Shown: positions 1-38,195 of the stretch, piece by piece
How positions within the stretch are numbered: position 1 is the stretch's first letter
Layout: every line of letters starts with the position of its first letter
From: a virus
IMG/VR virus record: IMGVR_UViG_3300027734_000152
Location: 1-38,195 of that record
Length of the DNA stretch: 38,195 bases
Direction: 5' to 3' (one strand)
Program-made: the position numbers and the translations under genes
Notes under the pieces: generated by a model
Database searches by the model: none
What the model was told of the DNA's origin: nothing
Seen by the model: only the letters and a program-made list of their open reading frames with translations

Positions 1-101
1 CTCCTGCGCGTCTGACGCCCTTGCGCCTGCTGCTTGGCGTTTCCCCATTCGGTAAACACCCGGTCGAGCAGCGACAGCAAGAGCGTCAGGAGCTTAATCA
101 C
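1..101 (-). pseudogene. Truncated, frameshifted copy of the i-spanin start (contig-edge artefact)
   Basis: This is the 5' part of the gene given in full at 37956-38159. It starts with GTG at 101-99, overlapping the TGA of the holin-like gene as GTGA. The one-base deletion near position 12 breaks the frame relative to the intact copy, and the gene then runs off the contig. It should not be counted as a second gene. Confidence 0.8.
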
Positions 102-137
102 GCTTCCGGCTTTTCCATCAGGAACACGGCAGCCAGA
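1..137. repeat. Left copy of the terminal overlap
   Basis: Bases 1-137 match 38058-38195 except for one missing C near position 12 in this copy. The repeat cuts through coding sequence (i-spanin and holin-like genes) and is flanked by nothing that looks like a cohesive or pac site, so it is best read as the overlap left when a circular or circularly permuted genome is assembled as a linear contig. The right-hand copy keeps the reading frame, so this copy probably carries a sequencing or assembly error at the contig edge. Confidence 0.9.
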
Positions 138-274
138 CCAGCCAGGCCGGCAACCGCAGCGGAGATGGCTTCCCACTGCACGTCGGTCAGGCCGAACGCC
201 AGCGCGAGGCTGGCGACGCCGGCGTAAGTGCTTGGCTCTTTCAGCCGGCTGACAATCCAAGAAACCATCTTCAT
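98..274 (-). CDS. Small holin-like membrane protein (58 aa)
   Basis: The protein starts MKMVSWIVSRLKEP and is dominated by two hydrophobic stretches, about residues 13-25 (TYAGVASLALAFG) and 32-51 (ISAAVAGLAGLAAVFLM), with a short charged tail MEKPEA. That is the size and layout of a small phage holin or holin-like protein, which would sit in the inner membrane and release the endolysin. The start at 274 is chosen because a strong CCAAAGGAG ribosome binding site lies just upstream, inside the end of the endolysin gene; a longer in-frame start at 373 would overlap that gene heavily. It lies between the endolysin and the spanins, and its stop overlaps the i-spanin GTG. The role rests on size, hydrophobicity and position, not on a diagnostic motif. 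Confidence 0.75.
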   Translation of the reverse strand: MKMVSWIVSRLKEPSTYAGVASLALAFGLTDVQWEAISAAVAGLAGLAAVFLMEKPEA

Positions 275-275
275 A

Positions 276-668
276 TCAATCTCCTTTGGGGTATTGCTTC
301 CACGGTAGTTCCCAGTGCGGGCCGTCCTTGAAACTTTCCCAATCACCACCCCAGGTGATGGGTACGCCTTCATGATCCGCCGCGGCCTTCACCACCTTGG
401 CCAAGCGGTCGTACAGCGGCCAATCCCACGACACGGTGCCGCCGATCATCGGCGCCAGATCGACGGCGTGGCCGGTCAGGTGCCGGGAGTTCAGCGTGCG
501 GGTCGCGCCCTGCGCCATCAACTGCTTCTGCCGGGGCAGCGTCCGAATCCCTTCCAGCACGGTAAAGTCCAAACTGGACATGACGGCTGCGCGGCGAACA
601 ACGCGCACCAAGTCAGGATGCACGTCCTGCAAGCGGGCGATAGACCGGGGGCCAAGGGTGATGCTCAT
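276..668 (-). CDS. Endolysin, M15-family zinc L-alanyl-D-glutamate/DD-peptidase
   Basis: The 130-residue protein MSITLGPRSIARLQDVHPDL has the M15C peptidase signature: SRHLTGHAVD (H63, D70) followed by GPHWELP (H118, E120), the expected zinc ligands and catalytic acid. Enzymes of this family cut the peptide part of peptidoglycan and serve as endolysins in many phages. There is no signal peptide, so export should depend on the holin-like protein encoded next. The start at 668 gives the canonical N-terminus of the family; a GTG at 713 would add 15 atypical residues. No strong Shine-Dalgarno sequence precedes either start. The stop is one base from the holin-like start, consistent with a lysis operon. 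Confidence 0.93.
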   Translation of the reverse strand: MSITLGPRSIARLQDVHPDLVRVVRRAAVMSSLDFTVLEGIRTLPRQKQLMAQGATRTLNSRHLTGHAVDLAPMIGGTVSWDWPLYDRLAKVVKAAADHEGVPITWGGDWESFKDGPHWELPWKQYPKGD

Positions 669-723
669 TGTGTAACGCCCATGATTTTTCCGTACCGGAA
701 GGTATAATACCACAGAAGGTCAA

Positions 724-1770
724 TCATAGACCAGCCTTTCTGCGCTTGTACGTCAGGAAGGCCGCGCCTTCTTGCACGTCCTCGAACACGCTGACCGCCG
801 GGGCAGCGCCGTTGCGCGGCGTGATGACCGTGACCACTGACTGCCCGCTCCGCTGTTCAGGGAACTGACCCTTAAGAGCGTAGTCGTCGCTCTCCTTGTA
901 GCCCTTGGCGCGTACCAGCGTGTAGCGCCGCCCGCCGGCAAACTCACCCTGGCCGGTGCCGAACGTGTGCCGGTGGAACGCTGCGTAGATGTCGGCGTGT
1001 TCGTCGATCATCGCCGCCCGCTTCAGGCCGTGCAACTCGTTGTACATCGAGTGGCCCTTGAAGTCGTGCCGCGCCCAGACGCGGGTGATACCGCCGCACG
1101 GCGAGACCAGTTGCAGCTTGGCATCCCAATCGCGCATCAGGATGCGTTCGGTGTTCATGCCGTCGAATATGCGTTTGCCGTAATTCCACGTGTCGTGGTT
1201 GCCCAGAATCCACACCAGCCAGTTGACGCCCAGATGCTTCAGCGCCCACTCGACCAGTTCCCAGCCTTCTGACACCGTGGCGGATTGTTCTCCGTACAGG
1301 CGCTCCAACTTGCCTACCCAATTATTAATGCTATCCCCGCCGTTGGCACCGTACAGCCCTTGGGTTTCAGCGCAGATGGTGGCGTCACGCTCGAAGCCGA
1401 CCAGATCGCAGTACGGATCGTCGAGGTGCGGATCGCCGAACCAGCAGATGGCGTATGGCCCCTTGATCGGTATCCGCACGGTCTGCCAGGCTTGCGCCTG
1501 TGCGTGTGCGATCCGCAGCGCGTTGCGCTTCTTCATCAACGCCAGCCGCTCTGCGAACGGCAGATCAAACGGCGGCAGTGGGTCTGCCTTGGGTGTGTCG
1601 AACGATAGAACAGCGGCTGTCCGCGCCACATGACGGCGGCAGGCGTTCTGCACAGCCGCCCGGCTCATCCCCAAGGCAAGGGCGGCCATGTTCTGGCTGC
1701 CATGCTCGACCGCAGCAGCCGCTATTTTAGCATCTTGTTCTGGGTCAACGTCGAACTGATTGACTGCCAT
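724..1770 (-). CDS. Calcineurin-like metallophosphoesterase with N-terminal helix-turn-helix
   Basis: The 348-residue protein has the metal-binding motifs of the metallophosphoesterase fold in order: FGDPHLDD (D113, H115), GGDSINN (D146), GNHDTW (N191, H192, D193), then histidines in the ARHDFKGHS and FHRHTFG segments. The first 50 residues (DAKIAAAAVEHGSQNMAALALGMSRAAVQNACRR) look like a homeodomain-type helix-turn-helix, as in transposase or terminase DNA-binding ends. Similar phosphoesterases are known in other tailed phages; whether they act on nucleotides, DNA or a signalling phosphate is unsettled. A GAGGGTGA ribosome binding site precedes the ATG. It lies between the ejection-protein block and the lysis genes. 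Confidence 0.88.
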   Translation of the reverse strand: MAVNQFDVDPEQDAKIAAAAVEHGSQNMAALALGMSRAAVQNACRRHVARTAAVLSFDTPKADPLPPFDLPFAERLALMKKRNALRIAHAQAQAWQTVRIPIKGPYAICWFGDPHLDDPYCDLVGFERDATICAETQGLYGANGGDSINNWVGKLERLYGEQSATVSEGWELVEWALKHLGVNWLVWILGNHDTWNYGKRIFDGMNTERILMRDWDAKLQLVSPCGGITRVWARHDFKGHSMYNELHGLKRAAMIDEHADIYAAFHRHTFGTGQGEFAGGRRYTLVRAKGYKESDDYALKGQFPEQRSGQSVVTVITPRNGAAPAVSVFEDVQEGAAFLTYKRRKAGL

Positions 1771-1806
1771 AAGTCACCCTCAGAGCAGTCTTTCAGACCG
1801 CGGTGG

Positions 1807-1974
1807 TTAGCTAATCTTTAATACAATAGTGACCAGCAGCATGATGATCGTACCAGCCACGCCCACGCCGATATTCTCCAAGCGTTTCAGCCGGGCGCTG
1901 ATACCTTCATAACGCAGAGCGCATACTTCTTCGTGCGTGTTCAGCCGCGCTTCGGTCTGGTCGATGGTCGTCAC
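1807..1974 (-). CDS. Small coiled-coil plus membrane-anchor protein (55 aa), holin/lysis-accessory-like
   Basis: A GTG start at 1974 follows TGAGG at a good spacing, 9 bases after the stop of the ejection-protein gene and in the same frame. The product begins MTTIDQTEARLNTHEEVCAL, continues as a charged amphipathic helix (RYEGISARLKRLENIG) and ends in one hydrophobic segment, about residues 36-52 (VGVAGTIIMLLVTIVL). The pattern E-x-R-L-x-x-H-E-x-x-C-x-x-R-Y is, from memory, recurrent in small proteins near phage lysis genes that resemble hemolysin XhlA-type accessories. A lysis or membrane role is inferred from this topology and from the nearby lysis cassette. Confidence 0.7.
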   Translation of the reverse strand: MTTIDQTEARLNTHEEVCALRYEGISARLKRLENIGVGVAGTIIMLLVTIVLKIS

Positions 1975-1983
1975 GTCAGCGCC

Positions 1984-3924
1984 TCACTGATTGTTCTGGT
2001 TGGCCATTGCGTTCTGCACGCGCCCGCCGGCCAATGCTGCGGGGGAGCGGGCGATCTTACCCGCCGCCCGCACAGGTGCTTCAGCAATTTTTCCTGCCAT
2101 GCGCCCGCGGCGCTCTGCGGCCATTGCCTTTTCAATAGCCGCCGCAGCAACCTGCGGGTCAAGCATTTCCGTGGCCAGTTGGATCGCCAACTTGCTGTCC
2201 ATACTACCGACCACACGCGACATGATGTCGTTGGCCACCGACGCAACGCGGCTCATCAGGTTGGGTAACCGCGCCGCGCGCCCGGCGGCGGATGCCAGTT
2301 TGTCTACCTTGGGCGCAACCGGCGTACCCTTTTGCGCTTGTATCTTTGTTTCTGCGGCGCGGGCCAAGTCGTCGCGGATGGACTCGACAACACGAACCTG
2401 GTCGGGCGTAAGAATGTCCGTCAGCGCCTTGAACCGCGCCTCATTCGTAGTCGCGCGTTTGATTGTGCCGGCAGCATCCCTGACTGCGGTGGCAAAGACG
2501 CCAGCGCGTTGTTCACCGGCGCCCAGCGGCGCAGTCAGTTTGCCTTCCAGATACTGACCAACTTCCATCTGGTTGATTGGTGTGGATTTGGCCTTAAACG
2601 CTTGCCGAGCCGTTTTATACGGGGGGTTTTGCGTCTCTACCCAATTAAGAAACTTTTCCCCAGTTTTGCCTATAGCCTGCGCTTCGGTTGCGCCGATACC
2701 AAAACGCTCTGGATTTCTTGTCAGATCACCAAAAGCCATTTTCATAAAATGCAAACTACTCCCCGGATACTTTGCAAATTCTGCGGGTATCACAGTTGTA
2801 GTAGGCAAGCCTTGCGCGTTCAAAATCTTTGATGTCACGGTTTGCGCGGGGCGATTTTGTCCTATTTGGAACGAAAAACCTTTTTCAGCAGCCAATTCGC
2901 TTGCACGCGCTATTACTTTATTCATAGATGGACGCGCCAACAATTCATCAAAAACAGCATCCGCTGCGATTATAGGTTTGTTCGCTATGCCATAGAGTAT
3001 CTCAGCTTCATCACCCCGCGCTTTTATTGCTGCTTTAAGATCGGCGGGCGTCTTACCAACGCCGCGCATGGCGTTAACGCGCGCTGCTTTCTGTTCCGTT
3101 CCGCGGGCGTAATACTCGGTCGGAAGCACCTTTTCGGCAGACGCGCCAAGAGCGGAGAACTTGGTAACGCCCATCGGCGACGCAGCCTGCGCGGCGGTTG
3201 GCTTGCTACCAGGCACTATTTCTGATGGGTTGTAGCGCAACTGCTGCACAATGTCGCCGGCGCGTCCTTCTGTGGCTTCCAGATACGCCGCGCCTTTAGG
3301 ATCAAAAAAGCGTTGTACGGCAGGTGGCGCCGTACGCAGAATTTTTGCCGCCCCCCGCGCTGGTTTTGCCAGCACGTTGATTGGGTTTGTTTGCGCCGCA
3401 CGGCGGGTCAAAATGTTTGCCGCTTGGGTCGCGCCAGCAGACACGCTAGGTGCAACGCGGGCAGTAGCTGCCGCAGTGCCGCGCGCCAAGCCAGCACCAC
3501 CAGAAAAGATTGTAGACAGGTCGGCGACCGCGCCGACAGGGTCTTCCGCGATTGTGCGCTTCAGCGCATCAACGGAGCCGTACCTCTGCGCGTACACGCC
3601 GCCGAACTGTTTGGCGGCGTTGACTGCCCGCTGCGTTGCGGCGGGGTCTGTGTCAATCTTAGCCATGAAGTTACGCACCGGCTCTGGCAACGCCAAGTTG
3701 ACACCGCCCGCAGCAATGTCCAACATCGACCCAGCGGTCTTGACCGGGTTGGTAACGGCTTCGTAGAGACCTTTGCCAAACTGAAAGGCACTGCTAGGAA
3801 TGTTTTGTACAGCCTGCTCACCAACATCCATCAACGACAGGGATGGCGGCGGCGTGGTTTTATATTTATCCCACGGCCCGGCAGACGTTGCTGGCGTTTG
3901 GTATTTTTCCCACGGGCCGGCCAT
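1984..3924 (-). CDS. Large ejection/internal virion protein (P22 gp16 position)
   Basis: The 646-residue protein begins MAGPWEKYQ and repeats GPWDKYK about 10 residues later, a short tandem motif I associate with phage virion proteins. The rest is alanine-rich and mostly helical, with a possible membrane-active helical part near the N-terminus (FGKGLYEAVTNPVKTAGSMLDIAAGG). I see no enzyme motif. It is the third of three consecutive genes (248, 532 and 646 aa) whose order and sizes match the P22 ejection proteins gp7, gp20 and gp16, so it probably enters the host with the DNA. The ATG at 3924 overlaps the upstream TGA as TGATG and has an AAGGT ribosome binding site; a TTG 18 bases upstream is less likely. 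A block around 2580-3060 (residues about 290-450) is visibly richer in A/T-ending codons than its surroundings. Confidence 0.7.
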   Translation of the reverse strand: MAGPWEKYQTPATSAGPWDKYKTTPPPSLSLMDVGEQAVQNIPSSAFQFGKGLYEAVTNPVKTAGSMLDIAAGGVNLALPEPVRNFMAKIDTDPAATQRAVNAAKQFGGVYAQRYGSVDALKRTIAEDPVGAVADLSTIFSGGAGLARGTAAATARVAPSVSAGATQAANILTRRAAQTNPINVLAKPARGAAKILRTAPPAVQRFFDPKGAAYLEATEGRAGDIVQQLRYNPSEIVPGSKPTAAQAASPMGVTKFSALGASAEKVLPTEYYARGTEQKAARVNAMRGVGKTPADLKAAIKARGDEAEILYGIANKPIIAADAVFDELLARPSMNKVIARASELAAEKGFSFQIGQNRPAQTVTSKILNAQGLPTTTVIPAEFAKYPGSSLHFMKMAFGDLTRNPERFGIGATEAQAIGKTGEKFLNWVETQNPPYKTARQAFKAKSTPINQMEVGQYLEGKLTAPLGAGEQRAGVFATAVRDAAGTIKRATTNEARFKALTDILTPDQVRVVESIRDDLARAAETKIQAQKGTPVAPKVDKLASAAGRAARLPNLMSRVASVANDIMSRVVGSMDSKLAIQLATEMLDPQVAAAAIEKAMAAERRGRMAGKIAEAPVRAAGKIARSPAALAGGRVQNAMANQNNQ

Positions 3925-5522
3925 CAGCGCACCTTTTCCCAATTTTTAGGATTTTTAGGATCACCACCTTTGAAACGATACCCATCATCAATTGCGCCGA
4001 CTTTAGGTGATGTAGTTGCGGCAGGCGCTTTAGCCGCCGCTTCCGCCGTTGGGCCAAACAACGTGTTAGCTGCTTCGTCCAGTTTTGGCGTCCAAGCGCG
4101 GCCAGCGCGGGTCTTGGCGTCCATGACAAGTTGCGCCAGACGTTCCCGCTTGGAGGCAATCGTTTCTGGTTCGTCGGAATACGCCGGAATGTATGACTCC
4201 CTTTGACCTTCCAACTGCTCTTTGTTGTACGCTGCGCCGGTGGCCAGATACAGCAAAGCGTCCAGAACGTCGCGCTGCGCGGCAACAACAATCTGACGTT
4301 GCGGCCCTCGCGTAAAATTGACCGCGCCAGAGATAAACGGCAAACCTCCAATAACGGCTTCTGTTGCGCTTGGGACGTTTGCGCTAGGCGACGTTTCAAC
4401 TGCTTTCTTGATTGCCGCCGCGCCGCGCAACAAACGGTTGATGTTGTACGAGGATGTCTGCTCTTGCACGGTCAAGTCTTTAGTTTTGGAATCGCCCGTA
4501 CCCGGCACAGGAACGCCGAACTGAACGCCGCCGCTGCCGCCAGCCGCAGGCGTGCTGCGGCCCATCTTCGGCCCAGGTTCAACGTGGACGTGGTCGCCTT
4601 CCGCAATAACATCAAAACCTTGCGCCTTGAGCGGCTGGAGGCGTGTGGCCAACTGTGCCACCGTCTGCCCCTTGGCGGGCTGAAAGTCGCGGGCATTGTC
4701 GGACATATGATAGCTGCCGGGGACGCCGCCGACCTGAGCGTTGCGTTCTGGTGTACGCGCGCGCCCACTGACGACGACGCCGGGGCTGAGTTGCTGCGCG
4801 GCCTGTTCAATCCCCGCGCCAAGCGGAGCGCCGCCGCGGGCGCCGCCGACCAGCCCACCGCCAGCCGGCGCCATACGCTTCGGCATGGGTATCACTACGC
4901 CATCTTCGCCCCTGACGTAGGTAATCTCTTGGCCGGTGTCGATGCGAGAGCCGGGCAATTCCTGAGCCACAGCGCCGGGTTCAAATTCTGAAACTTCCAG
5001 TTGGCGCGTGCCGGTGCCGGTGTTCTGCTCAATGAACTTTTTGCTTAGTTGCTCTTTTGCCGACATTGACTGAAACAGCGTTTGCCGCCGCCACGCTTCG
5101 AACTGACCGGGATCAGAAGGCAGCGTGCTGATCGTCTGGTCAACCGCGGGTGCAGCACCAGGAAACTTTTTCTTCAGATAGTCTGCAACAACCATTGCCT
5201 GCTCTGGCGTAGATGCTCTTTTCAACCCTTCGTTGGTAAGATCATAAAAACCAATTACAGCCTTTTGATCCGCTGTCATCGCGTCGGCTTGGGCTTTGGT
5301 CAACACAAATGGCTGCAATTCAGCCGCCCGCGCTTCCCCCGCCACCGCGCGACCTTCAGCCGCGCGCGCAATATCCAACTGCTGCTGCTGCACCGCCGCC
5401 TGACGTTCAGCAGCGCGCTGCTGCGACATAATGTTGATCATCTGCGCGCCCTGCTGAATCGCAGGCGCCAAGAAGTTGCCTTGCGGTGCGCGGGCTTGAA
5501 GGGCGATTGCTTGGTTAGCCAT
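3924..5522 (-). CDS. Internal virion/ejection protein with an M15-type peptidase domain (P22 gp20 position)
   Basis: The 532-residue protein has a glutamine/alanine-rich coiled-coil N-terminus (residues 30-70), then at about 245-318 a peptidase M15-like zinc site: SYHMSDNARDF (H272, D279) and GDHVHVEPG (H311, H313). A central glycine-rich linker (residues 219-236) precedes this domain. The C-terminal half is helical and ends NPKNWEKVR. The order of genes matches P22 gp20. A wall-cutting domain inside an ejected protein would allow local peptidoglycan digestion during DNA entry, as described for virion-associated lysins of other podoviruses; here that is inference from the motif and position. 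It overlaps the next gene by one base. Confidence 0.8.
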   Translation of the reverse strand: MANQAIALQARAPQGNFLAPAIQQGAQMINIMSQQRAAERQAAVQQQQLDIARAAEGRAVAGEARAAELQPFVLTKAQADAMTADQKAVIGFYDLTNEGLKRASTPEQAMVVADYLKKKFPGAAPAVDQTISTLPSDPGQFEAWRRQTLFQSMSAKEQLSKKFIEQNTGTGTRQLEVSEFEPGAVAQELPGSRIDTGQEITYVRGEDGVVIPMPKRMAPAGGGLVGGARGGAPLGAGIEQAAQQLSPGVVVSGRARTPERNAQVGGVPGSYHMSDNARDFQPAKGQTVAQLATRLQPLKAQGFDVIAEGDHVHVEPGPKMGRSTPAAGGSGGVQFGVPVPGTGDSKTKDLTVQEQTSSYNINRLLRGAAAIKKAVETSPSANVPSATEAVIGGLPFISGAVNFTRGPQRQIVVAAQRDVLDALLYLATGAAYNKEQLEGQRESYIPAYSDEPETIASKRERLAQLVMDAKTRAGRAWTPKLDEAANTLFGPTAEAAAKAPAATTSPKVGAIDDGYRFKGGDPKNPKNWEKVR

Positions 5523-5535
5523 TGTCCGTCCTCAG

Positions 5536-6282
5536 TTAGCCAAAATCGCTATATACGGTTTTCGGGGGGTTCTTCGCCATAGCGTTGTAATAGCCGGTTT
5601 GCGCCTGAAGCAGCGGGTACGACGCCGCCGCTTGGCCGATGCTGCTCAGTGCGCCGCCCAGCGCGTTGGCCTGACCGACGTAACCAGACGCGCGGGCTTG
5701 CCCGGCACCCAGAATGTTAGCCTGCTGGTTTTGGCTCGACTGACCGACATTGCCCGTCATGACGTTGGTTGCTGTCTGCCCCGCACCCATCAGCGATTGA
5801 AGTGGGTTCAGGCGCGCGTTGCGTTCGATCTGGTAGCGGTTGAAGGCGTTGCCATACTCTTGGCTGGCCGATTCCTGCCCGAACCGCTGAATGCCCTTGA
5901 GCGTCGGGCCTGACTGCAATAGGCCACGGGCTGCCGCGCTGCGCTCCAGCGCCTTCATGCCCTCCGATTGGCGGAAGGCGTAGCCTGGGTCTTGCTCAAA
6001 CTGCTCCATGCCAAACGGCTTGGCCAGACTGCCGTAGTCCGCCGCCGACGCATCGCCGCCGACACCCAGCAACTGCATGATCTGCTCTTGCGCGGTCAGG
6101 CCAGCTTGGCGGAACGGTTCTTGCAGCCCGATCTGGCGCTCCAGCATCCGTTCGTTGGCGGCCTGTGCGTCACGCGACGCCTGCTCTTGCACGCGGGCGG
6201 CTTTCTTGGCCCCACCGGCTGCGATTGCGCCGCTGCCGATTGCGGCTACCCCAGAAATTGCTGCTGCTGCTGCCAAACCCAT
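5536..6282 (-). CDS. DNA transfer (ejection) protein, P22 gp7 position
   Basis: The 248-residue protein has an alanine/glycine-rich hydrophobic N-terminus (GLAAAAAISGVAAIGSGAIAA) and then a long region rich in Q, A, R and G. The segments QEPFRQAGLTAQEQIMQLLG, DPGYAFRQSEGMKALERSAA, and RGLLQSGPTLKGIQRFGQE are typical of proteins annotated as phage DNA transfer protein. Proteins of this type are thought to leave the capsid with the genome and help build a channel across the cell envelope. It is 13 bases upstream of the M15-bearing ejection protein and 1 base downstream of the sulfotransferase-GNAT stop, so it belongs to the same late transcript. Confidence 0.85.
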   Translation of the reverse strand: MGLAAAAAISGVAAIGSGAIAAGGAKKAARVQEQASRDAQAANERMLERQIGLQEPFRQAGLTAQEQIMQLLGVGGDASAADYGSLAKPFGMEQFEQDPGYAFRQSEGMKALERSAAARGLLQSGPTLKGIQRFGQESASQEYGNAFNRYQIERNARLNPLQSLMGAGQTATNVMTGNVGQSSQNQQANILGAGQARASGYVGQANALGGALSSIGQAAASYPLLQAQTGYYNAMAKNPPKTVYSDFG

Positions 6283-6283
6283 A

Positions 6284-7351
6284 TTAATGCTCCGTCAATT
6301 GCATACGGTAGACTTGGCTGTAATCTAGCGCACCCAAACGCTTATATAACATGGAAAGTCTAGGGCCGGAACCCCGTTGACCGGCTTCCAAAAACACCTC
6401 GTCTACACCGCGTTTTTTTAAATCTCGCAACGCCGCACGCTGCAATTTTAAGCCAAGACCGGGGAATGTTGGGTCGGCATAAAAAGTTGTGTGCGTAGCC
6501 GTTGTCAAGTTTTCAGCCGCCATTGACGGCGCAATGAGCGTCATCAGATAGCCAAACATACGCCCATTGCAGCGGGCGGTCATAATCTGCATGGCCCCTG
6601 CGTCGTAGATGCGCTGCATCATCCCAAGGTTCTTGTTCTGCCAGTTACCTGGCGGCTCACCAACAGCGACCAGATGGTCGTCAAACAGCTTCGCCGCGCC
6701 GTCTAGCCAATCATCAAAAGTTTCTGTTTGGAACGTAATGCCTTCAGGTTCTACAGGTTTACGGGTGGCCATAGCCGCAAGCGTTTGGTGCTTTGCAATG
6801 GCGGCTACCTTTTCCAGCGCCGGCGAGTATGCGTGTGCGTACCGCATTAGCGCGGGCATATCTATCTGGATGTTTATCGGCGCCAACCGCGCCCAATGGT
6901 TGTGGTCGTGCGCGTGAGGAAGGCAATGTTCGAACGCAGCGGCGCAGGCCGTCTCATCGTTTAGATCGTCAAAGTTGACCGAAAGGACGTTAGCGCACCG
7001 TGCTTCAATCTGGTCTAGCTTGCGGTCTAGTTTGATTATGGTCTGTTCAAGCGCGGCGCGGTCAAAGGTCAACCCCGGCAGACGCATCAAGCTATCCACC
7101 ACTTCACTAACCGGGCGACGCACGATCAAGATGCGCGCGCCGGGCGCAAAACGATCTAGCAGACGCCACCACGGCGCGGCGGCTGTCTCTGCGGTGCCGA
7201 TGTTAGGCTGTGAAAACCACGCCGTCACGTCGTCAAGACTGCGTACGCGGCGTAGTTCTTCATGCCCGCACACCCAATCTCCATAGGTCAAAAACCGCGA
7301 CAGCCACGCCGTGCGCGATCTAGGCAATGCAAGGACAACGAATGGCGGCAT
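6284..7351 (-). CDS. Sulfotransferase-like plus GNAT acetyltransferase-like fusion protein
   Basis: The 355-residue protein joins two recognisable halves. Residues 1-160 look like a PAPS-dependent sulfotransferase: the 5'-phosphosulfate loop LPRSRTAWLSRF (9-20) and a 3'-phosphate segment ILIVRRPVSEVVDSL (74-88). Residues about 205-355 look like a GNAT N-acetyltransferase: NGRMFGYLM (262-270), then FYADPTFPGLGLKLQRAALR (290-309) as the acetyl-CoA loop and helix, and MLYKRLGALDYSQVYRM (334-350). It lies within the virion block, between a small structural gene (TGATG overlap) and the DNA-transfer gene. The target is unknown; modification of virion proteins or of a host molecule after ejection are both possible. 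The sulfotransferase assignment is somewhat weaker than the GNAT one because only the two nucleotide-binding segments are visible. Confidence 0.78.
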   Translation of the reverse strand: MPPFVVLALPRSRTAWLSRFLTYGDWVCGHEELRRVRSLDDVTAWFSQPNIGTAETAAAPWWRLLDRFAPGARILIVRRPVSEVVDSLMRLPGLTFDRAALEQTIIKLDRKLDQIEARCANVLSVNFDDLNDETACAAAFEHCLPHAHDHNHWARLAPINIQIDMPALMRYAHAYSPALEKVAAIAKHQTLAAMATRKPVEPEGITFQTETFDDWLDGAAKLFDDHLVAVGEPPGNWQNKNLGMMQRIYDAGAMQIMTARCNGRMFGYLMTLIAPSMAAENLTTATHTTFYADPTFPGLGLKLQRAALRDLKKRGVDEVFLEAGQRGSGPRLSMLYKRLGALDYSQVYRMQLTEH

Positions 7352-7686
7352 CAGCTAATCTCGCGTCCTGACGCGCGGATGTTGATCGTCAGCGGCGCGG
7401 ACGCCAGCGTCGAGATGAACCCGTTTGAGTTCAGGACGTGGCCCACCAGTTCCGGGAACGTGTAGGTTTCGGACGGCTGGAGCGTCTTGGTCTTCACAAT
7501 CAAGTTCTGCGTGCCAGACGTGTCGGCTGCCGTCACCAGGTTGACGCTGATCGACGCCGCAGCGGCGCCGTAGTTGGTGGCTGTGAACTTGTCGATGATC
7601 GCGGTCACGTTGGTCGCAGTGTACTGCGTGGACTGCGCGTCTTCGGCGACCTTGGCTGGGATCAGGGCTTTGGCGGTAACAGACAT
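7351..7686 (-). CDS. Small beta-rich virion protein (111 aa), conserved in phages
   Basis: MSVTAKALIPAKVAEDAQST is followed by alternating hydrophobic strands (TAIIDKFTATNYGAAAASISV, NLIVKTKTLQPSETYTFPE), suggesting an immunoglobulin-like or jelly-roll beta sandwich. No enzymatic motif is visible. Proteins with this start are, from memory, common in the tail-fibre blocks of phages and prophages of Proteobacteria. It is cotranscribed with the fibre genes and overlaps the sulfotransferase-GNAT start as TGATG. A structural role at the tail tip or a fibre is inferred from position. Confidence 0.65.
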   Translation of the reverse strand: MSVTAKALIPAKVAEDAQSTQYTATNVTAIIDKFTATNYGAAAASISVNLVTAADTSGTQNLIVKTKTLQPSETYTFPELVGHVLNSNGFISTLASAPLTINIRASGREIS

Positions 7687-7695
7687 GGCCTATCC

Positions 7696-8121
7696 TTATA
7701 CTGCTTCGGCTTCTAGATTAATGTCTGCCGACGCCAAAATGGTGGTGGTGCCAACGCGCCGGATGCCGACATTGATCGTCGCGTATTTAAGGGTGGTGGT
7801 GCTGACCAGCCAATTGCGCGTTGATGTCAGCGCCAGCCAAGTGTCGGTGGCCGAACTGCCGGCGCTCAACGACCCTGACACCAGGCTGGCGTACACTTCG
7901 TAGTTGGCTGCTTGGGCCGCTGGGACGCACCAAACGTACAGCAGAGTAGCGCCGCCACCGTTGACGATCTGGAACGCGCTGCCGCTGCTGTTAAGTTGGT
8001 ACTGGGCCGACGCGGTAAGCCCGATGTTGATGCCCGTGATCGTTACGGGGTTGACCGTGATGGTAACGGCAGACGCCGCCCCACCCGACGTACCCAGCAA
8101 GGACATTACCGCGCCGCTCAT
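7696..8121 (-). CDS. Beta-rich structural protein of the fibre block (141 aa)
   Basis: The ATG at 8121 shares its A with the TGA of the upstream fibre gene (TGATG); an in-frame start 54 bases upstream would only read through the fibre gene. The product starts MSGAVMSLLGTSGG and is rich in S, T, A, V and G, in strands such as AVTITVNPVTITGINIGLTA, and has few charged residues. This composition is usual for phage fibre or tail-tip proteins. No catalytic motif is visible and I do not recognise a family. Tight coupling to the fibre gene suggests the two products act together. Confidence 0.6.
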   Translation of the reverse strand: MSGAVMSLLGTSGGAASAVTITVNPVTITGINIGLTASAQYQLNSSGSAFQIVNGGGATLLYVWCVPAAQAANYEVYASLVSGSLSAGSSATDTWLALTSTRNWLVSTTTLKYATINVGIRRVGTTTILASADINLEAEAV

Positions 8122-8975
8122 CAGGTCAGCCCCGCGCCAGTGATGGCCCACACGGTCGTGTCCACCTTGACGCACGTCGCCAGGCCATAGTTGGCCAGCG
8201 CCCGGGTGCCGGTGTTGGTCGTGCCAGCCTGCCGCAGCGTGTCGGTCGTGATGGCGATGTTCTGGCTGCTGCCGCTGTTATTGTAGATGACGACCGTTGC
8301 GCCAATCGGAAACGCTGCTGCGCTGTTGGCCGGGATCGTGATGCCACCGGTGGTGATCGAGATGTGCTTGCCGTTGTCGGCCAGCGCCAGTTGGTAGGCT
8401 GCCGTCTGGGCGTTCTGCGGTGCGCCGCGGTAGCCGATGCTCTCAGCGCCGACCGTGCCAGAGGCCACAATTGCCACGCTCTGCCGCAGCGACGTGATGT
8501 CGGTGTTCGCCCCACTTGCCGCCGCGCCGAGGGCGCTGCGCGCGCTGGAAGCCGTGGTTGAACCTGTGCCGCCGTTGACAACCGCAACGACGCCGGTGAC
8601 GTTGGACGCGGTGCCGGTGGTATTGCCGTTGAAAGTCACGCCCGACCCGATGGTGCCACCGGTGATGGCGACCGCGTTGGCGTTCTGGAGCGCCATCGAC
8701 CCAACTGTAGCGATGTTGTCCACCGACCAGATCAAAGCGTCAGCCGAATCAGCCAGCACAACCTTGTACGAGGTGCCGGTGGTGTACCAGATGTTGGCCT
8801 CGCCGCGGGAGTCCAAGATCACCGGGTTGGTGTTGGCCACCGTGCCAGCGCCGGTCGTATAGGTCGCCAGCGGCGTGGTCGTGCCAGCGGCGTAGGTGTA
8901 GACCCTGCCGCCGACCAACGGCGCGCCAGAAGCGTCCAGAAATTGCGTTTTGGGCGAGGGAGAAAGGACGGCCAT
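8121..8975 (-). CDS. Tail fibre / tailspike-type protein
   Basis: The 284-residue protein begins with a segment widely seen at the virion-attachment end of phage fibres: FLDASGAPLVGGRVYTYAAG, then TTTPLATYTT, NPVILDSRGEANIWY and YKVVL. The centre has the low-complexity glycine/serine/threonine pattern VVNGGTGSTTASSARSALGA (about residues 131-150), another fibre hallmark. The C-terminus (from about 195) is beta-rich, with GGITIPANSAAAFPIGATVV resembling a small receptor-binding or trimerisation domain. It should form a trimer on the tail and take part in host recognition. It starts one base after the neighbouring fibre gene ends. Confidence 0.8.
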   Translation of the reverse strand: MAVLSPSPKTQFLDASGAPLVGGRVYTYAAGTTTPLATYTTGAGTVANTNPVILDSRGEANIWYTTGTSYKVVLADSADALIWSVDNIATVGSMALQNANAVAITGGTIGSGVTFNGNTTGTASNVTGVVAVVNGGTGSTTASSARSALGAAASGANTDITSLRQSVAIVASGTVGAESIGYRGAPQNAQTAAYQLALADNGKHISITTGGITIPANSAAAFPIGATVVIYNNSGSSQNIAITTDTLRQAGTTNTGTRALANYGLATCVKVDTTVWAITGAGLT

Positions 8976-9698
8976 TTAGTAGCTCCCATCTGAGCTTATG
9001 TTGTTGGTCACGGTGAGCGCGACCGAAGGAACGGACGGGTAGAACCCAGAGGCGGCAAATGTCTGCAACTGAACACCCGTGCTGTCAGCCGCCCACATCA
9101 GTTCAAAATAATCTCCGGCGTTCATTTCTAGCAAAAAAGTCTTTGTAACGACAGCCGCAAAATCAAGAACCTTGGTTCGCACCTGGCTGGTGCTGGCAGT
9201 CACGTCCGTGCCGTTCTTGCGGAGCCACACCCACAGCAGTTGATCTGTCAACGCAGTGGTGTTGACCTGAACGGAAAACTGGATGTTGTAGGTGGCCAGC
9301 GTGTCAGCGTAGATGCGCGATGTTGGCGTGCCAATGGTAATGCCTTGGCTTGTCCGCGTCGTGTTGAACGTCATGGCGTAGGCAGTGTTGATGGCCGCTG
9401 CCGTCTGCGTGGTGGTGTCGTAGAATGATCCGTAGCGGTGGCGGGGCAACTGCGGCGTGTACGACGGTGACACGGACAGGTTCTGGATTTCGGTCTGCAA
9501 GACCGCCGCCAGCGACGTAGCATCAGCGTCGGGGCCAAGCTGCAAGTCTTGCAGCGTGAAGTCGTTCTGCCCGCTGCCGGTCAACCGGAATAGGCTTTCA
9601 AAAAACCTGTACCATTCGCGTGTGACCAGTCCGGTTGCCGGATCAGCCAACTGCACGCGCGGCGGCGTAAGGTTGGTGATATTGACGGCGTTAGGCAT
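8976..9698 (-). CDS. Tail fibre-like protein with C1q-like C-terminal domain
   Basis: The 240-residue protein begins with the motif PPRVQLADPATGLVTREWYR, FFESLF, common in short phage fibre or tail proteins near gp10-like genes. The C-terminal 130 residues read as a jelly roll: YNIQFSVQVN, LLWVWLRKNG, VVTKTFLLEMNAGDYFELMW, an order of strands typical of C1q/TNF-like trimeric domains. It occupies the region where P22 encodes its tail needle gp26, but it lacks the long coiled coil of gp26, so equivalence is doubtful. Its start lies inside the end of the gp10-like gene (8-base overlap). Confidence 0.7.
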   Translation of the reverse strand: MPNAVNITNLTPPRVQLADPATGLVTREWYRFFESLFRLTGSGQNDFTLQDLQLGPDADATSLAAVLQTEIQNLSVSPSYTPQLPRHRYGSFYDTTTQTAAAINTAYAMTFNTTRTSQGITIGTPTSRIYADTLATYNIQFSVQVNTTALTDQLLWVWLRKNGTDVTASTSQVRTKVLDFAAVVTKTFLLEMNAGDYFELMWAADSTGVQLQTFAASGFYPSVPSVALTVTNNISSDGSY

Positions 9699-11241
9699 TG
9701 GTGCCGCTTATCATCAATTCGGCGTCGATGATGACCATCTTGACCGGGTCGGTGCCTGACAACTCATACACGCGGTCGCGCAGTTTCATTGTCATGCCTA
9801 GGCGGCGCCAGATGGCGCGCTGACCGTATTCGCCGATTCTGCCGATGGATCGCCAATGTTCGTTCGACCATGTGTGACCGCCGTCGTCCGACCAGCGCAG
9901 CATGACCTCCGGGTCGGCGCCTTGCACGCGCGTTATGCTATCTGAAACCGCGTCAATGTAGTTGCCTGATTCTGTAATGATAAGATTGTCGTTTTCAGTC
10001 AGCAGCAATTCAGAGAAAACGTCGAACGGAGCATAGCCAGACAGGCCCACGCCGGACTCGAACATGATTTGGAGGCTGTGCTGCGCCGTGCGCTTCAGGT
10101 TGTTCTGGCCGGTCGGCAGCGCCCGCCACGACCGCAGCCACTTCTGCGGCGTGCCGTTGTCGGCGTAGGTCGTCAAGTCAAAAGTGTAGATGTTGGCGTT
10201 CAGGTGATCGCCAATGATGATGTTGCCAAGGAAGTTGCACTGGTTGTCGCCGCGGTGGCGCGAGAACAAGCCTTGGCTAAAATAGGCCCGCTCGTGCCAG
10301 ACACCGGTGGCGACATCCAGCACCCACGTCGTGTTGCCGGTCGGAAAATTCAGGACGTAGAAGGCGTGGCCGTCCTGCTGGTAGGTATAAGCCACCGCAT
10401 CGGACATATTGCTGTACTGCTGGATTTGCCACTCGACCGCGTGCGTGGACACGCGCTGGCCGACGTAGCCGTTTGCCCGGTAGACGATACCTTGGCCGCG
10501 CGCGTCAGCGCCCAGCCAGAACACGCCGTTGTCCACCTTGGCGATGGAGTAGGGCGCGACGCAGCCGATTTCGTTAAACGCGCCTTGGATGCGGGCCAGC
10601 GGAAAGTCTGCCGTGCCGGCATTGTACCAAACTTCGGTGCTGTCTGTGCCGAACACCCAGACTTCGCGGTGATCGACAATCAGCCCGACGATGCCGTCTG
10701 GCGATCCTTCGGCGCTGACAAAATCCAGCGGGTCGATCTGCGTGCCATCGAGCAAGCTGGTGACGTACAACCGCTGGCTGTTGGGCGGGTTGAACACAAA
10801 GTAGCCGTCGAGATAGCCGACCGTTACCGCGCCGGGGAAGTCAGGGTCGGTGACTTTCACAAACGTGTTGGTGGATTCGGTGTAGACGAAGGCGTCTGGG
10901 TTGCACGCGAAGATGATCTGGTCGCCGTTGTCGGCGATGGACACCGGCCCGGTGCCATTGACCGCCCCCAGCAAAACCGGCGTGCCGGTCAGCGAGGACA
11001 GTTTGTAGACCTCGTTGCCCGACACGACGAAGAAGTCAGAGCCTTGCGTCTGGTGCGCCCACAGCCCGCGGATCGGCCCGGTGCCAACGGCCTGCTGTAG
11101 CTTCAGCCCAGGCGCGCGGTTGAGGAACGCAGGCATCTGCCCACCCTCTGGCACAACCTCTGGAAAGAGGTTGACCATGCGCGCGTCCGCAGCGTTGATG
11201 CTGCGGGCGACATAGCTTGAGCCGAGGATGGGCGACTTCAT
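9691..11241 (-). CDS. P22 gp10-like packaged-DNA stabilisation / tail completion protein
   Basis: At 516 residues it is close to P22 gp10 (472). The N-terminus MKSPILGSSYVARSINAADA, RMVNLFPEVV, and the segments GLWAHQTQGSDFFVVSGNEV, VWVFGTDSTEVWYNAG and FNEIGCVAPYSIAKVDNGVF, WLGADARGQG are characteristic of this family, which forms the hub of the short tail and seals the DNA after packaging. Repeated strands with GNxVY- and WVLD-like motifs fit its propeller-like fold. It follows a fibre and a small gene after the gp4-like gene, keeping the P22 order 4-10. Confidence is high for the family. Confidence 0.9.
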   Translation of the reverse strand: MKSPILGSSYVARSINAADARMVNLFPEVVPEGGQMPAFLNRAPGLKLQQAVGTGPIRGLWAHQTQGSDFFVVSGNEVYKLSSLTGTPVLLGAVNGTGPVSIADNGDQIIFACNPDAFVYTESTNTFVKVTDPDFPGAVTVGYLDGYFVFNPPNSQRLYVTSLLDGTQIDPLDFVSAEGSPDGIVGLIVDHREVWVFGTDSTEVWYNAGTADFPLARIQGAFNEIGCVAPYSIAKVDNGVFWLGADARGQGIVYRANGYVGQRVSTHAVEWQIQQYSNMSDAVAYTYQQDGHAFYVLNFPTGNTTWVLDVATGVWHERAYFSQGLFSRHRGDNQCNFLGNIIIGDHLNANIYTFDLTTYADNGTPQKWLRSWRALPTGQNNLKRTAQHSLQIMFESGVGLSGYAPFDVFSELLLTENDNLIITESGNYIDAVSDSITRVQGADPEVMLRWSDDGGHTWSNEHWRSIGRIGEYGQRAIWRRLGMTMKLRDRVYELSGTDPVKMVIIDAELMISGTNA

Positions 11242-11246
11242 ACCGG

Positions 11247-11573
11247 TTATGCGATCCAGGGCAGCGGCGGGCTTACGACAGGCGGGTTAATCTGCCCAGC
11301 GATCTGTTGAGCAACATTGGCTTCGTAGGCGGCAACCGGTTCATTACCCAGCGCGCTCTTGACCCAACCAACCACTTGATCTTGCGTCAGATCATCGTAG
11401 GGCGTGAACGGGGCGTCAGGGTCAACCGTTACACTGACAGAACCATATGCGCTGCCGGTGTGGGCGCCATCCGTGCCGGTCAGCGTCCAGTGGACGGTGA
11501 AGACCACATCGGTCTTGCCGTCACGTTCAGGGTAAGCGTCCATCTGGACAACGGCCCAAGTGTTGGTAATCAT
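11247..11573 (-). CDS. Conserved phage protein of unknown function (DUF7936-like, 108 aa)
   Basis: The product begins MITNTWAVVQMDAYPERDGK, then TDVVFTVHWTLTGTDG and ends in an acidic, proline-rich half with PFTPYDDLTQDQVVGWVKSA. The pattern (W-x-V-x-x-M ... V-x-x-V-H-W ... Y-D-x-L-T) is that of a family often seen next to phage fibre genes and, from memory, named DUF7936. It has no visible membrane segment or catalytic site. Its place between two virion genes suggests a fibre chaperone or a minor virion protein; that is inference only. Confidence 0.65.
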   Translation of the reverse strand: MITNTWAVVQMDAYPERDGKTDVVFTVHWTLTGTDGAHTGSAYGSVSVTVDPDAPFTPYDDLTQDQVVGWVKSALGNEPVAAYEANVAQQIAGQINPPVVSPPLPWIA

Positions 11574-11585
11574 GCTTTAATTCCC

Positions 11586-12701
11586 TTAGTGAAGGTTAAC
11601 CCACGCGCCGGCGGCAAACACTTGCAACTTGTCGGTCGTCACGTTGTATATAATCAGACCTTCTTGCGTTGCACCACCGATAGCGTCGCGTTGCGCGGTA
11701 GACATCCGCGGCGGCAGAAAGCCTTTCGTCGTTGATGAAACGTCCAGTAGGGCAGAGACATCGGGGCTGAGCGTCCCAATTCCGACGCTGCCTGTAGCGT
11801 CGATACGCATTCGTTCGCTGTTGGCAGTGTAAAATTGAATGATCCCGCCTGTGCCAGAAAGTTGTCCAAGGCTTAGGTTGGCATTGTTGACGGTAGTGAA
11901 AAGCCGCCCGTTGCCAAGATTGTCTACATCAAGAGTCAGTGGCCCTGCGCTGTTGGCTGCGTTGTTAAATGAAATTTGTCCACCTTCAGAGCCATCGCCA
12001 CGAGCGGTTATGTTCCCGGTCGTCAGTACACCGTTGACATCAAGTTTAGATGCGGGGCTGCTTGTCCCGATCCCGACGTTGCCCGCGCTGTTGATACGCA
12101 TACGTTCAATGCTACTCGTTCTCGTAACCACAGCGCCAGCGCCGTCAGCAGAAATGGTAATGCTGCCAGTGCCTTTGTTTACGAGGTCTAGGTTGCCATT
12201 GACGCCGGGGCTACGTAAAAAACTAACATCTTCAGTAACACCACTTTCTGGATCGGCGCCGCCGACTCTGGTGTAAAGAAGCAAGCCTGTCTCGACGACA
12301 GCGGCAGTAATGCGGGCGATGCCGATTGAAACAAGGTTGGTGTTTACACCTGTGCCTTGAAAGTTTGCGCCTCCGTTTACATCCAAAGTGTAGACGGGAT
12401 TGTTTGTCCCAATCCCCACTTTGCCGGTGCTGTCAATACGCATAGCCTCCGCGCCGCCTTCGCTGAACGCAATGGTGTCAGCGCCAGGCGACCACATACC
12501 GGTGTTGAGGTCACCGGTGAAGGTGTACGACGGCGCGGAAACTGAGCCGCGGCCAACGGCGATGTACGGTATGGTGTTTGCGTTCAGAATATTGTTGATC
12601 GCCGTGCGCTTGGTGACACCGCTCTGCACAACCGGTATTTCCTCAGTGCCAGCCAGCGGGACTGTAACTGCGGGAAGCTGAGAGATTTTGACGTTAGCCA
12701 T
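11586..12701 (-). CDS. Tail fibre with three MRID-VGIGT repeats
   Basis: The 371-residue protein starts MANVKISQLPAVTVPLAGTE, EIPVVQSGVT, a common fibre N-terminus. Three copies of a motif ERMRIxxxGxVGIGTxxP lie near residues 85-102, 199-216 and 296-313, separated by about 95-115 residues of beta-rich sequence. The C-terminus TTKGFLPPRMSTAQRDAI, EGLIIYNVTTDKLQVFAAG is also widespread at the end of such fibres. These repeats are typical of trimeric beta-helical shafts. The gene sits between the gp4-like gene and the gp10-like gene, which is where an extra fibre can attach to the tail hub. Confidence 0.82.
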   Translation of the reverse strand: MANVKISQLPAVTVPLAGTEEIPVVQSGVTKRTAINNILNANTIPYIAVGRGSVSAPSYTFTGDLNTGMWSPGADTIAFSEGGAEAMRIDSTGKVGIGTNNPVYTLDVNGGANFQGTGVNTNLVSIGIARITAAVVETGLLLYTRVGGADPESGVTEDVSFLRSPGVNGNLDLVNKGTGSITISADGAGAVVTRTSSIERMRINSAGNVGIGTSSPASKLDVNGVLTTGNITARGDGSEGGQISFNNAANSAGPLTLDVDNLGNGRLFTTVNNANLSLGQLSGTGGIIQFYTANSERMRIDATGSVGIGTLSPDVSALLDVSSTTKGFLPPRMSTAQRDAIGGATQEGLIIYNVTTDKLQVFAAGAWVNLH

Positions 12702-12703
12702 CG

Positions 12704-13414
12704 TCAGTAGTTCCCTGCGAAGATGTTGAACCGCTGACGGGTCGCCACGATGCTGTACGGCATGGACATGATGTCGTCAGGGTTGTTGATGCGCTTGAGG
12801 TTGCGCTTGCTGGTCATGGCGATCCGCTGCACTTGCGGGCTTGGTTCGACGCCAAACTCCGGCGCCATCTCGCAGGCCAGATTGTAGCGGAACGCCCGCA
12901 AATAGCCTGGCGGAAACGTCAGTTCGGTCGCCAGCAGCGCAGGCTTGGTCAGTTCTTCAACAGAGATGAAGTGCCACTCCAGCGCGCGCGTGGGCCGCGG
13001 GTAGATGTACATCTCAATGTCGGGGAACGTGTTGTTGACGAAGATCACTTGGGGGAACGTCGAGGTCACGGTCTTGACCGCAATCCCGTTGTACTGTTGC
13101 TGGTTGATGAATTTAATGCCGTAGCTGATGCCGGTGCTGGCGTCGAGGAAGTAGGTGCTGTCGTCCAGCAGCACAGGGCGGTTGCCGACGAAGTTGCCGG
13201 TCGGCCCCAGCGTGCGCGACAGCAGGCCCGCGGGCCATGTGAACACCTGATCCTGCGTAGAGAACACCGACAGGCGCTCTGTGTTCCAGCTATCAATCAT
13301 CTGGTTCATGGCGGCCAGCGCGTCTTGCGACGTTTCGGCTGACGGCGTTTCACCTTCGGCCAAGACACCCAAAAGCCGCAGTGACCCGTTGATGATGTCG
13401 CCGGCGCTGGTCAT
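12704..13414 (-). CDS. P22 gp4-like tail accessory / head completion protein
   Basis: The 236-residue protein begins MTSAGDIINGSLRLLGVLAE, GETPSAETSQDALAAMNQMI, DSWNTERLSVF, the helical start of the P22 gp4-like adaptor family, which binds under the portal and primes tail assembly. It is longer than P22 gp4 (166), with a beta-rich centre (VFTWPAGLLSRTLGPTGNF) and a helical C-terminus (LRAFRYNLACEMAPEFGVEP). Its position directly after the coat and small capsid genes and before the gp10-like gene matches P22. An ATG at 13414 is preceded closely by the stop of the 68-residue gene. Confidence 0.85.
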   Translation of the reverse strand: MTSAGDIINGSLRLLGVLAEGETPSAETSQDALAAMNQMIDSWNTERLSVFSTQDQVFTWPAGLLSRTLGPTGNFVGNRPVLLDDSTYFLDASTGISYGIKFINQQQYNGIAVKTVTSTFPQVIFVNNTFPDIEMYIYPRPTRALEWHFISVEELTKPALLATELTFPPGYLRAFRYNLACEMAPEFGVEPSPQVQRIAMTSKRNLKRINNPDDIMSMPYSIVATRQRFNIFAGNY

Positions 13415-13417
13415 TGG

Positions 13418-13624
13418 TCAGTCTTCCTGCTTTGCGCGGATGCGTCCGCGCCGCTTTGGTGCCGCCATCTCGTTGACGATCTCATCCTCGTCATCGTCCA
13501 TCACCACAGATGACGTGACCACATCATAGCGTTCCCAGCCATCCATTGCATCCAAAATCGCTTCCTCATTGGAGATCGCAACCTTGGCGCCGTGCGTCGG
13601 GTGAACCATGTAAATGACGGACAT
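13418..13624 (-). CDS. Small conserved virion-block protein (68 aa)
   Basis: The product MSVIYMVHPTHGAKVAISNE, EAILDAMDGWERYDV begins with a short beta-alpha unit, then becomes acidic (MDDDEDEIVNE) and ends basic (PKRRGRIRAKQED). From memory this MVHPTHGAKVAISNEEA pattern is frequent next to P22-like tail genes, with no assigned function. The mixed acidic and basic tail suggests a disordered end that could contact DNA or the portal. It follows a terminator and precedes the gp4-like gene by 3 bases. Confidence 0.65.
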   Translation of the reverse strand: MSVIYMVHPTHGAKVAISNEEAILDAMDGWERYDVVTSSVVMDDDEDEIVNEMAAPKRRGRIRAKQED

Positions 13625-13634
13625 AAGAAATCCT

Positions 13635-13660
13635 TAAAATGGGCGGCCCGAAGGCCGCCC
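13635..13660 (-). terminator. Intrinsic terminator with TTCG tetraloop
   Basis: On the minus strand GGGCGGCC (8 bp stem) TTCG GGCCGCCC is followed by ATTTTA. It lies just after the stop of the 136-residue gene at 13667 and before the 68-residue gene. Confidence 0.85.
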
Positions 13661-13666
13661 ACTTCG

Positions 13667-14077
13667 TTAGGCGCAGTGGATCAGCGCAAAGTTGATCACG
13701 ACCGCTTCCGACAGCGAACCCGACGTCATGTTCCGCAGCGTGACAACAGCCGAACCCGTTGTCATGCTTGAGATATACGTCGTGTAAGCAGCCGCAGTTC
13801 CGCCTGCCGAAATATTGACAATCAGAACGTCGTTGGTCGAAATCAGGTTGTTGTTCAGCGTAAATGATTCAGCGGTGTTGCCGGCAAGAGCCGCACCGTT
13901 CATGGTGATGCGACCAGCCGACGTGTTCAGCGTTACTGCCGTGCTTTTGCTCGTCGCTTGCGTAACGGTGCCTTGTGCGGCGGCGGTGTAGCCAAGCTGT
14001 TCGTCAGACAAAATAAACTCAGCGCCGATGATGTCTTGGTCAAGGAAGGCAACACCGATTGCTTTGGTATTCGCCAT
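13667..14077 (-). CDS. Small beta-rich capsid-associated protein (136 aa)
   Basis: The protein MANTKAIGVAFLDQDIIGAE, FILSDEQLGYTAAAQG has strands rich in T, S, V and A and very few charges after residue 30. It is flanked on both sides by intrinsic terminators and is close to the coat gene, an arrangement that suggests an abundant virion component such as a capsid decoration or head-fibre protein. No family motif is certain. The ATG follows a hairpin and an AGGAGATAG-type ribosome binding site. Confidence 0.6.
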   Translation of the reverse strand: MANTKAIGVAFLDQDIIGAEFILSDEQLGYTAAAQGTVTQATSKSTAVTLNTSAGRITMNGAALAGNTAESFTLNNNLISTNDVLIVNISAGGTAAAYTTYISSMTTGSAVVTLRNMTSGSLSEAVVINFALIHCA

Positions 14078-14090
14078 TATCTATCTCCTG

Positions 14091-14122
14091 AAAAGGTAGC
14101 CCCGGCCCGAAAGCCGGGGCTA
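14091..14122 (-). terminator. Intrinsic terminator
   Basis: On the minus strand a perfect 10-bp stem TAGCCCCGGC / GCCGGGGCTA with a 6-base loop is followed by CCTTTT. It lies between the 137- and 136-residue genes. Confidence 0.85.
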
Positions 14123-14127
14123 ACCAA

Positions 14128-14541
14128 TTACGCTACGCGGTACAGCGTCCAAGCGCCGGTGTCCGACTTGCGGGCAAGCATAGCCGCGCCGGTCGTGACC
14201 GGGATGGTCATCGTCAGCGAACCCGACACAGTCCAACCGGTGCCAGCGGCGATAACCGCAGTACCGGACGACGTGCCGAGGTTGACCACGCGGAACATGA
14301 AGGACGTGCCGACCTTGTCCGAGTTGGACAGAGTGGCTTCCAGCAGCGCCACGGTCGGCAGCGTGTAGGTCTGCGTGGTGGTAACACCGCTGTTGGCCAA
14401 GATCACGCCGTTCAGCACCTGAGCCGGGGTGAGCGTAGCAGCCGCCGTGATAGAGATCGGGAGCGGAATCGCGTCGATAAGCGGTTCAGTCAGGTTGCCG
14501 TCGCCGACCTGATAACCACCGCCGCCATTGGGGAGAGCCAT
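14128..14541 (-). CDS. Small capsid decoration / head-fibre-like protein (137 aa)
   Basis: The product starts MALPNGGGGYQVGDGNLTEP and continues as an all-beta sequence (ITAAATLTPAQVLNGVILAN, TQTYTLPTVALLEATL, TSFMFRVVNLGTSSGTAVIA, GWTVSGSLTMTIPV). The first 15 residues look like a flexible attachment arm. This pattern is common for decoration or head-fibre proteins encoded directly after the coat gene. It is bracketed by terminators, so its mRNA level could be set separately from the genes beyond. The function is inferred. Confidence 0.65.
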   Translation of the reverse strand: MALPNGGGGYQVGDGNLTEPLIDAIPLPISITAAATLTPAQVLNGVILANSGVTTTQTYTLPTVALLEATLSNSDKVGTSFMFRVVNLGTSSGTAVIAAGTGWTVSGSLTMTIPVTTGAAMLARKSDTGAWTLYRVA

Positions 14542-14555
14542 TGTAGAATCCTTTC

Positions 14556-14586
14556 AAAAGAGGTGGCCCCCGGCGAACCGGGGGCC
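14556..14586 (-). terminator. Intrinsic terminator after the coat protein gene
   Basis: On the minus strand GGCCCCCGG TTCG CCGGGGGCC (9-bp stem, tetraloop) is followed by ACCTCTTTT, starting 10 bases after the coat stop codon. Confidence 0.85.
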
Positions 14587-14595
14587 GGTTTCAGG

Positions 14596-15804
14596 TTAGC
14601 CCCAGACGCGGCAAGCCATCTGCGGACGGATCGTGCTGAAGCCGTACAGAACGTCGATACGGCAAGGCATACGGTCGTTGTTGATGTCGTACTGACGAAC
14701 GATACGCAGGCTGATGCCGTTATGCACCTGACGCGACGCCATATCGACACCCTGCGGCAGCAGAAGGTCGGCGGTGGCGAAGGTAATGGCGTCCTTGTGG
14801 TACACCAGGTTCTGCGCGTACTGGGTGCCAGCAGCGCCAACGAACACGACAGCCTGCGAAGTGGCCGGCAGCGAGTTCACAGTGGCCAGCGCGTTGGTAG
14901 CCGAGTAGATCGGCGCAACGGTGATGTTGCCTTCGCCCGAGCTACCCAACGTGACGTTAGCCAGCGCGACGAACTGGAACAGCGAACCAGTGCTTTCACG
15001 GGTCTGCGGGTTCACAGCAAAGCAGCCGTTCACGGTGAACACGTCACCGGCGCGAACGGTGTTTGCGTTGCCAGCGCCGGTGATGGCGATGGTGGTGGCG
15101 CCTTCAGCCGTAACAGCCGCCGAGGTCGTGCCGCCGGTGGCGGTACGGGTGCCGGTGGTGAACTGCTTGATGGACTGCGACATATTGATTTCTTCGAAAC
15201 CAAGCACGCCGGTACCCATCATGCCGTTCTTGAACTGCTTGCTGATGGTGTCGGTCGGGTTGAACAGGCCCTTCATGCCTTCAACCAGGCCAGCGTTAGC
15301 AGCCGGGTTGACCGTCGCGTAGCGCGGCGACATCACAGCAGCGTTCTCGTTCAGCTTCTGCTGGGCCTGAAGCAGAACCAGCGAAGTGGACGGGGTGGTG
15401 CCGGGGGTGCCGACCGTGTTGCCGATGGTGGCGTAGGCGTTGGCCACGTCAGCGTCGATGCTGGAGGCAAGCTGCGAGACACGCGGCTTCAGCACGCGCT
15501 CTGCGAAGTCGTCCAACTGCATGGTCAGTTCGGCGGTCGTGAAGTTCACGCCGATGTGCTTCTGGTTGGCAACGGTCAGCGTGGTGAACTGCTCGTTGTC
15601 ATCCTGCACCTGAAGGGCAGCGCCGTCAGTGACCAGCGCGCGGTCGGGCAGACGGATACGCAGGGTCGAACCGATTTTGGCGCCTTCAACAGCAAAGCTG
15701 TCGTCGTACTGACGGTTGACGTTGCGGGTGAGCACGAGGTTGTTCTCAAGGATTTCGAGAGTTTTCCGCGTGATCATGTCGATAGTAAGAATCGAGTTAG
15801 CCAT
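14596..15804 (-). CDS. Major capsid (coat) protein, P22 gp5-like
   Basis: At 402 residues it matches the P22 coat size class. The N-terminus ANSILTIDMITRKTLEILEN, NLVLTRNVNRQYDDSFAVEG, the segment KIGSTLRIRLPDRALVTDGA and the end RIDVLYGFSTIRPQMACRVW are hallmark positions of the P22 coat family (HK97 fold). An inserted domain is suggested by the TAGATTIAITGAG-like region around residues 220-265. It forms the icosahedral shell on the scaffold encoded just upstream, and is followed at once by a strong terminator, which fits very high expression. Nothing is missing or broken. Confidence 0.93.
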   Translation of the reverse strand: MANSILTIDMITRKTLEILENNLVLTRNVNRQYDDSFAVEGAKIGSTLRIRLPDRALVTDGAALQVQDDNEQFTTLTVANQKHIGVNFTTAELTMQLDDFAERVLKPRVSQLASSIDADVANAYATIGNTVGTPGTTPSTSLVLLQAQQKLNENAAVMSPRYATVNPAANAGLVEGMKGLFNPTDTISKQFKNGMMGTGVLGFEEINMSQSIKQFTTGTRTATGGTTSAAVTAEGATTIAITGAGNANTVRAGDVFTVNGCFAVNPQTRESTGSLFQFVALANVTLGSSGEGNITVAPIYSATNALATVNSLPATSQAVVFVGAAGTQYAQNLVYHKDAITFATADLLLPQGVDMASRQVHNGISLRIVRQYDINNDRMPCRIDVLYGFSTIRPQMACRVWG

Positions 15805-15819
15805 GATGGTAGTCCCAAA

Positions 15820-16611
15820 TTAACGGTTGCGTTGTGCCTCGTACTTCTTGATCTGCCGCATCCGTTCCGCTTCGATCCATTCCGACGTACTCATCGACTT
15901 TGTCGAACGAGGGTCGGTCGTATCATACGCGGGCGCGCCAGAAGCGCGGGCTGTGACAGGTGCAATCGGTGCCGGGGCGGTTGAAGTCTTTCTAACCGGC
16001 GGGCTTGAGGCCATGCCGGCTTCAAGTTTTCCGATCTCTTTTGCCTGCAAAATGGGCGGCAGCCGGGCAATGCGATCCGCTTCCTTCGGGTTGGAACCGA
16101 GCCAATACAGGACATCGGGGCCAATGTCGGACGCTTGGATGCTTTGCGCCATTGTCTCCGTGACGGACAGGTTGGGGTTGTAGGCGACTTGTTCGAAGTC
16201 GTCGTACCGATCCCGCGCTGATTCCTCACGGTCGTGGTAGCCATCAAGCAATGCCTGCTGCTGCTTGGCGGTTTCCCGCCTTGCCAACAACTCCTCCGCT
16301 TTACGTTCGGCCAAAGCCTCTGCGTAATCTTCGTAGGTGTTAAACTGGTCGGCGGTCAGATCAGAAGGCGATGCTGCTGCTTTCTGCGCTTGGGCCATTT
16401 CCAGTCTTTGGGCTTGCTCACGCTCCCACTTACGCTGTTCCCTTGCAAGCCGCTTGCCGACGATTGCGTCCAGTTCCTCCTGGGAGAAGGTCTTGGATGC
16501 TTCCTGTTCGACAGGCGTTTCCGGCGTCGTATTTTCTGCGGGCTGGATTGCTGCCGTGGCTTCCAGTTCCGGCGCGGAGGCACCCGCTTCAGTTGGGACA
16601 TTCTCGTCCAT
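15820..16611 (-). CDS. Capsid scaffolding protein
   Basis: The 263-residue protein is acidic at its N-terminus (PTEAGASAPELEATAAIQPA, ENTTPETPVEQEASK), then has the frequent scaffold motif FSQEELDAIVGKRLAREQRK, followed by a long charged coiled coil. The C-terminal end WIEAERMRQIKKYEAQRNR is a basic helix like the coat-binding helix-loop-helix of P22 scaffold. Its place directly before the coat gene is as in P22. It would fill the procapsid and leave before DNA packaging. An AGGGG ribosome binding site precedes the ATG. Confidence 0.9.
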   Translation of the reverse strand: MDENVPTEAGASAPELEATAAIQPAENTTPETPVEQEASKTFSQEELDAIVGKRLAREQRKWEREQAQRLEMAQAQKAAASPSDLTADQFNTYEDYAEALAERKAEELLARRETAKQQQALLDGYHDREESARDRYDDFEQVAYNPNLSVTETMAQSIQASDIGPDVLYWLGSNPKEADRIARLPPILQAKEIGKLEAGMASSPPVRKTSTAPAPIAPVTARASGAPAYDTTDPRSTKSMSTSEWIEAERMRQIKKYEAQRNR

Positions 16612-16631
16612 GTATAACCCCTATGGAGTTC

Positions 16632-16648
16632 CCGGTGAACCTCACCGG
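16632..16648 (-). promoter_or_regulatory. Hairpin in the scaffold gene leader
   Basis: CCGGTGA / TCACCGG form a perfect 7-bp stem with a 3-base loop, about 20 bases upstream of the scaffold start codon and just before its AGGGG ribosome binding site. There is no T-run, so it is not an intrinsic terminator; an effect on translation or mRNA stability is possible. Confidence 0.5.
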
Positions 16649-16654
16649 TACGGT

Positions 16655-16680
16655 TACTGTGTAACTTACACTATACAGTA
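16655..16680. promoter_or_regulatory. Nested inverted repeats upstream of the scaffold gene
   Basis: TACTGT at 16655-16660 pairs with ACAGTA at 16675-16680, and between them lies GTGTAA-C-TTACAC (16659-16671), a perfect 13-bp palindrome. This is in the 82-bp gap between the 99-residue gene and the scaffold gene, the largest gap in the head block. Such symmetry is usual for a regulator binding site; no convincing promoter hexamers were found beside it. Confidence 0.45.
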
Positions 16681-16693
16681 TCTGTGTGCAACA

Positions 16694-16993
16694 TTATGCC
16701 CAGACGCGGTGCGGGGATGCTGGCTGAACGCTGATCGGCGCCAACGCAGCAAGCTGCTCGTCGGTAAAATCGCCGCGGAGGTTGGTGTGCCAGCCAGGGT
16801 AGTCCACAACGATAGCAATAGGCTCACCGGACTTGTCCTTGGCTTTGCTGTAGCCCGTCACGCGGCTGAATGACCCGATGTGGTCGAGCGAGACGCCCGC
16901 GACCGGAAAACCTTCTTCGTCGGTGACACCAGCAGCGATCAGCGCAACAAGCATTTCTGCGTCGGTGTCGGTCATGAGATAAAGGTCGATCAT
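16694..16993 (-). CDS. Conserved phage protein of unknown function (99 aa)
   Basis: The product MIDLYLMTDTDAEMLVALIA, AGVTDEEGFPVAGVSLDHIG contains alpha-beta segments and the end GWHTNLRGDFTDEQLAALAP, ISVQPASPHRVWA. From memory, MIDLYLMTDTE-type proteins recur near capsid and fibre genes of many phages, and no function is assigned. It overlaps the spike gene stop as ATGA, so the two are translationally coupled. A role tied to the preceding carbohydrate-binding spike, such as a chaperone, is only a guess from this coupling. Confidence 0.65.
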   Translation of the reverse strand: MIDLYLMTDTDAEMLVALIAAGVTDEEGFPVAGVSLDHIGSFSRVTGYSKAKDKSGEPIAIVVDYPGWHTNLRGDFTDEQLAALAPISVQPASPHRVWA

Positions 16994-18273
16994 GCTGCAA
17001 GCGCCTGTAGCTGTGCGTCGGTGAGACGTGTCGTATAGTAGGTGATGTTGCGGAGGTGGCCGTTGAGCAGTCCACCGGCAAGGCTGCTGCCTCCAAGGGA
17101 TAGTTGCGTTACAGTTGGCATAGTTCCGCTTGTATCAGTCACGACAGCGCCTGTCGTAACGGTGGCAAAGTCGTCTAACCTAAAAGCCGATGCAAACTTA
17201 AACACAGTGCCATCGAAGGGGATTGAAGGTGTGGCAGCAATAGATGCCTGAGTAACACCGCCATCAACCACTTGAAGCGTGGATAGGCCCCCAGTTCGAA
17301 TATTATTGGCTGTAGTGCCATTATCAAATTGAAAAATACGTGTGGCTGGAGACGAGCCAATTGGGCGAATGCTATCGCCGCTTACGACAATCGACCCCTC
17401 ACTGGCGTTGTACCAACTTGAGAAGTTTGCCCCTGTAATCACCGCGTTGTCAGCCGCGCGGGTGACCGTGGATGCCACGGTGGGGACGTAACTGGTGGCA
17501 AACGTGCCGGCTTCGAGTTGCGCGCCGTAAAGAAACAGGCCGCTGGTGCCGTCGCCTATCAATATGGTAATCGAACCACTTTCAGCAAGAAAGATTTGAG
17601 GTGAAGATGAACCTGTTGCGTTAGCGGTTGCCAAAAGAGTGCAACGCCACCAACCGTTGCCAAAAGATGTCATAGATGCAGAAAGTGCGCCCGCACCCAC
17701 AGTAACAACTCCACTAATTAAGTCGAAATAAGTGGAAGTTGAGGCTGGAAATTGAGCTGAAAAACGCAAATTAATCTGGCTAAATTGATCGGCTTTAGCA
17801 AACACTGTAAATGCGTAAGTTATGCCACTGGTTACTGAAACGGGCTGGCCACAAGAGTGGTTAGCTGCTGGCGTAGTGTCGATAACAAACCTATCCGCGT
17901 TCGTCGTGCCGTCAGGCGAGGTCGTAGCGTTAGCCGTGATGCTGGAGCGAACCTTTGACCAGGAAGCGTTGTCAAATTCCTCCGAGCGCAGCAGCAAGTT
18001 GACCCGCTGTTCCTCAACCAACAAGCCCTTTGGCGCAAGCGTAACGGGATCGTAGTCAAAGCGCGGGGCGTTGATTGCCGCCGTTTGAATCAGCCCGTTG
18101 CTACCCACAAACGTAGCTGTGGTGGAACGGGTAAACGTGATGCGGGGGTCAAGGGTGTTGCCGGCCAAAAAGTTTAGTGACAAGCTTGGCACAAGCCGTC
18201 CGCCCGACGACAGAAACGTCGAAGCCAAAAGCCCTATAGAAAGGCCGTTACGGACGGGGATGCCAAAGCTCAT
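16990..18273 (-). CDS. Virion spike/fibre with carbohydrate-binding, lectin-like domains
   Basis: The 427-residue protein starts MSFGIPVRNGLSIGLLASTF. After a LDPRITFTRSTTATFVGSNG segment (about 41-60) comes a beta-sandwich region: GLLVEEQRVNLLLRSEEFDN, ASWSKV, then GITYAFTVFAKADQF and NGWWRCTLLATA, ending LYGAQLEAGTFATSYVPT. This order is typical of phage head-spike or receptor-binding proteins with concanavalin-like folds. The C-terminus (SLAGGLLNGHLRNITYYTTR, LTDAQLQALA) resembles the end of a LamG-type lectin domain. The ATG at 18273 overlaps the upstream TGA as ATGA; a further upstream start would read through that gene. Confidence 0.75.
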   Translation of the reverse strand: MSFGIPVRNGLSIGLLASTFLSSGGRLVPSLSLNFLAGNTLDPRITFTRSTTATFVGSNGLIQTAAINAPRFDYDPVTLAPKGLLVEEQRVNLLLRSEEFDNASWSKVRSSITANATTSPDGTTNADRFVIDTTPAANHSCGQPVSVTSGITYAFTVFAKADQFSQINLRFSAQFPASTSTYFDLISGVVTVGAGALSASMTSFGNGWWRCTLLATANATGSSSPQIFLAESGSITILIGDGTSGLFLYGAQLEAGTFATSYVPTVASTVTRAADNAVITGANFSSWYNASEGSIVVSGDSIRPIGSSPATRIFQFDNGTTANNIRTGGLSTLQVVDGGVTQASIAATPSIPFDGTVFKFASAFRLDDFATVTTGAVVTDTSGTMPTVTQLSLGGSSLAGGLLNGHLRNITYYTTRLTDAQLQALAA

Positions 18274-18572
18274 CGAATGTTGATCGGCTTTGCGTACATC
18301 GTGCCGCCGGCGCTGATCTGGATCGCGCTGACGCGCCACACACCGCCAGTTCCCTGCGGGACGGTGATCGGCACGGGCGTGTAGGCAGGCAGCGGTGTGG
18401 CTGCGGACGTGGCGGTCACGCCTTCACCAACCAGGACGTAGGCATCAGTTGTACACCACACCAGCACGCCCTGCGGGCCGGCGTTCCAGCCGGTCACAGA
18501 CCCGGCGGTGCCGGTGTAAGCCGCGCTTTGCGTCGCAAACCCGGCGTCATTCAATGGGCGAAGCAGTTCCAT
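18270..18572 (-). CDS. Small structural protein (100 aa)
   Basis: MELLRPLNDAGFATQSAAYT is followed by GTAGSVTGWNAGPQGVLVWC, TTDAYVLVGEG and a beta-rich end GGVWRVSAIQISAGGTMYAK. The layout (one short beta domain with a W-x-x-G-P-Q-G-V-x-V-W-x-T-T-D core) is, from memory, frequent beside phage fibre or head genes and has no assigned function. Its stop overlaps the start of the lectin-like spike, which argues for a partner role. No catalytic residues stand out. Confidence 0.6.
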   Translation of the reverse strand: MELLRPLNDAGFATQSAAYTGTAGSVTGWNAGPQGVLVWCTTDAYVLVGEGVTATSAATPLPAYTPVPITVPQGTGGVWRVSAIQISAGGTMYAKPINIR

Positions 18573-18581
18573 AGTCGTTCC

Positions 18582-18944
18582 TTACGCCAGAAATTTGAGC
18601 TTATACAACGAAGTGTAATACAGCCCGAAAATTTCGTCGATAATGTTCTGGAGCGGGGTACACTCCTTATCGACGACCTTATAGCGCATTTGCTCAAGGT
18701 CTTCTAGCTGGCCTTCGAGGAACTCGACCACGTTGTTGGTCTTTTTGGCCGACATCAGCGAGATCGGCCCGATCAGGCCGTACTTGCCTTGGTAGGCTTC
18801 GGCAAACTTGTCTGCCAGGTCGATAATGCCGTCATAGAACTCGTTCAGCGCAATGTGCTTGGCATAGCTGCGCGTGTTCAGGTGGGCGGAATGGGTCACA
18901 TCCCGCGCCAGAAACAACATCCCTACAAAGTCCGCGCACTTCAT
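18582..18944 (-). CDS. DUF5856-like helical protein next to the portal (120 aa)
   Basis: The product MKCADFVGMLFLARDVTHSA, HLNTRSYAKHIALNEFYDGI, IDLADKFAEAYQGKYG is all-helical with well-placed H, E and D residues (H18, H21, H30, E35, D38, D43), reminiscent of the ferritin/Dps four-helix fold. From memory this matches the phage family DUF5856, usually encoded beside the portal gene. Metal binding is possible but unproven. Its ATG overlaps the portal TGA as ATGA, so it is made in step with the portal. Confidence 0.75.
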   Translation of the reverse strand: MKCADFVGMLFLARDVTHSAHLNTRSYAKHIALNEFYDGIIDLADKFAEAYQGKYGLIGPISLMSAKKTNNVVEFLEGQLEDLEQMRYKVVDKECTPLQNIIDEIFGLYYTSLYKLKFLA

Positions 18945-21160
18945 TCCATCATTCCTTCAGGCGGCATTTCGGGCTGCATCTCGGGCATTTCCGGCTGCAT
19001 CTCTGGCTGCTCCATGTCGGGCATCTCGCGCATCTGCGGCGCGCCGCCGATCAGGTCACCGGTGTCCAGCGCCGCGGCGATTGTACCCATCACGATGTCC
19101 TGAATCTGCTCTGGCGTCATGCTCTGCTGCACGGCGCTGATCCGCTTCGTCTCGGCGTCGTAGGCGTCCACCTGGGCCTTGTATTCCTTGATGTCCACTT
19201 CGCGCTGGGCAACGCTGTCCTGCACGTTGGCAATGATGTCCGTCATGCGGTTTAGTTCTTGCGTCATGGCTTCCATCTGCTGCTGGGCTGCCATCATCTC
19301 AGGCGACTGATCGCCTTCCGCCAGAACCTTCGGATCAAGAATCTTCTTAAACCGCGCTGCCATCTCCTGCGCGCCGGGCCAATCCATGTTCTTGATGAAC
19401 AGATCGCCCGCCACAGTCCAAAGCTGCGGGTTGGATTGCAGGATCATCGACATGGCGTCCAAGGCTTCCTGACGCTTGGTCATGTAACCTGGGCCAGTCG
19501 TGACCATCACGTCGTAGGTGCCGATGCTGGGGTTGTAGACCTTCTCGATCATCGCACCCATCTGGTCACGGATTTCCTTGACTGGTTCCGGCTGCGACGG
19601 GTTGAACTTGACCATGCTGACTTCGCCGTCAACGCCGATGATGCGGGCGATGCGTTGCGTGTCGTAAATCTTCGGGATCATGTCCACGATCTGCCGGGTG
19701 ATGTGGCGGATCGCGCGGGCCAAGTTGTCCACGTAGTGGTACGTGCCAACGTCGCCCTGCTTCTCGCGGGCAAGGATGGCCTTACCGGAGCGTTCGTTGC
19801 CCTGCATCCCAAGGCTGGCGTCGTACTGGCCGGTGGTTCCCTTGATGTCGTCAGCAGCCCCCATCTTGGCTTGGATCAAGCCGGTCTGGGGCAACGGAGG
19901 CGGCGCGCGCTGAGGCAGCGGGAGGACAGCCCCGGCACCGTCCGTCACGTCGGGATTGACCTCCAGATACGGCCAATTGGTCGTATTGGCGGTCTTCCAC
20001 TGCATCTCGTAGCCTTCAAACTGGCCGCCATAGCCAATGAAGGGTGCCTTGGGTGCCAGCGCCAGCATCTCGGCTTCTTGGCTTGTCCAGTAGTTGTACA
20101 TCCGCTGGGCGTCCTTGGCGTTCCGCACAAGCCCGCTGATGTACATCTGGCCTTCAACTTCCCACTCGTTGCCGATGACGCGCACGACCGGAATCCACTT
20201 GCCGGCCCACTCGCGCTCTTGCAGCACGTCGTAGCCGTTGGTTTTCATCCACATGACCTTCTTGCGGTCAACTTCGCGGCTGCGGAGCGGTTTGCCAAAC
20301 ATGGCCATAAGCTGCTTGTCCTGCGGCGTGCCGCGGTAGGCAGTCTGGTTGTCCGGATACAGGTGCAACGTGGCTTTTTCGTATTTGTTGTAGAAATATT
20401 CCGCGATGCGGATCGTGTCTTCCTGAAGCCACGCCGAAAGGCCCTGATCGCCCACGCCTTGGCTGTACAGCGTGCTGATCGGCGTGGCGTCCGGAAACTC
20501 CCGTTCGTATTCTTCTTTAAGGATGTCTTCGGTGATGAAGCACCACTCAGCGTCGGCGCCGCACGGGTCTTGGATCGTCGGGTCCATGTAGACGCTGAAC
20601 GAGTTGCGGACGCGCCCGATGCGGATGTCCTGATCGAACGTCTCGTCGTTGCAGTATTCCGTCAGCAGGCGGATGTAGCCCTCGCCGTAGGTCACCTGGT
20701 TGTCGCAGGCGGTGTCGTAGGCCACGTCGGCGTCGGACATATACTCAATGTGCCGCACCACGCCGTTGAAAATCTCAGCGACCTGCACGTCGGCGTTGTC
20801 GTCTGCGGGGATGACCTTGCCGCTGGGCCGGTTCTGGCGCTGCTCGTTGGTCACCTGACGGACGTGCTGCGGCAGCTTGTTGATGGTCAGGCACGGACGC
20901 GCGTTGATCGTCTGGCCCTGCACACTACCACGGGTGGCCAGCACGTCGGCGGGCCACTGCCACTGGTTGTCAGGGCTGCCGGCCATGAACCGCAGATCGT
21001 CCAGTTCGTCTTCACGGCTGTCCGAATACGCCGACTGCGCCATCTTCAGGCGGTGGCGCATGGTTGCCATCTTGTCTTCGTCGCGCGCAGGCACCTTCTC
21101 AGGGTTTGACCCCACATTGGCGACTTTACCCGCCGCTACCATGCCTGTGGGGTCGGCCAT
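18941..21160 (-). CDS. Portal protein, P22 gp1-like
   Basis: At 739 residues it is the size of P22 portal (725). Segments DELDDLRFMAGSPDNQWQWP, TINKLPQHVRQVTNEQRQNR, YDTACDNQVTYGEGYIRLLT and NSFSVYMDPTIQDPCGADAE are typical of that family. It forms the dodecameric ring at one capsid vertex through which DNA is pumped by the terminase. The C-terminus is a long Q/E/M-rich tail (EMPDMEQPEMQPEMPEMQPE) in place of the coiled barrel of P22. The ATG at 21160 is chosen because the preceding 46-residue gene ends 4 bases before it; an in-frame start at 21211 would overlap that gene. Confidence 0.93.
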   Translation of the reverse strand: MADPTGMVAAGKVANVGSNPEKVPARDEDKMATMRHRLKMAQSAYSDSREDELDDLRFMAGSPDNQWQWPADVLATRGSVQGQTINARPCLTINKLPQHVRQVTNEQRQNRPSGKVIPADDNADVQVAEIFNGVVRHIEYMSDADVAYDTACDNQVTYGEGYIRLLTEYCNDETFDQDIRIGRVRNSFSVYMDPTIQDPCGADAEWCFITEDILKEEYEREFPDATPISTLYSQGVGDQGLSAWLQEDTIRIAEYFYNKYEKATLHLYPDNQTAYRGTPQDKQLMAMFGKPLRSREVDRKKVMWMKTNGYDVLQEREWAGKWIPVVRVIGNEWEVEGQMYISGLVRNAKDAQRMYNYWTSQEAEMLALAPKAPFIGYGGQFEGYEMQWKTANTTNWPYLEVNPDVTDGAGAVLPLPQRAPPPLPQTGLIQAKMGAADDIKGTTGQYDASLGMQGNERSGKAILAREKQGDVGTYHYVDNLARAIRHITRQIVDMIPKIYDTQRIARIIGVDGEVSMVKFNPSQPEPVKEIRDQMGAMIEKVYNPSIGTYDVMVTTGPGYMTKRQEALDAMSMILQSNPQLWTVAGDLFIKNMDWPGAQEMAARFKKILDPKVLAEGDQSPEMMAAQQQMEAMTQELNRMTDIIANVQDSVAQREVDIKEYKAQVDAYDAETKRISAVQQSMTPEQIQDIVMGTIAAALDTGDLIGGAPQMREMPDMEQPEMQPEMPEMQPEMPPEGMME

Positions 21161-21164
21161 ATGC

Positions 21165-21305
21165 TTACTTCTTACCCTTTTTGGCCGCTTCGCGCTTGAC
21201 GCTGTAGGCAATGGCTACAGCCTGTTTGACTGGCTTGCCAGCCTTCACTTCCGCCTTGATGTTCTTGCGAAACGCCTCTTTGCCGGCAGATTTGGACAAA
21301 GGCAT
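21165..21305 (-). CDS. Tiny basic protein (46 aa) before the portal
   Basis: The product MPLSKSAGKEAFRKNIKAEV, KAGKPVKQAVAIAYSVKREA, AKKGKK is very lysine-rich. From memory the pattern (M-P-L-x-K-x-x-x-x-x-x-F-x-x-N-x-x-x-E ... GKPxKQAVAIAYSVKRE) recurs beside portal or terminase genes in many phages, which argues that it is a real gene; its function is unknown. The stop is 4 bases from the portal ATG. A DNA- or RNA-binding role during packaging is a reasonable guess from charge alone. Confidence 0.8.
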   Translation of the reverse strand: MPLSKSAGKEAFRKNIKAEVKAGKPVKQAVAIAYSVKREAAKKGKK

Positions 21306-21306
21306 C

Positions 21307-21471
21307 TTATTTGCCCTTCTTCATGGGCGTCTCACGCATCCGCGTGGTGATGCTGATGATGTCCTTGCCGCCCGGCATGGGCTTACGCGCCAACGGGATC
21401 GCGTCCATTTCGGCCTTCGGCTTGGGCATTTTCAGGCCCATCGGCATCTTGGCGGGGGTCATGCGGCGCAT
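21307..21471 (-). CDS. Tiny basic, methionine-rich protein (54 aa)
   Basis: The protein MRRMTPAKMPMGLKMPKPKA, EMDAIPLARKPMPGGKDIIS, ITTRMRETPMKKGK has many M, K, R and P residues and looks disordered. Its start overlaps the upstream stop as TAATG. The last bases, AAGAAGGGCAAATAA, are almost the same as those at the end of the next gene upstream (AAAAAGGGCAAATAA), so the two share their C-terminal KGK end, pointing to duplication or to a conserved signal. No family is recognised. Confidence 0.7.
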   Translation of the reverse strand: MRRMTPAKMPMGLKMPKPKAEMDAIPLARKPMPGGKDIISITTRMRETPMKKGK

Positions 21472-21623
21472 TATTTGCCCTTTTTCGCTGTTTTGGCGCT
21501 ATTTTTGAAGTCTTTGGCTGTTGGGGCCCCCTTGTCGCCCGCTTTACGCATTTTTTCGCCAGAACCAGCGGCAATCCGCTCCTTTTTGGCGTTGATGTTC
21601 GCATACAGACCTGGCTTCTTCAT
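21471..21623 (-). CDS. Tiny basic protein (50 aa), conserved in phages
   Basis: The product MKKPGLYANINAKKERIAAG, SGEKMRKAGDKGAPTAKDFK, NSAKTAKKGK is highly basic. From memory this MKKPGLYANIxAKxxRIAAGSGE sequence is widely conserved next to terminase and portal genes of phages and has no known function. Such strong conservation in a 50-residue protein supports an essential part in packaging or assembly. Start overlaps the upstream gene as ATGA, stop overlaps the next as TAATG. Confidence 0.82.
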   Translation of the reverse strand: MKKPGLYANINAKKERIAAGSGEKMRKAGDKGAPTAKDFKNSAKTAKKGK

Positions 21624-21886
21624 GAGCATTTCCACCGTTTGAGGCTGGCTTTGGCGCGTTCGCCATCCTTAGCCTTAGCTGCTACTGCGCCCATACGCGC
21701 ACAAAAACTGGCCTTACGCCCTGCATCCGCCTTCGTCTTGGGGTTGGGTGCCGGCGGCTTCAGGTTCGACCCGGTCTCGCGGTTGTACTTCTCGCGGCCC
21801 TTGGCCGTCAATCCCGCACCCTTGGCCGCAGAGAGCTTTTCCCCACGACCCACGGCCAGCGAAACAGACTTTTTCTTGTCGGCCAA
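21620..21886 (-). CDS. DUF6321-like basic protein (88 aa)
   Basis: The core KGAGLTAKGREKYNRETGSN, LKPPAPNPKTKADAGRKASF, CARMGA ... RAKASLKRWKCS matches, from memory, the phage domain DUF6321: a basic segment with G-L-T-A-K-G-R-x-K-Y-N, S-F-C-A-R-M and a C-terminal L-K-R-W-x-C. The two conserved cysteines could bind metal. I place the start at TTG 21886, one base after the terminase stop, giving MADKKKSVSLAVGRGEK with a GGATGGG ribosome binding site; another TTG at 21952 would overlap the terminase by 65 bases. The stop overlaps the next start as ATGA. Confidence 0.75.
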   Translation of the reverse strand: MADKKKSVSLAVGRGEKLSAAKGAGLTAKGREKYNRETGSNLKPPAPNPKTKADAGRKASFCARMGAVAAKAKDGERAKASLKRWKCS

Positions 21887-21887
21887 T

Positions 21888-23414
21888 TTACGAACCCATC
21901 CAAGAATTGGACACTCCGCCGGGAGAATATCCGCCGCCGCGTTTTTTGTCAACGCGCCCTTCTCTGTGCGCCACTGGGAACGCGAACGTCACCGCGATGG
22001 CGTCGGCAGCGTCGGGTGACGCCAGCCCGCGGGCCTTCATATCCTTCTTCGACTCAAGGAACAGCGTCCCCTTGCTGTCCGGCTTCGTCTTTGGCCCGAT
22101 CAGATCAGACTTCAGAAAGCGGTCGTTCGGCACGCTGGCTGTCTTGAGCCACTCGCGCATGGCGCCCCACATCTCAGCCCGCTTGTTGCCGTACATAAGC
22201 TGTTTCTGCGCCTTGTTGCCGAAGTTGACGCCGCGCACCTTGTACCGCTGCTCTTTCAGCCGATCCACGACGCCTGCACCCAGGCCGCCCTCGTCGATCA
22301 CGGTCAGCGCGGGCTTGTATTCTTCGATGGCCTCGATGACGTGGCCGACCACCTCCATTGTGTCAGCGCCGCGCAGCCGTTTGATGGCAACTATATCGCG
22401 TCCTTGCCGCACCGCGATGACGGTGGCATCCGATCCAAACCGCGCCGGATCAACGCCGATGGTAATCGGTGCCGACTCATCCTTCAACCTAGGCCGCTTC
22501 ATGGCGTCGTCCACCAGATTGACCGGAATGAACTGATCGTCGCCTTCTGACGGGAACTGACCGTAGACCTCGACGTTGGCCTGGTAGCTGTCTGCGCCAT
22601 ACTCGTTGATGATGCGCTGGTACAGGTTCTTGTCGGTTCCCTCGACCTCGCGCGCGTCGATGTTGCGCGTGCGCCAGAACGCCCGCTTGCTGTTGAACGT
22701 CTCGTAGAAGTAGCCGGTGTTGCGCCGCGGGTTGGAAAACGCAACGTGAAAGCGGTGCGGCGTGTTCTCCGTGAAGAAGCCGTCGCTGACCGACCAGATG
22801 CTGTCGGGGATACCGCTGGCCTCGTCAAAGATCAGCATCACGCCGTCCCAGTTGTGAACCCCGGCGTAGGCGTCGGGGTTCTCCTCCGACCACAGCCGGC
22901 CCTCGACGGCCCAGTAGCGTGTGCCTTTCTTGAGGTCGCGCTCGACCAGTTCCGTGATCCACTTGGCCGGCATGATGCGTGTAGCGGCGATCTCGAACCA
23001 GTGGCTGTTCATGGCCATCGCCAGCCACTTGGTGATCTCGGCCCAAGTCACCGACCGTAGCTGCGCCTCGCTGTTGGCCGATACAATTGTGGTAGACCCG
23101 ATGCGCGTGGACAGCATCCAATGCACCAGCCAACTGACCAGCGCCGACTTGCCGATACCGCGGCCTGACGCCACTGCCTTGCGGAAGGTGTCGTAGTCCA
23201 CCTTGCCGCCGTTGTCCTTGATGTGGTCGCGGATGTCGGCCAACACCGCGCGCTGCCATTTGCGCGGCCCTTGGAAGTGTTCCAGCGGCGTACCCGGCTC
23301 ACCCCACGGGTAGGTCAGCAGCACAAACGCCAGTGGGTCATCCTTGATAGCCGGCGACCACAGCCGGCTCATCAGAGCCATCTCGTCCTGCGCTGAGTAG
23401 ATTGGCTGCTGCAC
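21888..23414 (-). CDS. Terminase large subunit (TerL)
   Basis: The 508-residue protein has an ATPase half with Walker A ASGRGIGKSALVSW (82-95) and Walker B LIFDEAS (D197, E198), then a nuclease half with ITIGVDPARFGSDATV (D322), LTVIDEGGLGAGVVDR (D374) and LASPDAADAIAV (D468, D471). This is the phage packaging motor: the ATPase drives DNA through the portal and the RNase-H-like nuclease cuts the concatemer. The start at 23414 gives a 77-base overlap with the small subunit gene. All key residues are present. Confidence 0.95.
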   Translation of the reverse strand: MQQPIYSAQDEMALMSRLWSPAIKDDPLAFVLLTYPWGEPGTPLEHFQGPRKWQRAVLADIRDHIKDNGGKVDYDTFRKAVASGRGIGKSALVSWLVHWMLSTRIGSTTIVSANSEAQLRSVTWAEITKWLAMAMNSHWFEIAATRIMPAKWITELVERDLKKGTRYWAVEGRLWSEENPDAYAGVHNWDGVMLIFDEASGIPDSIWSVSDGFFTENTPHRFHVAFSNPRRNTGYFYETFNSKRAFWRTRNIDAREVEGTDKNLYQRIINEYGADSYQANVEVYGQFPSEGDDQFIPVNLVDDAMKRPRLKDESAPITIGVDPARFGSDATVIAVRQGRDIVAIKRLRGADTMEVVGHVIEAIEEYKPALTVIDEGGLGAGVVDRLKEQRYKVRGVNFGNKAQKQLMYGNKRAEMWGAMREWLKTASVPNDRFLKSDLIGPKTKPDSKGTLFLESKKDMKARGLASPDAADAIAVTFAFPVAHREGRVDKKRGGGYSPGGVSNSWMGS

Positions 23415-23835
23415 TGTTGTTGTCCTCTATGCGGGGCAGTACGGTGTACAGCCCCTCTATGACGCGGCTCTGCGCTTTTTCCAGCGCCGCGGTGATGCTG
23501 ATCTGCTGGTCGATGTTTACGTCGATCTGCTGCTTGGCCACCCAGCCGTGGTTGTGCTTGAGGATGTCCAGCGCCGCCCTGGCGTCGCCTGACGCTGCGG
23601 CGTTGTACATCGTCTTGGCGGCGGACAGTTCGCCATCAGCGCGGCCCTTCATCTCGGCGATCTCGACCAGCGCATCAAACTCAGCCAGGCGCCGGAACTG
23701 CGCGGGAGTGAGGCCAGCGGCCAACGCCAGACTGTCGCCTTTCAGGCCATAACGCGCGGCTTCGTAGATCGCTTCCAGACGCGCCTCGGTGGCTTCTGGG
23801 CGTTCGGGTGCGAACGGCAGGGAATAGAAGGTCAT
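23338..23835 (-). CDS. Terminase small subunit (TerS), likely
   Basis: The 165-residue protein is helical and begins with a helix-turn-helix-like stretch: LEAIYEAARYGLKGDSLALA, AGLTPAQFRRLAEFD (residues about 21-55), followed by EIAEMKGRADGELSAAKTMY, NAAASGDARAALDILKHNHG, the usual layout of small terminases (DNA-binding head, oligomerisation helices). It is directly upstream of, and overlaps, the large subunit gene. It should recognise the packaging site and load TerL. No Shine-Dalgarno sequence lies before the ATG, and a promoter with its expected start at the ATG lies just upstream. Confidence 0.88.
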   Translation of the reverse strand: MTFYSLPFAPERPEATEARLEAIYEAARYGLKGDSLALAAGLTPAQFRRLAEFDALVEIAEMKGRADGELSAAKTMYNAAASGDARAALDILKHNHGWVAKQQIDVNIDQQISITAALEKAQSRVIEGLYTVLPRIEDNNSAAANLLSAGRDGSDEPAVVAGYQG

Positions 23836-23841
23836 GGTGCC

Positions 23842-23870
23842 ATAATAGATGACGCGGGGTGCGCGGGCAA
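23842..23870 (-). promoter_or_regulatory. Candidate late promoter, possibly giving a leaderless terminase mRNA
   Basis: On the minus strand TTGCCC (23870-23865), a 17-base spacer and TATTAT (23847-23842) make a good sigma-70-type promoter. The expected start point, about 7 bases on, is the A of the terminase small subunit ATG at 23835, and no ribosome binding site is present in TATTATGGCACCATG. Confidence 0.5.
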
Positions 23871-23936
23871 GGCTGCACTAAACTGTGTTGCCATTTTATA
23901 AAAAAAATTTTCAAAAATTGTTTGCGGACGGTGCCC

Positions 23937-24490
23937 GTGACAGTCACCGGCGCGCCGGCCCCCACCCCCCCCACCCGCACGCGCGGGCAGACGCGCACAG
24001 CCGCACGCGCACGCGCAGGCGCGCGGTCATTTGCCCGGTTGGGCGATTTGGGCATGACAATTTCAATCGCCTGGCGCGCTAGCTTGCGCGGTCGTTTGTT
24101 GGCATGGGCGTCTTAGGTTTCGCGTTTCGGTTGGCACATCACGGACGTGATTGCGTGACAATGTGACAATCCATGCGAACCTGGCGCGGACCTGGTGTTT
24201 TTGGGCGTTTTTAGGCAATCGCCATGACAATGGTTTTTGCCTGCAATGCCATAGGGTTACGCCATTTTAGGCGAATTGTCACGAAGGTGAGCAGTTCACC
24301 CCAGAACGGCGGGCGGCGTGGGGGCACCGCGCGCCAGCGTCACAGCGTATTAGCTATATAATACACCTATATTTAATTATCAGGAAACTATAAAACACTA
24401 CCTAAACAGCCCAGAAGTCTCATATCCCCTTGATATCGCGCGCGCATTCAGCCCCAAATCTTAGGCGCTTTGCCAAGCTCCCATGACAAT
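23937..24490. repeat. Family of TGACAAT boxes
   Basis: Copies: CATGACAAT at 24053-24061; GTGACAAT twice in tandem at 24155-24162 and 24163-24170; CATGACAAT at 24223-24231; the inverse ATTGTCAC at 24275-24282; CATGACAAT at 24482-24490. The copies at 24222-24232 and 24481-24491 are identical over 11 bases (CCATGACAATG). A related GTGACAGTCAC lies at 23937-23947. The boxes are confined to the divergent region and could be operator or replication iteron sites. Confidence 0.65.
23959..23976 (-). other. G-run with G-quadruplex potential
   Basis: The plus strand reads C5-A-C8-A-C3, so the minus strand is GGGTGGGGGGGGTGGGGG, which holds four or more runs of three G with one-base loops. It lies 124-141 bases upstream of the terminase start and beside an A-tract and a 12-bp palindrome. 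Confidence 0.5.
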
Positions 24491-24553
24491 GCACCGCCTA
24501 AACAGCCAAAACCAAGCTAACATTACAAATTCGTAAGGATGCAGAAAAATGTG

Positions 24554-24581
24554 TTGCATGGTTGGCCGGCGTTGATATGAT
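24554..24581 (+). promoter_or_regulatory. Candidate early rightward promoter
   Basis: TTGCAT (24554-24559), a 16-base spacer and TATGAT (24576-24581) fit a sigma-70-type promoter, with the expected start point near 24588, 22 bases before the first early gene. It is the best match I found in front of the rightward arm. Confidence 0.5.
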
Positions 24582-24590
24582 GGGCGCATC

Positions 24591-24601
24591 AACAACGAAG
24601 G
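24591..24601 (+). repeat. Early-gene leader motif, copy 1
   Basis: AACAACGAAGGTACATGAC before the first early gene; shares ACGAAGGTACA with copy 5. Confidence 0.5.
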
Positions 24602-24609
24602 TACATGAC

Positions 24610-24846
24610 ATGCACATCAACGTTAAGCCGCGCGACGCCGCGCAAACATACATCACAGACGCCGACGCTATTCAGCACCTCTGGATATACGCCTGCTACG
24701 CTAAGGCATGGCAGGACGTTCATTTCGGACGCGACATGCGCGACATGCGCCGCGTCGATGACGCTATCAAATCAAAAGACGCTACGGCCTTCCGCGCCTC
24801 CAAGCGCAAGGGTTACTGGCGCGTAGAATTGGCAAAGGGAGTCTAA
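24610..24846 (+). CDS. Early small protein of unknown function (78 aa)
   Basis: The product MHINVKPRDAAQTYITDADA, IQHLWIYACYAKAWQDVHFG, RDMRDMRRVDDAIKSKDATA contains a central aromatic and hydrophobic helix followed by a strongly charged, basic end KRKGYWRVELAKGV. No family is recognised. The ATG at 24610 is chosen for its GAAGG ribosome binding site 8 bases before; a start at 24562 would lie upstream of the likely transcript start. As first gene after the early promoter it may be a host-takeover protein, by analogy with other phages. Confidence 0.6.
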   Translation: MHINVKPRDAAQTYITDADAIQHLWIYACYAKAWQDVHFGRDMRDMRRVDDAIKSKDATAFRASKRKGYWRVELAKGV

Positions 24847-24850
24847 CGCC

Positions 24851-24916
24851 ATGATCAAAGATGCACTCGCCATGCTGGCGCTTTTCGCCTGTCTTGCCAT
24901 TCTCGCTATCATCTGA
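24851..24916 (+). CDS. 21-residue hydrophobic membrane peptide
   Basis: MIKDALAMLALFACLAILAI is a single predicted membrane helix. It starts 4 bases after the preceding stop, with AAAGGGAG upstream (9-base gap), and ends before the next leader motif. Length and composition are close to those of a second 21-residue peptide at 27517-27582. Too short to recognise; real translation needs proof. Confidence 0.45.
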   Translation: MIKDALAMLALFACLAILAII

Positions 24917-24934
24917 CACCACACCACACAATCC

Positions 24935-24948
24935 ACTAAACGACAGGG
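24935..24948 (+). repeat. Early-gene leader motif, copy 2
   Basis: ACTAAACGACAGGG, in the context CACAATCCACTAAACGACAG, precedes the gene at 24956. Copy 3 has nearly the same 5' context. Confidence 0.65.
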
Positions 24949-24955
24949 AAAAACA

Positions 24956-25186
24956 ATGCAGCACATTGAAAAGAGCCGTTTCCGCAAAGGGGAATATCAC
25001 GCTGTGGCGGGACACAAGAGCCGCGGCACATGGGGCTTTCGGGTTTTCAAGCTGGGGTATTGGCTTGCGGTTCCCCTTCTACCCGCTAGCCGCGAGGTGG
25101 ACTCAGCGGGGCCTCAATTCCGCGCCTACACCCTGAAAGAACTAGATGCCAAACTGGCGGCTTTCGCCGCAACAGGCAACGCATAA
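24956..25186 (+). CDS. Early small basic protein of unknown function (76 aa)
   Basis: The product MQHIEKSRFRKGEYHAVAGH, KSRGTWGFRVFKLGYWLAVP, LLPASREVDSAGPQF ends YTLKELDAKLAAFAATGNA, a short amphipathic helix. The centre is beta-like and aromatic (W26, F28, F31, Y35, W36). It is basic overall. No family is recognised. A leader motif with AGGG lies 8 bases upstream. Size and place suggest an early accessory protein. Confidence 0.6.
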   Translation: MQHIEKSRFRKGEYHAVAGHKSRGTWGFRVFKLGYWLAVPLLPASREVDSAGPQFRAYTLKELDAKLAAFAATGNA

Positions 25187-25218
25187 CGACTCGCAACTGA
25201 GAGAAAGGAAACGACATC

Positions 25219-25494
25219 ATGACCACATACACCATCATCGAAAGCAACAGCGGCCTCGTTTGGGGCACCGCCACCGCCGACACCATCACGGACGCATGCC
25301 GCATGATCGACGCAGATTTCGGTGACCATGATTTTGCGTATGAGGATGTTGGCCGCAGCGTGATCCACAGCGGCCAGGATCACTATGTGGTGTACGCTGA
25401 TGACACGGGCATCGATTACACGGCAGACGATCATGAGGCTGTGCGCGCGCTGCCAATCGCCGGCTATGTCACGCGCAGCATCGACAACTTCTAA
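25219..25494 (+). CDS. Very acidic early protein without lysine (91 aa)
   Basis: The product MTTYTIIESNSGLVWGTATA, DTITDACRMIDADFGDHDFA has 14 D and 3 E against 4 R and no K, a net charge near -13. Predicted as alternating strands and helices. No family is recognised. Small, highly acidic early phage proteins are sometimes DNA mimics that block restriction enzymes or other DNA-binding proteins; that is a hypothesis here. AAAGGAAACG lies upstream as ribosome binding site. Confidence 0.65.
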   Translation: MTTYTIIESNSGLVWGTATADTITDACRMIDADFGDHDFAYEDVGRSVIHSGQDHYVVYADDTGIDYTADDHEAVRALPIAGYVTRSIDNF

Positions 25495-25505
25495 CCCCAC
25501 AATCA

Positions 25506-25518
25506 ACTAAACGAAGGG
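25506..25518 (+). repeat. Early-gene leader motif, copy 3
   Basis: ACTAAACGAAGGG in the context CACAATCAACTAAACGAAGG precedes the gene at 25527. Confidence 0.65.
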
Positions 25519-25526
25519 ACACTATC

Positions 25527-25727
25527 ATGACGACCACCTACAACATCCGGGCGCTGTATCGCGCCGCCATTCGCGCCGATAACGATTGGCAAGCGGCCCT
25601 TGATCGTGCCGGCATTAGTCGCGGGTCAGAATGCTCCGGCAAGGGATATTTCGCGGAATTGTTCGCGGCCAAGGTCGCCGCATATGATGCATTCCGCATC
25701 GCCGCCTTTCCGCACGCCAGCCGCTAA
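25527..25727 (+). CDS. Early small helical protein (66 aa)
   Basis: The product MTTTYNIRALYRAAIRADND, WQAALDRAGISRGSECSGKG is mainly helical, with a basic first helix and an alanine-rich last one (YFAELFAAKVAAYDAFRIAA). No family is recognised. It starts with MTT-Y like the gene before it, which may show a shared origin of the 5' ends (leader plus first codons). Leader copy 3 gives a ribosome binding site 8 bases before the ATG. Confidence 0.6.
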   Translation: MTTTYNIRALYRAAIRADNDWQAALDRAGISRGSECSGKGYFAELFAAKVAAYDAFRIAAFPHASR

Positions 25728-25729
25728 AC

Positions 25730-25742
25730 ATTAAACGACAGG
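25730..25742 (+). repeat. Early-gene leader motif, copy 4
   Basis: ATTAAACGACAGG, followed by AAACGATATCATG, precedes the gene at 25753; copy 2 has the same TAAACGACAGG core. Confidence 0.65.
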
Positions 25743-25752
25743 AAACGATATC

Positions 25753-25968
25753 ATGAGCCAAGCCAACACAACCAACATGCTGCACTATCTTGTCGCCGGC
25801 GACCGTCTCTGGAACGGTATTATCGTCACGGCGCCGCTTGCGGCCGCCTACAATCGATTAACAGACAAGATTGCCGCTTACGACCGCGCCGGCCGCAAGG
25901 CGCCGGAAAACATCCTAAACGGCCGTCACAATCTGCTGAATGGCCATTACAATTGGAACCATAAGTAA
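25753..25968 (+). CDS. Early small protein of unknown function (71 aa)
   Basis: The product MSQANTTNMLHYLVAGDRLW, NGIIVTAPLAAAYNRLTDKI, AAYDRAGRKAPENILNGRHN is helical in its centre and ends LLNGHYNWNHK, an unusual N/H-rich tail with two NGxxN-like repeats. No family is recognised. Leader copy 4 lies upstream and two tandem hairpins lie just downstream. Confidence 0.6.
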   Translation: MSQANTTNMLHYLVAGDRLWNGIIVTAPLAAAYNRLTDKIAAYDRAGRKAPENILNGRHNLLNGHYNWNHK

Positions 25969-25975
25969 GGTCGAA

Positions 25976-26016
25976 ACGCGCACCGTGTGCGCGTCATTGT
26001 CGGGCGGCTCCCGACA
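25976..26016 (+). other. Two tandem hairpins between early genes
   Basis: First hairpin: ACGCGCAC / GTGCGCGT, 8 bp, 3-base loop (25976-25994). Second: TGTCGGG / CCCGACA, 7 bp, 5-base loop (25998-26016). Both stems are perfect. No T-run follows, so a role in RNA processing, pausing or mRNA stability is likelier than termination. Confidence 0.6.
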
Positions 26017-26033
26017 GTCTGATGAGACAAGCC

Positions 26034-26045
26034 GATAAACGAAGG
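26034..26045 (+). repeat. Early-gene leader motif, copy 5
   Basis: GATAAACGAAGG followed by TACA precedes the cysteine-rich protein gene at 26055. Confidence 0.6.
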
Positions 26046-26054
26046 TACAATCCC

Positions 26055-26735
26055 ATGATCTCCCATCACATCCAATTTACCCGCACCAGCCGCAACGCCA
26101 AGACTGGGCCAATCCCTGTCACCACTACATCTGAGGAAAGCTGCCCGCATGCATGCCCACTGAAAGGCAATGGCTGTTATGCCGAAGGCGGGCCGCTTGC
26201 CATCCTCTGGCGCAATGTGACGGAGCGCAAGGCAGGGCTGGCATGGGATGCGGCAATGGATGAAATCCGCAAGTTGCCCAAGGGGACTCTCTGGCGCCAT
26301 AACCAGGCCGGAGATCTTCCAGGCATCGGCGACGCGATCGATCGCGAGGCCATGGGCGGCCTTGTGCGCGCCAACCGCGGCAAACGCGGCTATACCTACA
26401 CTCACAAGCCGATGGACGCTGACAACGCCGCTGCCGTTGTTGACGCAATCGGGCAGGGATTTGCCGTCAATTTGTCAGCCAATGATCTGGCGCATGCCGA
26501 CGAACTAGCCGCGCTCAATATCGCGCCTGTTGTTGTTGTGCTGCCTGCCGATGCAACGCGCGCCACTGTGACGCCAAGCGGACGCAAGATCGCGATCTGC
26601 CCTGCCACTATCAGCGACAACGTCACATGCGCCACATGCGGCTTGTGCGCCCTGACAGGCCGCAAGTCGATTATCGGCTTTCCGGCGCATGGCGCCAGCA
26701 AGCGCAAGGCATCCGCCGTTGCAATGGCATCCTGA
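26055..26735 (+). CDS. Cysteine-rich conserved phage protein (DUF7227-like, 226 aa)
   Basis: The protein MISHHIQFTRTSRNAKTGPI has two cysteine clusters: C30-x3-C34-x6-C41 (ESCPHACPLKGNGCYAE) and C182-x9-C192-x2-C195-x2-C198 (ICPATISDNVTCATCGLCAL). Between them lie LWRHNQAGDLPG, YTYTHKP and VNLSANDLAHADELAALNIA, giving an alpha/beta barrel impression. From memory this matches a phage family called DUF7227, and it also recalls the gp37-like DUF5131 proteins with iron-sulfur-type cysteines. A metal or Fe-S cluster is likely; the reaction is unknown. The ATG at 26055 is set by the leader motif. Confidence 0.8.
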   Translation: MISHHIQFTRTSRNAKTGPIPVTTTSEESCPHACPLKGNGCYAEGGPLAILWRNVTERKAGLAWDAAMDEIRKLPKGTLWRHNQAGDLPGIGDAIDREAMGGLVRANRGKRGYTYTHKPMDADNAAAVVDAIGQGFAVNLSANDLAHADELAALNIAPVVVVLPADATRATVTPSGRKIAICPATISDNVTCATCGLCALTGRKSIIGFPAHGASKRKASAVAMAS

Positions 26736-26745
26736 GCCGCCATAG

Positions 26746-26769
26746 GGCCAGCCGTCACGGCGGCTGGCC
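26746..26769 (+). other. Hairpin after the cysteine-rich protein gene
   Basis: GGCCAGCCG / CGGCTGGCC form a perfect 9-bp stem with a 6-base loop, 11 bases after the stop. No T-run follows, so termination is doubtful; it may protect the 3' end or attenuate transcription. Confidence 0.55.
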
Positions 26770-26808
26770 ATATGGCCGCTCAATGGCCAGATAAGGGAGA
26801 AATGAACT

Positions 26809-27024
26809 ATGACAGCCGAACAAATAGCCGCGGACGCTATCGCCCGTCACGGCGCCATCGAGGCCGCGCGCCTCTACCGCGAGTCCGAGGCGGCCCATTA
26901 CAGTGAAGCGCAATGGTGCGACAGCGCCAGTGATGAGCGGCGCAAGCTCGAGCTTGCAGAGAGTTATGGGCGCATTGCAGACTTGATCGAGCAACAGACA
27001 ACCAACCAGGAGCAAGACCAATGA
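26809..27024 (+). CDS. Small helical protein (71 aa)
   Basis: The product MTAEQIAADAIARHGAIEAA, RLYRESEAAHYSEAQWCDSA, SDERRKLELAESYGRIADLI, EQQTTNQEQDQ is entirely helical and charged, with a coiled-coil look. No family is recognised. AAGGGAG lies upstream. The stop overlaps the next start as ATGA. Confidence 0.65.
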   Translation: MTAEQIAADAIARHGAIEAARLYRESEAAHYSEAQWCDSASDERRKLELAESYGRIADLIEQQTTNQEQDQ

Positions 27025-27326
27025 ACGAGAAAACACCGATTGTATTTGGCCCGTCACCCGGACAAGCCGCTTATGCCGCATGGTGCGATGAATTCGGCCA
27101 CAAGGAAGATCCGTGGCATGAATTGACCGTCACCACGCAAGATGCATGGGAGGAGATTGCGGAGCGTGTATCAACGGACACAGTGATCTTGCCGGTGAAC
27201 GGCTTTGAAGTGACCGTCCGGACGCGCAACGGCACGCTAACCTTTGCATGGGTAGGCCAAGCGGATCACCAAATGCACAGTATGATGATGACCGCAATAA
27301 GCCGCGCGGCAACGGGGGAGGCTTGA
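27021..27326 (+). CDS. Small alpha/beta protein of unknown function (101 aa)
   Basis: The product MNEKTPIVFGPSPGQAAYAA, WCDEFGHKEDPWHELTVTTQ, DAWEEIAERV has a helical, tryptophan-rich first half and a beta second half (VILPVNGFEVTVRTRNGTLT). The first half resembles short phage proteins with AYAAWxxxxG-type helices, but I cannot name a family. Ribosome binding site AGGAG. Coupled to both neighbours. Confidence 0.65.
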   Translation: MNEKTPIVFGPSPGQAAYAAWCDEFGHKEDPWHELTVTTQDAWEEIAERVSTDTVILPVNGFEVTVRTRNGTLTFAWVGQADHQMHSMMMTAISRAATGEA

Positions 27327-27329
27327 ACC

Positions 27330-27515
27330 ATGAAACTGAACGACCGTAACTACCTACGCACGCTGCCCACGCTGGCGCTGCTAGACGCGGCAAGACATGA
27401 CAGCGAACTAGCTTTGGTGCTGGCTGAACGGCTAGCGGAGGCCCAAGCCGACATAGGGCGGCTCTGGCGCCAATATGATGCTATTCAGGGCGCCCTTGAT
27501 GACGCTGGCGCATAG
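27330..27515 (+). CDS. Small helical protein (61 aa)
   Basis: The product MKLNDRNYLRTLPTLALLDA, ARHDSELALVLAERLAEAQA, DIGRLWRQYDAIQGALDDAG is an alpha-helical, leucine-rich coiled-coil-like protein. A GGAGG ribosome binding site lies inside the end of the previous gene. No family is recognised; the small early genes around it are similar in kind. Confidence 0.65.
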   Translation: MKLNDRNYLRTLPTLALLDAARHDSELALVLAERLAEAQADIGRLWRQYDAIQGALDDAGA

Positions 27516-27516
27516 C

Positions 27517-27582
27517 ATGGCCGGGCTTTTGATCGCGCTGGCGCTGTTGGCGCTGGCCCTACTGATAGAGGATGACAGATAA
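27517..27582 (+). CDS. 21-residue single-helix membrane peptide
   Basis: MAGLLIALALLALALLIEDD plus R is almost pure leucine/alanine with a charged C-terminal end, so one membrane helix with its tail in the cytoplasm or periplasm. It begins 1 base after the previous stop, and its TAA shares an A with the ATG of the next gene (TAATG). This tight coupling supports real translation. It matches the 21-residue peptide at 24851-24916 in length and nature. Confidence 0.6.
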   Translation: MAGLLIALALLALALLIEDDR

Positions 27583-27791
27583 TGCAAAGCACATCACCGC
27601 GCTTAGAGCACGATATCTTGCAGGACGCCGCTGCGGCGCTTGCAGAGCACGACAGGCTCTACAGCGCCACCCGCGCCTTGGACGCGCGCATTGAGGCCCT
27701 GTGCCGCGAATATGGGGATGCAAAACGGATGTATGGATACGCACCGCATCACCTACGCCAGACCTGCACCGCACAGGGGCTGCTGGCATGA
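27582..27791 (+). CDS. Small helical protein (69 aa)
   Basis: The product MQSTSPRLEHDILQDAAAAL, AEHDRLYSATRALDARIEAL, CREYGDAKRMYGYAPHHLRQ is mostly a coiled coil. It overlaps the membrane-peptide gene as TAATG and the next gene as ATGA. No family is recognised. Confidence 0.6.
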   Translation: MQSTSPRLEHDILQDAAAALAEHDRLYSATRALDARIEALCREYGDAKRMYGYAPHHLRQTCTAQGLLA

Positions 27792-28213
27792 GCCGCCGTC
27801 CGATCATCCATGAACGCCGATTTTTTTGGCTGTACGATGACGGGCGCCGGGTGCCGATCGTTGCCAATGAACGCATACGGGCGCATCTGTCCCAGGTCGC
27901 ATCTGTAGAGGCGCGCATGGCCAAGGAGGAGGCGCCCAAAGGGCGCACCAACCACCCACCCAGGCCGCCAGGCACTGCGCCCACGCTGCCCGCAATCGGA
28001 CACCCTCACGATAGCCTAACACTAGGGGAGCTTGCCCACATGTACGGCTGGGGGAGCGTGTATCGTTTCAGCGAGGCCCTACGCAAACACCGCCGGCCCG
28101 TCTATGATCAGGCCCGCGCTAATGGTAACGCCAAGTCAGCCGCCAACCTAACGCCGCCGGTTGCAACAGACAGTTTGACGTGCCATACAACCCACCCAAA
28201 CAAAGGACAGTGA
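27788..28213 (+). CDS. Basic protein with a possible C-terminal DNA-binding domain (141 aa)
   Basis: The protein MSRRPIIHERRFFWLYDDGR, RVPIVANERIRAHLSQVASV is basic, has a proline-rich linker (RTNHPPRPPGTAPTLP) and then a helical segment LTLGELAHMYGWGSVYRFSE, ALRKHRRPVYDQARANG that resembles a helix-turn-helix (the LxLGELAxxYxxxxVYRxxxALRKH pattern). A regulatory or DNA-binding role is possible. The start at 27788 overlaps the previous stop as ATGA. Function unproven. Confidence 0.6.
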   Translation: MSRRPIIHERRFFWLYDDGRRVPIVANERIRAHLSQVASVEARMAKEEAPKGRTNHPPRPPGTAPTLPAIGHPHDSLTLGELAHMYGWGSVYRFSEALRKHRRPVYDQARANGNAKSAANLTPPVATDSLTCHTTHPNKGQ

Positions 28214-28216
28214 ACG

Positions 28217-29347
28217 ATGCAACACAGTAGGATCGTTGGCGGATCAACCGCCAAGCGCGTCATCGCCTGCCCAGGCAGCGTGGCGCTGGTGGACAAGATG
28301 CCACCGCAGCCCAGCAGCAGCTACGCCAACGAAGGCACCTTGCTGCACGACACCATCGCGGACGTGCTGGACAAGCACTGCCCGCCGGAAACCTATCTGG
28401 GGCGCACCCATGAGGGCATTACGCTGGATGAAGACCTGATCGCGCGCAAGCTGCGCCCGGCGCTGGCCGCGCTGGATGAGATCGATCCAGAGGGAAGGAT
28501 GGAGTATGCGGTCGAAAGCCGGGTGGGGTTTGGCGATTATCTGCCTGACGTTTTTGGTAGTACTGATTTTCTGGGCCGCCTTGGCAATCGCGCTGTCGTG
28601 CTGGATTGGAAGTTCGGCGATGGAATTCCTGTTGGGGCTGAGGAAAACGCCCAGCTGATGTTCTACGCCGCCGCCGCCATGCGGACGGACGCCACAAAGT
28701 GGGTGTTTGAGGGCGCGGAGGATGTCGAACTGATCATCGTGCAGCCGCCCAGCGTCAAGCGGTGGATGACCACGGTCGAACGGATCAAGGCGTTCGAGGC
28801 TGACTTGAAGGCGGCTGTGACGCGCGCGTTGAAGCCTGACGCACCGTTGAAGGCCGGCGACCACTGCAAGTGGTGCGCTGCCAAGCCTGTCTGCCCGGTG
28901 ATGACCGGCGCTGTGGATCGCCTGCTGGCGACCAAGCTGGACGCGCTGCCGGTGGATCAGATCGCGCATTATCTGGATCAGGTGCCGCTGGTGGAGGACT
29001 TCATCTCTGGCTTGCAGGCGCTGGCCTTGCAGATGCTGAGTGAGGGCAAGCCGGTGGGCGACTGGAAGCTGGTGCCGAAGCGGGCGACCCGCCAGTGGGC
29101 TGATGAGGCCAAAACGGCAAATGCTTTGGTCTGTGAATTAGGTTTAGATCGCAGCGACGTGTACGTTGAGAAGATTATCTCACCAGCACAGGCTGAAACG
29201 CTGCTGAAAAAGATGAAGATCGAATTGCCGGCTGACCTGGTGGTCGCCGTCTCCAGTGGTAACACGTTAGCACCGGGGAATGACCCCCGGCCCGCAGTGT
29301 TGCAAATCGGCCACACGTTGAAAAAAGCGATGGCCAAAATCCAGTAA
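28217..29347 (+). CDS. DUF2800 PD-(D/E)XK nuclease with a probable Fe-S cluster (Cas4/AddB-like)
   Basis: The 376-residue protein begins HSRIVGGSTAKRVIACPGSV (C18) and has the nuclease core: EGTLLHDTIADVL (H44), DVFGSTDFLG (D117) and VVLDWKFGDG (D130, K132), then the downstream QLMFYAAAAM helix. Near the middle is CKWCAAKPVC (C217, C220, C226). One cysteine before and three after the nuclease core is the layout known for Fe-S nucleases of the Cas4 and AddB type. In phages this family (DUF2800) is encoded beside a ssDNA-binding-like protein and DNA polymerase, as here, and probably processes ends during replication or recombination. Confidence 0.88.
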   Translation: MQHSRIVGGSTAKRVIACPGSVALVDKMPPQPSSSYANEGTLLHDTIADVLDKHCPPETYLGRTHEGITLDEDLIARKLRPALAALDEIDPEGRMEYAVESRVGFGDYLPDVFGSTDFLGRLGNRAVVLDWKFGDGIPVGAEENAQLMFYAAAAMRTDATKWVFEGAEDVELIIVQPPSVKRWMTTVERIKAFEADLKAAVTRALKPDAPLKAGDHCKWCAAKPVCPVMTGAVDRLLATKLDALPVDQIAHYLDQVPLVEDFISGLQALALQMLSEGKPVGDWKLVPKRATRQWADEAKTANALVCELGLDRSDVYVEKIISPAQAETLLKKMKIELPADLVVAVSSGNTLAPGNDPRPAVLQIGHTLKKAMAKIQ

Positions 29348-29362
29348 GGAAAGGGTACGACA

Positions 29363-30007
29363 ATGAACGAAGTTACCAAGTTTGGCGGCGCTGGTCTGCC
29401 GTCCGTGCAATCGCTGGCGTCCGCGCTGCGCTCTATCGAATCGTCGGGCGGCGCTGGCGGTATGGCCATCCTCAAGATGGACAAGACCGGCCACTGGGTT
29501 TTCGGTGCTGATCAGACCGAAGTTGAGGATGACAGCCTGTGGGCCGTCAACCCTTTCTCGTTTGTCCACGGCTACATTGCCTGGGGCGACGGCGAAGTGC
29601 TGGCTGAAAAGATGGTCAGCGTCTCTGAGCCGCTGCCGGAACTTGACCCCGCGCCTCCCTCCGCCAAGCGCGGCTGGGAAATGCAGATCGGCATGACGCT
29701 GGCCTGCACCAACGGCGAGGATGAAGGTCTGCAAGTCCGCTACAGCGTGACCAGCGTCGGCGGTAAGCGCGCCGTGCAGGGTCTGGCTGTGGCCATCGCC
29801 GAACAGGTCGATAAAGACCAGGACAAGCCGGTGCCGGTGGTGCGCCTCAAGAAGGAACACTACCAGCACAAGAGCTATGGCCGCATCTTCACGCCCGTCT
29901 TTGACATCGTGAAGTGGTCGGGCATGGACGCAGCCCCGGCGGAAGAAGACGCCGAAGCAGCGGAAGCCCCGGCTGAAGACGCACCGCGCCGCCGGCGCCG
30001 TTCGTAA
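29363..30007 (+). CDS. Replication-associated protein, probably ssDNA-binding (214 aa)
   Basis: The protein MNEVTKFGGAGLPSVQSLAS is beta-rich in its centre (MAILKMDKTGHWVFGADQTE, DSLWAVNPFSFVHGYIAWGD), has a KSYGRIFTPVFDIVKWSGMD segment, and ends in a very acidic stretch (EEDAEAAEAPAEDA) closed by PRRRRRS. An OB-like core with an acidic tail, placed between a DUF2800 nuclease and DNA polymerase, recalls the ssDNA-binding partners (such as DUF2815) in other phages. I do not recognise its exact family, so the role is inferred from layout and context. Ribosome binding site AAAGGG. Confidence 0.65.
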   Translation: MNEVTKFGGAGLPSVQSLASALRSIESSGGAGGMAILKMDKTGHWVFGADQTEVEDDSLWAVNPFSFVHGYIAWGDGEVLAEKMVSVSEPLPELDPAPPSAKRGWEMQIGMTLACTNGEDEGLQVRYSVTSVGGKRAVQGLAVAIAEQVDKDQDKPVPVVRLKKEHYQHKSYGRIFTPVFDIVKWSGMDAAPAEEDAEAAEAPAEDAPRRRRRS

Positions 30008-30021
30008 ACTGGGCAGCGAAC

Positions 30022-30047
30022 GCCGGGGCGGGTTGGGCCGCCCCGGC
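30022..30047 (+). other. Strong hairpin before the DNA polymerase gene
   Basis: GCCGGGGCGG / CCGCCCCGGC form a perfect 10-bp stem with a 6-base loop, 14 bases after the previous stop. No T-run follows. It could stabilise the upstream mRNA or reduce transcription into the polymerase gene. Confidence 0.65.
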
Positions 30048-30072
30048 TAGTAGCGGATGAAGTGAGGCATCC

Positions 30073-32070
30073 ATGACCATCCTATGGCTCGATTTCGAGA
30101 CGCGCAGCCGCTGTGACTTGCCGGCCAAGGGCGTCTACAATTACGCGCAGGACGCCAGCACCGACGTGCTGTGTATGTCCTACGCCTTCGACGACGACGC
30201 GGTGCGGACATGGCTGCCAGGTCAGCCGTTCCCCGCTGACGTGCGTCACCACACCGGCCAGATCAGGGCGCACAACGCCGCGTTTGAGCGTCTGGTGTGC
30301 TGGTACGTCCTACAGATCGACTACGCGCTGGAGCAGTTCTACTGCACCGCAGCACAAGCCCGCGCCAACTGCGCGCCGGGCAGCCTGGAGGACGTGGGCC
30401 GGTTCGCTGGCGCGTCCATGAAAAAAGATCATCGCGGATCACAATTGATCAGGCTGCTGTCGATCCCGCAGGCGGACGGCACATTCCGCAACGACCCCGG
30501 CCTGATGGCTGAGATGGTCGCCTACTGCGAACAGGACGTGCGCGCCATGCGGGCCATCGCCCAGGCGCAGCGCGCGCTGTCCGCTGATGAGTTACGCGAC
30601 TACCACACCAACGAACGGATAAACGACCGCGGTGTGCTGCTGGATCGCCCGCTGGCGCTGGCCGCCGTGGGCTACGCCGACGCCGAGTCCGCCGACATCC
30701 AGCAGACGGTCGAGGAGGCCACCGGCGGCGAGATCACGTCCGTCCGCAGCCCCAAGATGCGGGCGTGGGTGCTGGATCGCGTCGGGCCGCAGGCGCTCAA
30801 ACTGGCGACGGTTTACAAGGACGGCGAACCCAAGCTATCCATCGATAAGAACGTCCGCTTCAATCTGCTGGCGCTAAGCGAGGAGAATCCCGATGAAGTA
30901 CCGCCCGTCGTCGCTGAAGTTATCCAATGTGCAGACGACCTTTGGGCGTCGTCAGTTGCAAAGTTTGCGCGCGCGGCTGCGCTCTCAGACGATGAGGATC
31001 AACGAGTTAGAGGAGCGTTCGTATTCGCTGGAGGTAGTGCTACAGGCCGCGCTTCATCATTTGGACTTCAAGTTCATAATTTCCCACGACGATGCGCCGA
31101 CGACCCTGCACTAACACGGCAAGCAATGGTGCGCGGCCACAAGATCGTGCCGCAGTTCGGACGCCGGATCACGGACGTGCTGAAGGGGATGCTGCGCCCG
31201 GCGCTGATGGCGCCTGAAGGCAAGCGGCTGGTGGTGGCCGATTGGGCCGCCATCGAGGCGCGGGTGACGCCCTGGGCGTCGAACACCAACAGCGGCGCAG
31301 AGAAGTTGGGCATCTTCGCGCGCGGCGAGGACGTGTATTGTTATAACGCTGAGGCTACGTTTCACGTCCCGTACAAAGAGATATTTGAAGGGAACGAAGC
31401 GGAGACCAAGAAATATGTCGATATGCGCCAGATCGGCAAGGTGCAGGAGTTGGCTTGCGGCTTCGCCGGCGGCGTGGGCGCGTTTGCCGCTATGGGCCGC
31501 ATCTATAATGTGGTGATGACCGAGAGCGACAGCCGCAAGATGGTGGACGTCTGGCGTCGGGCAAACCCGTGGTCGGTCAACTATTGGACGGGGCTGGAGC
31601 GGGCGTACACCGGCGCCATGCGCCACCCAGGCCAAGAGATCAGCGCCGGGCGCGTGACGTATATGTTCGACAAGCAGCATCTTTGGTATGCCCTGCCGTC
31701 AGGCCGTGTGCTATGCTACCCGTTCGCCCGCTTTGATGAGGAAGGCAACATCACCTACGCCAAAGCGGCGTGGAAGCCCGCCGCCGACGCAAAGGAATGG
31801 CCCCGCGCCCGCCTGTGGCGCGGTCTGGCCTGCGAAAACATCACACAGGCCATCGCCAACGATCTGCTACGGCACGCGCTGCGGCGGTTGGAGGAAGAAG
31901 GGTTTGACGTAGTGCTGCACGTCCACGACGAAATCGTGCTGGAGACCGACGCCAGCACCGCCGAGGACGCCGCCGCCGCGCTGATCAAGATAATGAGTAC
32001 GCCGCCGCTCTGGGCCGCTGGTCTGCCTTTGAGCGCCAAAGTTAAAATCATGACCCGTTACGGGAAATAG
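30073..32070 (+). CDS. Family A DNA polymerase with 3'-5' exonuclease domain
   Basis: The 665-residue protein has the exonuclease motif LWLDFETRS (D7, E9) at its N-terminus, then the polymerase: AGGSATGRASSFGLQVHNFP (about 317-336), motif A VVADWAAIEARVTPW (D390), motif B RQIGKVQELACGFAGGVGAF (K456 region) and motif C LHVHDEIVLE (D619). This is the replicative polymerase of the phage. GTGAGG lies before the ATG. Between about residues 274 and 347 the codons shift sharply to A/T third positions (28 of 74 G/C-ending, against 32 of 41 just before and 42 of 49 just after); this is exactly where a second open frame overlaps. Confidence 0.95.
   Translation: MTILWLDFETRSRCDLPAKGVYNYAQDASTDVLCMSYAFDDDAVRTWLPGQPFPADVRHHTGQIRAHNAAFERLVCWYVLQIDYALEQFYCTAAQARANCAPGSLEDVGRFAGASMKKDHRGSQLIRLLSIPQADGTFRNDPGLMAEMVAYCEQDVRAMRAIAQAQRALSADELRDYHTNERINDRGVLLDRPLALAAVGYADAESADIQQTVEEATGGEITSVRSPKMRAWVLDRVGPQALKLATVYKDGEPKLSIDKNVRFNLLALSEENPDEVPPVVAEVIQCADDLWASSVAKFARAAALSDDEDQRVRGAFVFAGGSATGRASSFGLQVHNFPRRCADDPALTRQAMVRGHKIVPQFGRRITDVLKGMLRPALMAPEGKRLVVADWAAIEARVTPWASNTNSGAEKLGIFARGEDVYCYNAEATFHVPYKEIFEGNEAETKKYVDMRQIGKVQELACGFAGGVGAFAAMGRIYNVVMTESDSRKMVDVWRRANPWSVNYWTGLERAYTGAMRHPGQEISAGRVTYMFDKQHLWYALPSGRVLCYPFARFDEEGNITYAKAAWKPAADAKEWPRARLWRGLACENITQAIANDLLRHALRRLEEEGFDVVLHVHDEIVLETDASTAEDAAAALIKIMSTPPLWAAGLPLSAKVKIMTRYGK
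30893..31114 (+). CDS. Candidate overprinted gene nested in the polymerase gene (+1 frame, 73 aa)
   Basis: An ATG at 30893 is preceded by GAGGAG with a 7-base gap, an ideal ribosome binding site inside the polymerase gene. The product MKYRPSSLKLSNVQTTFGRR continues QLQSLRARLRSQTMRINELE, ERSYSLEVVLQAALHHLDFK, a basic first half and then an amphipathic coiled-coil helix. It uses G/C-ending codons in 54 of 73 positions. The polymerase frame drops from about 80 percent to 38 percent G/C-ending codons precisely across this interval, as expected if the second frame is under selection. No homologue is recognised. A chance open frame plus a recombined low-GC polymerase segment remains possible. Confidence 0.6.
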   Translation: MKYRPSSLKLSNVQTTFGRRQLQSLRARLRSQTMRINELEERSYSLEVVLQAALHHLDFKFIISHDDAPTTLH

Positions 32071-32081
32071 GGAGAACTGCG

Positions 32082-34454
32082 ATGAGTGAGGATCGCATCA
32101 AATTCATCGAATACGTCAGCAAGCTGGCGTTTGAGACGGGCGAGACGGCGCTGCTGCTGAAGCAAAAGCCGACGCTGGTGAACGGCGAGATGATCTACCA
32201 CGGCGACGGGGTGCCGAAGGCGACCTTCCCGTCGTTCCTGCCGGCCAAGGCCAACATCAAGCCGGGCGACGCATGGTACGTCAACACAGGGGCGTTCATC
32301 GTTGACCGCTTCGTGGATGGCAAGCCATCGGCCAAGTCCGAGAATGTCGAGTATGTCCTGTTCATGATGCTGGACGACATCGGCACCAAGTCCAAGACGC
32401 CGCCGCTGGCCCCGACGTGGATCATGGAAACGTCCGAAGGATCGTTCCAGTGGGGCTACGCCTTCAACGAGCAGCCGTCCAAGGCAGACTTCACCGCGGC
32501 CATCACCGCCATCGCGGATGCGGGCTACACTGACCCAGGCGCAACCAACGCCGTCCGCAACTGCCGCATCCCCGGCAGCGTCAACCTGAAGCGGGGCAGG
32601 GGCAACTTCGAGGCGCGGCTGGTCGAGTTCCACCCAGACCGCGAGTACACGCTGGACGACGTGTGTCAGGCGCTGGGCGTTGTGCCGCCCGAATCGGACA
32701 CCGCCGAAATCCGAAGCATTAAGATACGCGACACCGGCCAAGACAACGTACTGGCGTGGCTGTCGGACAACAGCATGGTGCTGTCGCGGGTCAACAACGA
32801 GGGCTGGTGCGGCGTCGTCTGTCCGAACCATGCCGAACACACAGACGGTAGCATCGAGGGGCGCTACAAGCCGCTGGATCGCTCCTACTGCTGCTATCAC
32901 GGCCACTGCCAGCACCTGACCAGCACGACGTTCTTGCAGTGGGTGTCGGAGAATGGCGGCCCGACCGTGACACCGGGGCTGCGCGATGAACTGATCGCCG
33001 AACGGATGCGGTTGATGGCTGAGAAAATCTCACCGACCGAAGCGTTCCCGGATCAGGCCGCGATCACCGTCAGGGAAGTCGAGCGCAAGGAAGCCGGGCG
33101 GCTGACGAAGACCGAGTGGTTCGACCGGTTCGCCTATGTGCAGTCCGACGACAGCTACTTCGACATGGTGACGCGCCAGGAAGTGCCGCGCCATGTCTTC
33201 AACGCGCTGTTCCGCCATATCGACTGCCGGTCGATCCACAACAGCAAGCGGCAAGTGGCTGCGTCGATCTACTATGACGAACGCCGGCAGGAGTTTGGCG
33301 CCAAGGCGCTGACCGGCATCACCTACGCCGCCGGCGAGGACGTGCTGGTGGCGCGTGACGGGATGGTCTACGGCAACCGCTGGGTCAACGCCCGCCCCGA
33401 CATGAGCGCCACGCTATCCGTCAGTGACGCACAGATTACGCCGTGGCTGGATCACTGCCGCAGTCTGATTGAGGAGCCGTCCGAGCTTGATCATATTCTG
33501 AACGTAATGGCCTATAAAGTTCAGAATCCGAACATCAAGATCAACCACGCCGTGCTGCACGGCGGCGACGAAGGCAGCGGTAAGGACACCATGTGGGCGC
33601 CGTTCCTGTGGGCCATCGGCGGCAAGCACCAGCACAACCGGTCGATCATTGAGACGGGCGAGATCAACAGCCAGTGGGGGTACAACCTGGAGGCTGAAGT
33701 CCTGATCCTGAACGAACTGCGCGAACCGGAGGCGAAGGAGCGCCGGGCGCTGGCCAACAAGCTCAAGCCGATCATCGCCGCACCGCCAGAGACGCTGGTC
33801 ATTAACCGCAAGGGCCTGCACCCCTACGAGATGCTGAACCGGGTTCAGGTGGTGGCGTTCACAAACGATCCGCTGCCGATCACACTGCCGACGCAGGATC
33901 GCCGCTGGTTCTGCGTGTGGTCACGCGCACCGCGGATGACCAAGCCAGAGGCCGACGCGCTGTGGGATTGGTACAAGGCCGGCGGCTACGAGAAGATCGC
34001 AGCTTGGCTGCACTTGCGCGATGTGTCGGCGTTCGGCGCTGCTGCGGCGCCGCCGGTGACCGAGTGGAAGCTGAACATGGTCGAGCAGGGCATGAGTGTA
34101 GCCGAGAGCTACCTGGTCGATATGATGCGCCTGCGCGTCGGGCCGTTCGCGCTGGGCGTCATCGGCGGGCCGTTCCACAAGTTGTGCGACTTCTTGGTCG
34201 CCGACAGCAAGGTTCCGGCGGGCGTGAAGGTGCCGCAGGCGGCGCTGCTGCACGCGCTCAAGGAAGCCGGCTGGCTGGACTGCGGGCGGTTGGGGTCGTC
34301 CGACTTCCAGACCAAGCGGCATATCTTCGCAGCACCGGAGGTTGCGCGGGCGCATTCGAAATCCGACCTCCGCCGGATGGTGGAAAACATTGATACTCCC
34401 CCCGGTAAGGTGATAGACATCGGTCAACGGCGCAACCCAAACCAGCGCGGTTGA
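32082..34454 (+). CDS. Primase-helicase (DUF5906 / D5-like helicase)
   Basis: The 790-residue protein has an N-terminal RepB-primase-like half (YVLFMMLDDIGTKSKTPPLA, PTWIMETSEGSFQWGYAF, NAVRNCRIPGSVNLKRG), a cysteine/histidine segment in the middle (GWCGVVCPNHAEH ... SYCCYHGHCQHLT), which looks like a zinc-binding site, and a C-terminal superfamily 3-type ATPase with Walker A GGDEGSGKDTMW (K501), then EAEVLILNELREPEAKERRA and VQVVAFTNDPLPITLPTQDR, RWFCVW. It unwinds DNA and probably makes primers at the fork. It lies 11 bases after the polymerase gene and is followed by a strong terminator, closing the replication operon. Confidence 0.9.
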   Translation: MSEDRIKFIEYVSKLAFETGETALLLKQKPTLVNGEMIYHGDGVPKATFPSFLPAKANIKPGDAWYVNTGAFIVDRFVDGKPSAKSENVEYVLFMMLDDIGTKSKTPPLAPTWIMETSEGSFQWGYAFNEQPSKADFTAAITAIADAGYTDPGATNAVRNCRIPGSVNLKRGRGNFEARLVEFHPDREYTLDDVCQALGVVPPESDTAEIRSIKIRDTGQDNVLAWLSDNSMVLSRVNNEGWCGVVCPNHAEHTDGSIEGRYKPLDRSYCCYHGHCQHLTSTTFLQWVSENGGPTVTPGLRDELIAERMRLMAEKISPTEAFPDQAAITVREVERKEAGRLTKTEWFDRFAYVQSDDSYFDMVTRQEVPRHVFNALFRHIDCRSIHNSKRQVAASIYYDERRQEFGAKALTGITYAAGEDVLVARDGMVYGNRWVNARPDMSATLSVSDAQITPWLDHCRSLIEEPSELDHILNVMAYKVQNPNIKINHAVLHGGDEGSGKDTMWAPFLWAIGGKHQHNRSIIETGEINSQWGYNLEAEVLILNELREPEAKERRALANKLKPIIAAPPETLVINRKGLHPYEMLNRVQVVAFTNDPLPITLPTQDRRWFCVWSRAPRMTKPEADALWDWYKAGGYEKIAAWLHLRDVSAFGAAAAPPVTEWKLNMVEQGMSVAESYLVDMMRLRVGPFALGVIGGPFHKLCDFLVADSKVPAGVKVPQAALLHALKEAGWLDCGRLGSSDFQTKRHIFAAPEVARAHSKSDLRRMVENIDTPPGKVIDIGQRRNPNQRG

Positions 34455-34459
34455 TTGTG

Positions 34460-34499
34460 AAACCCCCGGCGTGCCTCACTGCGCCGGGGGTTTCTTTTT
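34460..34499 (+). terminator. Strong intrinsic terminator after the primase-helicase gene
   Basis: AAACCCCCGGCG / CGCCGGGGGTTT form a perfect 12-bp stem (34460-34471, 34482-34493) with a 10-base loop, followed by CTTTTT. It lies 5 bases after the stop codon and should split the plus-strand arm into two transcription units. Confidence 0.95.
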
Positions 34500-34543
34500 G
34501 CTTGGCCCTTGCAACAGAATGTTTGCACCCATAGGATAGCGCC

Positions 34544-34819
34544 ATGACCGAGAAAGAAATCGAAGCACACTTCGTGAAGCGCGTGAAGGCGCTGGGCGGG
34601 TACAGCTACAAGTTCCGTAGCGTGACGCAGCGGGGCGTGGCTGACCGCATCGTCTGCCTGCCGAACGGCCAGACGTGGTTTGTGGAATTGAAGAAGCCCG
34701 GCGGGCGGCTGTCGCCGCTGCAAGAGATATTCGCCGAACAGATGGCGACAACGGGCCAGCACTACGCCGTGCTGTGGTCAAAAGAGGATGTGGATGGTTG
34801 GGAAAGGAAAATAAAATGA
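34544..34819 (+). CDS. VRR-NUC domain nuclease (91 aa)
   Basis: The whole protein is one VRR-NUC domain of the PD-(D/E)XK fold: KFRSVTQRGVADRIVCLPNG (D34), QTWFVELKKPGGRLSPLQ (E48, K50, Q60). Stand-alone VRR-NUC proteins occur in many phages and act on branched or structured DNA, for example as Holliday-junction resolvases. It precedes a methyltransferase and a SNF2-type helicase, a combination common in phage genomes. AGGA lies 7 bases before the ATG. Its stop overlaps the methyltransferase start as ATGA. Confidence 0.92.
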   Translation: MTEKEIEAHFVKRVKALGGYSYKFRSVTQRGVADRIVCLPNGQTWFVELKKPGGRLSPLQEIFAEQMATTGQHYAVLWSKEDVDGWERKIK

Positions 34820-35949
34820 CAGTATACTACAATGAGATAGACCCATACGCCGCGCAATGGCTCAGGAACCTGATCGCGGCAGGACACTTGGCGAAAGGTG
34901 AAGTTGATGAGCGCAGTATCACGGAAATTCAACCTGATGACCTTCTTGGTTTCGACCAGTGTCACTTCTTCGCAGGGATCGGCGTTTGGGGCCACGCCCT
35001 GCGCCGAGCCGGATGGGCCGACGACCGGCCCGTCTGGACGGGAAGTTGCCCTTGCCAGCCGTTCAGCGCCGCAGGCAAGCAAGAAGGCTTCGCTGACGAG
35101 CGTCATCTCTGGCCCACCTGGTTCAACCTCATCCGCCAGTGCCGCCCTGCAATCGTCCTTGGCGAACAGGTTGCAAGCGCGCTCGACTGGCTCGATCTTG
35201 TATCAACTGACATGGAAAGCGCGGGCTACGCCTTTGGGGCGGCAGATTTGTGCGCTGCGGGGTTCGGCGGCGCGCACATCCGGCAGCGACTTTATTTCAC
35301 GGGGGTGGCCGACACCTACAACACGCGACCACAAGGATGGGGCCGAATGCCTAAACGTGCCGGTGAATGCGTTGCTGGGGCGGCTTGTGTGGACGACGGG
35401 CTGGCCAACGCCCCGCTCGACGGACGGCGACAAGGGGTCAAGGACGGCGGAAGGCTGCGAAGCGGAAATCGCGAGGAAGGGACGGCTGGACGATCTGCCA
35501 TCAACAGCGACCTATCTGGCGGGCTGGCCGACGCCGACCACCAACGACAGCGTTCGCCAACCATCTCAAGACTTTGCAACAAAGAATATTACGTTGAACC
35601 ACGGAGCAGTGTTAGCGGGCTGGCCGACGCCTATGACACAGGACGACAACTGCTCACGGGTGGCAAACCCGCAGGAGTATTCAACCAAGCGGCTGAACAG
35701 AAAGAACGCTTCGAGCAATCTTGCGGACACGGCGCAGGGGTTGACCACCGCCATGCGCCTATGCTGGGACGGGACGCTGCTGACTGGCTCTACTGCCGGG
35801 ATGGCAAGTGGAGGCCGGTTGAACCCGGCACATTCCCGTTGGCTGATGCGGCTGCCAGCCGCGTGGGACGACTGCGCGCCTACGGAAACGGCCTCGACGC
35901 TGAAACGGCAACGCAGTTCGTAGCGGCGGTGATGGACTGCGCGCCATGA
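34816..35949 (+). CDS. C5-cytosine DNA methyltransferase
   Basis: The 377-residue protein has motif I CHFFAGIGVWGHALRRAGW (F52-G56), motif IV TGSCPCQPFSAAGK (catalytic C80), motif VI VLGEQVA (E117), motif VIII HIRQRLYF (155-161) and a motif X-like end RLRAYGNGLDAETATQFVAA. It methylates C in some target, probably to protect phage DNA from host restriction. The target-recognition half (about 165-330) contains repeated GLADA-type motifs (GVADT, GLANA, GLADA, GLADA) and shows only about 57 percent G/C-ending codons (80 of 140 counted from 35305), low for this genome, where another open frame overlaps in +1. It is coupled to its neighbours by ATGA overlaps on both sides. No matching restriction enzyme is seen. 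Confidence 0.9.
   Translation: MTVYYNEIDPYAAQWLRNLIAAGHLAKGEVDERSITEIQPDDLLGFDQCHFFAGIGVWGHALRRAGWADDRPVWTGSCPCQPFSAAGKQEGFADERHLWPTWFNLIRQCRPAIVLGEQVASALDWLDLVSTDMESAGYAFGAADLCAAGFGGAHIRQRLYFTGVADTYNTRPQGWGRMPKRAGECVAGAACVDDGLANAPLDGRRQGVKDGGRLRSGNREEGTAGRSAINSDLSGGLADADHQRQRSPTISRLCNKEYYVEPRSSVSGLADAYDTGRQLLTGGKPAGVFNQAAEQKERFEQSCGHGAGVDHRHAPMLGRDAADWLYCRDGKWRPVEPGTFPLADAAASRVGRLRAYGNGLDAETATQFVAAVMDCAP
34907..35923 (+). CDS. Candidate overlapping gene in the methyltransferase (+1 frame, 338 aa, GWPTP repeats)
   Basis: This frame is open for over 1 kb inside the methyltransferase gene. I place the start at ATG 34907 because AAAGG lies 8 bases before it. The product is S/T/R/A-rich, with LQARSTGSILYQLTWKARAT and PLGRQICALRGSAARTSGSD, four GWPTP motifs (GWPTPT, GWPTPR, GWPTPT, GWPTPM) and the end SGGRLNPAHSRWLMRLPAAW, DDCAPTETAS. 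From memory, proteins with these segments are deposited from many phages, so the frame is recurrent; whether it is translated or merely follows from methyltransferase conservation is unknown. The GWPTP repeats are the same DNA as GLADA in the main frame. Confidence 0.45.
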   Translation: MSAVSRKFNLMTFLVSTSVTSSQGSAFGATPCAEPDGPTTGPSGREVALASRSAPQASKKASLTSVISGPPGSTSSASAALQSSLANRLQARSTGSILYQLTWKARATPLGRQICALRGSAARTSGSDFISRGWPTPTTRDHKDGAECLNVPVNALLGRLVWTTGWPTPRSTDGDKGSRTAEGCEAEIARKGRLDDLPSTATYLAGWPTPTTNDSVRQPSQDFATKNITLNHGAVLAGWPTPMTQDDNCSRVANPQEYSTKRLNRKNASSNLADTAQGLTTAMRLCWDGTLLTGSTAGMASGGRLNPAHSRWLMRLPAAWDDCAPTETASTLKRQRSS

Positions 35950-37253
35950 GACTGCGCCCCTACCAGAATGACGCCGCCGACTTCCTGTACGAGCGTGACC
36001 GGGCGATGATCCTAGCGCCGGTGGGCGCTGGCAAGACCGCAATTACGCTCACAGCCATGCAGGCGATGTTGAACGACGGTCTGGTCAAGCGGTGGCTGGT
36101 GGTCGCACCCAAGCGCGTCTGCACGGACGTGTGGCCGGTCGAGGCACCGAAGTGGTCAAGCATCACACCGGCGCTGGCGGTCGGCACCCCGGCGCAGCGT
36201 AAAGCGGCGCTTGACAGTGGTGCGGCAGTGGTCGTGATCAACTACGACAACCTCGATAAGCTCAAAGATTTGTCAGGCTTCGACGGCGTCGTGTTTGACG
36301 AACTGACGCGGCTGAAGAACCCCAGCGGAAAGCGGTTCAAAGCACTGGAGAAACTTATGTCTACGATGGCAATACGGTGGGGTCTGACCGGGTCGTTCAC
36401 GTCGAACGGCCTTGAGGATGTGTTCGGTCAGTGCAAGATTATCGACCAAGGTTTGCTGGGCCGCGCCAAGGGCGCGTTCCTCCAGCAGTACTTCCACTGC
36501 GTCAACCGCGACTTTGGCCAGTGGACGCCGGCACCCGGCGCGCTGGAACAGGTGATGGAGCGGATCAAGCCGGCGACGTTCGTGCTTGACCCAGGCGACT
36601 ACAAGGACAAGCTGCCGCCGTGCCATGTCGTTGAGACGCGGGTCAACCTTGCGGATCGCGGGCCATACGAGAAGATGAAGCGCGACTACGTCGTCAAGTT
36701 CGGCGACGACCGCGTCATCGCCCAGAACGCCGCGTCGGTGACGACCAAGCTGCAACAGATGGCGTCCGGCTTCGTCTACAACCGCGAGGGGCCGCTGCCG
36801 GTGCATTGGTTCAGCAGCCACAAGTTCGACCGGCTGGAGGAACTGCTGGACGAGAACCAGCGCGCCAATACGCTAGTAGCGTATACATACCAGGAGGAGT
36901 TGGCGGAACTGAAGCGTCGCTTTCCGCACGCGCAGACTATGGACGACGACAATGTCATTGAACGGTGGAACGCGGGTAAGGTCGAACTGCTGCTGATCCA
37001 CCCGAAGTCCGCCGGCCACGGCCTGAACCTCCAGCACGGCGGCTGCCACATGGTGTTCGTGTCGCTGCCGTGGTCGCTGGAACTGTACGAGCAGACAGTC
37101 GGACGCCTGCACCGCGGCGGTCAGCCCCACGCGGTGTGGGTCTATGTGATGATTACCGAAAAAACAATTGACGAACGCATCTGGGCGGCCCTTCACGAAA
37201 AGCGTGCCGTGTCAGATATCGCGATGGAGGAACTGAAGAATGAACAAGGTTGA
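35946..37253 (+). CDS. SNF2-type superfamily 2 helicase
   Basis: The 435-residue protein begins LRPYQNDAADFLYERDRAMI, a Q-motif-like entry, then Walker A LAPVGAGKTAITL (K30), motif Ia LVVAPKRVC, motif II VVFDELTRLKN (D118, E119), motif III LTGSFTSNGLEDV, and in the second lobe LLLIHPKSAGHGLNLQHG and motif VI EQTVGRLHRGGQ. All helicase motifs are present. Such helicases are common in phages near VRR-NUC and methyltransferase genes; roles in recombination or in clearing proteins from DNA are suggested. It overlaps the methyltransferase stop as ATGA and the next gene by 14 bases. Confidence 0.92.
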   Translation: MRLRPYQNDAADFLYERDRAMILAPVGAGKTAITLTAMQAMLNDGLVKRWLVVAPKRVCTDVWPVEAPKWSSITPALAVGTPAQRKAALDSGAAVVVINYDNLDKLKDLSGFDGVVFDELTRLKNPSGKRFKALEKLMSTMAIRWGLTGSFTSNGLEDVFGQCKIIDQGLLGRAKGAFLQQYFHCVNRDFGQWTPAPGALEQVMERIKPATFVLDPGDYKDKLPPCHVVETRVNLADRGPYEKMKRDYVVKFGDDRVIAQNAASVTTKLQQMASGFVYNREGPLPVHWFSSHKFDRLEELLDENQRANTLVAYTYQEELAELKRRFPHAQTMDDDNVIERWNAGKVELLLIHPKSAGHGLNLQHGGCHMVFVSLPWSLELYEQTVGRLHRGGQPHAVWVYVMITEKTIDERIWAALHEKRAVSDIAMEELKNEQG

Positions 37254-37431
37254 TTGGCGGTCGCTGGCCGCGACGCTCACGTCCATGTCAGAGGATGAGG
37301 TCAAGCGTTTGCTGGACGACGAGATGGCGACGCGCCGCCGCATCGGGATCGTGCGTCGCCTGCACCAGCGGTACGCCATGCTGCGTAACGCGCGGGAGCG
37401 TGCCGAACTGATGGCGAGGCTGGGCGCATGA
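37240..37431 (+). CDS. Small basic helical protein (63 aa)
   Basis: The product MNKVDWRSLAATLTSMSEDE, VKRLLDDEMATRRRIGIVRR, LHQRYAMLRNARERAELMAR is helical and arginine-rich. It recalls small phage proteins that follow SNF2 genes, of unknown function. Start lies within the end of the helicase gene, with GGAGG upstream; the stop overlaps the DUF3310 gene as ATGA. Confidence 0.7.
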   Translation: MNKVDWRSLAATLTSMSEDEVKRLLDDEMATRRRIGIVRRLHQRYAMLRNARERAELMARLGA

Positions 37432-37658
37432 CGGACGCAGTCAACCCCGACCACTACAAGGTCGGCGGCATCGAGACGATTGACTACATCCAGGCCAAGC
37501 TATCGCCAGAGGAGTTTGCCGGCTACTGCCGCGGCAACGCGCTGAAGTACATGAGCCGCGCCGGCCATAAGGACGCCACGGTGTTAGAGATCGGCAAGGC
37601 TATCTGGTATTTGGAGTGCTGGCGGGACAGTCTGGCACAAACAGGAGAAAACCAATGA
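37428..37658 (+). CDS. DUF3310 protein (76 aa)
   Basis: The product MTDAVNPDHYKVGGIETIDY, IQAKLSPEEFAGYCRGNALK, YMSRAGHKDATVLEIGKAIW has the full DUF3310 signature: NPDHYK, IETIDYI, F-x-G-Y-x-x-G-N-A-x-K-Y and R-x-x-x-K. The family is widespread in tailed phages; its function, possibly linked to nucleotides, is not firmly known. It overlaps both neighbours by ATGA. Confidence 0.92.
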   Translation: MTDAVNPDHYKVGGIETIDYIQAKLSPEEFAGYCRGNALKYMSRAGHKDATVLEIGKAIWYLECWRDSLAQTGENQ

Positions 37659-37831
37659 TGATTGAAATCGACGCAGAGACGCTGGACGGTATCGCCCGCG
37701 CGTGGCTCAAGGACACGCTGTCTATTTTGGACCAGATTTCCACACAGCCTTACGTCCACCCGGACGACGCGGAGACCTACGCAGAGGACATCAAGGCCGT
37801 GAAGCGACTGCTGGATTACATCGGGGAGTAA
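37655..37831 (+). CDS. Small acidic protein (58 aa)
   Basis: The product MMIEIDAETLDGIARAWLKD, TLSILDQISTQPYVHPDDAE, TYAEDIKAVKRLLDYIGE is helical and acidic. It recalls short phage proteins of the pattern LxxxLxxIxxxxxxHPDDxE-x-x-x-x-IxAxxxLLxYxG that lie beside replication genes; no function is known. An ATG pair at 37655/37658 overlaps the previous stop. Its TAA is immediately followed by the stop codon of the o-spanin gene on the other strand. Confidence 0.75.
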   Translation: MMIEIDAETLDGIARAWLKDTLSILDQISTQPYVHPDDAETYAEDIKAVKRLLDYIGE

Positions 37832-38050
37832 CTACTTTGGGCAATCCCCATCGCACACACATGCCCACTTACTGTTGTGCGCCTCTATCTCCTTCACCGT
37901 CTCAGCGGTGTCGGTCTTGCTGTCGTAGCTGATCGGCTTGGCTATCCGGCAGTAGTCACCGACGAGCGCGGTCGAACCTGTCACGCAGCCGGTCAAGACG
38001 AGCGGGATCGTCAGCGTCCATAGCGGCTTCAGCCTTGGCAACATTTGCAT
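37832..38050 (-). CDS. Outer-membrane lipoprotein spanin (o-spanin, Rz1-like)
   Basis: The 72-residue protein begins MQMLPRLKPLWTLTIPLVLT and has a lipobox LVLTGC, so it should be cut and lipidated at that cysteine and anchored in the outer membrane. Further C residues (DYCRIAKPI, WACVCDGDCPK) may form disulfides. It overlaps the i-spanin gene in another frame by 95 bases, the nested Rz/Rz1 layout. With the i-spanin it would fuse the two membranes in the last lysis step. ATG at 38050 has AGGAG 7 bases upstream; a TTG just before it is less likely. Confidence 0.85.
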   Translation of the reverse strand: MQMLPRLKPLWTLTIPLVLTGCVTGSTALVGDYCRIAKPISYDSKTDTAETVKEIEAHNSKWACVCDGDCPK

Positions 38051-38159
38051 CAAGTTGCTCCTGCGCGTCCTGACGCCCTTGCGCCTGCTGCTTGGCGTTT
38101 CCCCATTCGGTAAACACCCGGTCGAGCAGCGACAGCAAGAGCGTCAGGAGCTTAATCAC
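37956..38159 (-). CDS. Inner-membrane spanin-like protein (i-spanin, Rz-like, 67 aa)
   Basis: The product MIKLLTLLLSLLDRVFTEWG begins with a hydrophobic anchor and continues as a charged helix (NAKQQAQGRQDAQEQLDANV, AKAEAAMDADDPARLDRLRD, RFDRARR). An N-terminal membrane anchor plus a periplasmic coiled coil, with an overlapping lipoprotein gene, is the i-spanin plan; it is shorter than most Rz proteins. GTG start overlaps the stop of the holin-like gene as GTGA. The lysis order here is endolysin, holin-like, i-spanin, o-spanin. Confidence 0.75.
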   Translation of the reverse strand: MIKLLTLLLSLLDRVFTEWGNAKQQAQGRQDAQEQLDANVAKAEAAMDADDPARLDRLRDRFDRARR

Positions 38160-38195
38160 GCTTCCGGCTTTTCCATCAGGAACACGGCAGCCAGA
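38058..38195. repeat. Right copy of the terminal overlap
   Basis: Same sequence as 1-137 with one additional C at about 38069-38070. This copy keeps the i-spanin frame intact and is probably the correct version. Confidence 0.9.
38156..38195 (-). CDS. Partial duplicate of the holin-like gene (3' end)
   Basis: These are the last codons (ending LMEKPEA) of the gene given in full at 98-274, present again because the contig ends overlap. It is not a separate gene. Confidence 0.85.
   Translation of the reverse strand, partial: LAAVFLMEKPEA

Follow-up and report, generated by a model that had tools for sequence, protein, structure and literature searches.

The window analysed here, meaning the whole stretch of 38,195 nucleotides, is a 38.2-kb virus record (IMGVR_UViG_3300027734_000152) with tailed-phage genes for a portal, a major head protein, head closure, an exonuclease, a primase and a helicase. 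It also carries a gene for a family-A DNA polymerase, whose ORF matched the profiles of the PHROG DNA polymerase (E = 1e-94) and of Pfam DNA_pol_A (E = 2e-12). Wholly within this gene, on the same strand and in the +1 frame, lies a second ORF of 73 codons plus a TAA stop, present as originally predicted, together with the features listed in Table 1; its translation is MKYRPSSLKLSNVQTTFGRRQLQSLRARLRSQTMRINELEERSYSLEVVLQAALHHLDFKFIISHDDAPTTLH.

Table 1. Features of the polymerase gene and of the ORF nested in it (window positions).
Feature	Position	Strand	Length or sequence	Remarks
Family-A DNA polymerase gene, outer frame	30073..32070	+	665 aa	
+1-frame stop	30875..30877	+	TAA	Directly upstream of the nested start, read from the sequence
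Shine-Dalgarno-like motif	30880..30885	+	GAGGAG	7 bases before the ATG at 30893
Very probable overprinted +1-frame gene	30893..31114	+	73 aa, MKYRPSSLKL...APTTLH, stop TAA	Conserved ATG, open frame, stop site, GC3 dip
Core of the nested gene, residues 31-60	30983..31072	+		G/C-ending polymerase codons most depleted; helix prediction confident here

Length alone does not set this ORF apart, since the gene has +1 ORFs of 102, 81 and 74 codons elsewhere, and therefore the evidence beyond chance consists of a dip in codon bias and its behaviour in relatives. The ribosome binding site that had been put forward as a further signal stands at the predicted spacing, but it is not diagnostic of the ORF, because a conserved Glu-Glu of the polymerase encodes the motif and relatives without the ORF, such as L005, have it as well. 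A promoter scan found no site directly upstream of the nested ORF. The proportion of G/C-ending codons (GC3), 0.77 over the polymerase ORF, falls to 28 of 75 codons inside the nested interval, against 32/41 before it and 43/49 after it, so that the counts made by eye in the original prediction were right to within one codon. No other 74-codon stretch of the polymerase gene has a GC3 as low, and codon positions 1 and 2 show no drop in G/C within the interval. Change-point analysis of the group-mean GC3 gave codons 303-332 of the polymerase as the best segment, which is the core of the dip and not the exact ends of the ORF; since the change-point locates the core alone, the ends were taken from the comparison of ORF classes.

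Relatives were collected by four IMG/VR scans and from the named phage record MW202483, giving 215 distinct polymerases, which were aligned and are 59-95% identical to that of the window over aligned positions; the nearest phage among named phage records has a polymerase 58% identical. Classification of the dip was restricted to the 151 polymerases with a background GC3 of at least 0.6. Both dip and ORF were present in 102 of these, neither in 33, and the ORF without a clear dip at the threshold used in 16, several of which dip in the extension of the longer ORF; no polymerase had a dip without the ORF (Fisher p = 1.6e-21, relatedness ignored). Grouping sequences by stop position and counting those free of +1 stops was dropped as circular, and sequences were instead selected on the GC3 dip only, which is the non-circular form of the test. 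In this dip-selected set the +1 frame had no stop over codons 274-345 and an ATG stood at codon 271-274 or 278, both in 102/102 sequences, whereas the other frames had stops in nearly all (on average 3.8 in the +2 frame and 1.5-3.3 in the antisense frames). Without a dip, the +1 frame was open in 27/49 polymerases (55%) and the ATG was absent in 33/49. The breakage of the nested frame in relatives that was to count against the prediction was accordingly not seen among the dip-bearers. Stops in the +2 frame were more numerous in the dip set than in the no-dip set (3.8 vs 2.1), and therefore low GC3 alone is not what removes stops. Three close relatives at 84% identity, L005, L006 and L008, carry ACG in place of the ATG, lack the stop after TLH, and reach a regional GC3 of 0.85-0.86. 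When a polymerase tree was made with the columns of the region left out, the state of the ORF changed 15 times on it (gains and losses unpolarised), and phylogenetically independent pairs were concordant in 5.7 cases and opposed in none (p about 0.03, with few pairs).

Downstream, the dip ends where the nested ORF ends. With a stop at codon 346, as in the L057/L059 group and that of the window, GC3 rebounds to 0.53-1.00 over codons 347-376; in the L051-L080 clade, the ORF runs on to codon 377, GC3 over codons 347-376 is 0.27-0.43, and past codon 377 it is back to 0.74-0.89 in most members. A low-GC block reaching beyond the ORF, the other outcome named as contrary to the prediction, was hence not found, as the block ends with the stop at 346 or 377. 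The stop at codon 346 is TAG in 58 sequences, TGA in five and TAA in three, so it is kept as a stop and not as one sequence. Start, open frame and stop are in this way kept in the relatives beyond the demands of the outer protein, as expected of an overprinted gene.

Selection on codons gave a graded picture. Raw synonymous divergence was strongly lowered in the extension of the long form (0.56, z = -8.2, codons 346-377) and only slightly in the window's group (0.88-0.98), so that the synonymous-site conservation proposed as a check is strong in the long-form clade and weak in the window's group, probably because codons outside the interval are held by the strong G/C-ending bias. Given this weakness, A/T-ending codons were examined separately by measuring how often A/T-ending polymerase codons are kept identical between tree neighbours. 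Within the short ORF retention rose to 78%, and in the core of that ORF to 80%, against 53% in the 30 codons past the stop, 52-70% elsewhere in the gene, and 41% over codons 274-345 in ORF-less polymerases; in the long form it was 91% at codons 347-376 and 53% after. Single codons illustrate the pattern, with invariant polymerase residues taking codons that are avoided elsewhere: Ala-326 is GCT in 49/53 sequences and Gly-319 is GGA in 43/53, where ORF-less polymerases mostly have GCG or GCC and GGC, respectively. The third base of codon 345 is A in 53/53 despite a varying amino acid. In addition, changes that are silent in the polymerase are conservative for the nested protein (z = 5.0, the top of ten regions, the others in the group reaching at most 3.2). 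Retention and conservative changes, and in the long form alone the lowered synonymous divergence, all point to purifying selection on the nested frame at outer-frame synonymous sites. In the closest relatives, local synonymous counts are 2/71 against 15-19% outside, a contrast that is open to recombination and is not used as main evidence. The weak synonymous suppression in the window's group suggests that the nested protein is fast-evolving; 75 sampled nested proteins are 29-92% identical to that of the window, and by these comparisons the protein is not strongly conserved over long distances.

AlphaFold2 applied to these 75 members predicted one long helix at residues 14-66, with mean pLDDT values of 97 for residues 31-40, 95 for 41-50 and 83 for 51-60, and 26 helix residues at a pLDDT of at least 90. 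The strongest codon distortion (codons 303-332) coincides with this confident stretch, whose helix propensity exceeds a codon-resampled null (median p = 0.027); its amphipathicity, measured as hydrophobic moment, is not above that null (median p = 0.42). For the long form, the best-predicted helix lies in the extension, at residues 75-98, in a poor model (pLDDT 57). The nested protein had no match in Pfam, PHROGs, PDB sequences, BFVD or a tblastn search of the phage collection, and a PHROG match in one of the 75 members (E = 0.003) was taken as chance.

Several other explanations of the dip were weighed. The low-GC3 block might have entered by recombination or horizontal transfer, bringing foreign codon usage with it, an idea suggested by the abruptness of the GC3 drop and by signs of recombination elsewhere in the gene, for example between the window and L010. 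However, neither the amino acids nor the G/C content of codon positions 1 and 2 is altered, the block has a common start across many divergent lineages and an end that tracks the nested stop, and the ATG and the open +1 frame are always kept in dip-bearing sequences, all of which make such an origin highly improbable. We give no more credence to the view that the A/T-ending codons serve a nucleic-acid element, such as an RNA structure, an origin or a regulatory site, instead of a protein. The high conservation of codon choice at single columns would suit it, but RNA folding was not stronger than in shuffled sequences (z = +1.06), there was no Rfam match, and an element of this kind would not explain TAG, TGA and TAA at one site, the amino-acid-conservative changes or the always-open frame. 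Rare codons do cluster around the conserved ATGRASS motif of the polymerase, as selection for slow translation at a folding boundary of that protein would have it; yet near-identical proteins without the nested ATG use common codons throughout and have no dip, and slow translation would not preserve an ATG, an open +1 frame and a stop, so that this account too is very unlikely. Chance does not fit the pattern either.

A further possibility is a refinement of the overprinted-gene reading, and its probability is not to be added to those of the other readings: the short and long nested ORFs may have arisen independently at a hot spot and encode different proteins. The constrained part lies at codons 303-332 in the short form and 347-377 in the long form, the best-predicted helices of the two differ correspondingly in position, the short- and long-form clades agree at third bases no more often than background, and the number of state changes on the tree points the same way. 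On the other hand, both forms have the same start site and frame, the long-form model is poor, and rapid divergence from a single ancestor would give the same picture; we regard independent origins as plausible, though on balance somewhat improbable.

We therefore return to the reading of the nested ORF as a genuine gene that encodes a protein and is overprinted, in the +1 frame, on a phage DNA polymerase gene. Resting on comparative sequence evidence, namely the GC3 dip, the open +1 frame in all dip-bearers, the edge that tracks the stop and the retention of A/T-ending codons, it is in our judgement very likely correct. Points that count against it are the weak lowering of synonymous divergence in the window's group, a helical moment no higher than the null, the 16 polymerases with the ORF but no clear dip, and a low-GC3 clade with a conserved +1 stop at codon 300, described below. 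The sequences show selection in the +1 frame: the third base of a polymerase codon doubles as the second base of a nested one, so that polymerase codons at defined positions are forced to end in A or T, which lets the nested protein hold Leu, Ile, Val, Glu and Lys, beyond Arg, Ser, Pro, Ala and Gly. Ribosomes would initiate internally at GAGGAG-N7-ATG on the polymerase mRNA, as the upstream +1 stop would cut a long frameshift product short, and a 73-aa, mostly helical (coiled-coil-like) protein would be made alongside the polymerase. The gene is probably accessory, since it has been repeatedly gained or lost (the 15 changes on the tree) while the polymerase stays; its product would be dispensable for polymerase function and most likely a binder of a host or replication protein. 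As a tentative assignment, which we rate a little below an even chance, its role would be that of an accessory protein-binding helical peptide. A bolder version, which we consider rather unlikely, takes the middle of the polymerase gene as a gene nursery, where different small helical proteins are repeatedly born, lengthened, shortened and lost, always in the same +1 frame; within one tailed-phage family, each birth and death would then be recorded in the polymerase's codon bias.

Some observations at this and other loci are given here in their own right. A low-GC3 clade of 25 sequences has a conserved +1 stop at codon 300 and mostly one at 303 too. In this clade, which includes L056:2001-3944, L064:2001-3944 and L076:2001-3968, a conserved +1 ATG (MKK...) after the stops, at polymerase codons 300-306, would restart the same frame, and GC3 is still lowered in several members; these sequences may carry a truncated or restarted nested version. 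Another clade, in which the nested stop is at codon 377 (L136, L139, L141, L143, L144, L146, L149, L152, L154 and L161), has a background GC3 of 0.78-0.79 and shows a fall to 0.50-0.54 directly past that stop, at codons 378-404. Elsewhere in the window, 40-codon stretches of low GC3 occur on the minus strand in a tail-protein gene (17701-17820 in 16990-18339, 0.25, the gene being low overall at 0.53) and in the gene at 1984-3942 (2860-2979, 0.28, overall 0.58). The C5-cytosine methyltransferase gene at 34675-35949 on the plus strand (phrog_363, 2e-75; Pfam DNA_methylase, 4e-15) contains a 341-codon +1 ORF at 34898-35923 (plus strand), which matches other PHROGs labelled methyltransferase (1e-33 and 4e-31) and has no Pfam or NCBIfam family match. 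The +1 frame stays open over 207-392 codons in 31 IMG/VR relatives (37-100% identical), and in nine such genes synonymous shuffles predicted 2.8-4.8 stops, against none observed in eight and one in one. In phages Haboob and BcepC6B the annotated gene of the methyltransferase locus is the other frame. The locus looks dual-coding over about 1 kb.

If the overprinted-gene reading is correct, more than 100 environmental phages carry a previously unannotated nested gene, which went unseen because standard annotation rarely calls genes nested inside others. A GC3 scar that is present with the ORF and absent in ORF-less near relatives would be a simple and strong signal for scanning GC-rich phage genomes, and repeated gains and losses on a well-sampled polymerase tree would open the birth and death of overlapping genes to direct testing. 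Overprinted genes are already known as a kind, including in phage replicase genes and the hepadnavirus polymerase; our literature search, which had partial coverage, brought up no previous description of one nested in the DNA polymerase gene of a tailed phage.

Phage genes nested in a shifted frame have familiar counterparts in phage lambda, where Rz1 is nested inside Rz, and in the overlapping genes of phiX174. The latter are reviewed in PMC8227390, and spanins are the subject of PMC6139136. Both differ from the present case in their outer genes and functions, and Rz1 has a lipobox, whereas the nested protein of the window has no cysteine and hence no lipobox, unlike an Rz1-like spanin. Across 12,609 surveyed virus genomes, the median +1-shifted overlap measured 14 nt (PMC8903798), so that a fully nested overlap of 222 nt in a dsDNA phage is unusual. 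The surface gene of hepadnaviruses overlaps their polymerase gene (reviewed in PMC8227390) and is likewise a second gene inside a polymerase gene in another frame; it belongs, however, to a reverse-transcribing animal virus and encodes a well-studied envelope protein, and the proteins are unrelated. The sgl lysis genes of leviviruses, which are ssRNA phages, are embedded in the replicase gene (PMC7693330). Their products are laboratory-tested lysis proteins of RNA phages, whereas here the outer gene is that for the family-A DNA polymerase of a dsDNA tailed phage and no lysis features were seen in the nested sequence. Like the nested gene described here, however, the sgl genes are small alternative-frame phage genes within a replication polymerase gene, and their repeated de novo origin, with little or no mutual similarity, may be a further likeness.
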